NCBI RefSeq assembly: GCF_028292965.1
Contig: NZ_JAQGLG010000007.1
Span: forward strand, 1 to 47,014
Reading direction: 5' to 3'
Source: Sphingomonas bacterium
Lineage (GTDB): Bacteria; Pseudomonadota; Alphaproteobacteria; Sphingomonadales; Sphingomonadaceae
Length of the DNA stretch: 47,014 nucleotides
The translations under genes and the position numbers were made by a program. Below the pieces are notes generated by a model. It searched no databases. It was not told the DNA's origin and worked only from the letters and a program-made list of their open reading frames with translations. Shown piece by piece: positions 1 through 47,014 of the stretch; positions within the stretch are counted from its first letter, which is position 1, and each line of letters begins with the position of its first letter.

Positions 1-103
1 GAGGTGTTCCGCCCGGCGCCGCCGTCTCGCGTCAGCGAGACCCTCTCATTCTGTGGCAGCCGAGCAAACCATCTCCCGCTTTGGCGGGTGCGCTCACCGG
101 CTG

Positions 104-150
104 TGCAACCCTCCGCGCCTCCGCGCCTCCGCGTGAACAAATCTTTCTTC
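104..150. repeat. Arm of a dispersed inverted-repeat (MITE-like) element
   Basis: The stretch holds repeated CTCCGCGC units ending in CGCGTGAACAAATC. It matches the right arms of the complete elements at 12120-12271, 22408-22587 and 26745-26932. The matching left arm is not seen and would lie at or beyond the window edge. The rest of 1-167 contains no recognisable gene. It has only a 7-bp hairpin with a GTCA loop at 24-41, possibly part of the 3' end of an upstream unit. Confidence 0.6.
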
Positions 151-167
151 TCCACCGACGAAGCCGC

Positions 168-653
168 ATGATCATCCTCGGCCTCGACCCCGGCCTCGGT
201 ACCACGGGCTGGGGCCTGATCCGCGCCGAGGGCAACCGCCTGTCGCACCTCGCCAATGGCCGGCTGAAAACCGACAGCGCCACCCCGCTCGCGCGCCGGC
301 TGGCGCATCTCGACGCCATGCTCGGCGCGCTGATCGTCGATCACGCACCCGATGCCGCTGCGGTCGAGGAGGTGTTCGTCAACGCCAACCCGCAATCGAC
401 GCTCAAGCTCGGCCAGGCGCGCGGCGTGGTGCTATGCGCGGTGGCGCGCGCCGGAATCGAACCGGGCGAATATGCCGCGCGGCTGGTCAAGAAGGCCGTG
501 GTCGGCACCGGCAATGCCGAAAAGGCCCAGGTCCATGCGATGGTCGCCCGGCTGCTGCCCGGCGTGAAGATCGACGGCCCCGATGCGGCAGATGCGCTCG
601 CGGTGGCGATCTGCCACGCGCATCACCTGGCGTCGGCGCGCACGCTCGCCTGA
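168..653 (+). CDS. ruvC: Crossover junction endodeoxyribonuclease RuvC
   Basis: RuvC cuts Holliday junctions symmetrically as part of the RuvABC resolvasome in homologous recombination repair. The 161-aa protein starts [16 protein letters not shown], giving the first catalytic aspartate (D7) of the RNase-H-like fold. A glutamate follows in the [11 protein letters not shown] segment, and the acidic pair lies in [17 protein letters not shown] near the C-terminus. Length is normal for the family. I chose the ATG at 168 because the frame upstream translates repeat DNA. ruvA follows after a 300-nt gap that contains a palindromic repeat, so RuvC may be less tightly coupled to RuvA than in compact ruvCAB operons. 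Confidence 0.96.
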
Positions 654-711
654 TATTAGCCGTCACCCAGCACTCATTCCGCTATTATCGCGTTCGAACA
701 AGCAAGAGAGA

Positions 712-821
712 GCACCACCCCGGCGAAGGCCGGGGCCCAGTTGGAAAGGTGGAATCAACGGTGCGCGCCGCTCGTTTATCACCGTTTCCCAGCTGGGCCC
801 CGGCCTTCGCCGGGGTGGTGC
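712..821. repeat. Paired-hairpin REP (family 1, copy 1)
   Basis: Two near-identical inverted arms of about 35 nt lie at 712-747 and 785-821. Each contains the hairpin CCCCGGC-GAAG-GCCGGGG followed by CCCAG. The arms flank about 37 nt of spacer. A second copy is at 14751-14851 and its spacer is also related (GGAAAGGTxGAAxxAACGG). This is the layout of a bacterial interspersed mosaic element. It fills most of the ruvC-ruvA gap; the remainder (654-711 and 822-953) shows nothing else I recognise. Confidence 0.9.
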
Positions 822-953
822 ATGTTTGGACGAGATGGGCACCAACTTGTTCTGGGGTGGGCGCCGTGCCGCGTATCGAACCGGCGCGGCGTGGCTCGGC
901 AGATACCGCGATTTCGCTTTCCTCGCATCGTCCGTTCCGCTTATGTCCCGGGC

Positions 954-1547
954 ATGATCGCGCATCTCAAGGGCCGCCTCGAAGCGACCGGCATCGACCA
1001 TGCGGTGATCGATGTCGGCGGCGTGGGGTACCTCGTCGGCGCCTCGGCCAAAACGCTCGCCGCGATCGGACCCGTGGGCGAGGCGGTGACCCTGTTCACC
1101 GAAATGCTTGTCGCCGAAGACTTCATCCGCCTCGTCGGCTTCGCCCGCCCCGACGAGCGCGACTGGTTCCGCCTGCTCACCGGCGTGCAGGGCGTCGGCG
1201 CACGCGTCGCGCTGGCGATCCTCTCGGTGCTCGAACCGGTTGACCTCGCCCGCGCCATTGCCGCCCAGGACAAGGCGATGATCGGCCGCGCCAATGGCGT
1301 CGGCCCCAAGCTCGCCGAACGCATCGTGCGCGAGTTGAAGGACAAGGCCGGCGGCGTGATCCCCGGTTCGGTCACGCCTGTCGCGGCGGCGAGCAGCGCC
1401 GCGTCGGATGCGGTGTCGGCATTGCTCAACTTGGGCTTCCGCCCGGCCGAGGCCAATGCGGCTGTCGGCGCGGCCGAGGAGGAACTGGGCGCCGGTGCGA
1501 GCCTCGATGCGCTGGTGCGGCTGGCGCTGCGGAAGGCGGCGAAGTGA
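954..1547 (+). CDS. ruvA: Holliday junction branch migration protein RuvA
   Basis: RuvA is the tetrameric junction-binding subunit that loads RuvB helicase rings. The 197-aa protein begins [28 protein letters not shown], the OB-fold domain. Two helix-hairpin-helix motifs follow ([15 protein letters not shown] and [14 protein letters not shown]). A small C-terminal RuvB-contacting domain ends the protein ([21 protein letters not shown]). Length matches the family. The ATG at 954 is the only start that gives the canonical N-terminus. The stop overlaps the GTG of the next gene (GTGA), so the two are probably translationally coupled. Confidence 0.96.
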
Positions 1548-1996
1548 AATTTCTCGCGAGCTTTGCCGCAGCCGTCATGCTGGCCGTTTCGCCTGCCGCC
1601 GCGCAAGACTGCCCGTATGCCGGCTACGACAGATATGTATTCTTTGGCGTCCGCCCTGCTCAGGTCCCACCAGATTTGCTGGTAGTGAAGGTGAACCCGG
1701 TCGGTGTGGAACGGACCGGAAGGGTGAAAATACTCGAACCGGCCGATGGTCTCCGAGGCCTGTCGACGATTCGCGTTTACAGTGGTTCACGGACTGGCTG
1801 CAGTCAGTGGGGCACGCTTGATCAGCCAGCCTATATGATCGGGTTTCTGGCACGTGATTCCGTGGGTGAAATTTATTTCTATGCCATCCAGGCTCCGCTG
1901 AAAGCGCCTGCGTTGCCGCGCGGAGCGGAGCTTGATTCGTATGTCGTCGACCCTGCCTATCTGTCCGGCGCGCCGATGGCCCGCGAGCCGAAATGA
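1544..1996 (+). CDS. Small exported protein of unknown function inside the ruv operon
   Basis: The 150-aa product starts with a clear signal peptide ([21 protein letters not shown]), predicting a mature periplasmic protein of about 130 aa. There are four mature cysteines: two near the start (QDCPYAGYD) and at mid-protein (SRTGCSQWG) plus surrounding polar sequence; I count them loosely. I do not recognise a family. The GTG start overlaps the ruvA stop (GTGA). Its stop overlaps the ATG of the ruvB fragment (ATGA). It was therefore probably native to this operon before the toxin-antitoxin insertion, as the gene between ruvA and ruvB. A link to recombination is not implied, because it is secreted. 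Confidence 0.75.
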
Positions 1997-2133
1997 CCGA
2001 CACCGACCGCCTCATCACCCCCGTCCGCCGCAGCGAAGACGTCGATGCCGCGCTACGCCCCAAGAGCCTCGACGATTGCGTCGGGCAGAAGGCCGCGCGC
2101 GAAAATCTGCGTGTGTTCATCGCCGCCAAATCG
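1993..2133 (+). pseudogene. Truncated duplicate of the ruvB 5' end
   Basis: The first 47 codons of this frame align with codons 1-48 of the intact ruvB at 2736. The segment reads [15 protein letters not shown] in both. I count about 12 mismatches in roughly 138 aligned nt plus one missing codon, around 91% identity. About half the mismatches are synonymous. One changes the conserved DDFVGQ to DDCVGQ. Homology ends at AAATCG (2128-2133); the frame runs on to a stop at 2199 without any ATPase motif, so no function is expected. Its ATG overlaps the previous stop (ATGA), which marks it as the original position of the ruvB start. Confidence 0.88.
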
Positions 2134-2160
2134 CTGCGCGAAGCGGCAAGGCATGGCGCA

Positions 2161-2189
2161 TTGGATCATGGACCGCGACGGGTTATATT
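2161..2189 (+). promoter_or_regulatory. Putative promoter of the parDE-like module
   Basis: TTGGAT (2161-2166), a 17-nt spacer and TATATT (2184-2189) resemble a sigma70 promoter. The -10 is good (5/6) and the -35 weak (3/6). The -10 ends 7 nt before the antitoxin ATG at 2196, so transcription would start at or next to the start codon. That suggests a leaderless transcript; no Shine-Dalgarno sequence is visible. Confidence 0.5.
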
Positions 2190-2195
2190 CGCAGC

Positions 2196-2444
2196 ATGAC
2201 TCAGCTCACCATCTCGATGCCGTCGGTCCTGCAAAACTGGGTCGAATCCCGGATTTCCGAAGGCGCCTATGCCGATGCGGCCGATTATCTGCGCGATCTG
2301 GTGCGACGCGATCAGGCCGCGAGTGCCGGGCAGCAATGGGTGAAGGAGATGGTGGATGAGGGATTGCGCTCGGGGGTGATCGACCGCGATCCGCGCGACA
2401 TCGTCGCGGAGATCATCGCCGAAGATCCTGACCTCCGTGACTAG
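2196..2444 (+). CDS. Type II antitoxin, ParD-like ribbon-helix-helix protein
   Basis: The 82-aa protein starts MTQLTISMPSVLQNWVE, a ribbon-helix-helix beta strand and first helix. SEGAYADAADYLRDLVRRDQ follows, the second-helix pattern typical of the ParD/CC2985 family. The acidic C-terminal half ([20 protein letters not shown]) should wrap and neutralise the toxin. Antitoxins of this kind also bind their own promoter. The 3' end overlaps the toxin gene by 8 nt. Family assignment is from pattern recognition; the exact ParD subclass is uncertain. Confidence 0.85.
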   Translation: MTQLTISMPSVLQNWVESRISEGAYADAADYLRDLVRRDQAASAGQQWVKEMVDEGLRSGVIDRDPRDIVAEIIAEDPDLRD

Positions 2445-2739
2445 GCTGCGTACCGCGCTCGCGGCGCGGGAGGACGTGCGCGGGATACGCGACTACAACA
2501 AAACCGCATTCGGGGCGCGTGTCGCGAGGGACTATCTGGACGGTTTGATCGCTGTTTTCGCGCTGATCGAGGCGCGTCCATTGGCTGGTGTCGCCGAGCC
2601 GGCTCTGGGCCAGGGCATGCGCAGCTTCGGATTCCGATCGCACCGGATTTACTACAAGCTCGAAGGCGAAGATCTGTTGGTGGTACGCATACTCCATAAC
2701 GCGCAGCACATCCCGGAAGCGTTTGGATCGAGCCAGTGA
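2437..2739 (+). CDS. Type II toxin, ParE/RelE superfamily
   Basis: The 100-aa protein has the ParE-like start ([20 protein letters not shown]), a central basic segment ([28 protein letters not shown]) and the C-terminal [10 protein letters not shown]. ParE toxins typically poison DNA gyrase, whereas RelE relatives cleave mRNA; the sequence alone does not separate these. The start is GTG at 2437, inside the antitoxin 3' end. The stop TGA (2737-2739) overlaps the ruvB GTG by 4 nt, so ruvB translation may depend on ribosomes finishing the toxin. Confidence 0.85.
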
Positions 2740-3758
2740 CCGACGACGATCGCCTCCTCACCCCCGCCCGCCGCAGCGAAGATGTCGACGCCGCGCTGCG
2801 CCCCAAGAGCCTCGACGATTTCGTCGGGCAGAAGGCGGCGCGCGAGAATCTGCGTGTGTTCATCGCCGCGGCCAAATCGCGCGGCGATGCGCTCGATCAT
2901 GTGCTGTTCTTCGGCCCACCCGGGCTCGGCAAGACGACGCTGGCGCAGATCGTCGCGCGCGAGATGGGGGTGGGGTTCCGCGCCACCTCGGGCCCGGTCA
3001 TCGCCAAGTCGGGCGATCTTGCCGCCTTGCTGACCAATCTCGAGGATGGCGATGTGCTGTTCATCGACGAGATCCACCGCCTACAGCCGGCGGTCGAGGA
3101 AGTGCTGTACCCCGCGATGGAGGATCGCGCGCTCGACCTGATGATCGGCGAGGGGCCATCGGCGCGCTCGGTGCGGATCGATCTGCCGCGCTTCACGCTG
3201 ATCGGCGCGACGACGCGGCAGGGCCTGCTGACCACGCCGCTGCGCGATCGTTTCGGCATTCCGGTGCGGCTTCATTTCTATACCGTCGACGAACTGGAGC
3301 GCGTCGTATCGCGCGCCGCCTCGCTGCTCGATCTCGCCATCTCGCCTGACGGCGCGAAGGAGATTGCACGGCGCGCGCGCGGCACGCCACGTATCGCCGG
3401 GCGACTGCTGCGCCGGGTGCGCGATTTCGCCCATGCCGCCGGGCATGAATTGGTCGATGCCGCCGCCGCCGATGCCGCGCTCAACCGGCTCGAAGTCGAC
3501 GGGCTCGGCCTGGACGCGATGGACCGGCGTTACCTGACGATGATCGCCGATATCTATCGCGGCGGTCCGGTCGGGGTGGAGACGCTCGCCGCGGGCTTGA
3601 GCGAGCCACGCGACACGGTCGAGGAAGTGATCGAGCCTTATCTCATCCAGCTCGGCCTGATCGCCCGCACGGCGCGCGGGCGCTGCCTCAATGCCGGCGG
3701 GTGGAAGCATCTCGGCCTCAATCCGCCCGCCTCGACGCAGGACGAGCTGTTCGACTGA
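2736..3758 (+). CDS. ruvB: Holliday junction branch migration helicase RuvB
   Basis: RuvB is the AAA+ hexameric motor that drives branch migration with RuvA. The 340-aa protein has Walker A GPPGLGKT (60-67), Walker [10 protein letters not shown] (106-114), sensor 1 GATT (157-160) and the arginine finger in TPLRDRFG (R170). A C-terminal winged-helix DNA-binding domain ends it ([29 protein letters not shown] in pieces). All key residues are intact, so this is the working copy. It uses GTG, overlapping the toxin stop, whereas the truncated copy upstream has ATG. No separate promoter is evident between toxin and ruvB, so expression probably comes from ruvA-side read-through, the toxin-antitoxin promoter, or both. 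Confidence 0.97.
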
Positions 3759-3856
3759 CGGTCGATCGCACGAGGTGATTCAATCGTGCAGCGCCGGCGG
3801 GCACACTGCCGCCATGTCCCCCTGTCGCCCCGCTCATGATCGTCGCGCCGCCCCAG

Positions 3857-4138
3857 ACCTGCGCGCCTCCAACATTGCAGGTACCTGTTCCACCTGCTCG
3901 CCGCCTGCTGGCGACCTGCTCGGCCACCTGCTCTTGCACCTGTTAAGTTGGAGAAATCGCTGGCGCGCATTGTCGCCAAACCGATGATAAATTACGGAAA
4001 GCTGCGGTCAGTGCCCCGCGCGGTGACCGTCAAAAAAAGCGTTTACCTGCAAAAGCAGGTGGGAGCAGGTGAATCGGCATCCAACATCGTCGCCACCTTG
4101 CGCCCCGTATCTGTGCGGTGCGTACTTTTCTTTACCTG
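3857..4138. repeat. Cluster of ACCTG/CAGGT motifs in the ruvB-ptsP gap
   Basis: The 432-nt gap 3759-4190 has no convincing gene. It contains ACCTG-type pentamers at 3857, 3883, 3892, 3903 (GCCTG), 3914, 3926 and 3938. The last six are spaced 9, 11, 11, 12 and 12 nt, about one helical turn. Further on are the perfect hairpin ACCTGC-AAAA-GCAGGT (4045-4060), another GCAGGT (4065-4070) and ACCTG at 4134. Phased short sites suggest cooperative protein binding, or a degenerate 12-bp tandem repeat. Function is unknown. Confidence 0.6.
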
Positions 4139-4190
4139 TCTCAACCGTCACAGCGTAGCGATGCTGCGCAACATCTGTTAGCTCCGCCTC

Positions 4191-6458
4191 ATGCCTGCCG
4201 CCGCCTCTTCCGCCCGCGAAATCCTCGTCCGGCTGCACGACGTGATGGCGTCGCGCACCGCCGCGCAAGCGAAGCTCAACGCGGTGGTCGGGATCGTTGG
4301 CGAGGCGATGCACAGCGAGGTGTGCTCGATCTACCTGCTGCGCGACGGCGAGCTCGAACTCTATGCCACGCGCGGCCTGGCGCAGGAGGCCGTGCACGTC
4401 ACCAAGCTCGCACTGGGCGAAGGGCTGGTCGGGACGATCGCCAAGGATGGCGACGTGCTCAACCTCGACGAGGCGACCAGCCACCCCGACTTCGCCTATA
4501 AGCCCGAGACGGGTGAGGAGAAGTTCCACAGTTTCGCCGGTGTGCCGATTATCCGGCGCGAGCGGGTGATCGGTGTGCTCGCGGTGCAGCATGCCGACCC
4601 GTATAAGTACGACGATGTCGAGATCGAGGCGCTGCAGACCGTGGCGATGGTGCTGAGCGAGTTGATCGCCAATGCCGAGCTCGCCGACGGCCATGGCACT
4701 GCCGCGGCGCGCCCGCAATCGACCGCCGCGGTGCGTATTCCCGGGCTCAAGCTGGTCGAGGGCATGGGCAGCGGTTACGCCGTCTATCATCAGCCGCGCA
4801 TCACCATCGAGCACACCGTCGCCGAGGATACCGAGGCCGAGCGTGCGCGGCTCTATGCCGCGTTCGGCAAGATGCGCGAGCAGATCGACCGCATGGCACA
4901 ACAGGCCGAGTTCGGCGTCGGCGGCGAGCACGACGAGATCCTCGAAATGTACAAGATGTTCGCCTATGACGAGGGCTGGTCGCGGCGCATCAACGAGGCG
5001 ATCGATTCCGGCCTGACCGCGGAAGCCGCAATCGAGCGCGTGCAGCAGCGCACCCGCACGCGGATGCGCCAGATCGACGATCCGTTGCTTGCCGATCGCA
5101 TGCACGATCTGGAGGATTTGTCGAACCGGCTGCTGCGCATCGTCTCGGGCCAGATGGGTACTGCGGCGCAGCTTGGTCTCCGCCAGGACACGATCCTCAT
5201 CGCGCGCAATCTCGGGCCGGCCGAACTGCTCGAATATGATCGCCGCCGGTTGAAGGGCGTGGTGCTGGAGGAGGGCTCGCTCACCGCGCATGTCACGATC
5301 GTGGCGCGGGCGATGGGCGTGCCGGTGCTCGGCCGCGTCAAGGGCGTGCGCCGCGCGATCGCCGAGGGCGACCTGCTGCTGCTCGACGTCACCGAGGGGA
5401 ATGTTTTCGTCCGCCCGTCCAACGCCATGGCCGAGGCGTTCGACGCCCGCGCCGCGGTGCGCCAGAAACGCCGCGCCGCCTATGCCGCGCTCAAGGGCGA
5501 GGTGCCCTTCACCAAGGACGGCCACCGCGTCACGGTGATGGTCAATGCCGGCCTGCGCGACGACATCGCCGCGCTCGATGTGACCGGTGCCGACGGCATC
5601 GGCCTGTTCCGCACCGAATTCCAGTTCCTCGTCTCGGCCACCCTGCCGGCGCGCGAGCGGCAGCAGCGGCTCTACAAGGACGTGCTCGACGCCGCCGGCG
5701 ACCGGCCGGTGGTGTTCCGCACCGTCGATATCGGCGGCGACAAGGCGCTGCCCTATCTCGCCCAGGACGATAATGACGAGAACCCGGCAATGGGCTGGCG
5801 CGCGCTGCGCCTCGCGCTCGGGCGTGCCGGGCTGATGAAGGTGCAGGCGCGCGCGTTGCTGGAAGCGGCGGCGGGAAAGACGCTCAACGTGATGTTCCCG
5901 ATGGTGTCGGAAGCCTGGGAGCTGGACGAGGCGCGCGCCCTGTTCGAGGCGCAGCGCGCCTATCTCGCCGAGCGCAGTCGCAAGCTGCCGGTCGAAATCC
6001 GTTATGGCGCGATGCTGGAAGTGCCGGCGCTCGCCGAGCAGCTCGATTTGTTGCTGCCGAACATCGATTTCCTCTCGGTCGGCACCAACGACCTGACCCA
6101 GTTCCTGTTCGCCGCCGACCGCGCCAATCCCAAGCTGGCGGAGCGTTACGACTGGCTCAGCCCGTCGATCCTGCGCTTTCTCGCCCGCGTGGTGGCGCCG
6201 TGCCGCGCGGCGAATGTGCAGCTCGCGGTGTGCGGCGAGATGGGCGGCCGGCCGCTGGAGGCGATGGCGCTGATCGGGTTGGGGATCGACCGTCTGTCGA
6301 TTACCCCGGCCGCGGTCGGGCCGATCAAGGCGATGGTCCGCACGCTCGATCGTGCCACATTGATGACGTGGATGGAGGGGCTGCTCGCCGCGCCGCCACG
6401 CGACATGCGCGGCGCGCTGGCGGGCTGGGCGGCGCAATCGGGCGTCGAACTGGCGTGA
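4191..6458 (+). CDS. ptsP: PEP-protein phosphotransferase PtsP (nitrogen PTS enzyme I)
   Basis: The protein transfers phosphate from phosphoenolpyruvate to an HPr/NPr protein at the head of the regulatory nitrogen PTS. The 755-aa product has an N-terminal GAF domain (about 15-160; VVGIVGEAMHSEVCSIYLL to LQTVAMVLSELIANAELA). The enzyme I domains follow: the swivelling phosphohistidine segment GSLTAHVTIVARAMG (His367) and the PEP-binding barrel with GADGIGLFRTEF, the arginine-containing MGWRALRLAL, VGTNDLTQF and a late CGEMGGRPL motif. Length is normal for GAF-containing PtsP. It is cytoplasmic. ATG 4191 is preceded by the unusual motif cluster, which is a candidate for its regulation. Confidence 0.93.
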   Translation: MPAAASSAREILVRLHDVMASRTAAQAKLNAVVGIVGEAMHSEVCSIYLLRDGELELYATRGLAQEAVHVTKLALGEGLVGTIAKDGDVLNLDEATSHPDFAYKPETGEEKFHSFAGVPIIRRERVIGVLAVQHADPYKYDDVEIEALQTVAMVLSELIANAELADGHGTAAARPQSTAAVRIPGLKLVEGMGSGYAVYHQPRITIEHTVAEDTEAERARLYAAFGKMREQIDRMAQQAEFGVGGEHDEILEMYKMFAYDEGWSRRINEAIDSGLTAEAAIERVQQRTRTRMRQIDDPLLADRMHDLEDLSNRLLRIVSGQMGTAAQLGLRQDTILIARNLGPAELLEYDRRRLKGVVLEEGSLTAHVTIVARAMGVPVLGRVKGVRRAIAEGDLLLLDVTEGNVFVRPSNAMAEAFDARAAVRQKRRAAYAALKGEVPFTKDGHRVTVMVNAGLRDDIAALDVTGADGIGLFRTEFQFLVSATLPARERQQRLYKDVLDAAGDRPVVFRTVDIGGDKALPYLAQDDNDENPAMGWRALRLALGRAGLMKVQARALLEAAAGKTLNVMFPMVSEAWELDEARALFEAQRAYLAERSRKLPVEIRYGAMLEVPALAEQLDLLLPNIDFLSVGTNDLTQFLFAADRANPKLAERYDWLSPSILRFLARVVAPCRAANVQLAVCGEMGGRPLEAMALIGLGIDRLSITPAAVGPIKAMVRTLDRATLMTWMEGLLAAPPRDMRGALAGWAAQSGVELA

Positions 6459-6566
6459 TAGTGTGACAGGGCGCAGCCGCGAGGCGTTGACACTCGGGCG
6501 GCGCTTTGTGAGACGGTGTTGCAACGCAGGGAAAAACGGGCCGCAACCAACCTGCCGGAGAGATTG

Positions 6567-7511
6567 ATGACCGACCCCGAAGCCGGCGAAGAAGCAACGC
6601 TGTTTCCCAAGACAGCCGGCGAGAAGCTGCGCGAGGCGCGCGAGGCGCAAGGACTGTCGCTGGCCGAGATCGCCGCGCGGACGCGCATCCCGCTGCGTCA
6701 GCTCGAGGCGATCGAGAACTCCGACTTTGGCCAGCTGCCGTCGATCACCTATGCCGTCGGTTTCGCCAAGGCCTATGCCCGCGCCGTCGGTGCCGACGAG
6801 GTGGCGATCGCGCGCGAGGTGCGTGGCATCAACGAGACCTCGGTACGGCGTACCGAATATGAGGCCTATGAGATCAACGACCCGGCGCGCGTGCCGAGTC
6901 GCGGCGTGGCGATGTTCGGCGTGGTCGTCGCGCTGTTGCTGCTGATCAGTGCCGGCGTGTGGTACGGCACCAACTGGTTCCGCGGCCAGGACAGCGCCCC
7001 GCCGCTGGCCGTGCCGAGCGATGCGCCGACGCCGGTCGCCGAGGCGACGGCGCCTGTGCCGGTCACCGGGCAGGTCGTGCTGACCGCCAATGACGATGTC
7101 TGGTTGCGCGTCTATGAGGCCGACGGCACGCCGAACGGCAAGACCTTGTTCGAGAACACGCTCAAGCCCGGCGATCATTTCGACGTCCCCGCCGACGCGA
7201 AGAACCCGATGATCAATGTCGGCCGCCCGGACAAGCTGCAGGTCACCGTCAACGGCAGCGCGGTGCCCGCGCTCGGCACCGGCAAGGTCGCGATCAAGGA
7301 CGTGCCGATCAGCGCTGCCGCCCTGCTCGCGCGCGCCGCGCCTGCGCCCGATGCGACGCCGACGCCCGCCGCCAGTACGGCCGCGCTACCGGCACCGCGC
7401 CATACCGCGACGCCGAGGCCGGCCGCGACCGCCGCGCCGACGCTCAATATCGCCGCCCCCGCGGCACCACCGCCCGCGCAACCCGCGCCCGCCCCGACAC
7501 CGACGCCTTGA
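6567..7511 (+). CDS. RodZ-like helix-turn-helix membrane protein
   Basis: The 314-aa protein has an N-terminal cro/C1-type HTH (about 16-80: KLREAREAQGLSLAEIAART, RQLEAIENSDF). One transmembrane segment follows (about 112-132, VAMFGVVVALLLLISAGVWYG). Next is a DUF4115-type periplasmic beta domain (WLRVYEADG, LKPGDHFDVP), then a Pro/Ala/Thr-rich tail. This is the RodZ architecture, which couples MreB to the envelope in rod-shape control. The HTH in this family usually binds protein rather than DNA. ATG 6567 has a GGAG about 7 nt upstream. Not every family member is a shape protein, so I withhold the symbol. Confidence 0.82.
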   Translation: MTDPEAGEEATLFPKTAGEKLREAREAQGLSLAEIAARTRIPLRQLEAIENSDFGQLPSITYAVGFAKAYARAVGADEVAIAREVRGINETSVRRTEYEAYEINDPARVPSRGVAMFGVVVALLLLISAGVWYGTNWFRGQDSAPPLAVPSDAPTPVAEATAPVPVTGQVVLTANDDVWLRVYEADGTPNGKTLFENTLKPGDHFDVPADAKNPMINVGRPDKLQVTVNGSAVPALGTGKVAIKDVPISAAALLARAAPAPDATPTPAASTAALPAPRHTATPRPAATAAPTLNIAAPAAPPPAQPAPAPTPTP

Positions 7512-7564
7512 GGGTGATGACGAGATGATTCTATACCGGGCGATCAACCGGCACCGGGGGGTGT

Positions 7565-8557
7565 ATGATGCGTACCATGCGTAAGATGATGACCAGGGCG
7601 CTGCTGCTCGCCGGCCTCAGCCTGGTGCCGATCGCGGCGCAGGCGCAGACTGCGATCGAGGGGCGTGTCGACCGGCTCGAGAGCGAGATGCGCGCGGTGC
7701 AGCGCAAGGTTTTCCCGGGCGGCAGCGGGCAATATGTCCAGCCCGACAATGGCCCCCCGCCATCGGACACGGTCGTTCCGGGCTCGCCGTCGAACAATGC
7801 CGTCACCGATCTCAACGCGCGGGTCGACGCGCTCGAATCGCGCCTCACCTCAGTGACCGGCCAGGTCGAGACCGCGACACACCGGTTGCAAGTGCTGGAG
7901 GACGCGTTCAACGCCTACAAGCGCACCACCGATGCGCGTCTGAAGGCGCTGGAGGACCGCGCCACGGCGACCGCCAGCCCGATCCCGGCCGACCAGGGGC
8001 CGCGGCCGACGACCCGGCCAACGCCGGTCAAGCCGGGCGGCGCTACGATCACGCCGGTCAAGCCGACAGGCACGACGACGGCGCCGGGCAAGTCCACCGC
8101 CGTGCCGGCCAATCGCGATCCCGCGCGCGGCGCCCGGCTCGCGGCGATCGAGAAGCCCGACACCGGCGATGCGGGGGAGGACGCCTATACCTATGGCTTC
8201 CGCCTGTTCCAGGCGAAGCTCTATCCCGAGGCGGCGGTGCAGCTGAAGATGGTCGTCGCGCAATATCCCAAGCACAAGCGCGCCAGCTATGCGCAGAATC
8301 TGCTCGGCCGCTCCTATCTCGACGACGGCAAGCCGTCGCTCGCCGCGCTGGCTTTCTATGAGAGCTACAAGAAGTTTCCCGATGGCGAGCGCGCCCCCGA
8401 CAGCCTGATGAACCTCGCCGAATCGCTCCGCGCGCTCAACAAGCCGGCGGCCGATATCTGCCAGGTCTATGACGAGGTGCAGAAATACGGTCCCAAGCTG
8501 AGCACCAAGATGAAGGCCGATCTGGCCGCTGGCCGCGCCCAGTCGCAGTGCCGGTAA
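7565..8557 (+). CDS. Periplasmic TPR protein, CpoB/YbgF-like
   Basis: The 330-aa product has a signal peptide (LLLAGLSLVPIAAQAQ). A short coiled coil follows (AIEGRVDRLESEMRAVQRKVF and VTDLNARVDALESRLTS), then a Pro/Thr-rich linker. The C-terminal TPR domain begins DAYTYGFRLFQAKLYPEAAVQLKMVV. This is the CpoB layout, which coordinates Tol-Pal and peptidoglycan synthesis during constriction. The tol-pal genes that often accompany it are not in this window, but tilS and ftsH follow as in many alphaproteobacteria. Several in-frame ATGs lie within the first 30 nt, so the exact start is uncertain. Confidence 0.85.
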   Translation: MMRTMRKMMTRALLLAGLSLVPIAAQAQTAIEGRVDRLESEMRAVQRKVFPGGSGQYVQPDNGPPPSDTVVPGSPSNNAVTDLNARVDALESRLTSVTGQVETATHRLQVLEDAFNAYKRTTDARLKALEDRATATASPIPADQGPRPTTRPTPVKPGGATITPVKPTGTTTAPGKSTAVPANRDPARGARLAAIEKPDTGDAGEDAYTYGFRLFQAKLYPEAAVQLKMVVAQYPKHKRASYAQNLLGRSYLDDGKPSLAALAFYESYKKFPDGERAPDSLMNLAESLRALNKPAADICQVYDEVQKYGPKLSTKMKADLAAGRAQSQCR

Positions 8558-8564
8558 TCCCGGC

Positions 8565-9563
8565 GTGAGCGGGGTGCGCGCAAGCGCACTCCCGCTTGCC
8601 GGGGTCGAACGCTTTCGCGCCGACCTCACCGCTATTCTGGGGCGGCCGTTCGCCGATGGCGAAATCCTCGCGCTCGCCGTGTCGGGCGGAGCCGACAGCA
8701 TGGCGATGCTCGCGCTCGGCCATGCCGCCTTTCCCGACCGGGTGATCGCCGCGACGGTCGACCATGGTATGCGCGCAGCGGCGGCGGACGAAGCGGCGAT
8801 GGTAGCGACATGGTGTGCCGGGGTCGGCGTGCCGCACGCGACGCTGGCCGCCGACCGCGTGATCGGCCCGAGCGACATCCAGGCCGGCGCACGGGCGATG
8901 CGCTACGACCTGCTCGAAGCGTGGGCGACGGGCGCCGGTGCGACCCTGCTGGCGACCGCGCACCATGCCGACGACCAGGCCGAGACCTTCCTGATGCGCG
9001 CCGCGCGCGGCAGCGGACCGGCCGGGCTTGCCGGTATCCGGGCCCACCGCGCGCTCGGCAGGATCAGCCTGATCCGCCCCTTGCTCGGCTGGCGGCGTGC
9101 CGCGTTGCGTGCGTTGGTCGAACAGGCAGGCATCCCGTTCGTCGACGACCCGAGCAACCGCGACGAGCGTTTCGAGCGCGTGCGCGTCCGCCAGCTATTG
9201 GCGACGGAGCCCTGGCTTGATCCGATCCAGCTCGCCAACGCCGCGGCGCATGCCGCCGAGGTAGACGGCGCACTGGCCGATCTCGCCGACCGCCTGTGGC
9301 ACCATCACGCGACGGTCGACGAAGACATGGTGCGGATCGCATTGCCTGAGGTGCCGCGCGAACTGCGCCGCCGCGTCGCGCGCCGTGCGATCGTTCGGGT
9401 CCGCAGCACCGCCGCGATCGACCGCCCCGTTTTCGACATGGCGAGCAATATCGAATCGCTGCTCGACGCGCTCGAAGCTGGAAAATCGGCCACCCAGGGT
9501 GGTGTTCTGGCCGCCGCGAAACGCGGAATCTGGCATTTTAGGCCGGCTCCACCGCGCCGATGA
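8565..9563 (+). CDS. tilS: tRNA(Ile)-lysidine synthetase TilS
   Basis: TilS makes lysidine at C34 of the CAU-anticodon tRNA(Ile), changing its decoding from AUG to AUA. The 332-aa protein carries the N-type ATP pyrophosphatase loop SGGADS (40-45), the VDHGMR motif and TAHHADDQAETFLMR. It is shorter than the E. coli enzyme and appears to lack most of the C-terminal substrate-recognition domain. The GTG start is 7 nt after the previous stop. The gene order TPR protein-tilS-ftsH supports the call. Confidence 0.93.
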   Translation: MSGVRASALPLAGVERFRADLTAILGRPFADGEILALAVSGGADSMAMLALGHAAFPDRVIAATVDHGMRAAAADEAAMVATWCAGVGVPHATLAADRVIGPSDIQAGARAMRYDLLEAWATGAGATLLATAHHADDQAETFLMRAARGSGPAGLAGIRAHRALGRISLIRPLLGWRRAALRALVEQAGIPFVDDPSNRDERFERVRVRQLLATEPWLDPIQLANAAAHAAEVDGALADLADRLWHHHATVDEDMVRIALPEVPRELRRRVARRAIVRVRSTAAIDRPVFDMASNIESLLDALEAGKSATQGGVLAAAKRGIWHFRPAPPRR

Positions 9564-9593
9564 CGCCGATCGGCCCAATTCCGGCCCTGTTCC

Positions 9594-9625
9594 ATTGCCA
9601 TTAACCTCGCGTCGCCTATCTATCG
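9594..9625 (+). promoter_or_regulatory. Putative heat-shock-type promoter of ftsH
   Basis: ATTGCCA (9594-9600) and CCTATCTATC (9615-9624) are separated by 17 nt from ATTG. The downstream box fits the alphaproteobacterial RpoH -10 pattern (CYTATNTNNG) at 9 of 10 positions and the upstream box is CTTG-like at 3 of 4. The same sequence also reads as a sigma70 site (TTGCCA, 16 nt, TATCTA). ftsH is a classic heat-shock gene, which supports the first reading. Confidence 0.45.
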
Positions 9626-9650
9626 TGGTGACGAAAGGTGCGCGAAACCG

Positions 9651-11621
<1,971 letters not shown>

Positions 11622-11660
11622 TCCGTTTCGTTCATTGATCGCTCATGCGATCGCGATTAG

Positions 11661-11687
11661 CCCCTGCCGGTCACGGTGGGGGTTTTT
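11661..11687 (+). terminator. Rho-independent terminator of ftsH
   Basis: CCCCTGCCG-GTCA-CGGTGGGGG forms an uninterrupted 9-bp stem with two G-T wobbles and a tetraloop, followed directly by TTTTT (11683-11687). The G-run of its 3' arm is also the only Shine-Dalgarno-like sequence for the gene starting at 11691. Confidence 0.85.
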
Positions 11688-11690
11688 CGT

Positions 11691-12071
11691 ATGCGGCGCC
11701 AGTGGGTTTCTTTGGGGTCAATCGGGTTGGCGGTATTGGCGATGATGGCGCCGGTCGCGGCGCAGGCGATGACGGTCGATCAGTTCCTCGCCAAGGCGAA
11801 CGCGCTCAAGGCGCAGGGGATGATGGCGCTGCTGTCGCCCGATATCGGCGTGCTCAAGGCGGAGATGGCCGACGCGGTCGCGGCGCTGAAGGCCGAGAAA
11901 GCCGCGCGCAAGGCGGCCGGCCAGCCACCGCGTGTCTGTGCGCCCGAGGGCACAAAGCTGACCCAGAACGAGATGCTCGGCAGCCTTGCGGCGCTGCCCC
12001 CGGCGCAGCGCGCGGGCAGCCTCAAGGACGGCGTCTCGCAGGTGATGCGGAACCGCTTCCCCTGTCGGTGA
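11691..12071 (+). CDS. Small exported protein of unknown function
   Basis: The 126-aa product starts MRRQWVSLGSIGLAVLAMMAPVAAQA, a signal peptide. The mature part is short, alanine- and lysine-rich, probably helical (LKAEMADAVAALKAEKAARKAAG). It has one cysteine mid-protein (RVCAPEG) and one at the end (RFPCR), which could pair. No family is recognised. A GTG 15 nt upstream is an alternative start. The gene begins 4 nt after the ftsH terminator T-run, so its expression may depend on terminator read-through or on a promoter inside the end of ftsH. Confidence 0.65.
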   Translation: MRRQWVSLGSIGLAVLAMMAPVAAQAMTVDQFLAKANALKAQGMMALLSPDIGVLKAEMADAVAALKAEKAARKAAGQPPRVCAPEGTKLTQNEMLGSLAALPPAQRAGSLKDGVSQVMRNRFPCR

Positions 12072-12119
12072 CCGGCGTTGCTCGGCTGCAACGGCAGTGT
12101 GGCTCAATCTCGTTTATTG

Positions 12120-12271
12120 GTTCACGCGAAGGCGCGAAGATTTCGCATTCGTGGATGACTATCGTGCGAAAGCGCGTGTCATCACGGCGCGGCGGCCTGT
12201 GGGAAGCTCACGTTGAACCTTGCCGTTGCGCCAGGCGCAACATCTTCGCGCCTCCGCGCCTTCGCGTGAAC
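12120..12271. repeat. MITE-like inverted-repeat element (copy in ftsH-side convergent gap)
   Basis: The left arm GTTCACGCGAAGGCGCG (from 12120) is the inverted complement of the right arm ending CGCCTTCGCGTGAAC (12271). The right arm has one extra 8-nt unit (GCGGAGGC on the reverse strand). Inside, GGCGCAACATC before the right arm resembles the other copies. It sits between two genes that converge. Confidence 0.75.
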
Positions 12272-12314
12272 AACAACCTTCTTTCGGAATCGTCCAACAC
12301 AACGCGGCGGAGTG

Positions 12315-13382
12315 TTATTCCATCAGCCCCAGGCCGAGCAGCAGCATCGCGAACAGCGTCAGCGCGATGAATGCGAAGATCGACAGCGCGACGGTACGCC
12401 ACAGTGCCGAGCGCTTGCGCAGTTCATAGGCGCCGCGCAGTTGTGCGAACAAATGCACCGGTGGCGCGAACGCCAGCATCAGGCCGAGGATCCAGCCCGG
12501 TGCACTGATTTCCAGCCCGCGCGTGAACACCGTCACCAGCAGCATCATGAACGACAGGCTGTAGGTCACGAAGATAGCGTGATCGTAGAGCTTGTAGCGC
12601 CGTTTCCACAGGAACAGCAGCGCCACGAACGGGACCGAGATCGGGATCAGCGCCCAGCTATATTTGTACGCGCTGGATTGCAGCTTGTAGAGCGCGAGCG
12701 CCGGATTGGCCCGAGTCTTCTGGATGCCCTTGTCGAGCATCGGCCAGCCGGTGTTCACGTGCGTGCCGGAGCCGTTGGTTCCGCCGTTCACGCCGGAATC
12801 ACGCTGCCGCTTCAGCGATTTGACGGTCGCTTCAAGCGTGATCACGTCACCATGCGGCAGGTTCATCTGGTCGTCGGCATGTCTGGCGCGGGCGGCGGCG
12901 AGTTGCTTGCTCGTCTCAGCGATCGCGGTATCAAGCTGTTGCCGCGTCTGGTTCTGGCCCGTCGCCGTCATGTTTTCCGGCGTTTCCAATTCGTCGCCGG
13001 TCGCATGGATCGTCGCGAACATCAGGAAGACGAAGAACAGGAACAGCGCCAGCGGCGAGACGAACCGCGCGCGCTCGCCGGAAATATAACGTCGCGTCAG
13101 CGCGCCGGGGTGCAGCACCAGCATCGGCAGCGTGCGCCAGATCTTGCCCTCGAAATGGAAGGCGCCGTGCAGCAGATCATGGCCGATCGAGGCAAGCGAA
13201 CGGTGGACATGTCCCCCTTGCCCGCAGGCATGGCAATAATCGCCGATCAGCGCGGTGCCGCAATTGAGGCACAGGCCGTGACCATGCGCATCGCCGCCGC
13301 CCTCGCCCGCACGCGATTCGAAGGCGCGCCCCATCAGTGCGCCAGTGGCGATGTCGCCTGCTGCTTCGATTCCCCCGCTCAT
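12315..13382 (-). CDS. DUF3667-type membrane protein with N-terminal zinc ribbon
   Basis: The 355-aa protein carries CLNCGT and YCHACGQ (about residues 37-53), a four-cysteine zinc ribbon. A conserved cytoplasmic segment follows, containing HDLLHGAFHFEGKIWRT and HPGALTRRYISGERARFV. After that come one transmembrane segment, a soluble coiled-coil-like region, and about four C-terminal transmembrane segments. This is the DUF3667 layout; the function of the family is unknown. The ATG at 13382 leaves a short divergent promoter region shared with proA. Confidence 0.8.
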   Translation of the reverse strand: MSGGIEAAGDIATGALMGRAFESRAGEGGGDAHGHGLCLNCGTALIGDYCHACGQGGHVHRSLASIGHDLLHGAFHFEGKIWRTLPMLVLHPGALTRRYISGERARFVSPLALFLFFVFLMFATIHATGDELETPENMTATGQNQTRQQLDTAIAETSKQLAAARARHADDQMNLPHGDVITLEATVKSLKRQRDSGVNGGTNGSGTHVNTGWPMLDKGIQKTRANPALALYKLQSSAYKYSWALIPISVPFVALLFLWKRRYKLYDHAIFVTYSLSFMMLLVTVFTRGLEISAPGWILGLMLAFAPPVHLFAQLRGAYELRKRSALWRTVALSIFAFIALTLFAMLLLGLGLME

Positions 13383-13460
13383 GGGGCGATGGATATCATT
13401 GTGCCGAGAAAAGGCGATAGGGGGTTTGGCCGATCCGCCGCGCGTGATATTCGCGCCGCC

Positions 13461-14735
13461 ATGGCCACCGCGCTCGACCAGACCAATGACGCGCCCGCGC
13501 TGATCGCGGCGATGGGGACGCGCGCCCGCGCGGCCGCGACGGTGCTTGCCGGGCTGTCGAGCGAAACCAAGGCTACCGCGCTGGTCGCGGTTGCCGATGC
13601 GATCCGTGCCGCGACGTCGGCGATCCTCGCCGCCAATGCGATCGATATGGCCAAAGGTGCCGCTGCGGGCCTGTCCGCGGCGATGCTCGACCGGCTCAGG
13701 CTCGATGCGGGGCGGGTCGCCGCGATGGCCGATGGCGTCGACACTGTCGCGACTTTGGCCGATCCGGTCGGCATGGTGATCGACGAGACGCGCCCGGCCA
13801 ATGGGCTGGTGCTGCGCCGCGTGCGTGTGCCGATCGGCGTGATCGGCATCATCTATGAAAGCCGCCCCAACGTCACCGCCGATGCGGCTGCGCTGTGCAT
13901 CGGTTCGGGCAATGCGGTGATCCTGCGTGGTGGCTCGGAAGCGATCGAAAGCAACCGCGCGATTCACACCGCGCTCACCGCGGGGCTGGCGGCGGGCGGC
14001 TTGCCGGTCGATGCGGCGCAACTCGTCCCCATCATCGATCGCGCGGCGGTCGGGGCGATGCTCACCGCCGAAGGGGCGATCGATCTGATCATCCCGCGCG
14101 GCGGCAAGAGCCTCGTCGCGCGCGTTCAGGCCGAGGCGCGGGTGCCGGTGCTCGCCCATCTCGACGGCATCAACCATGTCTTCGTCCACGCCTCGGCCGA
14201 TCCGGCGATGGCGCAAGCCGTCACGATTAACGCCAAGCTGCGCCGCACCGGGGTGTGCGGCGCGATGGAGACCCTGCTGATCGACCGCGCCTATCCCGAA
14301 GCTGCCGCGCTGATCACCGCGCTCGCCGACGCCGGTTGCGAGGTGCGCGGCGACGCTGCCGCCTGTGCGCTCGTCCCGGCCATCGCCGCGGCAAACGCCG
14401 CGGATTGGGATACCGAGTATCTCGAAGCCATCGCCTCGGTCGCGATCGTCGATGGTCTCGATGGCGCGCTGACGCATATTGCGGCGCACGGCTCGCACCA
14501 TACCGATGCGATCGTCGCCGAGGACGAAGCGATCGCCGAACGCTTCCTTGCCGCGGTCGATTCGGCGATCGTGCTGTGGAATGCCTCGACCCAGTTCGCC
14601 GATGGTGGCGAGTTCGGCCTCGGCGCCGAGATCGGCATCGCGACGGGGCGGCTGCATGCGCGGGGGCCTGTCGCGCTGGAGGGGCTGACGACCTATAAGT
14701 GGGTGGCGCGGGGGACCGGGCAGATACGGCCTTAG
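13461..14735 (+). CDS. proA: Glutamate-5-semialdehyde dehydrogenase ProA
   Basis: ProA reduces gamma-glutamyl phosphate to glutamate-5-semialdehyde with NADPH, the second step of proline synthesis. The 424-aa enzyme has RVPIGVIGIIYESRPNVTADAAALCIGSGN, written here only as the two parts GVIGIIYESRPN and LCIGSGNAVILRGG. The catalytic cysteine is in RRTGVCGAMETLL (Cys266). FADGGEFGLGAEIGI lies near the end. An in-frame ATG at 13389 would add 24 residues that look unlike the family; I prefer 13461. proB is not adjacent. In related genomes nadD usually comes next; here a reductase and a toxin-antitoxin pair intervene. Confidence 0.95.
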   Translation: MATALDQTNDAPALIAAMGTRARAAATVLAGLSSETKATALVAVADAIRAATSAILAANAIDMAKGAAAGLSAAMLDRLRLDAGRVAAMADGVDTVATLADPVGMVIDETRPANGLVLRRVRVPIGVIGIIYESRPNVTADAAALCIGSGNAVILRGGSEAIESNRAIHTALTAGLAAGGLPVDAAQLVPIIDRAAVGAMLTAEGAIDLIIPRGGKSLVARVQAEARVPVLAHLDGINHVFVHASADPAMAQAVTINAKLRRTGVCGAMETLLIDRAYPEAAALITALADAGCEVRGDAAACALVPAIAAANAADWDTEYLEAIASVAIVDGLDGALTHIAAHGSHHTDAIVAEDEAIAERFLAAVDSAIVLWNASTQFADGGEFGLGAEIGIATGRLHARGPVALEGLTTYKWVARGTGQIRP

Positions 14736-14750
14736 TTTTTCCTTTCCTGT

Positions 14751-14851
14751 CCACCCCGGCGGAGGCCGGGCCCAGTCGGAAAGGTTGAAATAACGGGCGC
14801 GACGCGTGTCATTACCCTCCCCCAACTGGGTCCCGGCCTTCGCCGGGGTGG
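14751..14851. repeat. Paired-hairpin REP (family 1, copy 2)
   Basis: Inverted arms at 14751-14784 and 14817-14851 carry CCACCCCGGCGGAGGCCGGG and its counterpart CCCGGCCTTCGCCGGGGTGG. The spacer is related to that of the copy at 712-821. It follows proA by 15 nt and could also stabilise or terminate its transcript. Confidence 0.9.
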
Positions 14852-14967
14852 TAAGTGCGGAGGGTAGCTTCCGTCAGGATTATTTTGCGATCGCCATTGT
14901 CGCCCACACCGCCGCGCCACATATCCCGAACGCGGCGGGGGCCGTCATTTCCGGCAAGGATATCCTC

Positions 14968-16014
14968 ATGCGCTACAATCCACTCGGCCGCACCGGCCTG
15001 TTCGTCTCGGAACTCTGCCTCGGCACCATGACCTTCGGCTCCGGCGGGCGCTTTCAGGCCATTGCCGGTCTGGGTCAAAGCGAGGCCGATGCGCTGCTCA
15101 AGGGCGCGATCGATGCCGGGGTCAATTTCATCGATACGGCCAATGTCTATTCCGAAGGTCAGTCGGAGGAACTCACCGGCCAGGCAATCCGCAATCTCGG
15201 CCTGCGCCGCGAGGATGTCGTGCTCGCGACCAAGGTGTTCGGCTCGATGGGCGAGGGGCCGCTCGATGCCGGCGCCAATCGCGGTCACATCATGGACCAG
15301 GTCAAGGCCAGCCTGAAGCGGCTCAACACCGACCATATCGACCTCTATCAGATCCATGGCTGGGACGCGTACACGCCGATCGAGGAGACGGTGCGCGCGC
15401 TCGACGATCTCGTGCGCCAGGGCCTTGTCCGTTATGTCGGCGTTTCCAACTGGGCGGCGTGGCAGATCGCCAAGGCGCTGGGCATCGCCGAGCGTACGGG
15501 CGCCGCGCGCTTCCAGTCGGTGCAATCCTATTACACTTTGGTCGGTCGCGATCTCGAGCGCGAGCTGGTGCCGATGATGCAGTCGGAAGGCCTCGGGCTG
15601 ATGGTGTGGAGCCCGCTCGCCGGCGGTTATCTGTCGGGCAAATATCGTGGCGGGGCCGAGGGCGGGGGCAAGGGTCGTCGCGAGGCCTTCACCTTCCCGC
15701 CGGTCGACGAGACGCGCGGCAGTGCCGTGCTCGACGCGATGGACCCGATCGCCCACGCGCACGGCGTCAGCGTCGCGCAGGTCGCTTTGGCCTGGCTGCT
15801 CCACCAGCCGGTCGTCACCAGCGTGATCATCGGTGCCAAGCGTCAGGACCAGCTCGACGACAATCTCGCCGCTGTCGCGATCGAACTGACCGAGGCCGAG
15901 TTGCGCGCGCTCGACGAGGTCAGCCGGTTGCCGGCCGAATATCCCGGCTGGATGTTCGGGATGCAGGGCGCGTATCGCGGCAAATGGGCCACGCAGGTCC
16001 GCCACAAGGGTTGA
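14968..16014 (+). CDS. Aldo/keto reductase
   Basis: The protein is a cytoplasmic NAD(P)H-dependent oxidoreductase of the aldo/keto reductase superfamily, 348 aa, starting MRYNPLGRTGLFVSELCLGTMTFGSG in sense (two pieces: MRYNPLGRTGLFVSE, LCLGTMTFG). The catalytic tetrad is visible: Asp and Tyr in FIDTANVYSEGQSE, Lys in VLATKVFG and His in YQIHGWD. The late IIGAKRQDQLDDNLAA segment contacts the cofactor. The substrate cannot be told. It separates proA from nadD and so is probably an insertion relative to the common order. Confidence 0.9.
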   Translation: MRYNPLGRTGLFVSELCLGTMTFGSGGRFQAIAGLGQSEADALLKGAIDAGVNFIDTANVYSEGQSEELTGQAIRNLGLRREDVVLATKVFGSMGEGPLDAGANRGHIMDQVKASLKRLNTDHIDLYQIHGWDAYTPIEETVRALDDLVRQGLVRYVGVSNWAAWQIAKALGIAERTGAARFQSVQSYYTLVGRDLERELVPMMQSEGLGLMVWSPLAGGYLSGKYRGGAEGGGKGRREAFTFPPVDETRGSAVLDAMDPIAHAHGVSVAQVALAWLLHQPVVTSVIIGAKRQDQLDDNLAAVAIELTEAELRALDEVSRLPAEYPGWMFGMQGAYRGKWATQVRHKG

Positions 16015-16029
16015 TCTCTGGGGCTGACC

Positions 16030-16067
16030 TTGCACTTCATGTATTCAATGTATACATTGAATACATG
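16030..16067 (+). promoter_or_regulatory. Perfect 30-bp palindromic operator overlapping a promoter and an antitoxin start codon
   Basis: Positions 16038-16067 form a perfect 30-bp palindrome; the left half is CATGTATTCAATGTA and the right half its exact complement. It contains TGTAT repeated within each half. A promoter-like pair (TTGCAC 16030-16035, 17-nt spacer, TACATT 16053-16058) lies across it. The antitoxin ATG is its last bases (16065-16067). Ribbon-helix-helix antitoxins bind such sites as multiple dimers, so this is probably the autoregulatory operator. Confidence 0.85.
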
Positions 16068-16319
16068 AGCAAGACATCCGTCATCACGGCACGCATCGAC
16101 CCAGAGACGCTCGCCGCGCTCGATGTTCTCGGCGAGCGTCAGGATCGATCGCGGGCGTGGCTCGTCGGTCAGGCCATCAAGCGGTACGTCGAGGAAGAGG
16201 CTGCGTTTCTCGCTTTTCTGAAGGAAGGGGAGGACGCGATCGATCGCGGCGACTATGTCACGCATGAAGAGCTGGTCGCAGAACTCAGGGCGATCAGAGC
16301 CGAGAAGCACGCCGCTTGA
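16065..16319 (+). CDS. Antitoxin, CopG/ribbon-helix-helix family
   Basis: The 84-aa protein begins MSKTSVITARIDPETLAALD, the RHH strand, and continues LGERQDRSRAWLVGQAIKRY, the helix-turn-helix half of the fold. A charged C-terminus (DYVTHEELVAELRAIRAEKH) would bind the toxin. Its ATG lies inside the palindromic operator and 7 nt after a -10-like hexamer, suggesting a leaderless mRNA. The stop overlaps the toxin TTG by 4 nt (TTGA). Confidence 0.87.
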   Translation: MSKTSVITARIDPETLAALDVLGERQDRSRAWLVGQAIKRYVEEEAAFLAFLKEGEDAIDRGDYVTHEELVAELRAIRAEKHAA

Positions 16320-16606
16320 GGATTCTCATCTGGTCGCTTCCGGCGCGTCGCGACCTCCTCGACATCGTCGCCTATTACAGCCGTGTCTCACCGCAGCTCG
16401 CGGATGAACTGGTCGACCGGATCGAAAGCGCGCCACTCATTCTGTGCGATTACCCCGATCTCGGGACCCCGACCGTCGGGCGCGACGTCCGCAAATGGCT
16501 GGTGCCCAAAACACTCTTCATCCTGTTCTATCATGCTGACAGGAAGCGCGTTGCGATCCGGCGCGTGCGGCACGGCGCGAGCGATTGGGCTGGTCAGGCA
16601 TCATGA
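16316..16606 (+). CDS. Toxin, ParE/RelE superfamily
   Basis: The 96-aa protein starts MRILIWSLPARRDLLDIVAYY, typical of ParE-like toxins. It continues with DYPDLGTPTVGRDVRKWLV, LFILFYHADRKRVAIRRVRHG and a short tail. It uses TTG as start, a weak codon that would keep toxin below antitoxin. Its TGA (16604-16606) overlaps the nadD ATG by 4 nt. Whether it targets gyrase or mRNA is not decided by sequence. Confidence 0.86.
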   Translation: MRILIWSLPARRDLLDIVAYYSRVSPQLADELVDRIESAPLILCDYPDLGTPTVGRDVRKWLVPKTLFILFYHADRKRVAIRRVRHGASDWAGQAS

Positions 16607-17214
16607 ACCGCCGCATCGGCCTGCTCGGCGGCTCCTTCAACCCGGCACATGCCGGCCACCGCGCGATCAGCCTCGCCGCATTGCGTGCGCTCGGGCTGGA
16701 CGAGGTGTGGTGGCTGGTCTCGCCAGGCAACCCGCTCAAGGACAAGGCGCGCGATATGGCACCGCTCGCCATCCGCCTCGCCTCGGCGCGGGCGATGGCG
16801 CGTCACGCACCGATACGCGCGACCGATATCGAGTCCCGGTTAGGCACGCGCTACACCGTCGATACGGTGAAGGCGATGGTCCGGCGCTACCCCAACAAAC
16901 GCTTCATCTGGCTGATGGGGGCCGACAATCTCGCCCAGTTCGACCAGTGGAAAGACTGGCGCGGCATTGCGCGTGCGATGCCGATTGCGGTTGTCGCGCG
17001 TCCGGGCTATGATGGTGCTGCCCACGCGGCCCCCGCGATGGGTTGGCTGCGGCGCTTCATCCAACCCGCACGTCAGGCGAAGAACTGGACGACGTGGAGA
17101 TTGCCGGCACTCGTGCTGTTGCGTTTTCCCCCTGACCCCACCTCCGCAACGCGGCTGCGTTTGGCCGATCCCGCTTGGCAGCGCCGTTTTGGCGCTCCAG
17201 GCCTCACACCCTAG
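16603..17214 (+). CDS. nadD: Nicotinate-nucleotide adenylyltransferase NadD
   Basis: NadD adenylates nicotinate mononucleotide to deamido-NAD, an essential step of NAD synthesis. The 203-aa protein has the nucleotidyltransferase motif GGSFNPAHAGH (8-18), the specificity region TRYTVDTVKAM and FIWLMGADNL. The ISSTxIR-like C-terminal motif is replaced by a shorter SATRLRLADP-type ending. The ATG overlaps the toxin stop (ATGA); no own promoter or strong ribosome site is seen, so translation may be coupled to the toxin. Confidence 0.94.
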   Translation: MNRRIGLLGGSFNPAHAGHRAISLAALRALGLDEVWWLVSPGNPLKDKARDMAPLAIRLASARAMARHAPIRATDIESRLGTRYTVDTVKAMVRRYPNKRFIWLMGADNLAQFDQWKDWRGIARAMPIAVVARPGYDGAAHAAPAMGWLRRFIQPARQAKNWTTWRLPALVLLRFPPDPTSATRLRLADPAWQRRFGAPGLTP

Positions 17215-17222
17215 GAACCGAC

Positions 17223-17615
17223 TTGGCATCAGCATCTCCCGTGTACCGCGCATCCACCCCCGACGAGGTGGAGGCGTTGCATCGGCTCGTCCTGACGTCG
17301 CTCGACGACGATCAGGCGGTCGACACGATCTCCATCCCGCTCGCCGGCAAGTCGTCGATCGCCTATCACATGGTGATCGCGAGCGGCCGCTCGACGCGCC
17401 AGGTCGCTTCGATGGCGGCCAAGCTCGCCGAGAAGATCAAAGGCGAGCTCGGTCGCACGACGCGGATCGAGGGCCTGCCGACCGCCGATTGGGTGCTGAT
17501 CGATGCCGGTGACGTGATCGTGCACCTGTTCCGGCCGGAGGTGCGCAGCTTCTACAATCTCGAGCGGATGTGGGCGTTCGGCGACGCCCCGCCCGCGCCC
17601 GCCGCGCAAGCCTGA
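17223..17615 (+). CDS. rsfS: Ribosomal silencing factor RsfS
   Basis: RsfS binds ribosomal protein uL14 and blocks 50S-30S joining in stationary phase or starvation. The 130-aa protein contains VDTISIPLAGKSSIAYHMVIASG, seen as DTISIPLAGKSSIAY and MVIASGRSTRQV. It also contains GLPTADWVLIDAGDVIVHLF and the end motif RSFYNLERMW. I choose the TTG at 17223 because AGGAA lies 5 nt upstream; GTG 17241 is an alternative. nadD-rsfS-rlmH is a common order. Confidence 0.93.
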   Translation: MASASPVYRASTPDEVEALHRLVLTSLDDDQAVDTISIPLAGKSSIAYHMVIASGRSTRQVASMAAKLAEKIKGELGRTTRIEGLPTADWVLIDAGDVIVHLFRPEVRSFYNLERMWAFGDAPPAPAAQA

Positions 17616-17639
17616 TTCCAACCTCCGTCGGCGCGCATT

Positions 17640-18062
17640 ATGCTGCTGCATATCGTCGCGCGCGGGCGGATCGGGCGCAGTCCCGAGGCCGATCTGGTCG
17701 ATCGTTATCTCAAGCGTTTGTCCTGGCCGACACGCGTCACCGAATTGCCTGATCAGGGCGGCAAGGTCCCGGCGGTCGAGCCCCAGACCCGCATCGTCAT
17801 GCTCGACGAAAAGGGCGAGACGCTCGCCTCGACCGTCTTTGCCGAAAAACTCGGCCGCTGGCGCGATGACGGCGTGCGCGAGACGCGCTTCATGATCGGC
17901 GCGGCCGATGGTTTCGACGATGCGGCGCGTGGCCAGGCCGATCTGCTCTTTTCGTTCGGCCGCGCGACCTGGCCGCACATGCTCGCCCGGGCGATGCTTG
18001 CCGAGCAATTGTGGCGGGCGACGAGCATCCTTGCCAACCATCCCTATCACCGCGAAGGTTGA
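17640..18062 (+). CDS. rlmH: 23S rRNA (pseudouridine1915-N3)-methyltransferase RlmH
   Basis: RlmH is a SPOUT-class S-adenosylmethionine enzyme that methylates pseudouridine 1915 in helix 69 of 23S rRNA. The 140-aa protein has RIVMLDEKGETLAS, the knot segment FMIGAADGF and the end motif LLFSFGRATWPHMLARAMLAEQ in parts (FGRATWPHMLARAML, NHPYHREG). Length is slightly below the E. coli enzyme. It lies 24 nt after rsfS and 3 nt before the envC-like gene. Confidence 0.94.
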   Translation: MLLHIVARGRIGRSPEADLVDRYLKRLSWPTRVTELPDQGGKVPAVEPQTRIVMLDEKGETLASTVFAEKLGRWRDDGVRETRFMIGAADGFDDAARGQADLLFSFGRATWPHMLARAMLAEQLWRATSILANHPYHREG

Positions 18063-18065
18063 GCG

Positions 18066-19256
18066 ATGCGGGGCGCTCGATTCTGGCTGAGATGGGGCGC
18101 TGCCCTTGCCGCATCGCTCGGTTTCGCGTCCTGGGCGCTGGCGCAGACCAGTGATGCCGAGCGTCTGGAACGCGCCCGCGTCCAGTCGCAACAGGCGGCG
18201 CAGCGTTCGGCGGACCTGGTGGCTGCCGCGGCACGCGAACGCGACGAGGCCACCCAAGCCCGTCAGCAGGAAGCGGCGATCGCCGCCCGCGTCCAGCAGG
18301 CCGAGGCCGACATCGTCGCCAGCCAGGCGCGCATCGCCATCATCGACCGCCAACTCGCCGCGCAGCGCGCGACGCTTGCCGCGCATCAGGGTCCGGTCGC
18401 GCGCCTGCTCGCCGCGCTGCAGGGTCTCGCGCGGCGCCCGGCCATGATCGCGGTGGTCCGCCCCGGCTCGGTCGACGATCTCGTCCATGTCCGCGCCGTG
18501 CTCGCCAGCACCATGCCGATCGTGCGCGCGCGCACCGCCGCGATCCGCGCCGATGTCGATCGCACCCGTCGGCTCCACGCCAATGCCGCGACCGCCACCC
18601 AGGCGCTGGGCGAAAGCCGCGGCCGGCTGGAGGAACAGCGCCTCGCCTTGACCCGGCTCGAGGCCGAGCACCGCATGCGCTCGCGCGCGCTGGGCCGCGA
18701 CGCGCTGGTCGAGTCCGACCGCGCCATTGGGCTTGGCGAACGCGCACGCGACATCGTCGATCTGATGGGCAAGCAGGGCGACGAGGCGACGATCCGCGCC
18801 AGCCTCGCCGCGCTGCCCGGCCCGCTGCCGCGTCCGCCGCGCCCCGGCGAATCCTCCTCGCCGATCGACGCGGTCAGTTGGCCGCACGATGCGCCACCCT
18901 ATCGTCTGCCCGTTGCCGGCAGGCTGGTCACCGGTTTCGGCGAACTGTCCGACACCGGCGTGCGCTCGCGCGGCCTGGCCCTTGCGCCCGACGCGGGCGC
19001 GCAGATCATTGCGCCTGCCGCCGGCCGCGTGGCCTATGCCGGTGTGTTCCGTGGCTATGGCAATATCGTCATCATCGACCATGGCGGCGGCTGGACATCC
19101 TTGATCTCGGGTTTTGCCGTGACCGGACTGCATGTCGGCGAGAGGGTCGCGCAAGACGATGTGATCGGCCGCGTCGCCGCCGGCGACAATCCCCGCGTCA
19201 CGGTCGAATTGCGCCGCCGCGACCGCGCCGTCGATATGACCCCGCTGATCGGGTGA
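18066..19256 (+). CDS. EnvC-type murein hydrolase activator (degenerate LytM domain)
   Basis: The 396-aa exported protein has a signal peptide (LAASLGFASWALAQ). A long coiled coil follows (about 28-240, rich in Ala/Gln/Arg), then a C-terminal LytM/M23 domain (about 280-396: LPVAGRLVTGFGEL, GYGNIVIIDHGGGWTSLISGF, RVTVELRRRDRAVDMTPLIG). The zinc ligands of active M23 peptidases are absent: RSRGLALAPD replaces the H-x-G-x-D segment and there is no HxH. That pattern is known for EnvC, which activates amidases at the division site rather than cutting peptidoglycan itself. It is in the run rsfS-rlmH-envC-ctpA. Confidence 0.88.
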   Translation: MRGARFWLRWGAALAASLGFASWALAQTSDAERLERARVQSQQAAQRSADLVAAAARERDEATQARQQEAAIAARVQQAEADIVASQARIAIIDRQLAAQRATLAAHQGPVARLLAALQGLARRPAMIAVVRPGSVDDLVHVRAVLASTMPIVRARTAAIRADVDRTRRLHANAATATQALGESRGRLEEQRLALTRLEAEHRMRSRALGRDALVESDRAIGLGERARDIVDLMGKQGDEATIRASLAALPGPLPRPPRPGESSSPIDAVSWPHDAPPYRLPVAGRLVTGFGELSDTGVRSRGLALAPDAGAQIIAPAAGRVAYAGVFRGYGNIVIIDHGGGWTSLISGFAVTGLHVGERVAQDDVIGRVAAGDNPRVTVELRRRDRAVDMTPLIG

Positions 19257-19277
19257 GATCGTCGAGCAGAGGCGATG

Positions 19278-19353
19278 TGTTCCTGCGCAAGCAGGAACCC
19301 AAGGCCACGGAGGTAGCGCTTGCGACCCTGGGCTCCGCTTTCGCAGGAGCACA
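19278..19353. repeat. Paired-hairpin REP (family 2, copy 1)
   Basis: The left arm has TTCCTGCGCAAGCAGGAACC (from 19279). The right arm has CTGGGCTCCGCTTTCGCAGG (from 19328). Arms are more diverged than in copies at 36610-36684 and 40674-40751, suggesting an older insertion. It lies between envC and ctpA. Confidence 0.82.
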
Positions 19354-19451
19354 TTGCGGGTGACTTCGCGGACCTTCGAGCGGGCACCCTAGGATCGTTC
19401 GCCTTTTGCCGCTACGATAGTCACAACACGTTCTTGTTCGGATTTGTGCCC

Positions 19452-20777
19452 ATGTCCCGTGCGTTCCTTCAGTCCACCGCCATCGTCGCCGCACTGGCGC
19501 TCGTGCCGCTCGGCACCGGCGCGATGGCGGCGGTCGACACCAGCAGCTACCGCGCCTTCGCGCCGTTCTTCGACGTGTTCGCCCGGGTGAAGGCGAATTA
19601 TGTCGACAAGGTCGATGACGACACGCTGGTCAAGGGCGCGATCCAGGGCATGCTCGCCTCGCTCGACCCGCACAGCGCCTATGAGACCGGGCTCGACTAT
19701 GACAATCTGCGCATCCAGACTTCGGGCGAATATGGCGGCCTGGGCCTGTCGGTCACGATGGAGGACGGCGCGGTCAAGGTCATCGCGCCGCAGGAAGACA
19801 CGCCGGGCCAGCGCGCCGGGATCAAGTCGGGCGATTACATCACCCATATCAACGGCAAGCTGATCTATGGCGAGACGCTCGACGAGGCGATCACCGAGAT
19901 GCGCGGGGCCCCGGGCACCAAGATCGCACTGACTTTGGTCCGCGCCGGCCATCCGCTGCCGATCCAGGTCGCGCTGGTGCGCGAGAAGATCGTCCAGCAT
20001 CCGGTCAAATGGTCGGTCAAGAACGGCGTCGGCATCCTCAACATCAACACCTTCTCGGACAAGACCAGCCAGGGCGTGATCGACGGCATCGCCGGCATCC
20101 GCCGCCAGCTCGGCCATGATCCGCTCGGCTATGTCGTCGACCTGCGCGACAATGGCGGGGGCCTGCGCGACGAGGCGGTGGCGGTGGCCGACATCTTCAT
20201 CACCTCGGGCGAGCTTCTGTCCGAACGTGGCCGTGACCCGCGCGACATCGAACGTTTCTACGCCGAATCGATGGTGCGCGGCGATCTGGCGCACGGCCTG
20301 CCGGTCGTCGTGCTGACCAATTCGGGCACGGCTTCGGCCAGCGAAATCGTCGCCGGCGCGTTGCAGGATCACCATCGCGGCCTGGTCATGGGCGAGCGCT
20401 CGTTCGGCAAGGGTTCGGTGCAGACCGTGCTCGATCTCGGCAACAATGCAGCACTGCGCCTGACGACGTCGCGTTACTACACCCCGTCGGGCCGTTCGGT
20501 GCAGGAGGGCGGTATCCAGCCCGACATCGCCGTGCCGAATATCTCTGACCCCGATTACAAGATGCGCCCGGTGTTCCGCGAGGACGATCTGCGCCGCCAT
20601 CTGATCAACGAGGTCAAGGCCGACAATGCCGTGCTCGAAGAGGACGGCACGACCGATCCGCGTTTCTCGGCCACGCCGGCGGCGTTGAAGGCCAAGGGCA
20701 TCGACGACTTCCAGCTCTGGTATGCCTTGCAGACGATCGGCCGGCTCGGCGCCGCCCCCATCGTGGCGGCAAAATAG
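19452..20777 (+). CDS. C-terminal processing peptidase, S41 family (CtpA)
   Basis: CtpA is an exported serine protease of 441 aa. A signal peptide (FLQSTAIVAALALVPLGTGAMA) is followed by the tail-protease N-domain (VKANYVDKVDDDTLVKGAIQGM). A PDZ domain comes next (YGGLGLSVTMEDGAVKVIAP to LTLVRAG), then the catalytic core. The Ser is in NSGTASASEIVAGAL and the Lys in GERSFGKGSVQTV, giving the Ser/Lys dyad. These enzymes trim or degrade envelope proteins from the C-terminus. ATG 19452 removes 44 upstream codons that come from the repeat. Confidence 0.93.
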   Translation: MSRAFLQSTAIVAALALVPLGTGAMAAVDTSSYRAFAPFFDVFARVKANYVDKVDDDTLVKGAIQGMLASLDPHSAYETGLDYDNLRIQTSGEYGGLGLSVTMEDGAVKVIAPQEDTPGQRAGIKSGDYITHINGKLIYGETLDEAITEMRGAPGTKIALTLVRAGHPLPIQVALVREKIVQHPVKWSVKNGVGILNINTFSDKTSQGVIDGIAGIRRQLGHDPLGYVVDLRDNGGGLRDEAVAVADIFITSGELLSERGRDPRDIERFYAESMVRGDLAHGLPVVVLTNSGTASASEIVAGALQDHHRGLVMGERSFGKGSVQTVLDLGNNAALRLTTSRYYTPSGRSVQEGGIQPDIAVPNISDPDYKMRPVFREDDLRRHLINEVKADNAVLEEDGTTDPRFSATPAALKAKGIDDFQLWYALQTIGRLGAAPIVAAK

Positions 20778-20784
20778 GACGACC

Positions 20785-21276
20785 ATGATGAACGATCGTT
20801 TCGCCACCGCGCGGCTGCTCGCGCTGGCCATCCCGGTCGCGCTGCTCGGCGGCGCGCTCGGCTTTCAATATATCGGTCATCTCTATCCCTGCGAGATGTG
20901 CTGGTGGCAGCGTTACCCGCATATCGCGGCGATCCCGCTCGCTTTGCTCGCCTTCGTCGTGCCCGACGCGCGGGCGAAGCGCGCCTTCATCCTGTTGGCG
21001 GCGCTCGCCGTCGCGGTGTCGGGTCTCATCGGCATCTATCATGCCGGGGTCGAATATCATTGGTGGGAAGGGCACACGGAGTGCACCTCGACCGCTGTCG
21101 GCCATGGCGGCAGCGTCGACGACATGCTCAAACGCATCCTCGACGCGCCGATCGTGCGCTGCGACGTGGCGCAATGGACCTTGTTCCACGTCTCGCTCGC
21201 CGGCTTCAACGCGATCTTCTCGCTGCTCGGCGCCGGCATGGTGCTCAACCTGCTGCGCAAGGCGAAGCGGGGATGA
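20785..21276 (+). CDS. DsbB-family disulfide bond formation protein
   Basis: The 163-aa inner-membrane protein has four predicted transmembrane helices. After the first helix is CEMCWWQRYPH, the CxxC pair that passes electrons to quinone. A second periplasmic loop carries ECTST and VRCD cysteines, which would exchange with DsbA. This is the DsbB arrangement. Two adjacent ATGs (20785, 20788) are both possible. It lies 7 nt after ctpA and overlaps coq7 by 4 nt; a DsbB linked to a quinone-synthesis gene makes functional sense because DsbB uses quinone. Confidence 0.9.
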   Translation: MMNDRFATARLLALAIPVALLGGALGFQYIGHLYPCEMCWWQRYPHIAAIPLALLAFVVPDARAKRAFILLAALAVAVSGLIGIYHAGVEYHWWEGHTECTSTAVGHGGSVDDMLKRILDAPIVRCDVAQWTLFHVSLAGFNAIFSLLGAGMVLNLLRKAKRG

Positions 21277-21809
21277 GCGGCTGGAAGCCCGGCGATCGCC
21301 GTCCGGCGAGCGGTGCTATGATCCGCGTCGACCAGGCCGGCGAATATGGCGCGACGCGCATCTATGCCGGCCAGCTTGCCATACTCGGCGATCGTTCGCC
21401 GGCGTCGCGCGCCGTCAACCGCATGGCACAGCAGGAGGAGCGCCACCGCGCTTTTTTCGATGCGATGATCGCGCGGCGCGGCGTGCGGCCGACCGCGCTG
21501 CAGCCGCTGTGGAACGTCGCCGGCTTCGCGCTCGGCGCGGTGACCGCGGCGATCGGCCCCGAAGCCGCGATGGCCTGCACCGCGGCGGTGGAAACCGAGA
21601 TCGACAAGCATTATTCAGATCAGCTTCAGGCGCTGGGCGATAGCGATCCGGAACTATCGGCGGCGGTCGCCGATTTTCAGGCCGAGGAAGTCGAGCATCG
21701 TGAGACGGCGCTGGCGGCGGGCGCGCAAAATGCGCCCGGATATCCAATGCTCAGCGGGCTGATCCGGCTAGGCTGCAAGGTGGCGATCGCAACCGCCAAG
21801 CGAATCTGA
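21273..21809 (+). CDS. coq7: Demethoxyubiquinone hydroxylase COQ7
   Basis: COQ7 hydroxylates demethoxyubiquinone in ubiquinone synthesis using a carboxylate-bridged di-iron site. The 178-aa protein has the ligand motifs VDQAGEYGATRIYAGQ (E24), QQEERHRAFFD (E55/H58), TAAVETEIDKHY and AEEVEHRETAL. Length fits bacterial COQ7. The start overlaps the dsbB-like stop (ATGA). Confidence 0.95.
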   Translation: MSGWKPGDRRPASGAMIRVDQAGEYGATRIYAGQLAILGDRSPASRAVNRMAQQEERHRAFFDAMIARRGVRPTALQPLWNVAGFALGAVTAAIGPEAAMACTAAVETEIDKHYSDQLQALGDSDPELSAAVADFQAEEVEHRETALAAGAQNAPGYPMLSGLIRLGCKVAIATAKRI

Positions 21810-21825
21810 TCCGGGAGAGGTGAGG

Positions 21826-22386
21826 ATGATGAAGACGACCAGGGGCTTGCTGCCCGCGCTCACGCTGCTGTTCGCCGCGCCCGTTGCCGCGCAGGAGACG
21901 CCTGCGCCTGCGCCTCCGCCGCCGCCGCGGCCGGTATTGTCCATCGCACCGGTGAGGCCGGCGACCATGCCGTCAGGCGTTGCCGGTCCGGCCAACCCCA
22001 GTGCATTTCCGGCGCGGCCCGCCAGCACCGGCCCGGGCGAGGTCGCGCGCCAGGCGCCGATCAACGGCGTGCTCACGCTCTACGGCAACCAGCGCTGCCC
22101 GACCGACAAGGAGGGCAGCGAGGTCGTGGTGTGCGTCCGCCAGGGCGCCGCCGAGCAATATCGCATCCCCAAGGCGCTGCGCACCTTCCAGGTCACCCCG
22201 GAAAACGAATCCTGGGCGTCGAAGGTCGTCGCGCATGACGACGTCGCCAATGCCGGCATTGGCAGTTGCACCACGGTCGGCCCGGGCGGCTCGACTGGCT
22301 GCTTCCTGCAACAGGCCCGCCAGCAGCGCGCCGAGAAGAAGGACAACAAGGCGGCCGACCAGCGGGTGCAGGATAGTTTGCCCTAA
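21826..22386 (+). CDS. Exported protein of unknown function
   Basis: The 186-aa protein has a signal peptide (LLPALTLLFAAPVAAQE), then a Pro-rich stretch (APAPPPPPRPVLSIAPVRP). A C-terminal domain has four cysteines (NQRCPTD, VVVCVRQ, GSCTTVG, TGCFLQQ), probably two disulfides. It ends in a Lys/Gln-rich tail. GGGAGAGG lies just before the ATG at 21826. I have the impression this type recurs beside coq7 in sphingomonads, but cannot verify it. Function unknown. Confidence 0.72.
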   Translation: MMKTTRGLLPALTLLFAAPVAAQETPAPAPPPPPRPVLSIAPVRPATMPSGVAGPANPSAFPARPASTGPGEVARQAPINGVLTLYGNQRCPTDKEGSEVVVCVRQGAAEQYRIPKALRTFQVTPENESWASKVVAHDDVANAGIGSCTTVGPGGSTGCFLQQARQQRAEKKDNKAADQRVQDSLP

Positions 22387-22407
22387 GCGAGGGCGCCCCG
22401 GAGGGCA

Positions 22408-22587
22408 GAAGAAGATTTTGTTCGCGCGGAGACGCGGAGGCGCGGAGATGGTGCGCGCCGGGCCGCCGCCAGGCGCTATCACAAGCCGGGTGCGGCGGGC
22501 GATGTGAATGGTTGGCTGGCGCCCCGATTGCCGCAGGCGCAACCCCTCCGCGCCTCCGCGTCTCCGCGCGAACAAATCTCTTCTTTT
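22408..22587. repeat. MITE-like inverted-repeat element (best-preserved copy)
   Basis: The left arm includes TTCGCGCGGAGACGCGGAGG (from 22421) flanked by AGAAGATTTTG. The right arm is its inverted complement, including CCTCCGCGTCTCCGCGCGAA (22553-22572) flanked by CAAATCTCTTCTTTT. Arms are about 40 nt around about 95 nt. The interior contains GGGCGATGTGAATGGTTGGC, also found in inverted orientation in the copy at 26745-26932. It lies between convergent genes. Confidence 0.85.
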
Positions 22588-22592
22588 CTCGC

Positions 22593-23783
22593 TTAACCCT
22601 TGCTCGGCTCCTTGCCGCTCTTCTCGTCGGGCTTGACCGTCGAGCGCACCACCATGAAGCGGTTGAGCAGGTCGAACCAGAAAGGCGCGCCGAAGGTCAC
22701 GCCGATGCCGGTGATGAGCCAGCCGCCGACGATCGCTAGCCACCATTCCGCTTTCTGCCAGAAGCCCATCGCCTGCCACACAGCGGCCGGCTGCTGGTTC
22801 GCCGTGTCGCCGGCGAGCAGGCTGAACTGCGGTTCGGGCTTGCCGTTCTCCCAGCCGATCGGCCAGCCGATCTCGGTCATCTGCGCGTTGATCGCCTTGA
22901 TCGCGTCCATCCGCGCGGCGAGGTCGGCTGAAGGATCGGCGGATGGCGTCGGGGTTGCGGCGGAGGAAGGGGTAACGGTCGGCGTAGGTGAAGGCGTCGC
23001 CGTCGGAGTCGAACTCGGCGTCGGGGCAGGAGTCGGCGTCGCCTCCGTCGGCGCCAGCGCGCATTTCGACGGGTCCTTCTCGCACGCCGCCAGGGTCGAG
23101 CCGGCCTGTGCCACCACCGCGTCGCGCAGCTGGTCGTCGGTCGACAGGCGCTGCATCACCGTCACCGCGTCGATGTTCATCACCGCGGCGACGGCAAAGC
23201 CGATCAGCAGCAACCACAGCTGCGTCCGCCCCTTATAGGCGCCCGCCACGCGCTCCATCGCGCTGTCATACCATTTCTCCATTGCCGCCTGCGCCGCATG
23301 GAGATCGCCATCCGCGGTATCGAGCGCGCTCTGCACCGCCTGTTTGAGCTTGTCGTTCGGGCCGCTCGCCACCCAGTTGCGCAGGTCGCCGATCGCCAGC
23401 GTGGCGTTGGGCGTCATGCTGTTGGCCGCCTGCCCGTCGGCGCGGGCGAGCTGGAATACCGCCTGGGCGAAATTGGCCGCCGGGATATAGGAGGGCAGCT
23501 TGTTGCGGCCCACAAACGGAATCCAGCTGCGCAGCCAGCCGACCACCGCATCGTCATAATCGCCCTTGTACAGCGCCGAGATCAGCGGATGCTCGTAAAA
23601 AGCCTCGAGCCGCGACGGGCTACCCGCCTGGTCGAGCATCTCGCCGATCGCGGCGGCGAGCGAGGAGGCGCGCGTCTTTACCGCCAGTTCGCCGATCTCG
23701 CGGATCGCGGAACAGATCACGCTGACGAACAGGAACATCAGCGCCATGCCGATGCCGACATCGAGAGTCTTCAAGCTGATCAT
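22593..23783 (-). CDS. Membrane protein of unknown function with Thr/Pro spacer
   Basis: The 396-aa protein starts MISLKTLDVGIGMALMFLFV, with an N-terminal transmembrane segment followed by CSAIREIGELAVKTRASSL. A cytoplasmic region follows (RLEAFYEHPLISALYKGDYD), then a second membrane segment (LWLLLIGFAVAAVMNIDAVT). Next is a long low-complexity Thr/Pro/Ser linker (TPTPAPTPSSTPTATPSP), and finally a membrane segment (WWLAIVGGWLITGIGVTFGAP) and charged tail. Related proteins occur in many bacteria, but I know of no function. GTG/ATG starts up to 50 codons upstream exist; 23783 gives the cleanest N-terminus. Confidence 0.75.
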   Translation of the reverse strand: MISLKTLDVGIGMALMFLFVSVICSAIREIGELAVKTRASSLAAAIGEMLDQAGSPSRLEAFYEHPLISALYKGDYDDAVVGWLRSWIPFVGRNKLPSYIPAANFAQAVFQLARADGQAANSMTPNATLAIGDLRNWVASGPNDKLKQAVQSALDTADGDLHAAQAAMEKWYDSAMERVAGAYKGRTQLWLLLIGFAVAAVMNIDAVTVMQRLSTDDQLRDAVVAQAGSTLAACEKDPSKCALAPTEATPTPAPTPSSTPTATPSPTPTVTPSSAATPTPSADPSADLAARMDAIKAINAQMTEIGWPIGWENGKPEPQFSLLAGDTANQQPAAVWQAMGFWQKAEWWLAIVGGWLITGIGVTFGAPFWFDLLNRFMVVRSTVKPDEKSGKEPSKG

Positions 23784-23931
23784 GCGTCCGCCCCCAGTCC
23801 GACTCACCATGGATATCACGCACCGCGCGCGACGCGCACAGGAACAAGGTCCGGAATTGGTGTGATCTTCGCCGTGGTTGCGCCGCGCTGACGCCGCGCT
23901 AAGGAAGCGGCAGGGCAGACGGGGTCGATGC

Positions 23932-24441
23932 ATGGCGACGGTGGCGGAAAAGATGCAACGACCCAGGCCGCTGACGGCCGATGGCTATGAGAAGTTGCTT
24001 GCCGTCGCGGCGATCCTGCTGTTGCTCACCGTGCTCGTCGCCCTGCTGCGCGGCCATGCCCAATGGGGCTTGGTGCCGGGGCTGGTCTGGGCGCATCTCG
24101 CCACCATCCTGCCCGCGCTGGCGCTGACCCCGGTGATGCTGCTGCGACCGCGCGGCGACGGCCTGCACCGGCTGCTCGGCAAAATCTGGGTGGCAGCGAT
24201 GTTCCTAACCGCAGCGATCTCGTTCGAGGTGCGCCTGAGCCATCCCGGCCATCTCAGTTTCATCCACATCATCTCGGCCTATGTCGTCATCGCTGCGCCG
24301 CTGATCTGGTGGACCGCGCATACCCACCGTGTGAACGCGCACCGCCGCCAGGTACGCGGCATGGTGACCGGTGCGTTGCTGATCGCGGGGTTCTTCACTT
24401 TTCCGTTTGGGCGGCTGCTCGGCAGCTGGTTGTTCGGGTGA
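23932..24441 (+). CDS. DUF2306-type membrane protein
   Basis: The 169-aa protein has about four transmembrane helices, with WAHLATILPALALTPVMLL, RLLGKIWVAAMFLTAAISF and SFIHIISAYVVIAAPLIWW. The conserved H-x-x-x-G-K and H-x-R-x-M-RG (HRRQVRGMVTGAL) patterns are those of DUF2306 proteins, whose function is unknown. It shares a divergent promoter region (23784-23931) with the minus-strand neighbour and overlaps the next gene by 4 nt (GTGA). Confidence 0.78.
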   Translation: MATVAEKMQRPRPLTADGYEKLLAVAAILLLLTVLVALLRGHAQWGLVPGLVWAHLATILPALALTPVMLLRPRGDGLHRLLGKIWVAAMFLTAAISFEVRLSHPGHLSFIHIISAYVVIAAPLIWWTAHTHRVNAHRRQVRGMVTGALLIAGFFTFPFGRLLGSWLFG

Positions 24442-25883
24442 CCCGCGGATCGCATGGTGTCGCGGCCGGGCTGTTCGCGCTGGTCTGGCTGTCTTGCGTG
24501 TGGTTCGGCTCCTGGCCGTTCAACCCCAACAACGCGACGCGGCTGTTCGGCGCGCTGGCGCTGGTCGAGCAGCATGACGCGAAGATCGACCGTTTCGAAT
24601 CTCTCACCATCGACAAGGCGCAGTTCGGCGATCACCATTATATGGACAAGGCGCCGGGCACGACGCTGATGGCGGCGCCGCTGGTCTGGGCGGCCAATCA
24701 CGTCACGCACACCGACTCGCGCGATCAGGTGATCGACATCACCAGCCCGAAGCTCGACCATTTCCTGTCGCTGCGCCTGCTGCTCGCGGTCGCGTTCGGC
24801 ACCGCGCTGCTCACCGCCTTTGCCGCCGTGCTGTTGTTCGATCTCGGTACCGGCATCACCGGCAGCGTCACCGCCGGGCTGGTCGCCGCGCTCGGTTACG
24901 CGCTGGGCTCGGTGGTGTGGGGCTGGTCGACCACGCTATTCGGTCACGCGCCCGTGGCGGGGCTGCTGACCATCGCGACCTGGGCAGTGTGGCGCGGGAC
25001 CAGCGGCCCGAAGGAACTCGGCCGCTGGCGCTATCCGGTGATGGCCGGCGCGGCGCTCGGCTGGGCGCTGGTCGTCGAGTTCACCGCGATCTTCGGCGGC
25101 GTCGCGATCGGGCTTTGGGCGCTGTGGCGCACCCGCCATCTCGACGCGCCGACGCGCCGGCGCATCTACGGCGTCACTGCCGGCGTCGCCTTGCTGATGC
25201 TGGTGCCGCTCGGCGCCTATAACCAGTTCGCCTTCGGCACACCGTTCAAGCTCGGTTATGAAGGCGTGGTCGGTTTCAACGGCATGCAGCAGGGGCTGTT
25301 CGGCCTGACCTATCCCAAGCCGCTGGTGCTGGTGAAGCTGCTCTTCTCGCCGCGCCGCGGGCTGATCTGGGTCGCGCCCGTACTGCTGCTCGGCGCGGTC
25401 GGCCTGTACCGCATGATCCGCACCGTCACGACGCGCGACCTCGGCGTGCTCGCGGCTGCGATCACCACCATCGTGCTGCTGGTCAATTCTTCCTATGTCT
25501 ATTGGGACGGCGGCGCCTCGACCGGCCCGCGCCATTCTGTGGTCGCGATTCCGTTCCTCGCTATCGGCCTCGCGCCTTTCTGGGCGGGTTTGCGCCATCG
25601 CTGGGCACGCATCGCGACGGCCGCGCTGCTTGGCCTGTCGATATTGGTCAACCTTGCCATCGCCACCACCGACATCTTCGACTCGGACACGATGAGCTTC
25701 CCACTGTGGGAGCATAATGCGGTGATGTTCGTCACCGGCAACCTCACCAATTTCCCCAGCCAGTGGCTCGGCTGGGCACCGTGGCGCGGCTTCGCGCTGT
25801 ATCTCGTGCTGGTCGGGCCGTTGCTGACGATGATGGTCTTGTCGGCACGCCGCGCCGATCGTATCGTGGCGCCGGTCGCGTGA
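24438..25883 (+). CDS. Polytopic membrane protein, GT-C glycosyltransferase-like
   Basis: The 481-aa protein has roughly ten transmembrane helices. An early non-membrane loop reads FGDHHYMDKAPGTTLMAAP. DKxPG after the first helix is reminiscent of lipid-linked-sugar-dependent (ArnT/PMT-like) glycosyltransferases. A second extracytoplasmic segment holds YVYWDGGASTGPRHSVVAIP. The acceptor is unknown, and the distant GT-C relation is inference only. GTG 24438 overlaps the preceding stop. Confidence 0.65.
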   Translation: MTRGSHGVAAGLFALVWLSCVWFGSWPFNPNNATRLFGALALVEQHDAKIDRFESLTIDKAQFGDHHYMDKAPGTTLMAAPLVWAANHVTHTDSRDQVIDITSPKLDHFLSLRLLLAVAFGTALLTAFAAVLLFDLGTGITGSVTAGLVAALGYALGSVVWGWSTTLFGHAPVAGLLTIATWAVWRGTSGPKELGRWRYPVMAGAALGWALVVEFTAIFGGVAIGLWALWRTRHLDAPTRRRIYGVTAGVALLMLVPLGAYNQFAFGTPFKLGYEGVVGFNGMQQGLFGLTYPKPLVLVKLLFSPRRGLIWVAPVLLLGAVGLYRMIRTVTTRDLGVLAAAITTIVLLVNSSYVYWDGGASTGPRHSVVAIPFLAIGLAPFWAGLRHRWARIATAALLGLSILVNLAIATTDIFDSDTMSFPLWEHNAVMFVTGNLTNFPSQWLGWAPWRGFALYLVLVGPLLTMMVLSARRADRIVAPVA

Positions 25884-25925
25884 CTGGCGGAACGTGGAGC
25901 ACCACGGGGGAGCGTTGACCGCGGA

Positions 25926-25971
25926 AGCATCGTGCTGAAAAGTGGGAACCGGTTTTCAGCTTTTCACGATG
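25926..25971. repeat. Nested palindrome (REP family 5)
   Basis: GCATCGTG (25926-25933) pairs with CACGATGC (25964-25971). Inside it GCTGAAAA (25933-25940) pairs with TTTTCAGC (25952-25959) around GTGGGAACCGG. The nested arrangement resembles a palindrome that I recall as widely dispersed in Rhizobiales and sphingomonads. It is a single copy here, upstream of the PfpI-like gene. Confidence 0.7.
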
Positions 25972-26027
25972 CGACCACAAAAGCTTGCCGACCGCCTGGG
26001 CATTTCCGACCAACCTGGAGGTGCCGC

Positions 26028-26729
26028 ATGTCCGAGCTTTCCCCGATCCGTATTTCTTTCCTGCTGTTCCCGAACGTCACCCAGCTCGATCTGACCGGAC
26101 CCGCGCAGGTGCTATCGCGGCTTGGCAATGCGACGATCGATCTCATCGCCGCCACGCGGGACCCGGTGCCGACCGATGCCGGCTTTGCTTTGCTGCCGAC
26201 CGCGACCTTCGCCGATGCGGCCCAGCCCGACATCCTCTGCGTGCCCGGCGGCTTCGGCACGCAGGACGCGATGGAGGATGAAGCGACCATGGCCTGGGTC
26301 CGCCAGGCAGCGGCAGGCGCGACCTGGGTGACGAGCGTGTGCACCGGTTCGCTGCTGCTCGGCGCGGCGGGGTTGCTCAAGGGCTATCGCGCGACCAGCC
26401 ACTGGGCATCGCACCGCCATCTCGCCGCATTCGGCGCGGTTCCCGTGCATGAGCGCGTGGTGTTCGACCGCAACCGCGTGACCGGCGGTGGTGTCACCGC
26501 GGGCATCGATTTCGGCCTCGCGCTGACCGCGGCGATCCGCGGCGAGGATCACGCCCGCCTCGTCCAGCTCAGCCTCGAATATGATCCCGCTCCGCCGTTC
26601 GACAGCGGCTCGCCCGAACGCGCCGATGCCGCGACGCGGGAACGCTATGCGGCGATGGCGGCGAAGAGCGCGCCCGACCGCGATGCGCGAACGCAAGCCG
26701 CGGCCGATCGGCTCGCGCGAGAGAGCTAG
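26028..26729 (+). CDS. DJ-1/PfpI-family protein, isonitrile hydratase-like
   Basis: The 233-aa cytoplasmic protein starts ISFLLFPNVTQLDLTGPAQVL, continues PDILCVPGGFGTQDAM and has the nucleophile-elbow cysteine in TSVCTGSLLLGAAGLL. The TSHWASHRHLAAFGA and GGGVTAGIDFGLAL segments match isonitrile hydratase (InhA) and the DJ-1 domain of AraC-type regulators. No AraC DNA-binding domain is present. GGAGGTG lies 4-8 nt before the ATG. Actual substrate unproven. Confidence 0.85.
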   Translation: MSELSPIRISFLLFPNVTQLDLTGPAQVLSRLGNATIDLIAATRDPVPTDAGFALLPTATFADAAQPDILCVPGGFGTQDAMEDEATMAWVRQAAAGATWVTSVCTGSLLLGAAGLLKGYRATSHWASHRHLAAFGAVPVHERVVFDRNRVTGGGVTAGIDFGLALTAAIRGEDHARLVQLSLEYDPAPPFDSGSPERADAATRERYAAMAAKSAPDRDARTQAAADRLARES

Positions 26730-26744
26730 CGCCTCGGCGAAGCA

Positions 26745-26932
26745 AGAAAAGAAAATTTGGTTCGCGCGGAGACGCGGAGACGCGGAGCGGTCGCGCATGT
26801 GGCGATGACGGCGTCAGCCAATCAATCACATCGCCCGTCGCACGCCGCCTCTGTTGGCGCGGAGCGCCTTCCCGGCACGCAACATCTCCGCGCCTCCGCG
26901 TCTCCGCGCGAACAAATCCCCTCTTTTTCTTC
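26745..26932. repeat. MITE-like inverted-repeat element (third complete copy)
   Basis: The left arm includes TTCGCGCGGAGACGCGGAGA (from 26761) and the right arm CCTCCGCGTCTCCGCGCGAA (26893-26912), with A/T-rich outer ends (AGAAAAGAAAATTTG; CAAATCCCCTCTTTTTCT). Its interior matches the copy at 22408 in the opposite orientation (CACATCGCCCGTCG). It lies between convergent genes. Confidence 0.85.
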
Positions 26933-26949
26933 TCGGCCCGACGCGAACG

Positions 26950-28137
26950 CTACGGCTTGGCCACCGGATGCGCCGCCACCCACGCCGCCACCCGGTCGCG
27001 CGCATTGCGGCGCAGGTTGGCGTAGAACACGCCGTAATCGCCGAGGTGATAGCTGCCATAGAGGATGCTGAGCTTGTCGATGAACCCCGACGGCGCCGAC
27101 CATGGAATATCCACGTCGAGCAACCCGTCATGGCACACCGCGCCGGTCAGATGCGGGACCAGCGCCGCCAGCGTGGTCGGTCCGTCGCGGAAGGGCGGCT
27201 GCGGAAAGGGCATCGCACCCTCATTGGCGCTGGCTGGCGCCGCGCCTTCGCGTCGCCAGTTGAGCGGGTTGACGCAGATCGCCTTGGCCTGACCCGAGCT
27301 CTTCATCGCCCCGCGCCACCAATAGGTCTTGTTGTCGATCAGGATGCGCGCGCCGGTCCGCCCTGTCTGGTTGGTATTATAGGACAGCACACAGCGGGTC
27401 TGCAGCGGCGCGTCGCAGGTCGGCAGGCCAAGATCGGCGAAGCTGTCGGGGATGTACCCGCCGATCAGATAGGCCGCGATCATGCGGTCCTTGATCGGCG
27501 TGCCGAGGATCTCGGCCTGAAGCAACTTGATCGCATGCCCCGTGCCCTGGCTGTGCGAGGCGAGGATGAACGGCCGCCCGTGATTGAGATGCGCGATATA
27601 ATAGCGGAACGCCGCCGCCACGTCCGAATAGGCCAGCTCCACCGCCGGTGGGCTCTTGCCGAGCCCGGCCAGCGTCGCCTGGCGATAATGCGGCGCGTAG
27701 ATGCGGCAGCAGCCGTTGAACACGCTGGCCTGTTCGAGCAGCACCGGCGGGTTGAGCGGCGTTTGTTCGTACGGCGCATCATAGGCACCGTTCCACACCG
27801 GGCTGCCCTTGTAGGTTGTCGGCGCGATGAAGAAGACATCGGCCGGAGCTTGCGCCTCATCGATCGGCACCACGCCCGGCGTCGTCGAGCGCTCCTGCCC
27901 GGGCCGGCCGGCCAGTGCGAGCCATGCGCCTTTCCTCGCATAATCGGGCGCCGGGGGCACATGTGCGGGGTCGAACGGCGCCGCCGGGCCGCGCATCGAA
28001 CTGATGATGCCCGGTCCGCCCAGTGCGAAGAAGGCGATGATCAGCAGCGCCAGGACGATGCCGAGGCAACCGAATCCCCGGCGCAACCAGCGTCGTCCGC
28101 GCCGCGGCGGCGCGATGCCCGTCTGATCGTCCGTCAT
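26950..28137 (-). CDS. DUF3089 alpha/beta-hydrolase-like protein
   Basis: The 395-aa protein has a short basic N-terminus and one transmembrane anchor (GFGCLGIVLALLIIAFFALGG). A large periplasmic domain follows with PADVFFIAPTTYKGSPVWNG and the nucleophile motif ILASHSQGTGHAIKLL (GxSxG-like, SHSQG). The conserved YIPDSFADLG and SYNTNQ stretches mark DUF3089. Hydrolase activity is likely but unproven. The ATG is 17 nt after the GH1 gene end, so the two are probably one operon. Confidence 0.83.
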   Translation of the reverse strand: MTDDQTGIAPPRRGRRWLRRGFGCLGIVLALLIIAFFALGGPGIISSMRGPAAPFDPAHVPPAPDYARKGAWLALAGRPGQERSTTPGVVPIDEAQAPADVFFIAPTTYKGSPVWNGAYDAPYEQTPLNPPVLLEQASVFNGCCRIYAPHYRQATLAGLGKSPPAVELAYSDVAAAFRYYIAHLNHGRPFILASHSQGTGHAIKLLQAEILGTPIKDRMIAAYLIGGYIPDSFADLGLPTCDAPLQTRCVLSYNTNQTGRTGARILIDNKTYWWRGAMKSSGQAKAICVNPLNWRREGAAPASANEGAMPFPQPPFRDGPTTLAALVPHLTGAVCHDGLLDVDIPWSAPSGFIDKLSILYGSYHLGDYGVFYANLRRNARDRVAAWVAAHPVAKP

Positions 28138-28154
28138 ATCCGCTCTCCTGTCGC

Positions 28155-29501
28155 TCACAGCCGGTTGGCCCGCGCCCGCGCGCCGAGATAGCGCGCGCTC
28201 GGCTTGGGGCTGCGGTGGAAACTCGTCCGATCGACGCCGACCAGCCCGAAATGCTGGGCATAACCCTTCACCCACTCGAAATTGTCGAGCAGCGACCAGT
28301 AGATATAGCCCTTCACATCGATCCCTTCCGCGACGCACTTGCGCACCTCGTCGATCGTCTCGCGGATAAAGGCGACGCGGCGCGCATCGTCCTCGGTCGC
28401 GATGCCCGTTTCGGTCAGGTAGATCGGCTTGCCGATATGCTTCGCCGCAAAGCGGATCGTCGCGCCTACCGCGGTCGGACGATATTCATAGCCCGCCGCC
28501 GTCATCTCGGTTCCCGCCGGCCAGGGCAGCAGGCCCTTGTCGCCGATCAGCAGCCGCGAATAGGTCTGCACGCCGATGAAATCGCTGCGCTGTGCCGCCT
28601 CGATCCAGCCGCCATAGATCGTCTCCTCGGCCTCGCGGGCGCGGTTGTTCGGCCCGACACCCTCGATCTCCTGCATCGACAACGTCACCCCGACCGGGAA
28701 GTCTCCCGGCCCGGCCTTGATCGCGGCATAGGCCTTGGCATGCGCGTCGAGCATCGTCGCGCTGATCTTGTCCGGGTCGCCGAACAGCAATGAGGAGAAG
28801 GCAGGGGAATCGGTGCGCTTCGCCGCGGTGGCGATCATCGCCCGGGCATTCTCCGCCGCCGCAATGCTGGTGAAACGCGGGATCACCTTGCGCAGCAGCA
28901 CGATGTTCGCCTCGTTGAAGGTCGAGGCCAACCCGATCAGCGGCCCCAGCGTCCGCGTGGTGCGTTCGCAGAAGCGCGCGAACAGGTCGGCGTTATCGGC
29001 GACCTCGAACCCGCCGCGCTCGGCGAACCACAAAGGCACGGTGAAATGGTTGTAGGTGACGACCGGCGTCAGCTTGCGCGCATGGCACGCCTCCAGCACG
29101 CGGACATAATGGTCGAGCGCGGCCTGGGAGAAGCGCCCCGGTTCGGGCTCGATCCGCGACCATTCGATCCCGAAGCGATAGCAATTGAGGCCGAGCCCGG
29201 CGGCGATATCGAGATCCTCGGCGTAGCGATGATAGCTGTCGCAGGCATCGCCCGAAGGCTCGGCGAAGGCGGTGGGGGTCTGGTTTTCGAGCAGCCAGGC
29301 ATCGGAGGCGACATTATTGCCTTCGCTCTGATGCCCGGAGATCGCCGTGCCCCACAGGAAACCCGGTGGCGCGCGACGCGGTGAGCGTATCGCTGCTTTG
29401 CCCGGCGCGGTGAGGCCCATCGCGGCGATGGCGGTCGCGCTGCCGATCACGTCGCGGCGCGTGGCACCGGCCCGTGGCGGAAATATAAGTCGCTCGCTCA
29501 C
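28155..29501 (-). CDS. GH1-family glycosidase with Tat signal
   Basis: The 448-aa protein starts with a GTG and a twin-arginine-like signal (GATRRDVIGSATAIAAMGLT). The GH1 barrel follows: FLWGTAISGHQSEGN, CYRFGIEWSRIEPEPG, TPVVTYNHFTVPLW, acid/base Glu in STFNEAN (family norm TxNEP), nucleophile Glu in YLTETGIA (family norm TENG) and YWSLLDNFEWVKGY. Both catalytic glutamates are present, so it should be an active beta-glycosidase, but exported folded rather than cytoplasmic. GGGAG lies upstream of the GTG. Sugar specificity unknown. Confidence 0.88.
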   Translation of the reverse strand: MSERLIFPPRAGATRRDVIGSATAIAAMGLTAPGKAAIRSPRRAPPGFLWGTAISGHQSEGNNVASDAWLLENQTPTAFAEPSGDACDSYHRYAEDLDIAAGLGLNCYRFGIEWSRIEPEPGRFSQAALDHYVRVLEACHARKLTPVVTYNHFTVPLWFAERGGFEVADNADLFARFCERTTRTLGPLIGLASTFNEANIVLLRKVIPRFTSIAAAENARAMIATAAKRTDSPAFSSLLFGDPDKISATMLDAHAKAYAAIKAGPGDFPVGVTLSMQEIEGVGPNNRAREAEETIYGGWIEAAQRSDFIGVQTYSRLLIGDKGLLPWPAGTEMTAAGYEYRPTAVGATIRFAAKHIGKPIYLTETGIATEDDARRVAFIRETIDEVRKCVAEGIDVKGYIYWSLLDNFEWVKGYAQHFGLVGVDRTSFHRSPKPSARYLGARARANRL

Positions 29502-29609
29502 CGGGCCCGCTCCCTTGCACGCAGCGGCGGTTCATCCGCCGTCGATCGCCACGGGAAAATGCCAGCAATTCCCCAAAAAGGAAAGACACTCATTCATGAA
29601 TCAGTGAAA

Positions 29610-30638
29610 TTAATCGCGCGGCAGGACCACGCGAAAACAGCCGCCACCGGCCGGGCGTTCGACGCACGACACATCGCCGCCATGCCGCCGGGCGATCTGG
29701 CGCACCAGGCTGAGCCCCAGGCCATGGCCGCCATCGGCCTCGCTGGCGCCGCGCGCGCGGTAGAAGGGCGCGAAGATCGCCTCGCGCTCGGCCGCCGCCA
29801 CGCCGGGGCCGCCATCGCATATCTCCAGCCGGATTGCGCCTTCCGTCAGCGTCAGCGCCACCGCGATCGGCGTCGCCCCGCCATGGCGCTGCGCATTCTC
29901 CAGCAGATTGCGCACCATGCGCCGCAACAGGGTTGGGTCGCCCCGGGTTTCGATGGTCTCGGCGGTAAGATCCGCGCCGATACGTGCGCATTCCTCTGCC
30001 ACCAAAGCGGTCAGGTCGAGCGTCACCATCGGCCGCTCGGCACCGGTCGCCGCGTCGAGGCGGCTGGCGAGCAGCACTTCGTCGATCAACAGGTCCAGCT
30101 CGGCGATGTTGCGCGCCAGCTCGGCGCGGATCGCCGCCGGCGCGACGTCCTGCAGCAAGGCCACTGCCATGCCGATCCGCGCCAATGGGGAGCGCAGCTC
30201 GTGCGACGCGTTCGCCAGCAATGCCTTTTGCGCACCCACCAGCGCCTCGACGCGCGCCGCCGATTCGTTGAAGCTCCGCGCCAGTTGCGCCACCTCGTCC
30301 CGGCCTTCCACGGCGACGCGTGTCGACAGGTCGCCCGAACCCCAGGCCTCGACGCTGGTCTGGAGCCGCTCGAGCCTGCCGGTCAGGCGCCGCACCACCG
30401 GATAGGCCGCCGCCGCCACCACCAGTGCGATCGCCATCAGCACCACCAGCATATGGATATGCGCATGGATGCTCGAATGCAGGGTCCCCGGCACCGGATC
30501 GAAGCGCATGCGCGCCATGCCGAACAGCACCGACGCGACGATCAGGCTCACAAGCAGCGCGACATAGATCCGCACATAGAGCCGCTGCCCGATGCGCGAG
30601 CGCCAGGCGCCGGTGTTTGGTTCGCGGGGCTCAGCCAT
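29610..30638 (-). CDS. Sensor histidine kinase
   Basis: The 342-aa inner-membrane kinase has two transmembrane helices (about 21-40 and 63-80). They enclose a very short periplasmic loop with four histidines (HSSIHAHIH, residues 54-62). A HAMP domain (about 80-132) is followed by the H-box ASHELRSPLARIG (His146) and the ATPase motifs NLLENAQRHGG, DGGPGV and GGHGLGLSLV. It overlaps the response regulator by 8 nt and should phosphorylate it. The His-rich loop plus the His/Met-rich neighbour suggest metal sensing (inference). Confidence 0.92.
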   Translation of the reverse strand: MAEPREPNTGAWRSRIGQRLYVRIYVALLVSLIVASVLFGMARMRFDPVPGTLHSSIHAHIHMLVVLMAIALVVAAAAYPVVRRLTGRLERLQTSVEAWGSGDLSTRVAVEGRDEVAQLARSFNESAARVEALVGAQKALLANASHELRSPLARIGMAVALLQDVAPAAIRAELARNIAELDLLIDEVLLASRLDAATGAERPMVTLDLTALVAEECARIGADLTAETIETRGDPTLLRRMVRNLLENAQRHGGATPIAVALTLTEGAIRLEICDGGPGVAAAEREAIFAPFYRARGASEADGGHGLGLSLVRQIARRHGGDVSCVERPAGGGCFRVVLPRD

Positions 30639-31347
30639 CCTGCACCCGCGCGAAGACATAACCCGAACCGCGCACCGTGATGATGCGCCGGGGATGTTTC
30701 GGATCGTCCTCGAGGATGGCGCGGAGCCGGGCGATATGCACGTCGATCGATCGGTCGAACGGCTCGTGCGCCTCGCCCTTCAGGGCATCGATCAGCTGGT
30801 CGCGCGAGAGCACGCGCCCTGCACGCTCTGCCAGCGCGGCGAGCAGGTCGAATTGATAGGCGGTGAGGGTACATGACCGCCCGTCGAGCGATACCGCGCG
30901 TGCATCGCGATCGATGTCGAGCCGGCCGAAGCGGAGCGGCGTTGTCGCGTCCGTGCCCACCAGCCGCGGTCGCCGCAGCACCGCGCGCAGCCGGGCGAGC
31001 AATTCGCGCGGCTCGAACGGCTTGGGCAGATAATCGTCGGCGCCCATTTCGAGCCCGATCACCCGGTCGAACGGATCGCCCTTGGCCGTCAGCATGATCA
31101 TCGGCACCGAATTGGCCGGCGGCGGCAAGGCGCGAATCCGGCGGCAGATGTCGAGCCCGTCGCCATCGGGCAGCATCAGGTCGAGCAGCACGGCCGCGTA
31201 CCGGTCGTCGCTATTATCGTGCATGGCGGCGACACCCGCTTCGCCCGTGGCGGCGTGGATAACGGCATAGCCGTTCTGGCCGAGATAGGTTTCCACCATC
31301 GCCGCGAGCCGCTGGTCGTCCTCGATCATCAGGATGCGCTGGGTCAT
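30631..31347 (-). CDS. OmpR/PhoB-family response regulator
   Basis: The 238-aa DNA-binding regulator has a receiver domain with the phospho-acceptor in LLDLMLPDGDG (Asp56), acidic pair ED/D (10-11) and Lys109 in DDYLPKPFEP. The C-terminal winged helix follows (TLTAYQFDLLAALAERAGRV, RSIDVHIARLR, ITVRGSGYVF). It is cotranscribed with the kinase and probably with the Spy-like gene 97 nt upstream. Confidence 0.95.
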   Translation of the reverse strand: MTQRILMIEDDQRLAAMVETYLGQNGYAVIHAATGEAGVAAMHDNSDDRYAAVLLDLMLPDGDGLDICRRIRALPPPANSVPMIMLTAKGDPFDRVIGLEMGADDYLPKPFEPRELLARLRAVLRRPRLVGTDATTPLRFGRLDIDRDARAVSLDGRSCTLTAYQFDLLAALAERAGRVLSRDQLIDALKGEAHEPFDRSIDVHIARLRAILEDDPKHPRRIITVRGSGYVFARVQDG

Positions 31348-31390
31348 GCCGGGATTCTCGGAAGGAAGCGAAGGTGAGCGGCACGACCAT

Positions 31391-31419
31391 ACAGGCTTCG
31401 CGGGGCAAGCGAAGCCTGT
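31391..31419 (-). terminator. Strong hairpin between the Spy-like gene and the response regulator
   Basis: ACAGGCTTCGC (31391-31401) and GCGAAGCCTGT (31409-31419) form a perfect 11-bp stem with a 7-nt loop. No T-run follows on the minus strand, so it is not a standard terminator. It could stabilise the spy-like mRNA or attenuate read-through into the regulator genes. Confidence 0.6.
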
Positions 31420-31444
31420 CGGCCGAAGCCGTGGGCTGCGGATC

Positions 31445-31939
31445 TTATTTCATGTGCATCTGCATCTTCTCGCCGAACCGCACGCGCTGTTCGGGCGTCA
31501 TCACCTCGGCGGCATCGGCCAGCGCGGTGACGATGCGCTTCGAGACCATATCCATCTGGTGCATCTGCTCGACGCGCAGCGCCTCCAGCGCGGTGCGGTC
31601 GACGACCGGCTGCAGCAGGATATCATGTACGCGTTTGTGCGCCTGGCCGAACTGCGTATGGGCAGCACCGAAATCGGCATGGACCGATTTGGCGATGGCC
31701 AGCAGCCGCGCCTTCTGATCCGGCGTGGCATCCGGCACCATCGCGTCGATCATCTTGTCGAGATGCGCCGCCATTGCCGCCGGATCCGACGCCATAATGT
31801 CGCCATGACCCGGCATGCCATGCATCACATGGATCATCGGGCCGTGCTCGGCCACCGCGACACCGGTCAATCCCGCAACGCCGGCGGTAACCACCAGCGC
31901 GCCCGCCAGCATCCAGCCCCGTCCCCAATTCCTGTTCAT
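31445..31939 (-). CDS. Spy/CpxP-like periplasmic protein
   Basis: The 164-aa product has a signal peptide (GWMLAGALVVTAGVAGLTGVAVA), then a His/Met-rich start of the mature protein (EHGPMIHVMHGMPGHGDIM). A helical domain follows with two LTxxQ-like segments (PDATPDQKARLL and EVMTPEQRVRFGEKM). This is the Spy/CpxP/ZraP layout: stress chaperones or metal-binding accessory sensors, usually controlled by an adjacent two-component system, as here. A TTG 6 nt upstream is an alternative start. Confidence 0.83.
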   Translation of the reverse strand: MNRNWGRGWMLAGALVVTAGVAGLTGVAVAEHGPMIHVMHGMPGHGDIMASDPAAMAAHLDKMIDAMVPDATPDQKARLLAIAKSVHADFGAAHTQFGQAHKRVHDILLQPVVDRTALEALRVEQMHQMDMVSKRIVTALADAAEVMTPEQRVRFGEKMQMHMK

Positions 31940-32106
31940 CGTCAAAACCTTTCAGTGGGAGATGCCCGAGAGAACCCCCTCGGCGTGCCCCGCTCTACGG
32001 CCGCGCCTTTGCTGGGCGATGTGTGGCACGTAAAGTTATGCAAAGTTGGGGCGCTTCGACGGGCCGAACCGCGATCGCCATCAGGCCCGAGACCCCGCCC
32101 TCGGGC

Positions 32107-32922
32107 TCACTCGCTCACCAGGTCCTGCCGCGAAAACAGCGCGATCGTCACACCGAGGCTGGCGGCCGCCCAGCCAAGCAACGTCGCCAGGCCGAACAGG
32201 CCCGCGCGCGTCACGTCGGCCGTGCTGACGCTCGCCGCCAGCCAATGGCGCAGCGCGTCGCCGGCAAAGGTCGGCAGCGGAATGACGGCGCCGCCCGACC
32301 CGGCAAGGTAACTCTCCAGCATGGTCGCGGCGAGCGACAGCAGGAACGGCGCGATGATCGCGCCCGTCGCCGAGCGCGTCGCGACGGCGACCAGCGCCAC
32401 CAATCCAGCCAGCACCGTCAGTTCGAGCAACGAGATCAGGAAGGACAATATCATCATGCCCGCCGCGGCCGGGGTCAGATCGGTGATCGCCGGCGGAGAT
32501 CCACGAAGGAGCGGCAGGGCGACCGTCACCAGCGCATCACCCAGCGCCACCAGCGCCAGGCTGAGCGCAGCGAACAGCGCGAAGGTCGCGAATTTGGAGA
32601 CGATCAGGGTCCATCGGCTCGCCCGGGGCACGATGTGCCGCCAGCCCGAATGGCGATATTCGACCGCGAAGATCGCTGCCGCCCCGATGGCGTAGAACAG
32701 CTGCGCGATCGGATTGCCGCCGACATTCAGTGCCCGCGCGATCGAATGGAGCGGCTGGATCATGCTCGCGGCATGGGCGCCCGCGAGCGGCGGCGGCCCG
32801 CCACCGACCAGCGCCAGCGTGACGAACGCGGTGAACAATGGGATGAACAGGAAGCCCCAGAACTGCGCACCACGCTGCCGGGTCAGCTTGATGATCTCGG
32901 CGCGGACGCTCAGGCGCATCAT
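32107..32922 (-). CDS. ABC-2-type transporter permease
   Basis: The 271-aa membrane protein starts MMRLSVRAEIIKLTRQRGAQ and has about six transmembrane helices (FWGFLFIPLFTAFVTLALVG, LIVSKFATFALFAALSLALV and others). It is paired with the ATPase upstream, overlapping by 4 nt (ATGA). The length and layout fit the permease of a two-component exporter. Substrate unknown. Confidence 0.82.
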   Translation of the reverse strand: MMRLSVRAEIIKLTRQRGAQFWGFLFIPLFTAFVTLALVGGGPPPLAGAHAASMIQPLHSIARALNVGGNPIAQLFYAIGAAAIFAVEYRHSGWRHIVPRASRWTLIVSKFATFALFAALSLALVALGDALVTVALPLLRGSPPAITDLTPAAAGMMILSFLISLLELTVLAGLVALVAVATRSATGAIIAPFLLSLAATMLESYLAGSGGAVIPLPTFAGDALRHWLAASVSTADVTRAGLFGLATLLGWAAASLGVTIALFSRQDLVSE

Positions 32923-33803
32923 GGCGTCTCTCGCGTCTCGGCGAAGAAGATTTCCTCGAGATCGGCGCGTAACCAGCGCGCCTCGTGGATCGCCACGCCA
33001 TCGGCGACCAGCGCGGCGATCAGCCCCGGCGCCTCGTCCCGGCCGATCTGCGCGACCACGCCGGTTCCTTCCGGGGCGCCCCGCGTGCCGAGCCGCGCCA
33101 GCACCGGCCCGGTCGGGCGTGCGTCCAGCCACAGCCGGTCGCTGTGGAGCAATTCGCTGACCTTGCCCTGCGCGGCGAGCCGGCCGCGCCGCAGGATCGC
33201 GACATGGTCGCAGACGCGCTCGACCTCGTCGAGCAGGTGGCTCGACAACAGCACGGTGATGCCGTCGCGCTCGGCCAGATCGCACAGCAGGCCGCGCATC
33301 TCCAGCATTCCTTCGGGATCGAGCCCGTTGGTCGGCTCGTCGAGAATGATGATTTCGGGATTACCGAGCAGCGCCGCCGCGATGCCGAGCCGATGCTTCA
33401 TGCACAGTGAGAAGCCACCGATCCGTCGCTCGGCCGCCTCCGCCAGTCCGACACGCTGCAACAGCGGCAAGGGGTCGCTCGCCACATGTGAGGTCAGCGC
33501 CAGGGCCGTCAGCAACTCCCTTGCCGTAAGGAAGGGATAGAAAATCGGCGCGTCGATCAGCGCGCCCAGCCGTCGCCGCGCCGCCGGCCCGGCCGCTTCA
33601 CCGAGCAGCCGCACGCTCCCCTGATCCTGATGGACGAGGCCGGTGATGATGCGCAGCAGCGTGCTCTTGCCGGCACCGTTGGGGCCGAGCAGCCCGAAGA
33701 CGCCGCCGCGGGGAATCTCCAGGCTCAGTGCATCGAGCGCCTGCACCTCGCCGCCGCGTCCGCGGAAGCGCTTCGAGATGCCGTCGAGTTCGATCGCGCT
33801 CAT
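32919..33803 (-). CDS. ABC transporter ATP-binding protein
   Basis: The 294-aa ATPase has Walker A LLGPNGAGKSTLL, Walker B IIILDEPTNGLDPEG and the switch histidine in LLSSHLLDEVE. The signature motif is unusual: FSLCMKHRLGIAAALL where FSLGMKQRLGIA is common in this class. The Gly-to-Cys change is at a normally conserved position. A C-terminal extension of about 90 aa follows, as in CcmA/NatA-like exporters. It overlaps both neighbours by 4 nt. Confidence 0.92.
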   Translation of the reverse strand: MSAIELDGISKRFRGRGGEVQALDALSLEIPRGGVFGLLGPNGAGKSTLLRIITGLVHQDQGSVRLLGEAAGPAARRRLGALIDAPIFYPFLTARELLTALALTSHVASDPLPLLQRVGLAEAAERRIGGFSLCMKHRLGIAAALLGNPEIIILDEPTNGLDPEGMLEMRGLLCDLAERDGITVLLSSHLLDEVERVCDHVAILRRGRLAAQGKVSELLHSDRLWLDARPTGPVLARLGTRGAPEGTGVVAQIGRDEAPGLIAALVADGVAIHEARWLRADLEEIFFAETRETP

Positions 33804-34366
33804 CCGCGCATCCCCGCGACATCCTCCGCTTCCCGCCAGGTGCCGGGCGCGACCCCGTCGAGCGACCAGTCGCCGATTCGCCAGCGCACGAGGCGCAGCG
33901 TGCCATGACCGATCGCTGCCGTCATACGGCGCACCTGCCGGTTGCGGCCTTCCCGGATCGTCAGCCGGAGCCAGCAATCGGGCACCGTCTTGCGAAACCG
34001 CACCGGCGGGTCGCGCGGCCACAGCTCGGGCGCGTCGATGCGCTCGACCTCGGCCGGCAGGGTCGGGCCGTCCTTCAACCGCACGCCGCGGCGTAGCTGA
34101 TCGAGGCTACCCGCATCGGGCTCGCCCTCGACTTGCACCAGATAGGTCTTCGGCATCTTGAAGCGCGGATCGGCGATCCGTGCCTGTAGCCGGCCATCAT
34201 CGGTCAGCAGCAGCAGCCCTTCGCTATCGAGATCGAGCCGGCCGGCAGGATAGACGCCCGGCACGTCGATATAGCCCGCCAGCGTCGGCCGCGCCGGCCC
34301 GGTCGGTTCGTTGCTGAACTGGCAGAGCACGCCATAGGGTTTGTTGAACAGGATCAGCCGCGACAT
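33800..34366 (-). CDS. 23S rRNA pseudouridine synthase, RluE-like
   Basis: The 188-aa enzyme starts LILFNKPYGVLCQFS and has the catalytic motif GRLDLDSEGLLLLTDDG (Asp45), then KTYLVQVEGE and the RsuA-family end motif TIREGRNRQVRRM. There is no N-terminal S4 domain, which fits RluE (23S U2457) better than RsuA or RluB. The ABC ATPase start overlaps its stop; a functional link is unlikely. Confidence 0.9.
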   Translation of the reverse strand: MSRLILFNKPYGVLCQFSNEPTGPARPTLAGYIDVPGVYPAGRLDLDSEGLLLLTDDGRLQARIADPRFKMPKTYLVQVEGEPDAGSLDQLRRGVRLKDGPTLPAEVERIDAPELWPRDPPVRFRKTVPDCWLRLTIREGRNRQVRRMTAAIGHGTLRLVRWRIGDWSLDGVAPGTWREAEDVAGMRG

Positions 34367-34415
34367 GGCGCCTACCTGCGCACCGCGCCGCCGGTTTTGC
34401 AAATATCAGCAAATA

Positions 34416-35537
34416 TCAGAAGTGCGGCTCGGCGCGCTGGAAGACGCACACCCGCCTGAACCCTTGCGCTGTCGGCGCGACGAGGATCGCGGTCGGACGC
34501 TCCGTCTCGTTGGACGGCTGGGCGAGCAGATAAAGCCACCCATCAATCCGCTGCGTATCGAAATGTACGTAGCGCCAATTCACATCGGGATAGAGACCCG
34601 GCGACTGGCCGGCGATGACATGCCATCCCCTGGGCAGTCTGTCGGCTGGGAATCGGGTCGCATCGGCGATCATGTCATCTTTCAGCACTTTGGATGTCTG
34701 CGCCGAAAGCGGCGCGAGCATCATCACATCGCCATCGAAATAATGATTGTTCCCGCCCCAGCGCACCAGCTTGCGCCACACCCCGGGCGCGACCTGGATC
34801 TTCGCTTCGGCGATGCCCGGCGCGTTCGACAAGGCCCCGAAGATATTGGCCGTGTCGTTGGTCGTTGCGCTGACATCCTCGAATCCCTTCGAGCGAAGCC
34901 GCAGGAATTTCCGGCACAGCGACGGTTCGGTCGTGCCGTGTGCCAGCAGGATGGTGCCGACCGGGGCGCGCGGGCCCGGCCCATATTCGATGCGATCGAC
35001 CTTGTGGCGCGCCAGGATGAGCGGTTCGTCGCGGCAGGTGATCGCGCCCTTGTCCGGCGCGTCGTCATTGGCGGCGACGCGACAATAGGTCAGCCGATCC
35101 GGCCGAATGACGATGCCGATCAGCCAGGGATCGTCGTCCATCCCATAGCCTGGCTTATATTGCTTGCGTGACAGGATCTTGCGCTGCGCGATCCACAGGC
35201 TGAAGAATGCAGGTGGGTCGGCATAACCCATGCCATAGGCGAAAGGCTGCTCCTGCCCGTCGCGCAGGCGGATCTTCCAGCCATTGGCCATGGTGCAATT
35301 CGATCGGCCGAGGGTGCGCGTCGCCGATAGCCCTTCGTCGACATGGGCAGGCAGCCGGCGATAGGCCACCCGGTCTTCGTCAACCGTCAGCGTGAAGCGG
35401 ACCAGCGCGATGCTGAGGCCTTTCTGGCAGACCAGTTCGGCATGCGGCGTCGTATAATCGGCCAGGGCCTTGCTCGGCGAGAGCAACGCGCCGGCGAGCA
35501 ACACGACAAAGGCCTGGAACGCGCGACGCAACATCAT
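34416..35537 (-). CDS. Exported protein of unknown function
   Basis: The 373-aa product has a signal peptide (FVVLLAGALLSPSKALA). The mature part is mostly beta-like with several cysteines (ELVCQKG, RSNCTMANGW, LTYCRVA, AITCRDE, SLCRKFL, RVCVFQR). No family is recognised. Its upstream region is the motif-rich gap 35538-35923, so that gap may hold its promoter. Confidence 0.72.
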   Translation of the reverse strand: MMLRRAFQAFVVLLAGALLSPSKALADYTTPHAELVCQKGLSIALVRFTLTVDEDRVAYRRLPAHVDEGLSATRTLGRSNCTMANGWKIRLRDGQEQPFAYGMGYADPPAFFSLWIAQRKILSRKQYKPGYGMDDDPWLIGIVIRPDRLTYCRVAANDDAPDKGAITCRDEPLILARHKVDRIEYGPGPRAPVGTILLAHGTTEPSLCRKFLRLRSKGFEDVSATTNDTANIFGALSNAPGIAEAKIQVAPGVWRKLVRWGGNNHYFDGDVMMLAPLSAQTSKVLKDDMIADATRFPADRLPRGWHVIAGQSPGLYPDVNWRYVHFDTQRIDGWLYLLAQPSNETERPTAILVAPTAQGFRRVCVFQRAEPHF

Positions 35538-35721
35538 GATTTCCCGGCCGTTAAGCGCTCAGAAGCGATGGTTCGACGCTACAAGCTATTCAGATAACGT
35601 GGATTGTCTAACGATTCCCTGCAGCGTCGCTGCGCATTCTTGCGATGTCGATTCAACTTTCGCTCCGACGCGCGCATCCCGGGTGGTCGTCCGACGCGAC
35701 ACCGCGTCTTTTTTTTTAGGC

Positions 35722-35809
35722 TCTCTGTTATGCGCCCTGTTCTCTCTGTTCCGCGGCAAATGTCGCCCTGTTCCGCGCGGCGAATTTCTCTGTTCCGTGG
35801 GAACAGAGA
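35722..35809. repeat. Cluster of CTGTT(C) motifs with a perfect hairpin
   Basis: The gap 35538-35923 has no convincing gene and is visibly more A/T-rich than its surroundings. CTGTT occurs at about 35725, 35739, 35747, 35769 and 35791. Its complement AACAG occurs at 35803, 35904 and 35914. TCTCTGTTCC-GTG-GGAACAGAGA (35787-35809) is a perfect 10-bp hairpin. The purpose is unknown: binding sites, or a decayed repeat. Confidence 0.6.
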
Positions 35810-35870
35810 TTGCCGGGCAAGAGTCTATAAGCACACGGAACATTTCCGCGGGACACCCGATTCGGGCCTC

Positions 35871-35920
35871 AAAAAATTTTCTGCCCCTGTTATTTCAGCG
35901 ATAACAGAGAAGAACAGGGG
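35871..35920 (-). terminator. Putative terminator of the DedA gene
   Basis: Read on the minus strand, CCCCTGTT (35920-35913) pairs with AACAGGGG (35891-35884). After 7 nt a T-run follows (35876-35871). An internal CTGTTAT/ATAACAG stem (35907-35901 with 35894-35888) is an alternative fold. Confidence 0.45.
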
Positions 35921-35923
35921 AGG

Positions 35924-36550
35924 TCAGCGCCTGGCGCCGCGCAGCCGGTGCCACACGAACAGACCAGCCGCGCCGACAATCACGACAGCGATCACCACAT
36001 CGGCGGAATGGAACGCGGCCTTGATGCGCGGGTCGCTGTTCCACTTGTCGCCCAGCTTCATGCCGACCCAGGCCAGCCCGAAACACCACGGCCACGAGCC
36101 GATGAAAGTATAGAGATGGAACGGCACCAGCTTCATCCGCGCGACACCTGCCGGGAAGGCGATGAACGAGCGGATCACCGGCAGCAGCCGGCCGATCAGC
36201 ACCGCGATGCCACCGAAGCGGTCGAAGAAGCGATCGGCGGCGTCGAGTTCACCCTGCCCGACCAGCACGTACCGGCCCCAGCGCTCGGCCAGCGGACGGC
36301 CGCCGCGCTTGCCGATCTCATAAGCGACGATCGAGCCGAGATTGCAGCCGATCGCCCCGGCTGTCGCCGCGAGGTACAGGTCGAAATGGCCGGTCGAGAC
36401 GAGATAGCCGGCGAACGGCATGATGATCTCGGACGGCAAGGGGATGCACGCGCTCTCGATCGCCATGAGCAGGACGATGCCGAGATAGCCCCCGCCCGAA
36501 ATGACCGCGATGGCGAAGCCGGCGAGCAGCGTGAGGATTTTCTCGATCAT
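35924..36550 (-). CDS. DedA-family membrane protein
   Basis: The 208-aa inner-membrane protein has about five hydrophobic segments. It shows the DedA motifs ESACIPLPSEIIMPFAGYL, GAIGCNLGSIVAYEIGKRGG and GRLLPVIRSFIAFPAGVARM. DedA proteins act as lipid transporters or scramblases, for example for undecaprenyl phosphate or phosphatidylethanolamine. It is divergent from rpiA; a palindromic repeat lies in between. Confidence 0.92.
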   Translation of the reverse strand: MIEKILTLLAGFAIAVISGGGYLGIVLLMAIESACIPLPSEIIMPFAGYLVSTGHFDLYLAATAGAIGCNLGSIVAYEIGKRGGRPLAERWGRYVLVGQGELDAADRFFDRFGGIAVLIGRLLPVIRSFIAFPAGVARMKLVPFHLYTFIGSWPWCFGLAWVGMKLGDKWNSDPRIKAAFHSADVVIAVVIVGAAGLFVWHRLRGARR

Positions 36551-36609
36551 TTTGCGCCTTTGCCCCGAAGCGGTCGTTTCTCGCCAGCGAAATATGCAAG
36601 CTTCCTTGC

Positions 36610-36684
36610 GCTCCTGCGAAAGCAGGAGCCCAGGGTTCGGGACGCAGCGCTCGCGGCTCTGGGCTCCTGCTTTCGCAGGAGCGC
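36610..36684. repeat. Paired-hairpin REP (family 2, copy 2)
   Basis: The left arm has CTCCTGC-GAAA-GCAGGAG-CCCAGG and the right arm is its inverted complement (CTGGGCTCCTGCTTTCGCAG, from 36658). It lies in the divergent dedA-rpiA gap, with its right arm only 31 nt before the rpiA start. Confidence 0.93.
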
Positions 36685-36715
36685 GGTGTGGATGAAATCT
36701 GTTAGAGACAGCATA

Positions 36716-37411
36716 ATGACTCAAACCGACGACAAGCGCCTCGCCGCCGAAGCTGCGCTGGCCGAGATTGCCGATGGCATGGCGGTCGGCCTCGGCACCG
36801 GCTCGACCGCGGCGTTCGCCATTGCCGCGATCGGCCGGCGCCGTTTGAGCGACTGGCCAAACGCCACCTTCTACGCCACCTCGCGCCGCACCTTGCTGAT
36901 GGCGCGCGACGCCGGCGTGCCGATCGCGCGGTTCGACAGTGTCGCCGCGCTCGATCTCGCGATCGACGGCGTGGACGAGATCGATCCCGCCTTCCGCGCA
37001 ATCAAGGGGGCGGGCGGGGCGATGCTGCGCGAGAAGATCGTCGCCACCGCGGCGCGGCGCATGGTGGTGATCGCCGACGGCACCAAAGCGGTCGCCACGC
37101 TGGGCAAGGCGCCAGTGCCTGTCGAGACCTTGCCCTTCGCGCGTGCCTTCGTCGCCGATTCGGTCGCAAGGCTCGGCGCCGAACCGGTGCTGCGCCTGAG
37201 CGAGAACGGCCGGGCGTATCGTACTGAACAGGGCAATCTCGTGCTCGATTGCCGTTTCGGCACCATCGCCGATCCGCCCGCGCTTTCCGCCGCGCTGTCC
37301 GCGATTCCCGGTGCGCTCGGCCACGGGTTGTTCGTCGATCAGGTGAACGCAGCTTATATTGCGCGTGAAGGTGTCGTTACGCGGCTGGCACGCGACGACT
37401 TGACGTCCTAA
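36716..37411 (+). CDS. rpiA: Ribose-5-phosphate isomerase A
   Basis: RpiA interconverts ribose 5-phosphate and ribulose 5-phosphate. The 231-aa protein has VGLGTGSTAAFAI (24-36), ATSRRTLLMARDAGV, LAIDGVDEIDPAF and the catalytic-loop IKGAGGAMLREKIV. It ends with the lid segment GHGLFVDQVNAAYI. An ATG 24 nt upstream (36692) is in frame and would add MKSVRDSI; 36716 gives the usual N-terminus. It heads the pentose-phosphate cluster. Confidence 0.93.
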   Translation: MTQTDDKRLAAEAALAEIADGMAVGLGTGSTAAFAIAAIGRRRLSDWPNATFYATSRRTLLMARDAGVPIARFDSVAALDLAIDGVDEIDPAFRAIKGAGGAMLREKIVATAARRMVVIADGTKAVATLGKAPVPVETLPFARAFVADSVARLGAEPVLRLSENGRAYRTEQGNLVLDCRFGTIADPPALSAALSAIPGALGHGLFVDQVNAAYIAREGVVTRLARDDLTS

Positions 37412-37479
37412 AGGCCCCGAGTCCCTGAAACCCGATCGGACGTGCGCGCGTTCGATCGACTCACGAGCGAAGGCGATCC

Positions 37480-39558
37480 ATGTCCGATACTGCAACCAGG
37501 CTTCCCGACGACGTCCATGAGGACGGTTCGCTCGCGCGGCTGACGATCGACACGATCCGCACGCTGTCGATGGACGCGGTGCAGGCCGCCAACTCCGGCC
37601 ATCCCGGCACGCCGATGGCGCTGGCCCCGGTGGGCTACACCCTCTGGTCGCAGTTCCTGCGCACCGACCCCGCCAAGCCCGACTGGCCCAATCGCGACCG
37701 CTTCGTGCTGTCGGTCGGGCATGCCTCAATGCTGCTCTACAGCCTGCTCCACCTCGCCGGCGTTCGCGAGATCGATCGCAACGGCAGGCCGACCGGCAAC
37801 GAGGCGGTGAGCCTCAACGACATCGAGCAGTTCCGCCAGCTCGGCTCCAAGACCCCGGGCCATCCGGAATATCGGCACACCACCGGGGTCGAGACGACCA
37901 CCGGCCCGCTCGGTGCGGGCTGCAGCAACTCGGTCGGCATGGCGATGGCCGAGCGCTGGCTTGCCGCGCGCTACAATCGCGACGGCTTCGACCTGTTCGA
38001 CCATGACGTCTATGCCCTCGCCGGCGACGGCGACATGATGGAGGGCGTCTCGTCCGAGGCCGCCAGCATGGCCGGGCATCTCAAGCTGTCCAACCTGTGC
38101 TGGATCTACGACAGCAACCATATTTCGATCGAGGGCGATACCGCGCTGGCGTTCGATGAGGATGTCGGCAAGCGCTTCCAGGCCTATGGCTGGAACGTCA
38201 TCCATGTCGACGACGCCAACGATCTGAATACGCTGTCGGATGCCTTCGCCGCGTTCAGGGCAACCACCGACAAGCCGACCTTCATCGTCGTCCATTCGAT
38301 CATCGGCTGGGGCAGCCCGCGTGCCGGCAGCGAAAAGGCGCATGGCGAGCCGCTCGGCGTCGACAACGTCAAGGCGACCAAGCGCGCCTATGGCTGGCCC
38401 GAGGACGAGAATTTCCGCGTGCCTGACGGCGTGGTCGAGCATTTCCACGACGAGATCGCCGGTCGCGGCCAGCCGCTGCGCGAGGCGTGGGAAGCCAAGT
38501 ACGCGGCGTATTGCACCGCCTATCCCGACCTTGCCGCACAGATCGATGCGATGCTGACCGGCAAGCTGCCCGACGGCTGGGACGCCGACATTCCGGTGTT
38601 CGATGCCGATCCCAAGGGCATCGCCTCGCGCGACGCCGGCGGCAAGGTGCTCAACGCCATTGCGGCGAAGGTGCCATGGCTGGTCGGCGGCTCGGCCGAT
38701 CTGTCGCCCTCGACCAAGACCGACATCAAGGGCGCGTCGTCGTTCGAGCCGGACAATTATGGCGGCTCCAACTTCCATTTCGGCGTGCGCGAGCATGGCA
38801 TGGGCGGCGTCGTGAACGGCATGACGCTGTCGCACCTGCGCGGCTATGGTTCGACCTTTCTGGTGTTCGCCGATTACATGCGCGCGCCGATCCGCCTCTC
38901 GGCGATCATGGAGCTGCCCGCGACCTGGGTGTTCACGCACGACTCCATCGGCGTCGGTGAGGACGGCCCGACCCATCAGCCGATCGAACACCTCGTCACG
39001 CTGCGCGCCATCCCCGGCCTCGACACGATCCGCCCATGCGACGCCAATGAGGTCGCTGCCGCGTGGAAGGCGATCGTGTCCGAGAACGACCATCCGACTG
39101 CGCTGATCCTGTCGCGCCAGGCGTTGCCGACGCTCGACCGCGGCAAATATGCCTCGGCCGATGGCGTGGCCAAGGGAGGCTATGTGCTGGCCGACAGCGA
39201 CAAGCCGCAGGTGATCCTGATCGCCACGGGCAGCGAAGTGTCGCTCGCCATCGCGGCGTACGAGCAGCTGAAGGGCGAGGGCGTGGCCGCTCGGGTCGTC
39301 TCGCTGCCGAGCTGGTACCGCTACGAGCTGCAATCCGACGCCTATAAGGAATCGGTGCTGCCGAAAGCGGTGTCGGCGCGTTTGGCGATCGAGATGGGCG
39401 GGGAGATCGGCTGGGACCGTTATGTCGGGCTGGCCGGCAAGACGATCACCATGGCGACCTTCGGTGCCTCGGCGCCGCTCGCCAAGCTACAGGACAAGTT
39501 CGGCTTCACCGTCGACAATGTGGTGAAGCAGGCGAAATCGTTGTTGGAGACGAAGTGA
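37480..39558 (+). CDS. tkt: Transketolase
   Basis: Transketolase is a thiamine-diphosphate enzyme moving two-carbon units between sugar phosphates. The 692-aa protein has the substrate/cofactor histidine in ANSGHPGTPMALAP and the ThDP motif GDGDMMEGVSSEA (182 onwards). It also has GWGSPRAGSEKAHGEPLG, the pyrimidine-domain Glu in NFHFGVREHGMGG and THDSIGVGEDGPTHQP. Length is that of a full transketolase. Its stop overlaps the transaldolase start by 1 nt (ATG) or 4 nt (GTG). Confidence 0.96.
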   Translation: MSDTATRLPDDVHEDGSLARLTIDTIRTLSMDAVQAANSGHPGTPMALAPVGYTLWSQFLRTDPAKPDWPNRDRFVLSVGHASMLLYSLLHLAGVREIDRNGRPTGNEAVSLNDIEQFRQLGSKTPGHPEYRHTTGVETTTGPLGAGCSNSVGMAMAERWLAARYNRDGFDLFDHDVYALAGDGDMMEGVSSEAASMAGHLKLSNLCWIYDSNHISIEGDTALAFDEDVGKRFQAYGWNVIHVDDANDLNTLSDAFAAFRATTDKPTFIVVHSIIGWGSPRAGSEKAHGEPLGVDNVKATKRAYGWPEDENFRVPDGVVEHFHDEIAGRGQPLREAWEAKYAAYCTAYPDLAAQIDAMLTGKLPDGWDADIPVFDADPKGIASRDAGGKVLNAIAAKVPWLVGGSADLSPSTKTDIKGASSFEPDNYGGSNFHFGVREHGMGGVVNGMTLSHLRGYGSTFLVFADYMRAPIRLSAIMELPATWVFTHDSIGVGEDGPTHQPIEHLVTLRAIPGLDTIRPCDANEVAAAWKAIVSENDHPTALILSRQALPTLDRGKYASADGVAKGGYVLADSDKPQVILIATGSEVSLAIAAYEQLKGEGVAARVVSLPSWYRYELQSDAYKESVLPKAVSARLAIEMGGEIGWDRYVGLAGKTITMATFGASAPLAKLQDKFGFTVDNVVKQAKSLLETK

Positions 39559-40667
39559 TGGGCCGTTTGAATGATCTCGCGGCCGCCGGGCAGGCGGTGT
39601 GGCTCGATTTCGTCGACCGCAAGTTCCTCGCCGAGGGCGGCCTTCGGAAGCTGGTCGACGAGGATGGCCTGACCGGTGTGACTTCCAACCCGTCGATCTT
39701 CGAAAAGGCGATGGGGCATGGCGACGCCTATGACGCCGCCCTGGCCGAGTTCGACAAGGCCAATCCCGATGCCTCGACCATGGCGCGCTACGAACATCTC
39801 GCCATCCAGGACATCCAGAACGCCGCCGACACGCTGCGCCCGGTCTATGACCGGCTCGGCGGCAAGGACGGCTATGTCAGCCTCGAGGTGTCGCCCTATC
39901 TCGCCAACGACACCGACGAGACCATCGCCGAGGCCGCGCGCCTGTGGGCGGCGGTCGACCGGCCCGATTTGATGATCAAGATCCCAGGCACGCCCGCCGG
40001 CGTGCCCGCCATCGCCGCGACGATCGCCGCCGGCATTAACGTCAACGTTACTTTGCTCTTCTCGATCGAGGCCTATAAGGCGGTGGCGCTGGCGTTCGTC
40101 GCGGGCCTGGAGCAGCGCGTGTCGCGTGGCGAACCGATCGACAGGATCGCCAGCGTGGCGAGCTTCTTCGTCAGCCGCATCGACAGCAAGATCGACGATA
40201 AGATCGATGCGGGCATCGGCGGCGAGGACGCCAAGGCGATCAAGGGCAAGGTCGCCATCGCCAATGCCAAGCTCGCTTATGCCTGGTATGAGGACTTCAT
40301 CGCCTCCGACCGCTGGCAGAAGCTGGCGGCGAAGGGCGCGATGCCACAGCGTCTGCTCTGGGCGTCGACCGGTACCAAGAACCCGGCCTATCCCGACACG
40401 CTCTATCTCGACACGCTGATCGGCAAGAACACGGTCAATACCGTGCCGCCCAAGACGCTCGATGCGTTCCGCGACCATGGTACCGTGGCGCAGACGCTCG
40501 GCGCCGATGTCGACGCGGCGCGGCATGTGCTGGCGGAGGCGGATCGGTTGGGCCTCGATCTGCCGGGCGTGACCGACACGCTGGTGGAAGAGGGTGTCAC
40601 CTCCTTCGCCAAGGCCTTTGACGACCTGCTGGGCTCGATCGCCGCCAAGCATCCGGCGGTCGCCTGA
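39558..40667 (+). CDS. tal: Transaldolase
   Basis: Transaldolase transfers dihydroxyacetone units between sugar phosphates through a Schiff base. The 369-aa protein has GVTSNPSIFEKAM, the Schiff-base lysine in LMIKIPGTPAG (Lys141), NVNVTLLFSIEAY and LWASTGTKNPAYPDTLY. This is the longer bacterial type. ATG 39558 and GTG 39555 are both possible starts; either couples it to tkt. Confidence 0.94.
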   Translation: MGRLNDLAAAGQAVWLDFVDRKFLAEGGLRKLVDEDGLTGVTSNPSIFEKAMGHGDAYDAALAEFDKANPDASTMARYEHLAIQDIQNAADTLRPVYDRLGGKDGYVSLEVSPYLANDTDETIAEAARLWAAVDRPDLMIKIPGTPAGVPAIAATIAAGINVNVTLLFSIEAYKAVALAFVAGLEQRVSRGEPIDRIASVASFFVSRIDSKIDDKIDAGIGGEDAKAIKGKVAIANAKLAYAWYEDFIASDRWQKLAAKGAMPQRLLWASTGTKNPAYPDTLYLDTLIGKNTVNTVPPKTLDAFRDHGTVAQTLGADVDAARHVLAEADRLGLDLPGVTDTLVEEGVTSFAKAFDDLLGSIAAKHPAVA

Positions 40668-40673
40668 TGTCTT

Positions 40674-40751
40674 GTGCTCCTGCGAAAGCAGGAGCCCAGG
40701 GCCACAAGCGCCGACCTTCATAACCCCGGGCTCCTGCTTTCGCAGGGGCAC
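40674..40751. repeat. Paired-hairpin REP (family 2, copy 3)
   Basis: The left arm GTGCTCCTGCGAAAGCAGGA and right arm GGGCTCCTGCTTTCGCAGGG (from 40728) surround about 22 nt. It lies in the tal-gnd gap, 7 nt after the tal stop. Confidence 0.93.
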
Positions 40752-40778
40752 CGAAAGACCCAAGCGGAGAACACCGTC

Positions 40779-41765
40779 ATGAAGATCGGCATCATCGGCA
40801 TGGGCCGCATGGGCGCGAACATCGCGCGGCGGCTGATGCTCGCGAAGCATGAGGCGGTGGTGTGGGATCGCAACCAGCCGGCGATCGACGATGTGGTGAA
40901 GGACGGCGCCATCGCCGCGACCTCGCTCGAGGACATGAAGGGTAAGCTCGACAGCCCGGCGATCTACTGGGTGATGCTCCCCGCTGGCGACCCGACCGAG
41001 CAGACGATCGAGACGATCAGCGGCTTTGCCGCCAAGGGCGACATCATCATCGATGGCGGTAACACCTTTTACAAGGACGACATCCGCCGCGCCAAGGCAC
41101 TCGCCGAAAAGGGCATCCGTTACATCGATGTCGGCACCTCGGGCGGGGTGTGGGGCCTCGAGCGCGGCTATTGCATGATGGTCGGCGGCGACAAGGCTGG
41201 GGTCGACCATATCGACCCGATCCTCGCCGCGCTGGCGCCGGGCCTCGGCACGATACCGCGCACCCCCAACCGCATGGCCAATGAAGGCGAGGACCCGCGC
41301 GCCGAGCAGGGTTATATCCATGCCGGGCCCGCCGGGTCGGGGCACTTCGTCAAGATGGTCCATAACGGCATCGAATACGGCCTGATGCAGGCCTATGCCG
41401 AAGGCTTCGATATCCTCGCCTCGAAGAACTCGGACAAGCTGCCCGAGGACGAGCGATTCGACCTCAACCTGACCGACATCGCCGAAGTGTGGCGGCGCGG
41501 CAGCGTGATCTCGTCCTGGTTGCTCGACCTGTCGGCGATCGCCTTGGCCAAGGACATGAAGCTCGAGGCGTTCACCGGCAAGGTGGCGGATTCGGGCGAG
41601 GGTCATTGGACGATCGAGGCGGCGATGGAGGAGTCGGTGCCGGCCAATGTCCTGGCCGCGGCGCTGTTCGCGCGCTACCGCAGCCGGGTCGATCACACTT
41701 TCGGCGACAAGCTGCTCTCGGCGATGCGCTTCGGCTTTGGCGGGCATGTCGAGATGCCGCAATGA
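40779..41765 (+). CDS. gnd: Decarboxylating 6-phosphogluconate dehydrogenase, short type
   Basis: The enzyme oxidises and decarboxylates 6-phosphogluconate to ribulose 5-phosphate. The 328-aa protein has the Rossmann motif [16 protein letters not shown], with Asp31 in VVWDRN at the end of strand 2. Also present are [31 protein letters not shown] and the catalytic-lysine motif [16 protein letters not shown]. It is the short (about 300-330 aa) form, not the 470-aa form; Asp31 suggests NAD rather than NADP (inference). It overlaps the HAD gene by 4 nt. Confidence 0.93.
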
Positions 41766-42565
41766 GCATTCGCCTGCTGGTGTCGGATGTTGACGGCACA
41801 TTGGTCGACAAGCAGAAGCAACTTTCCCCGGCGACGATCGCCGCGGTGGCGCGGTTGCGCGATGCCGGGATCGGCTTCACCATCATCAGCGCGCGGCCGC
41901 GCTCGGGCATGCTGCCGATCGCCGATGCGCTGGCGATCGATGCGCCGATGGCGGCGTTCAACGGCGGTATCGTGTTTCGCCGCGATGGCCGCGTGGACTC
42001 GCATGTGACGATCGACGAGGGCGTCGCGCGCGGCGTGTTCGCGCTGATCGGCGACGCTGCCGTCGATGTCTGGGTGTTCGCCGATGATCGCTGGTACGCC
42101 AGCACCGACCAGGGCGTGCATGTCGAGCATGAGCGGGTCGCCTCGAACCAGGCGCCGATCGTGACGAGCGATTTCGCCGCGCTGCTCGACCATGCCGACA
42201 AGATCACTTTGGTCAGCGACGACCCTGCATTGCTCGGGGGACTGACCGAGCGGGCCAAGACTGCATTCGGCGACAAGGCCACCGTAGCCCAGTCGCAGAC
42301 CTACTATCTCGACGTCACCGCGCTGGCCGCCAACAAGGGCGACGGCATCACCGCGCTCGCCGCGGCGTTCGACGTGCCGCTGGCGCTGGTCGCGGCGATC
42401 GGCGATCAGGCGAACGACTTGCCGATGCTGGCCAGAGCGGGACTGTCGGTGGCGATGGGCAACGGCCCCGAGGCGGTGCGCCACGCCGCACAGCACGTCA
42501 CGCTCGGCAATGATCAGGACGGGGTTGCCCACGCCATCGACACGCTGATCCTGCCGCGATTCTGA
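41762..42565 (+). CDS. HAD-superfamily phosphatase, Cof type
   Basis: The 267-aa protein has motif [13 protein letters not shown] (Asp9/Asp11), motif [13 protein letters not shown], a C2B cap, the lysine in [12 protein letters not shown] and the acidic [10 protein letters not shown]. Members dephosphorylate sugar phosphates or similar small metabolites. Coupling to gnd by an ATGA overlap suggests a sugar-phosphate substrate, but that is inference. Confidence 0.9.
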
Positions 42566-42569
42566 ACTG

Positions 42570-42677
42570 CTCCCCTCCCTGGACAAGGGAGGGGTCGGGT
42601 TGGGTCGCTCTCGTGGGAACGATGCGCCCTCCTCCAGCCGATCCACCCCCAGCCCCTCCCTTGTCCAGGGAGGGGAG
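42570..42677. repeat. Paired-hairpin REP (family 3)
   Basis: Perfect 25-nt inverted arms: CTCCCCTCCCTGGACAAGGG (from 42570) and CCCTTGTCCAGGGAGGGGAG (ending 42677), around 58 nt. It lies between convergent genes and could end transcription from both sides. Confidence 0.93.
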
Positions 42678-42683
42678 AAGAAC

Positions 42684-43235
42684 TTACGGCAGCATGCGCT
42701 GGAGTTCCTTGTGGCCCTCCAGCTGGTGCTTCAGCGCGCCGGCGACGTGCAGCGCGAACAGCGCGAAGACCAGCCAGGCGATCAGCTCGTGCGCCTCGCC
42801 GAACAGGTCGTGGACGCGGTCGCGGGTGGCGGGATCTAGATGCATGATGAACCCGATGCGCGGCCACTCGAACAAACCGTAGAGGAACATCGGATGCGTC
42901 GCGGCATCCTTGTAGCCCGAATCCATGATCCAGCCGGTCAGCGGCATGGCGAAGATGACGAAGTAGAGGAGCCAGTGGACGATATGCGCGACCGTCACTT
43001 CCCAACGCTTGTAGCTGATCGCAAAGGCGGGCGGCTTGTGCGTCGCGCGCCACAGCAACCGCATGATGGCGAGACCGAGGATGGTGATGCCGACCGATTT
43101 GTGCAGGTCGATCATCGGCCGCACCTGCTCGTCGGCGGCGTGCGGCCAGCTCAAGGCGAGGGTGACGTTGACGATCACGCCGATCGCGATCAGCCAATGC
43201 AGGGCAACCGCGGTACGGGTATAGCGTGCGTTCAT
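42684..43235 (-). CDS. Cytochrome b561-family protein
   Basis: The 183-aa inner-membrane protein has four transmembrane helices. Likely haem histidines are in ALHWLIA, DLHKSVG, FGEAHELIAWL and ALHVAGALKH. This matches the bacterial CybB group, which passes electrons between quinol and acceptors such as superoxide. An in-frame start 17 codons upstream gives a less typical N-terminus. Confidence 0.9.
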   Translation of the reverse strand: MNARYTRTAVALHWLIAIGVIVNVTLALSWPHAADEQVRPMIDLHKSVGITILGLAIMRLLWRATHKPPAFAISYKRWEVTVAHIVHWLLYFVIFAMPLTGWIMDSGYKDAATHPMFLYGLFEWPRIGFIMHLDPATRDRVHDLFGEAHELIAWLVFALFALHVAGALKHQLEGHKELQRMLP

Positions 43236-43345
43236 CGAGTTCCTTCCGCGGTTCGTCGTCGCGACCCTAGCGTTACGCCTGCGCAACCGCTAGGCGGCGC
43301 GCAAGCTAAGGTTCATCTCGATCCGGTAACGATTTCCCCCGTACC

Positions 43346-44779
43346 ATGACCCCTCTCCAGCACACATTCGTGGCCGAGTCGCCGCGGCTCACGCCGCGCG
43401 CGATTCCACTGGCCAGCCGCGCGATCGGGCTGCTGGCGCCGATCGTGTTCATCGTGCTGACGGCGCAGGCATTCTTCCGTCAGGGGTTGATCGTCTGGTC
43501 GATCGGCATCGCCTATATTCTTTACGACACCGTCCTGTTGGCGTTCACCGCTTGGAACATCCGCGACCTGCGCGCCGCGCCACCGGCGTTGCCCGGCGAG
43601 AGCGTGACCTTTGGCGTGATCGTCGCGGCGCATAACGAGGCCTCGGTCATTGCCAGCACGATCGACCGGCTGGCCGCGCAAGCGGTACCGCCCGAGGTGA
43701 TCCTGATCGCCGATGACGGGTCGAGCGACGATACTGCCGGGGTGCTGGCGCGGCGTTATGGCCTGACCGCGCCAGCGTTGGGCGGCATGGCGACCGGCTC
43801 GACCAACCTGCCGTCACTGCGCTGGCTGCGCCTGCCGCATGGCGGCAAGGCGGTCGCGCTCAACGCCGCGGTTCTGGCGATCGATACCGAAGTGGTGCTG
43901 ACGGTCGATGCCGACACCCTGCTCGAACCCGGCGCGATCGCGGCGATGCGTGCCGCCTTCGCCGCCGAGCCCGAACTGGTCGCGGCGACCGGCGTGCTGG
44001 CACCGATCTGCGGTCCGAACCTGCAGGCGCGACTGTTCCAGTGGTTCCAGTCCTATGAATATGTCCGCAACTTCCTGTCGCGCCATGCCTGGGAACAGGT
44101 CCACAGCCTGCTTCTGATCTCGGGCGCGTTCGCCGCGTTCCGGCGCGATCCGGTGGTCGAGGTCGGCGGTTTCGATCCGGACTGCCTGGTCGAGGATTAT
44201 GAGCTGATCCACCGCCTCTATCGCCATGCCGCCGATCATGGCCGCGACTGGCGGGTGCGGGTGGTCGGCGGGGCGCTGGCCAGCACCGATGCGCCGGCCA
44301 GCCCACTGGCCTTTCTCAAGCAACGGCGGCGCTGGTTCGGTGGCTTCCTCCAGACGCAATATTGGAACCGCGACATGGTCGGCAATCGCCATTTCGGGCT
44401 GCTCGGCACACGCATGCTGCCGGTCAAGGCGCTCGACACACTCCAGCCGGTGTACGGCCTCGCCGCCTTCGCCATCCTGATCGTGGTGGTGGCGACGGGG
44501 CGCTTCCTGATCGCCTTCCCGATCCTGATGATCATGATCGCCAAGATCGTCATCGACCTCAGCTTCCACCTCTGGTCGCTGACCATCTACAAGCGCTGGA
44601 CCGGGCAGCGCGAGGGGCTGGGCATCGGCCCTGCGATCATCGCCGCGATCGCCGAGCCGTTCACCTTCCAGCTGTTGCGCCACACTGGCGCCTTGTGGGG
44701 CTGGGTCGCGTTCCTCACCGGGCGCGGCGGCTGGGGACGGCAGCATCGCACGGCGATTCCGGATATTTCGGCGGTATAG
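43346..44779 (+). CDS. Membrane-bound family 2 glycosyltransferase
   Basis: The 477-aa protein has two N-terminal transmembrane helices and a cytoplasmic GT-A domain. The domain shows GVIVAAHNEASVI, ADDGSSDDT, the DxD-type VDADT, the catalytic VEDYEL and the QRRRWFGGF (QxxRW) of processive enzymes. Several C-terminal helices follow. This resembles N-acetylglucosaminyl or cellulose-type polymerases, but the donor and product are unknown. It is divergent from the cytochrome gene. Confidence 0.87.
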   Translation: MTPLQHTFVAESPRLTPRAIPLASRAIGLLAPIVFIVLTAQAFFRQGLIVWSIGIAYILYDTVLLAFTAWNIRDLRAAPPALPGESVTFGVIVAAHNEASVIASTIDRLAAQAVPPEVILIADDGSSDDTAGVLARRYGLTAPALGGMATGSTNLPSLRWLRLPHGGKAVALNAAVLAIDTEVVLTVDADTLLEPGAIAAMRAAFAAEPELVAATGVLAPICGPNLQARLFQWFQSYEYVRNFLSRHAWEQVHSLLLISGAFAAFRRDPVVEVGGFDPDCLVEDYELIHRLYRHAADHGRDWRVRVVGGALASTDAPASPLAFLKQRRRWFGGFLQTQYWNRDMVGNRHFGLLGTRMLPVKALDTLQPVYGLAAFAILIVVVATGRFLIAFPILMIMIAKIVIDLSFHLWSLTIYKRWTGQREGLGIGPAIIAAIAEPFTFQLLRHTGALWGWVAFLTGRGGWGRQHRTAIPDISAV

Positions 44780-44797
44780 GGCTGGTCATCGCCATGT

Positions 44798-44883
44798 CCG
44801 TCATCCCAGCGAAAGCTGGGATCTCATGCGGCAAGGGTGCGCCTGTAGAAACTGGGAGATCCCAGCTTTCGCTGGGATGACGG
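44798..44883. repeat. Paired-hairpin REP (family 4)
   Basis: Perfect 28-nt inverted arms: CCGTCATCCCAGCGAAAGCT (from 44798) and AGCTTTCGCTGGGATGACGG (ending 44883), around 30 nt. Each arm folds as CCCAGC-GAAA-GCTGGG. It lies between the convergent glycosyltransferase gene and dinB. Confidence 0.95.
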
Positions 44884-44901
44884 AAGAGGGGGCGGTCGCG
44901 A

Positions 44902-45958
44902 CTAGAAGTCTAGCCTCGGCGCTGCTTCCTCGTCCTGATCGAATCCCGACAGCGTAACCCCGAGCAGACGGATCGGCACGCGCAAGGGGAACAAGCTACG
45001 CACCAGAGCGATTGCCAATGCATCCAGCGTCGCCTTGTCGTCGACCAGCCCGCCGGGGGTGCGGCTGCGGGTGACGATGCGGAAGTCGTCATAGCGCGCC
45101 TTGACCGTGACGGTGCGGCCATGGCTGTTCGTGCGCTCGCACCAGCGCCACACATCGGCGGCGAGCGGGAGCAGCGCGGCCTCGACCGCCTCGGGCGTGG
45201 TCAGGTCCACGGCGAAGGTGGTTTCCGAGCCCGAGGATTTCCGCGGCTGGTTGGGCTCGACCGGGCGTTCGTCGATGCCGCGCGCCAGGCCATGATACCA
45301 GGCGCCGGCCTTGCCGAAGCTGCGTTGCAAGGTCGGCAGGTCCCACGCGCGCAGGTCGGCGCCGGTCATGATGCCGAGCCGGTTCATCTTCTCGGCGGTC
45401 TTGGGGCCGATGCCGTGGAAGCGGCCGACCGGCAGCGCGGCGACGAACGCCTCGCCCATATCGGGCGTGACGACGCATTGGCCGTTGGGTTTGTTCTGGT
45501 CCGAGGCGAGCTTGGCGAGGAACTTGTTGTAGGAGATGCCGGCCGAGGCGGTGAGTTGCGTTTCTTCGACGATGCGCTGGCGGATCTCGCGCCGTCGCGG
45601 TCGCGGACGGCAAGCCTTTCAGGTTCTCCGTCACGTCGAGATAAGCCTCGTCGAGCGACAGCGGCTGCACCAGCGGGGTGTAGTCGTGGAAGATGTCGCG
45701 GATCTGCTGCGACACCGCGCGGTAGACGTCGAAACGGTGCGGCACGAAGATCAGGTCGGGGCAGCGCCTGAGCGCAGTGACCGACGGCATCGCCGAGCGC
45801 ACGCCGAACACGCGCGCCTCGTAACTCGCCGCAGCAACGACACCGCGCCCCGAGGGGCTACCCACAGCGACGGGCTTTCCCCGCAACGCCGGATCGTCAC
45901 GCTGTTCGCACGAGGCGAAGAATGCGTCCATGTCGATATGGATGATCTTGCGCGTCAT
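44902..45958 (-). pseudogene. dinB: DNA polymerase IV with a frameshift
   Basis: DinB is the Y-family translesion polymerase. The first part is normal ([34 protein letters not shown]). At about 45584-45600 the frame breaks: TATAR should be followed by [10 protein letters not shown], but GCGCGAG stands where GCGCGCGAG would keep the frame (2 nt missing, or 1 extra). The second frame then continues normally ([23 protein letters not shown] in parts, [33 protein letters not shown]). The rest looks intact, so this is either a recent mutation or a sequencing error. The polymerase would be truncated after about 123 residues. Confidence 0.9.
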
Positions 45959-45996
45959 CTTGCGCTGTGTAGCGCAGGGGTGCGAGAAGGGGAACG

Positions 45997-47014
45997 ATGA
46001 GGGAACAGATTTCCGCCGCCGAGGCACGGCGTATCGCGCTGGCGGCGCAGGGCTTTGGCGCGCGGCTGCCGGAGACGGTGACCGCGCGGCATCTCGACCG
46101 TACGCTCGACGGGCTGGCGCTGCACCAGATCGACAGCGTCAACGTGCTGTCACGGGCGCATTACCTGCCGGCCTTTTCGCGGCTCGGCGGCTATGATCAT
46201 GGCTTGTTCGATCGCGCCACCTGGGGGCCGAAGCGGGTGCGCAAGCGGTTCGAATATTGGGCGCATGAGGCGTCCTTGCTGCCGCTCGACCTGCATCCGT
46301 TGCTGCGCTGGCGCATGGCCGAAGCGGATCGCGGTGAGCGGGGGTGGACCAACCTCAAGCGCTTCGCGACCGAGCGGCGGGGTGAGGCGATGGCGTTGCT
46401 CGACCGTATCCGGGGCGAGGGGCCGCTTGCGGCCTCCGACTTCGACGGCAGCAAGGGCAGCGGTGGCTGGTGGGGGTGGAGCGACACCAAGGCGACGCTC
46501 GAATGGCTGTTCTGGGCGGGGCATGTCACCACCGCGACGCGACGGAACAGTTTCGAGCGGGTCTATGACCTGCCCGAGCGGGTGATCCCGCCGGCGATCC
46601 TCGGCCTGCCGACGCCCGATGCGGCGACGGCGCATCGCGCGCTGGTCGAGCGCTCGGCGCGGGCGATGGGTGTCGCGACGGCGGTCGATCTGCGCGACTA
46701 TTTCAGGCTTGCACCGGAGGCGACGCGCGTCGCGATCGAGGCGCTGGTCGATGAGGGTGTGCTACTGCCGGTGACGGTGAAGGGCTGGGACAAGCCCGCC
46801 TGGCTGCACCGCGACGCGCGTGTGCCACGCCGGGTGAAGGGTGCTGCATTGCTCGCACCGTTCGATCCGCTGATCTGGGAACGGGCACGGGCGGAGCGGA
46901 TCTTCGGCTTTCGCTACCGCATCGAAATCTATGTGCCGGCGGATAAGCGGGTGCATGGCTATTATGTGCTGCCACTCTTGCTCGACGACAGGATCGTGGC
47001 GCGGGTGGACCTCA
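45997..47014 (+). CDS. AlkX/YcaQ-type DNA glycosylase, winged-helix (HTH_42) family, partial
   Basis: At least 339 aa are present; the 3' end lies beyond the window. The protein starts [20 protein letters not shown] and has the catalytic Q-x-D motif [16 protein letters not shown] (Gln44, Asp46). Family segments follow: [44 protein letters not shown] in parts, [21 protein letters not shown]. Enzymes of this group (YcaQ/AlkX, AlkZ) remove bulky or crosslinked alkylated bases. It is divergent from dinB across only 38 nt. Confidence 0.86.

Follow-up and report, generated by a model that had tools for sequence, protein, structure and literature searches.

What is an array of closely spaced ACCTG words doing in the gene-free gap upstream of ptsP? 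In the window (the whole 47,014-nucleotide stretch of Sphingomonas DNA that we analysed), this gap is 432 nt long, between one open reading frame ending at 3758 and another starting at 4191. The initial annotation had reported a dense ACCTG cluster there and had proposed, among other explanations, an operator of ptsP or a decaying 12-bp tandem repeat. The cluster itself is clear: the 282-nt stretch from 3857 holds 11 ACCTG/CAGGT sites, the next densest 282-nt stretch elsewhere in the window holds 3, and the maximum per stretch in 200 first-order simulations was 5. The window contains the word ACCTGC 45 times, whereas shuffles gave 20.4 ± 4.4. We found that the array belongs to a non-coding element, roughly 300 bp long, that is dispersed among intergenic sites and has one copy in this gap. 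Its parts are listed below, with the orientation named after the ACCTG array and with the edges set from the copies in another genome of the genus, G153, where the homologous stretch opens with GATTCAA and closes with the last inverted unit.

2736-3758, plus strand: upstream open reading frame, which we take to be ruvB
3777-4071, plus strand: whole dispersed element, about 295 bp (edges by eye, by analogy with the G153 copies)
3777-3783, plus strand: GATTCAA, left edge, 18 nt past the ruvB stop codon
3830-3842, plus strand: right half of the left module, decayed (CCGCTCATGATCG; family form CGCTCTTTCTCATG...; by eye)
3868-3882, minus strand: TCCAACATTGCAGGT, inverted unit with TCCAAC, mirroring the last array unit and its GTTGGA
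3883-3942, plus strand: helically phased array of five ACCTG units and one GCCTG unit, 9-12 nt apart
3938-3952, plus strand: last array unit with its recurrent tail, ACCTGTTAAGTTGGA
3953-4031, no strand: spacer, sequence not conserved (by eye)
4032-4071, minus strand: right module (A-run, 4032-4038; hairpin, 4045-4060; inverted CAGGT unit, 4066-4070)
4191-6458, plus strand: downstream open reading frame, ptsP (named as in the initial annotation)

The six ACCTG-like sites described at 9-12 nt are present as the forward units, which start at 3883, 3892, 3903 (GCCTG), 3914, 3926, and 3938 (spacings of 9, 11, 11, 12, and 12). A further forward site of the ACCTG/CAGGT type lies at 3857, and ahead of the array an inverted CAGGT (3878) with TCCAAC (3868) forms the mirror image of the GTTGGA behind it. 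The perfect ACCTGC-AAAA-GCAGGT hairpin occupies 4045-4060. The two sites reported nearer to the gene also exist, CAGGT at 4066 and ACCTG at 4134; the latter falls outside the element and may be a chance occurrence. The true start is earlier than had been annotated, at the GATTCAA at 3777. In the orthologous copy of the genome G259, the parts keep their order and the ACCTGC core is retained, so that a conserved core does exist in a relative, but three CAGGT units stand in place of the perfect hairpin. The main DNA matches of 24 relatives of the same genus start at 4165 or later in the window, outside the element. Elsewhere in the window, at 110-133, 22425-22448, 22545-22569, 26765-26787, and 26886-26909, short arrays of an 8-bp CCTCCGCG/CGCGGAGA unit belong to a different repeat.

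Dispersal was observed in the genome of the window itself (G000), where a search for three spaced ACCTG words gave 18 matches on nine contigs, the window included, and none with the reversed control; a DNA similarity search also placed pieces of the array and the right module at further sites. The copies share one architecture: a left module (GATTCAA...GCTCTTTC) is followed by arrayed XXCTG[T/C]T units, a spacer, and a right module of inverted units. In detail, the common layout is GATTCAA, about 55 nt, GCTCTTTCTCAT, tens of nucleotides, the array of about three to eight forward units, the spacer of nearly constant length, an A-rich stretch, and two or three inverted units; another inverted unit usually adjoins the last forward unit. 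The suggestion that the array is only a decaying 12-bp tandem repeat was rejected, because it accounts neither for the matching inverted units nor for the layout shared at many loci.

Exact copies of the left module number 13 to 105 in nine of 295 genomes of the genus (G000, 17; G048, 105; G049, 40; G128, 14; G129, 14; G153, 78; G254, 19; G259, 13; G281, 18) and 0 to 2 in the remaining 286, and the reversed control gave none in any of the nine carriers. The exact pattern misses the window copy, because the right half of its left module, including GCTCTTTC, has decayed. The three-unit ACCTG pattern alone is unspecific, with at least one match in 172 of the 295 genomes and an equally frequent reversed control in some; G000 (18 matches) and G153 (19) stand out, and the matches listed from other genomes are mostly of the kind expected in genes. 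A stricter module pattern found 35 stretches in a collection of 84,980 species, 28 of them in Sphingomonas or an unnamed bin-596 (Sphingomonas sp. ERG5, 15; AR_OL41, 6; QA11, 2; bin RYN_525, 1; bin-596, 4). To judge from identical module sequences, AR_OL41, RYN_525, and bin-596 appear to be G259, G254, and G281 or their near relatives. The other seven stretches, scattered over other or unplaced organisms, and 13 single or double hits of the genome counts were treated as chance and make up the 20 loci with a match to the module pattern that were set aside. Four pattern matches in viral contigs had no array by eye, and a viral origin was rejected. A PtsP tree was built from 17 genomes (27 were tried and ten had no usable row); in it, the nine carriers group together, which requires one change, with weak branch support (76/70).

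Individual copies have discrete edges. Among 12 copies of G153 aligned by eye, ten start with GATTCAA and one with GGTTCAA, the start being absent in L116; homology stops at the last inverted unit, except in L098 and L121, which have a common second element behind it. We examined 30 of the 47 right-module matches in G048 (rows L412 and L413 are one place). The nearest left module lies 205-290 nt upstream and is exact in 19, mismatched in ten (counted without a chance control), and half present in one. Since all 30 have a left module of one of these kinds upstream, no cargo-bearing copy was seen, and no cargo gene was seen in any of them. For 76 of the 151 catalogued modules, no array of three units follows within 260 nt, and among these is a second type of element with palindromes upstream of GATTCAA. 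At L259, L260, L263, and L269 of G048, the palindromes upstream of the left module are AGATATG...CATATCT, sometimes two or three in tandem; arms of GTTAC/GTAAC and of GGGAC/GTCCC, changed together, also occur. One copy in Sphingomonas sp. ERG5 (L155) contains a long GGCTTCC tandem repeat downstream of the left module. By eye and with no background count, several copies (L153, L146, L161, L150) have a GANTC site after the last inverted unit, and GATTC forms the left edge. GANTC is the methylation site of CcrM.

The helical phasing proposed for the window holds for the family, where it is far stronger than in the window copy alone. A first set comprised 42 elements; in the larger set of 75 of the 151 modules, each with at least three forward units, 223 of 224 consecutive spacings lie near multiples of 10.5 bp, although these spacings are not independent because the elements share descent. 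The spacings cluster at 9-13, 20-23, 31-33, and 41-44, the sole outlier is 34, and the period that fits best is 10.55 bp (resultant, 0.91). Because of its decayed left module, the window copy falls outside this set of 75. Neighbouring single spacings compensate each other (r = -0.575 for 80 pairs, never reached in 5000 permutations), and 51 of the 80 pairs sum to 22. The forward units thus lie on one face of the DNA, as expected of a helix-phased protein-binding array, and since phasing holds across the family and neighbouring spacings are anti-correlated, an array of protein sites is a fair reading. Measured from the last forward unit, 121 of 157 distances to the far inverted units fall at 77-80, 104-109, or 115-119 nt, which fit 9.65 bp better than 10.5 bp; the array and the right module are therefore not simply on one face, and such phasing between them was not found.

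The units also carry a core, the two bases before CTG, which the forward and inverted units of one element tend to share: 108 of 175 inverted sites match the core of their own array, whereas 5000 permutations averaged 29.5 and never exceeded 56. The cores found are GG, CC, TG, TC, and CG in G048; AC, TG, and CC in G153; and AC, CT, and CG in G000. We compared G048 with G153 or G000 at loci whose two flanks match and whose arrays can be scored; the cores differ in seven of seven such comparisons. In G153 and G048, respectively, they are AC and TG at L113/L324, L166/L308, and mutS (L117/L278), AC and CC at L114/L301, and TG and GG at L160/L249 and L184/L265. The seventh is L050/L385 of G000 and G048 (AC and CC), where the G048 copy consists of only two forward and two inverted units. 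Three pairs without a scorable array (L165/L365, L162/L368, and L148/L264 of G153/G048) were excluded. In position-matched elements, ACCTG in G153 corresponds to ATGCTG in G048, and ATGCTG in G153 to TGGCTG in G048, in the array and the inverted units alike. Closer pairs have equal cores (G000 and G259, matched on both flanks at the window locus, AC; G128 and G129, matched on one flank, CC). An equal core, TG, was also seen in one match between G048 and G153 on one flank, L372 with the second element of L109.

Of six pairs scored at matched loci, two or three have clearly similar left modules (percentiles of 99.4, 99.6, and 96.2; the others, 74, 48, and 16), and for the remaining pairs independent insertion into the same gap is consequently possible. 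One of the six, L109/L372, rests on one flank, and L109 has a second, TG-core element that pairs with L372. A trans-acting system might keep the unit word uniform within a subfamily and switch it between species, through a family of paralogous binders whose DNA specificity drifts along with their many sites or by templated rewriting in place; we put this forward as a speculative and rather doubtful proposal. In the gap upstream of mutS (L275, L277, L278, L289, L291), we observed elements of different type or core in G049, G153, G048, and G128/G129, and no element by eye in G022, G281, and G014.

We regard it as probable that the element is a dispersed repeat of intergenic DNA, non-autonomous and belonging to one Sphingomonas clade, that serves as a scaffold for a putative helix-phased DNA-binding protein. 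The phased units would be bound side by side by this protein, which may be architectural or may be a transposase-like factor that formerly spread the element in trans, and the inverted units would close the putative protein-DNA complex. The uniform core within a copy could arise by repeat-templated correction or by selection for the putative binder. No effect on ptsP need be invoked.

A possible but less likely alternative is a purely selfish or neutral MITE-like repeat without present function, in which the phasing and the uniform cores are relics of copying. The empty sites, subfamilies, and composite copies agree with it, as does the preference for the 3' side of genes, which has been reported for other repeats (PMC3049150). 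Compensating spacings, however, are not expected from relics alone, and the cores differ between species while the positions are kept. The element does resemble MITEs in being short, non-coding, non-autonomous, and dispersed, with discrete edges and empty orthologous sites; it may differ in its ends, as neither a terminal inverted repeat nor a target duplication was seen by eye at element edges or empty sites, in copies that look old, and no parent transposase or other autonomous partner was seen.

The gene context could instead point to RNA. For 76 of 86 modules (ten were dropped because their flanks were too short), the raw counts, which carry no genome-wide orientation baseline, are 36 between convergent, 29 between tandem, and 11 between divergent genes. 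A structured 3'-end RNA or bidirectional terminator, with units that pair in the transcripts of the flanking genes and cores kept matched by pairing, would suit the 36 convergent locations, the matching forward and inverted cores, and the hairpins that two facing units form in many copies. We consider this unlikely. A scan of 3700-4260 gave two terminator sites, both at 4106-4125 and outside the element, and RNA pairing does not require the direct repeats to be phased at 10.5 bp. Stems before GCTCTTTC average 5.8 pairs against 5.1 in shuffles, a slight excess, and were too weak to be kept as a conserved feature. No Rfam match at eight loci came near its gathering score: the 13 matches up to E = 1, in L139 and L109, are all far below, mostly to miRNA models and several on both strands, and L012, the locus of the window copy, gave none. 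The scan of 3700-4260 also showed one promoter-like site on the minus strand, 4011-3984, within the spacer. In L139 (G000), the stretches 721-821 and 1358-1486, near a CTCTG-core element, are probably long inverted repeats, because miRNA models match both of their strands.

Returning to the dispersed repeat as a protein scaffold, one of the closest likenesses among known systems is the BOX element of Streptococcus pneumoniae. According to its description, BOX is an intergenic repeat composed of outer modules that enclose tandem units in varying number, its novel insertions are now slow, and, like RUP and SPRITE, it is over-represented between convergent genes (PMC3049150). The present element likewise combines outer modules with variable inner tandem units, is intergenic, and exists in many copies. 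Here, in contrast, the inner units are 9-13 bp long, in helical phase, and matched by inverted counterparts in the right module, and the core differs between elements; the likeness is one of architecture, with no pneumococcal sequence compared. As for slow insertion, the modules in about 341 kb aligned between G128 and G129 (95.7% identical), two in each, are common to both genomes, and no insertion difference was seen there; there is thus no sign of present movement.

REP/BIME repeats offer a second comparison. The CGTC-tagged REPs of alphaproteobacteria, of which Sphingomonas wittichii CGTC-1 is one example, are intergenic, lie mainly between unidirectional and convergent genes and near gene 3' ends, and reportedly have no transposase flanked by CGTC repeats (PMC3733652). 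These points are shared. REPs, however, are tagged palindromes of 20-40 bp, whereas the Sphingomonas element is about 300 bp long with an array and two modules, and its unit, by which we judged it rather than by tags, is a direct repeat of 9-13 bp and not a GTAG or CGTC palindrome. We considered it very unlikely, and rejected it, that the element is a REP mobilised by a RAYT, an IS200-type Y1 transposase that in the GTAG type is flanked by repeats. Y1_Tnp genes occur in eight of the nine carriers, but G048, the genome with the most copies, has none, and not one of the 19 Y1 loci, examined with at most about 1.5 kb on each side, contains the module. One Y1 locus, L193, has a three-unit ACCTG array. 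The best reading from these comparisons is that the family probably represents BOX/REP-like modular intergenic repeats of one Sphingomonas clade. Among the titles and abstract openings listed on dispersed intergenic repeats of Sphingomonas and Sphingomonadales and on concerted evolution, with few subscription journals included, none describes the element.

The history of the ruvB-ptsP gap can be read from its relatives. The element is present between ruvB and ptsP in G000 and G259 (stop codon 474 and 480 nt before the anchor), G259 being the sole other genome seen with it there, and absent with ruvB directly before ptsP in G254, G128, G129, G022, and G049 (120-241 nt); a different gene precedes ptsP in G048, G153, G281, and G014. 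Insertion probably occurred in an ancestor of G000 and G259. The flanks of L114 are similarly uninterrupted in G049 and G128 and interrupted by the element in G153 and G048. A cooperative operator of a ptsP regulator is hardly credible: phased sites do stand upstream of ptsP in G000 and G259, but the same element lies at unrelated loci, most often between convergent genes, the sites are not conserved upstream of ptsP in relatives (none before ptsP in seven of the nine carriers, four of these with ruvB still adjacent, by eye), and relatives that lack the element match the DNA immediately ahead of ptsP, so the operator was rejected on the empty sites and the dispersal.

With the phased, dispersed repeat as our preferred explanation, a local cluster becomes a family of elements spread over the genome, whose 10.5-bp phasing is a physical property open to testing. 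The evolution of the family is unusual in that the repeated word is common within a copy and different at matched positions between species. If a cognate protein exists, the matched loci would let one follow, in a natural experiment, how such a protein and its many binding sites evolve jointly; if there is none, they would show intergenic DNA rewritten by repeat-templated correction.
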